Source: Bryobacteraceae bacterium (GTDB taxonomy: Bacteria; Acidobacteriota; Terriglobia; Bryobacterales; Bryobacteraceae). Taken from it: a DNA stretch of 5,462 nucleotides. The position numbers and the translations under genes are program-made. Every line of letters starts with the position of its first letter. Position 1 is the first letter of the stretch. Location: assembly GCA_030039005.1 (NCBI GenBank), contig JASHQT010000437.1, positions 1 to 5,462 of the forward strand, written 5' to 3'. Of this stretch, positions 1 through 5,462 are shown one piece after another. The notes beneath the pieces were generated by a model. The model saw only the letters and a list, made by a program, of their open reading frames with translations. It ran no database searches and had not been told where the DNA came from.

Positions 1-335
1 TGCCGCTTCATGTTGGCGATGTTGTGCATGGTCCATTCGTAGGGATCGCGCTTATTGGCGATGGCGGCGTTTTCGGCCGGCAAGCCGAAGGCGTCCCAAC
101 CCATGGGGTGCAGCACATTAAAGCCGCGCATGCGCTTGTAGCGCGCCAGCGCGTCGCCGATGGCATAGTTGCGCAGATGCCCGATGTGCAGTACGCCACT
201 CGGATAAGGGAGCATTTCGAGCACGTAGAACTTGGGCTTGCTCGAATGCTCTTCGGCTTCAAAGAGCTTGGCTGAGGCCCAGCGCTCGCTCCACTTCAAC
301 TCGATCTGGTTATGGTCGTACTGCTTTTCCGGCAT
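1..335 (-). CDS. leuS: Leucyl-tRNA synthetase, N-terminal 111 residues (cut by window edge)
   Basis: LeuS is the cytoplasmic class I enzyme that attaches leucine to tRNA-Leu using ATP. The translation starts [20 protein letters not shown]. It contains the family's N-terminal Rossmann-fold block: [21 protein letters not shown] with the ATP-binding HIGH motif at residues 50-53, then [16 protein letters not shown] and the [11 protein letters not shown] segment. These blocks are highly conserved in bacterial LeuS, so the identification is firm. The gene runs off the left edge, so the editing domain and KMSKS motif are not visible. The ATG at 333-335 is preceded immediately by GAAAGAG, which is too close for an ideal ribosome site. 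A GGAGAGG sits about 18-24 bases upstream, better spaced for in-frame ATT or CTG codons (345-347, 342-344), so a slightly longer N-terminus is possible. The first five codons are one copy of a 15-base direct repeat whose other copy lies at 2531-2545. Confidence 0.97.
321..335 (-). repeat. 15-bp direct repeat, copy 1 (first five codons of leuS)
   Basis: On the minus strand this is ATGCCGGAAAAGCAG, encoding M-P-E-K-Q of LeuS. It is identical over all 15 bases and in the same orientation to 2531-2545. The match stops at both ends. The two copies bracket the small-gene cluster. Confidence 0.9.
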
Positions 336-362
336 CTCTTTCAGAATTACATGCCTCTCCAG

Positions 363-377
363 ACGCCTTCAAGGCGT
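363..377. other. Small hairpin in the leuS leader
   Basis: ACGCC and GGCGT form a perfect 5-bp stem around a 5-base loop; the whole 15-base stretch is symmetric about its central base. It lies about 28 bases upstream of the leuS ATG, just before the GGAGAGG. No U-tract follows on either strand, so it does not look like an intrinsic terminator. A role in leuS translation or mRNA stability is only a guess. The rest of 336-461 holds no convincing gene or promoter. Confidence 0.3.
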
Positions 378-461
378 GCTGCGGCGCAGGCAACGTAGGC
401 TGCACACCTCAAAGTCCCCCCTTGAGTGCGCGTCCGCAGGAGGCGCTAAGACCTGCCAGTT

Positions 462-650
462 CTAACGGAGCCCTCTTGGAGGCACGAATACCGCATAGGC
501 GTTTAGGGCAAGGCCGCAGGTACCTGCCACAATCAACGTACACTGCGGGATCCACGCCAGGGTTGGGTTGAGCGCATCGAAGTTCACGACCGCCGCGGCC
601 GCAATGACGAGAAATGCCCTCTGCCAACCAATATATTGCCTAACGGTCAT
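462..650 (-). CDS. 62-residue two-helix membrane protein, paralogue of the N-terminus of the upstream gene
   Basis: I do not recognise a named family. The protein starts MTVRQYIGWQRAF. It has two predicted membrane helices, roughly residues 12-27 and 36-56, joined by a short NPTL-containing turn, and ends with a short PPRGLR tail. It aligns with the first ~52 residues of the next gene upstream when that one is counted from its second Met. Identical positions include Tyr6, Gln10, Ala12, Phe24, the Pro-Thr-Leu turn, a Cys, a Gly and an L-A-x-N-x-Y block in helix 2. The start is supported by GGAGG (655-659) four bases upstream of the ATG; a TTG seven codons earlier is less likely. It is the last gene of the cluster before leuS, 87 bases after its paralogue ends. 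Conservation of a paralogous module argues that it is real despite its size. Confidence 0.65.
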   Translation of the reverse strand: MTVRQYIGWQRAFLVIAAAAVVNFDALNPTLAWIPQCTLIVAGTCGLALNAYAVFVPPRGLR

Positions 651-737
651 CTCACCTCCCCTTTCGACCAAGTTGGAGGCGTGCTCTGTGGTGCAAAGGC
701 CTTACGTCCGCCGCGAAAGGAACTTAGAGCTTCCGTC

Positions 738-1430
738 TTAGTGGATGAGAGCCGAACCAGGAGGGTTTCGGAGTTCTTCTGGCCCGGGTGCCCGGACTTC
801 GAGACCTCGATATGGGCGTCTCTCAATCGGTGAGATCCGTAAGCCGCCGCTTGGCATGAGTGTAACTTCGAAGTCGGTGCCGTGTGGGCTAAGTGCCTTC
901 GCGATTTCGACAGCCATCTTGGTGTTTGCGGCTGATAGATACACGACCCCTTGGTCCTCTGCCGAGGCCACAGAGTGTACCCACCCTCGAACCCGAAGGG
1001 TCGGGGACGACGCCGGGCCCGCTGCCGGCTCTTCGCCCCACGACGACCACTGCCAAGCTGTGTTCAAGTGGTGGTGACGCGCCACCCAGAGATAGTTCAT
1101 CGAGTAGGGCAGGCGCCCTGTAATAGTTTGCTCGGAGGGGAGTTCATGTAGACTTTTATCGAGCCCAGCATCCTCGGTATCGGAGGTAAGCGGCTTCGCA
1201 TCACCGGCACCATCGCTGTTTTCGGGGCGCTGCTTCAGACGAACATATACGTTCGCGGCCAACGCCGCGATCCCAGACAGCATTAGCGCGCATCCAGGCA
1301 GTGTTGGACTCCCGAAACGATTAAAAGATAGAATTGCCAGTATGGCAACCAGAAAGCACGCCTTCTGAACGTGTCCGTAGGTGGTTAGGCTCATCGCTCC
1401 TCTAACATTGTAGTGGGTTTCAAATGGCAT
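738..1430 (-). CDS. Two-helix membrane protein with a soluble C-terminal domain of unknown function (230 residues)
   Basis: No family is recognised. Counting from the second in-frame Met (codon at 1392-1394), membrane helices lie at about 9-24 and 33-51. A polar, disordered-looking linker (about 55-85) follows, then a soluble domain to residue 218. That domain has a Trp/His-rich patch (WVARHHHLNTAWQWSSW) and an alternating strand-helix-strand stretch (GVVYLSAANTKMAVEIAKAL, then FEVTLMPSGGLRI). The tail is presumably cytoplasmic. Two starts are plausible. The ATG at 1428-1430 has AGGAG four bases upstream and overlaps the preceding gene by 11 bases. The ATG at 1392-1394 matches the start of the 62-residue paralogue but has AGGAG only two bases away. 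I chose the former on ribosome-site grounds. The gene lies in the same cluster as the COMM-like frame and is probably co-transcribed with it. Confidence 0.72.
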   Translation of the reverse strand: MPFETHYNVRGAMSLTTYGHVQKACFLVAILAILSFNRFGSPTLPGCALMLSGIAALAANVYVRLKQRPENSDGAGDAKPLTSDTEDAGLDKSLHELPSEQTITGRLPYSMNYLWVARHHHLNTAWQWSSWGEEPAAGPASSPTLRVRGWVHSVASAEDQGVVYLSAANTKMAVEIAKALSPHGTDFEVTLMPSGGLRISPIERRPYRGLEVRAPGPEELRNPPGSALIH

Positions 1431-1737
1431 CTCTCTCCTGCGCCCGTGATCTCTTCGGCTGCCCCGTGCTAAGCCCGGCTGTCCACCCAAGCCCTGCTGC
1501 GAATGCTTGCTGAACGTGCTGTGGGTTCGTCAGCCACAGCGACACGACCGTACCAATACCCAAGAATATCGCTAGCTGAAGAAAGTACCGCGCGGTCTCG
1601 TTCAGCTTGGGTACGTGGTCGAATAGGTCAGAGAGGTAATAGACACGGAGGCGGCCAGGTGTCTCCTTAGACCATAGCAGTATCGCGCCGACCAGGGCGC
1701 CGACGATGAGCCAACTCGGTTGGTCAAAGTTAAACAT
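1420..1737 (-). CDS. Small multi-helix inner-membrane protein (105 residues), coupled to the COMM-like frame
   Basis: No named family is recognised. The protein begins MFNFDQPSW. A first membrane helix spans about residues 9-22 (WLIVGALVGAILLW). A charged, Tyr-rich loop follows (GRLRVYYLSDLFDHVPKL, 28-45), then a second helix at about 51-69 (FLQLAIFLGIGTVVSLWL). A third, weaker hydrophobic stretch lies at about 75-90 and is glycine-rich. The C-terminus is basic and polar. The ATG at 1735-1737 overlaps the end of the COMM-like frame by 8 bases (its TAA is at 1730-1732), the usual sign of translational coupling. A GGGAG lies about ten bases upstream. A GTG ten codons earlier (1765-1767) is in frame but would lengthen the overlap. 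The sequence shows nothing enzymatic; a membrane anchor or partner for the COMM-like protein is an inference from position. Confidence 0.75.
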   Translation of the reverse strand: MFNFDQPSWLIVGALVGAILLWSKETPGRLRVYYLSDLFDHVPKLNETARYFLQLAIFLGIGTVVSLWLTNPQHVQQAFAAGLGWTAGLSTGQPKRSRAQERDAI

Positions 1738-2056
1738 TCTCGGCTGACTCCCTGGCAGATCTCGCACCCGCCCACCTCTCAGCTGCCTCGAAGCGCTTCA
1801 GGAGCCGGCTCAAGTGCTCCATCAGTTCTTGTATCTGTTCCTTCGCCACCTGGAACACGATCTCTGAATCCTCGTCGGTGCCGAGATGAATGATGGCAAC
1901 GGGCACCGCAAGTCTAACCTCGTCGGCGTCGAGCAGCAGTCGAATGTCAACTACACTCCTCAGATCCCTAAACGCCGGGAGGATCGTCGTCTCCAGCCCG
2001 CGTCGCTTACCGATCTCGGAGAGGGTAGACTGATTCCTCCTAACAACGTCGACTAA
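1730..2056 (-). pseudogene. COMM-domain-like C-terminal half, in frame after a TAA, with no usable start codon
   Basis: After the stop at 2057-2059 the same frame stays open for 108 codons and ends in TAA at 1730-1732. A helical connector comes first (LVDVVRRNQSTLSEIGKRRG). Residues 26-50 (LPAF, then RSVVDIRLLL) lead into VPVAIIHLGT and EIVFQVAKEQIQELMEHL, followed by a basic Ala-rich tail. This order (LP turn, strand ending in V-D-I, strand after an invariant-looking Pro, strand, then a long C-terminal helix) is that of the eukaryotic COMM domain. From memory, human COMMD1 has a very similar PVAIIELELG segment. The conserved Trp of the first strand is replaced here by Ser or Val. AGGAGG lies at 2036-2041, but no ATG, GTG or TTG follows at useful spacing. 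The first GTG would start inside the domain. I therefore read this as the back half of the preceding gene. Confidence 0.6.
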
Positions 2057-2428
2057 TTAGAGGATGATATTGGCGTCCGCTGGGTCGAGGGCCTTGTGCT
2101 GTACGAGCGCCTGCACGAGCTCAGCGCCGGTGGTAGAGGCGCGGGTCAGCACCAGCGAACTGATGACCGCTATGACGGAAAGTGCACGAGAAGCGTCCTC
2201 TGCTGACAGCTTCAAGTGCGAGGATGCTTCCTCGATAATCTTGAGATTGGGGCGACTCCGAGACGCCGTGGACGCGACAAGGGTAAGCAGTTGGTCTTCC
2301 GAAGGGTTCGCTCTTCCTAGGGTGGCGACGCCACTTTTCAGAAACGTCCTGAAATCATCGGGGAGCTTCGCGATTGAAATCGCCAGTGGTATGTCCGGAT
2401 CGACGGTCAGTTCGTAGGAGTCCGGCAT
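2057..2428 (-). CDS. N-terminal helical half of a COMMD-like protein (123 residues, truncated by TAA)
   Basis: The translation begins MPDSYELTVDPDIPLAI. It is predicted almost entirely helical: amphipathic segments at about 30-38, 44-58, 61-75 and 77-95, then LVQALVQHKALDPADANIIL to the stop. In eukaryotic COMMD proteins a helical N-terminal (HN) domain of about this size precedes the COMM domain. The last helices here (short helix, 'D-P-A-D-A', next helix) continue naturally into the frame downstream of the TAA. The ATG at 2426-2428 has no good ribosome site upstream, and an in-frame TAG at 2453-2455 limits any extension. Transcription may start very near the ATG from a TTGACA at 2463-2468 (minus strand), giving an almost leaderless message. 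It is the first gene of the cluster. Seen alone, I would call it hypothetical; the COMMD reading depends on joining it to 1730-2056. Confidence 0.7.
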   Translation of the reverse strand: MPDSYELTVDPDIPLAISIAKLPDDFRTFLKSGVATLGRANPSEDQLLTLVASTASRSRPNLKIIEEASSHLKLSAEDASRALSVIAVISSLVLTRASTTGAELVQALVQHKALDPADANIIL

Positions 2429-2429
2429 A

Positions 2430-2471
2430 AACTTGACAATTTCACCAACATTCTACCTGCCGTGTCAAGTT
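2430..2471. promoter_or_regulatory. 9-bp inverted repeat with an embedded -35-like TTGACA, upstream of the small-gene cluster
   Basis: AACTTGACA (2430-2438) and TGTCAAGTT (2463-2471) are perfect inverted repeats 24 bases apart, ending one base before the first ATG of the cluster. On the minus strand the distal arm carries a consensus -35 TTGACA (2463-2468). An 18-base spacer leads to TGAAAT (2439-2444), a 4-of-6 match to the -10. The pair could be an operator for a dimeric regulator, a hairpin (24-base loop) or a coincidence. Confidence 0.35.
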
Positions 2472-2530
2472 GCGGATGAACGAATCCACCCTTTTCGACC
2501 CCACTTTCGAAGTATTGTCGGCCAATGCCT

Positions 2531-2545
2531 CTGCTTTTCCGGCAT
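2531..2545 (-). repeat. 15-bp direct repeat, copy 2 (leuS-start fossil)
   Basis: On the minus strand this is again ATGCCGGAAAAGCAG, the first five leuS codons, with no similarity to leuS afterwards. Read as a gene it gives a 26-codon frame ending in TGA at 2465-2467. It lies between the ADOP stop and the cluster's first gene. No ribosome site precedes it. Confidence 0.9.
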
Positions 2546-2566
2546 AGCGCGTCAAAAGTCAGAACT

Positions 2567-2591
2567 TCCGAAGGGGTGCGAGGGCTTCGGA
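2567..2591. other. Hairpin in the spacer downstream of the ADOP gene
   Basis: TCCGAAG (2567-2573) and CTTCGGA (2585-2591) can pair as a 7-bp stem with an 11-base loop, about 60 bases past the ADOP stop. On the minus strand the stem is followed after 9 bases by a TTTT. That is weak for an intrinsic terminator, but it is the best candidate for the 3' end of the ADOP message. The remainder of 2546-2650 shows no convincing gene. Confidence 0.25.
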
Positions 2592-2650
2592 TGTTCAGGA
2601 TGCGGCGAAACCTGTCTCCTTCAATATAGCGGGGTTGTCCCTGTTGGCGC

Positions 2651-5197
2651 TTATTCGTATCTGAGCGCGACCATGGGGTCGACGCGCATGGCGCGGCGCG
2701 AGGGCGGATAGGCTGCGAGCAGCGCGACACCCAGGAACAGCGCCGACACGCCGGCGAAGGAGACCGCATCGATCGCGCCGAGCCCGAAAAGCAACCCGCG
2801 CAGCAGATAAGATACACCGAGCGCGAGGAACATTCCCGCGAACAGTCCGGCCAAAACTGGCCGCGAGCTTTCGCCCAGGACGAGACCGAGAATGTCGCGC
2901 TTTTGAGCACCCACCGCCATGCGGATGCCGATTTCGCGCGTGCGAAGCGACACGACGTACCCAACGGTCCCATAGATGCCCATGAGCGCGAGCACCAGCC
3001 CCAGCGCTCCCACCGCCGAGGCGACCGCGGCTGCCAGGGTCGAAATAATGAACGACGCCGACTGGCGCAGCAGTTGTTCGAGCGTAGCGGAGGTTTCGAC
3101 CAAGTCCGGATCGATGGATGCAACCACGGAGTCAAGCGCGCGCGGCGCCAAGGCAGAGTCGGATCGCGTGCGAATGAGCACGGGATAATCGGCTTGCCGG
3201 TCTTCGGGCAGCGGCAGGTAAACGAGCCGCGGATTGCTGCCGTTGAGCTCGAGGCCGCGCGTGTCGCGCACGATACCGATCACCTGGTAAGTGAGCGAAT
3301 CCACGCGAAGATCGGCGGGATTGTGGGGCTGTTCGTCCGTTGGGCCCAAGCGGACGCCGCGGCCGATGGGATTCTCGCCGGGCCAAAGCTGCTTGGCCGC
3401 CGATTCGCTGAGGATAATCGAGCGGCCACTCCGCGCGCCTTCGGCCGGAAAGCCGCGGCCCAGCAGCAGGGGAATGCCGAGCGTCGCAAAATAATTGCCC
3501 TCGACAAATTTGTAGCGGATAGCGGGCGTGGTTCGCGCTCCGGCGGCGGCTGTTAGAAATCCGTAATCGCCCGGCGGGCGCGCGCTCGTGATTTCGGCCA
3601 CTCCCGGCAGAGCCGCCGCGTGCGTTCGAAGCTCGCGAACCAGAGCGAGTTTATGGGTGGCCGTGTATTTCGGACCCTCCGGGAACTGCAGATCCAGATC
3701 TATGACACGACGGGCGTCGTAACCGGTCTGCGCTTTGAGCGAGTGTACAGAGCTGCGGACCAGCAGGCTTCCCGAGATCATGAGTGCGAGCGTCAGGGCC
3801 ACCTGCGCGGCGACCAGCAAATCCTGGAGACGCCGGCTTCCCGCGGTGGATGTGCTGGCACGCGCCGACAAGAGCGCGATGCGAGAGCTTTCGATTGCCG
3901 GAGCAAGGCCGAAAAGCAGCCCGGCGGCGAGCGAAATCGCGAATACGAAGCCGAATATTTCGAGATCCGGAGTCACGTCGAAAATCAGCGTGCCAACCTC
4001 GGCAGGGAAAGCCGCTGCGGCCCAGGTCACGCCCAATTTCAGCAGGCCCCAGGTGAACGGAAACGCGACCGCCCCGGCAAGTACGCCCAGTAGAGCGCTT
4101 TCCGTCAACAATTGCCGGACGATTCGCATGCGGCTGGCTCCCAGCGCCAGGCGGGTTTCCAGTTCATGCCGGCGCGATCGCGCTCGAATCAGTTGCAGGC
4201 TGCCGACGTCGGCGCAGGCCACCAGGAGCACCATCAGGGTTGCCACGGCGATAAAGAGGACAGTCAGCAGCAGCGGCCGGTTCATCCTCAAAGGAACCGG
4301 GAGCGGTGATGCCGGGAACACGAGTGCGGTCGCGGGATTCGCCCATTCGGATTTGGGACCGTGCAGCGCGCGCAGCCGGTCCGCGGCGAGCGTTATTTCC
4401 GCCTGCGCCTGTTTGAAGCCTGCGCCGGGAGCGAGGCGCCCGAAGACACGGTACAACGCACGCTCGCGGTTTTCCAGCCAGGCGGGATCCGAGTGAACCA
4501 AAGGCTCCAAACTGAGCGGGACCCAGAAATCGGGCACGCCGGCGAAAGTGCCGGCGAAATCGCGCGGCGTAATGCCCGCGACCTTGACGGCCGCACCATT
4601 GAGCTGAATGCTCCTGCCCAGAATGCCGGGGTCGCCCGCGAAGCGCTTGCGCCAGAAATTTTCGCTGATCAGTACGGAAGGCGAAGCCTGTAGCTGGGCC
4701 GCGCCGATGGACTCGAATGACCGGCCTCGCACCGGCGCAACGCCCAAAACCTGGAAATAGTTTTCCGAAACCGCGAGCACGCTCGCAAATTCGGCATTGG
4801 TCGCGCCGGGAGGAAATAGGCCTAATCGTCCGAGGCCTGATTCGGCTTCCGACGTTCGCTCGCTGACCATGGCGCCCGCCGCCGTGAGCCTAATCTGCTC
4901 ATGGTTGGTCGCGATCAGCCCGGCAAGGGAATGTGTGGAATCGCGAAACGCCTGATAGTCCGGAAAGCTGAAAGCGTAATCGACGGCTCCGGAGCCACGG
5001 ACCAGCGCGAGGTTCACCATGCGCCCGGGATCGCGCGCCTGGACCGGCCGTGCCACCATCGTCTTATATGCGGTGAACACCGCGGTGTTGACCCCGATTC
5101 CTAGCCCCAAGGCGAAAACCACGGCAGCCGTGAATCCGGGGGTGCGCCGCAACCTGCGCAGCCCGCAAACAATGTCCTGGAGCGTTGTGCCGATCAT
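2651..5197 (-). CDS. ADOP-family MacB/FtsX-like ABC transporter permease (848 residues)
   Basis: This is an inner-membrane permease of the acidobacterial duplicated orphan permease type. Such proteins resemble MacB/FtsX permeases but are doubled and occur without an adjacent ATPase gene; none is present here. The first membrane helix is at about residues 22-44 (in GFTAAVVFALGLGIGVNTAV). It is followed by a periplasmic MacB-PCD-like domain to about 290. Three FtsX-type helices lie around 309-330, 363-391 and 412-434, with the cytoplasmic loop SRRHELETRLALGASRMRIV. The plan then repeats: helix 459-482, a second periplasmic domain to about 710, then helices near 716-748, 770-800 and 809-830. The second loop has the hallmark RTREIGIRMAVGAQ (752-765). 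The protein ends in DPMVALRYE, typical of the family, so it is complete. An in-frame TGA nine bases upstream fixes the start near the ATG at 5195-5197, which has only a poor ribosome site. The substrate is unknown. Confidence 0.95.
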   Translation of the reverse strand: MIGTTLQDIVCGLRRLRRTPGFTAAVVFALGLGIGVNTAVFTAYKTMVARPVQARDPGRMVNLALVRGSGAVDYAFSFPDYQAFRDSTHSLAGLIATNHEQIRLTAAGAMVSERTSEAESGLGRLGLFPPGATNAEFASVLAVSENYFQVLGVAPVRGRSFESIGAAQLQASPSVLISENFWRKRFAGDPGILGRSIQLNGAAVKVAGITPRDFAGTFAGVPDFWVPLSLEPLVHSDPAWLENRERALYRVFGRLAPGAGFKQAQAEITLAADRLRALHGPKSEWANPATALVFPASPLPVPLRMNRPLLLTVLFIAVATLMVLLVACADVGSLQLIRARSRRHELETRLALGASRMRIVRQLLTESALLGVLAGAVAFPFTWGLLKLGVTWAAAAFPAEVGTLIFDVTPDLEIFGFVFAISLAAGLLFGLAPAIESSRIALLSARASTSTAGSRRLQDLLVAAQVALTLALMISGSLLVRSSVHSLKAQTGYDARRVIDLDLQFPEGPKYTATHKLALVRELRTHAAALPGVAEITSARPPGDYGFLTAAAGARTTPAIRYKFVEGNYFATLGIPLLLGRGFPAEGARSGRSIILSESAAKQLWPGENPIGRGVRLGPTDEQPHNPADLRVDSLTYQVIGIVRDTRGLELNGSNPRLVYLPLPEDRQADYPVLIRTRSDSALAPRALDSVVASIDPDLVETSATLEQLLRQSASFIISTLAAAVASAVGALGLVLALMGIYGTVGYVVSLRTREIGIRMAVGAQKRDILGLVLGESSRPVLAGLFAGMFLALGVSYLLRGLLFGLGAIDAVSFAGVSALFLGVALLAAYPPSRRAMRVDPMVALRYE

Positions 5198-5244
5198 AGG
5201 AGTTCAAAGGGTGTACGTTGTGCCGTTCATGGCGGTTCGAACGA

Positions 5245-5274
5245 AGTATATTGCGGCGCGGCGAGCGCCAGCAA
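5245..5274 (-). promoter_or_regulatory. Candidate promoter for the ADOP permease
   Basis: On the minus strand, TTGCTG (5269-5274) and TATACT (5245-5250) are separated by 18 bases, a 4-of-6 and a 5-of-6 match to the housekeeping sigma consensus. Initiation would fall near 5238, giving a leader of about 40 bases. A perfect 8-base palindrome, GTTCGAAC (5235-5242), overlaps the predicted start point. Confidence 0.4.
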
Positions 5275-5286
5275 CCCAATATTCAT

Positions 5287-5316
5287 TAGCTTGGCCCTAA
5301 AGGGATGGGCTACAAT
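5287..5316 (+). promoter_or_regulatory. Candidate promoter for the transketolase gene
   Basis: TACAAT at 5311-5316 is a good -10 hexamer (5 of 6). The -35 is poor: TAGCTT (5287-5292, 18-base spacer) or TTGGCC (5291-5296, only 14 bases away). Initiation near 5323 would give a leader of roughly 68 bases. It is divergent from the ADOP promoter. Confidence 0.35.
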
Positions 5317-5361
5317 GCTCGATCAGAGAGTGAGCGGATTTCCCCCAAACTTCGCCTCTCG

Positions 5362-5379
5362 CGGACCGCGGAGGGTCCG
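5362..5379 (+). promoter_or_regulatory. Leader hairpin overlapping a purine-rich ribosome-site-like segment before transketolase
   Basis: CGGACC (5362-5367) pairs perfectly with GGTCCG (5374-5379) around a 6-base loop, GCGGAG. The only ribosome-site-like sequence before the ATG, GGAGGG (5370-5375), lies in the loop and the 3' arm. It is about 15 bases from the ATG, longer than usual. The hairpin could limit or tune translation, but this is inferred from base pairing alone. Confidence 0.3.
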
Positions 5380-5390
5380 TAACCGTCCCC

Positions 5391-5462
5391 ATGTCCACCT
5401 CCACTCAGATTCAACCGGCGGCGACACCGGCCGGCGCGATCGATCAGCTTTGCATCAATACC
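5391..5462 (+). CDS. tkt: Probable transketolase, first 24 residues (cut by window edge)
   Basis: The visible peptide is MSTSTQIQPAATPAGAIDQL followed by CINT at the window edge. Bacterial transketolases open with a variable tail followed by a segment like 'LDQLCINTIRTL-x-MDAVQ-x-ANSGHPG'. The AIDQLCINT stretch matches the start of that segment closely. Transketolase is a thiamine-diphosphate enzyme of the non-oxidative pentose phosphate pathway and the Calvin cycle. It moves two-carbon ketol units between sugar phosphates in the cytoplasm. With only 24 residues, none of the cofactor-binding or catalytic residues is visible, so the call rests on this N-terminal signature. The Pro/Ala-rich first 15 residues are a normal variable leader. 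The gene is transcribed divergently from the ADOP permease. Confidence 0.78.
   Translation, partial: MSTSTQIQPAATPAGAIDQLCINT

Follow-up and report, generated by a model that had tools for sequence, protein, structure and literature searches.

A probable COMMD-fold gene, interrupted by a stop codon, beside membrane-protein genes in a Bryobacteraceae bacterium

In human cells, COMMD proteins form a hetero-decamer that is entwined with CCDC22 and CCDC93 and in which a tryptophan is strictly conserved, according to passages of a 2023 paper on the Commander complex (PMC10187114); conservation of this tryptophan in the COMM domain is stated both there and in part of a second paper (PMC6089597). 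The same passages of the 2023 paper report that sequence homologues of COMMD proteins were not identified in Archaea or Bacteria, and an origin in the eukaryotic stem was inferred. Part of PMC6089597 describes the chlamydial proteins CT584 and Cpn0803, which are hexameric and consist of a helical and an alpha/beta domain, as structural relatives of Commd9. This comparison was all that we found on bacterial COMMD proteins in the covered part of the open-access literature (preprints excluded), and a paper on 9q6a/9za1 may exist. Bacterial COMMD-like proteins are a kind already known, at least from PDB entries 9q6a and 9q6c (released 2025-10-01), which hold an octameric, prokaryotic Flavobacteriaceae protein (MBK5214510) that the depositors' title calls COMMD-like. 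COMMD-type ring proteins were long considered limited to complex cells, and here a soil-type bacterium carries a gene, broken by a single stop codon, for a protein of similar build.

The stretch of DNA analysed (the window; 5,462 nucleotides) carries, on its minus strand and in this order, a gene for a MacB/FtsX-like permease (5197-2651), an interrupted COMMD-like gene (2428-1730), a gene for a small membrane protein (gene 2), one for a second membrane protein (gene 3), a short membrane open reading frame (ORF), and a frame at 335-3 that we take, by recognition, to be the start of leuS. The best genome match of this last frame (81% identity over 111 residues) lies on a contig titled Bryobacteraceae. 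The explanation that we consider fairly likely overall is that the window holds an interrupted COMMD-fold gene whose intact relatives may form a membrane-tethered homo-oligomer. In the open-access papers covered, we found no report of a branch of this kind, lacking the tryptophan and accompanied by a membrane operon.

The interrupted COMMD-like gene

A preliminary description had joined the frames 2428->2060 and 2056->1733 into one protein. They are indeed parts of a single minus-strand frame separated by one TAA (2059-2057), they give 232 positions when joined, and the motifs quoted in that description are found in the product. The HN-like helical half (2060..2428) comprises 123 codons before the TAA, and the COMM-like half (1733..2056) comprises 108 codons and ends with a TAA at 1732-1730. 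With the read-through protein as query, we searched 200 genomes from the family of the genome that contains the best leuS match. In one related genome (G541), a protein in a stop-free frame matches residues 14-225, across the TAA (29% identity, E 2e-18); 20 of the 200 genomes match at E<=0.1, the 19 besides G541 at E >=0.001. A second intact protein, of 221 aa, in genome G193 matches residues 4-219 (26% identity, BLASTP E 1e-20, single comparison). A profile built from the window and G541 proteins retrieved 12 database rows. One is the first half of the window protein itself (P0022), another is the protein of G541 (P0011), and ten are further proteins. Without P0022, the remaining 11 are 223-252 aa long, with one exception of 188 aa, are 46-100% identical to the G541 protein, and all 11, when aligned, have a residue at the position of the TAA (2057..2059).

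Since relatives match across the stop and the second half lacks an early start codon, this is an interrupted single gene rather than two genes. Past the TAA, no in-frame ATG, GTG or TTG occurs in the second half until codon 51. The first usable start is a GTG at 1906, and a product begun there would have 58 aa and lack the first COMM strand. Whether the TAA belongs to the organism is a separate matter. It is a real possibility, if well short of an even chance, that it arose in sequencing or assembly and that the gene is intact and working. The frame continues unchanged, third-position GC is 0.683 before the TAA and 0.685 after it, and, as the window seems, from the P0022 row, to make up an entire contig of 5,462 bases, one contig is the sole witness of the stop; on the other side, the sequence itself carries no sign of error. 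That the halves are two separate genes, one for a stand-alone HN protein and one for a stand-alone COMM protein, is very improbable given the missing start codons and the relatives, of which 11/11 in the database cross the TAA position and those of G541 and G193 are single frames. Read as one interrupted gene, the window copy stops short of its COMM half, and a working product is improbable unless the TAA arose in assembly.

The adjoining membrane genes and a proposed function

The preliminary description had noted small membrane proteins next to the COMMD-like gene, and this neighbourhood recurs. Gene 2 (1420..1737, minus strand) encodes a 105-aa membrane protein with two hydrophobic segments, and gene 3 (738..1394, minus strand) a membrane protein of 218 aa with an N-terminal hydrophobic pair, seen in a hydropathy scan, and a soluble C-terminal part. 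G541 and G193 have a homologue of gene 2 at the corresponding place and a positional equivalent of gene 3. We took ATG as the start of both genes, although longer GTG and TTG starts exist, and with these starts gene 2 begins inside the COMMD-like gene, sharing 8 bases with it in the window, 4 in G541 and 19 in G193. Gene 3 follows gene 2 in all three contexts read. The gene 2 product of the window matches that of G193 (38% over 84 residues, E 3e-14) and that of G541 (33% over 80, E 1e-14), and by a simple hydropathy scan it has two hydrophobic segments in the window, two in G193 and a single one in G541. Gene 3 compares with its positional equivalents at 22% identity (E 0.05 or 0.22) in G541 and at E 3.5, or 0.005 under other settings, in G193, and homology of its N-terminal part is likely, though not proven, from these alignments. 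Gene 3 and leuS are separated by a 62-aa membrane ORF (462..650, minus strand), which is similar to the N-terminal part of the gene 3 product (BLASTP E 3e-7, single comparison) and may be a partial duplicate of gene 3. Counts of promoters and terminators around the operon were at chance level.

The coupling of gene 2 to the COMMD-like gene is not exclusive, because relatives of gene 2 also occur apart from it. They were found in 3 of the 237 family genomes at E<=0.01, namely G541, G589 and G616. The G589 relative (E 2e-7) lies beside a protein kinase, followed by another membrane-type ORF, and the G616 relative (E 5e-4) follows a HEAT-repeat-like ORF at a contig end; the ORF lists contain no COMMD-like ORF beside either. 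The G616 copy also adjoins ORFs that look like IS transposases by eye.

The COMMD-like family itself is sparse. It was matched in 1 of the 237 genomes of the family of G541, in 2 of the 396 genomes of a phylum sample at E<=0.001 (G541 and G193), and, at the level of the order (257 genomes), in G541 with two further weak matches (E 0.001-0.002). The read-through as protein query matched 0 of 1810 candidates at E<=10, a genome scan and a viral scan gave no useful match, and NCBIfam yielded nothing. Among the weak matches of the read-through query, one locus (L095) has ORFs that are kinase-like by eye. Third-position GC in the cassette is 0.60-0.69 in the window against 0.74 and 0.81 in its neighbours, 0.45-0.57 in G193 against 0.63-0.83 in five neighbours, and 0.67-0.70 in G541 against 0.82 in one neighbour. 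Together, the sparse occurrence and the lower third-position GC suggest lateral spread.

These properties would also suit a conflict or defence system made of a sensor and a membrane effector, in which the COMMD-like protein would be one of several exchangeable cytosolic partners. Such a system could account for the scattered distribution, for the third-position GC below that of the measured neighbours in three contexts, and for the kinase and HEAT-repeat protein found beside gene 2 relatives. However, PADLOC returned 0 families at E<=1 for 7/7 proteins tested, the family member P0012, used as a protein query, had no match in a plasmid collection (nor had P0001, of the bacterial family discussed below), and a viral scan with the family alignment gave no confirmed match in viral contigs. 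We consider a defence role unlikely.

Our favoured explanation, the membrane-tethered homo-oligomer, would work as follows. The COMM domains of several copies would pair into a closed ring, with the HN domains facing outwards as binding sites; the models for such an assembly are the solved bacterial octamer (9q6a, by its title) and the human ring as described in passages of PMC10187114. On the cytoplasmic side of the inner membrane, the ring would be anchored by the product of gene 2 and probably also by the gene 3 product, both being made from the same message as the COMMD-like protein, and it would serve as a scaffold or adaptor for some membrane process. We propose the membrane-tethered scaffold tentatively, at a little under even chances, and would regard any particular process assigned to it as unlikely. 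In the window copy, translation would stop at the TAA once the HN half is made, which would rule out ring formation, and gene 2, with its start inside the end of the interrupted gene, would lose its translational coupling.

Evidence for and against a COMMD fold

The first half of the protein, described beforehand as all-helical, is modelled as a COMMD-type HN helical fold. The predicted resemblance to COMMD structures extends less securely to the second half. A COMM fold has three antiparallel strands followed by a C-terminal helix, and for this half the model gives two strands (155-167 and 170-183) and a long helix (194-230), all at low confidence (pLDDT by block 39-57 for residues 141-200 and 56-68 for the last helix). 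Taken whole, the model ranks with COMMD structures, and its best Foldseek match is the 9q6a/9q6c protein (E 4e-4, 213 columns, 19% identity). Foldseek rows 1-11 have 195-235 aligned columns, the full-length rows superpose loosely (TM about 0.3-0.4, rmsd 12-20 A), and tight superposition is confined to HN-only rows; VIA rows mostly span residues 7-144. The chlamydial proteins CT584 and Cpn0803 are not among the structure matches listed for the model, which does not exclude a relation.

Sequence comparisons are similarly divided. The preliminary description had taken the gene for a prokaryotic COMMD relative or a convergent protein, a reading that is partly supported. Against Pfam COMM (PF07258), the C-terminal half gives a match at E 7e-4, but its 20.1 bits lie under the curated cut-off of 22.4 bits, as do the 18.5 bits of the read-through protein. 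At E<=1, Pfam COMM is matched by 1/12 family members and COMM_HN by 1/12 (0.079); the G193 protein matches COMM_HN at 0.22 and COMM not at all. A family profile that includes the window finds COMMD5 at E 5e-4, the sole PDB protein under E 0.01, and this match weakens to E 0.008 once the G193 protein joins. When the window row is left out and the profile is built from the 11 database proteins, no COMMD of the PDB is retrieved, so the match to COMMD5 hinges on the window. Nor did the second half or the read-through, each run as a single sequence against the PDB with phmmer, find a COMMD. The HMM alignment to COMMD5 is in register over both halves and places DLRSVVD of the window opposite DFRWRVD. 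At the site of the conserved tryptophan in that register (position 158), the window has S, 11/11 database members have V, I or L, and G193 has T, so the COMM tryptophan of the WRVD motif is missing from all of them. In HHalign, the window family and the clear bacterial COMMD family (P0001-P0010) compare at a probability of 0.1-0.2%, which is not significant, with alignments roughly in register. In HMMER with a search space of 20, the clear-family profile reaches the window row at E 0.0045, out of register, the A9 profile reaches P0001 at E 0.016, and the A8 profile gives nothing under 1.

We rejected the Pfam score as sole proof of a COMMD, as exonuclease III-like proteins also score 19-25 bits. 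PF07258 matched 9 of the 396 genomes of the phylum sample at E<=0.01, two of them passing the cut-off, and one match (L085) is an HN-COMM protein. Those at L086, L087, L089, L091, L092 and L093 centre on NIGWR(I/L)DY and are exonuclease III-like by eye; L086 reaches 24.8 bits, over the cut-off, and L091, when tested, matched Exo_endo_phos. The matches at L088 and L090 contain internal stops and look like chance. Among 14 genomes of Acidobacteriota-titled loci, 4 matched at E<=1 and none passed the cut-off, with controls matching in 5/14 at E<=1; among 34 genomes of other loci, 0/34 matched at E<=0.01, with controls equally silent, which shows no absence.

It could be, then, that the HN-type domain is real and the C-terminal half an unrelated strand-helix region that resembles COMM, as the poorly modelled COMM half, the Pfam score within the range of false matches, the missing tryptophan and the single COMM match among 12 members would allow. 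We judge this quite unlikely, since the COMMD5 alignment stays in register over both halves, Foldseek rows 1-11 have 195-235 aligned columns, and the predicted strands are followed by a long helix at the expected place. Convergence, in which a helix bundle and a strand-helix layout arose independently of common descent with COMMD proteins, is less probable again.

The protein very probably has the COMMD fold and is probably homologous to COMMD proteins; its intact relatives would be soluble, some 220 residues long, and composed of a COMM-like domain and an HN domain of helices. We place it outside the canonical COMMDs because of the window-dependent COMMD5 match, the weak Pfam scores, the missing tryptophan and the non-significant profile-profile comparison.

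Comparison with known COMMD systems

The closest structural counterpart, MBK5214510, has 12% identity to the window protein in the VIA alignment, and it is missing from the rows of three sequence searches. The human COMMD1-10 of Commander/CCC (8f2r, 8f2u, 8p0w, 8esd) share with the window protein the HN + COMM layout and a length of about 190-220 aa, but keep the strictly conserved tryptophan that the window family lacks. In the human ring, according to passages of PMC10187114, this residue sits at contacts; with its loss, a ring formed by the window family would have to rely on contacts other than the human ones.

The 'COMM domain-containing protein' of PDB 9za1 and 9za2 and the clear bacterial family have the same domain order as the window and similar length. 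In 9za1 and 9za2, a weak second stretch beyond the main domain aligns again to the last COMM strands and is possibly, by sequence, a repeated COMM-type unit. All ten proteins P0001-P0010 carry W-R-V/I-D and reach Pfam COMM at E<=1, the lowest value being 3.9e-11, and P0001 passes the Pfam cut-off; in the window family neither is the case. The class search with this family returned 1/41, G073 itself. Acidobacteria bacterium Mor1 is a named member. Its 206-aa protein (L085 1471-2091, minus strand; L116 about 9964-10581) has WRVD and scores over both the COMM and COMM_HN cut-offs, and speaks more strongly for a COMMD in bacteria than the window does. The Mor1 locus is one of type VI secretion, with VgrG-like, PAAR-like, DUF2169, kinase and TssK/VasE genes.

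With this protein (L085/P0001), a second divergent family that has a repeated membrane-gene partner, and the 9q6a octamer, it becomes possible to test where a eukaryotic ring with links to disease came from. It is conceivable, though not likely, that HN-COMM rings are bacterial, predate eukaryotes and are spread over at least two or three deep bacterial branches, and that the Commander ring was recruited from a membrane-associated bacterial scaffold. If so, one branch would bear WRVD and lie in a secretion locus, and another, the window family, would be Trp-less and hard-wired to inner-membrane proteins. The one mapped locus of the clear bacterial family is a type VI secretion cluster rather than a small membrane operon, and it is the window family whose overlapping membrane gene offers a concrete candidate partner for a bacterial COMMD-like protein.
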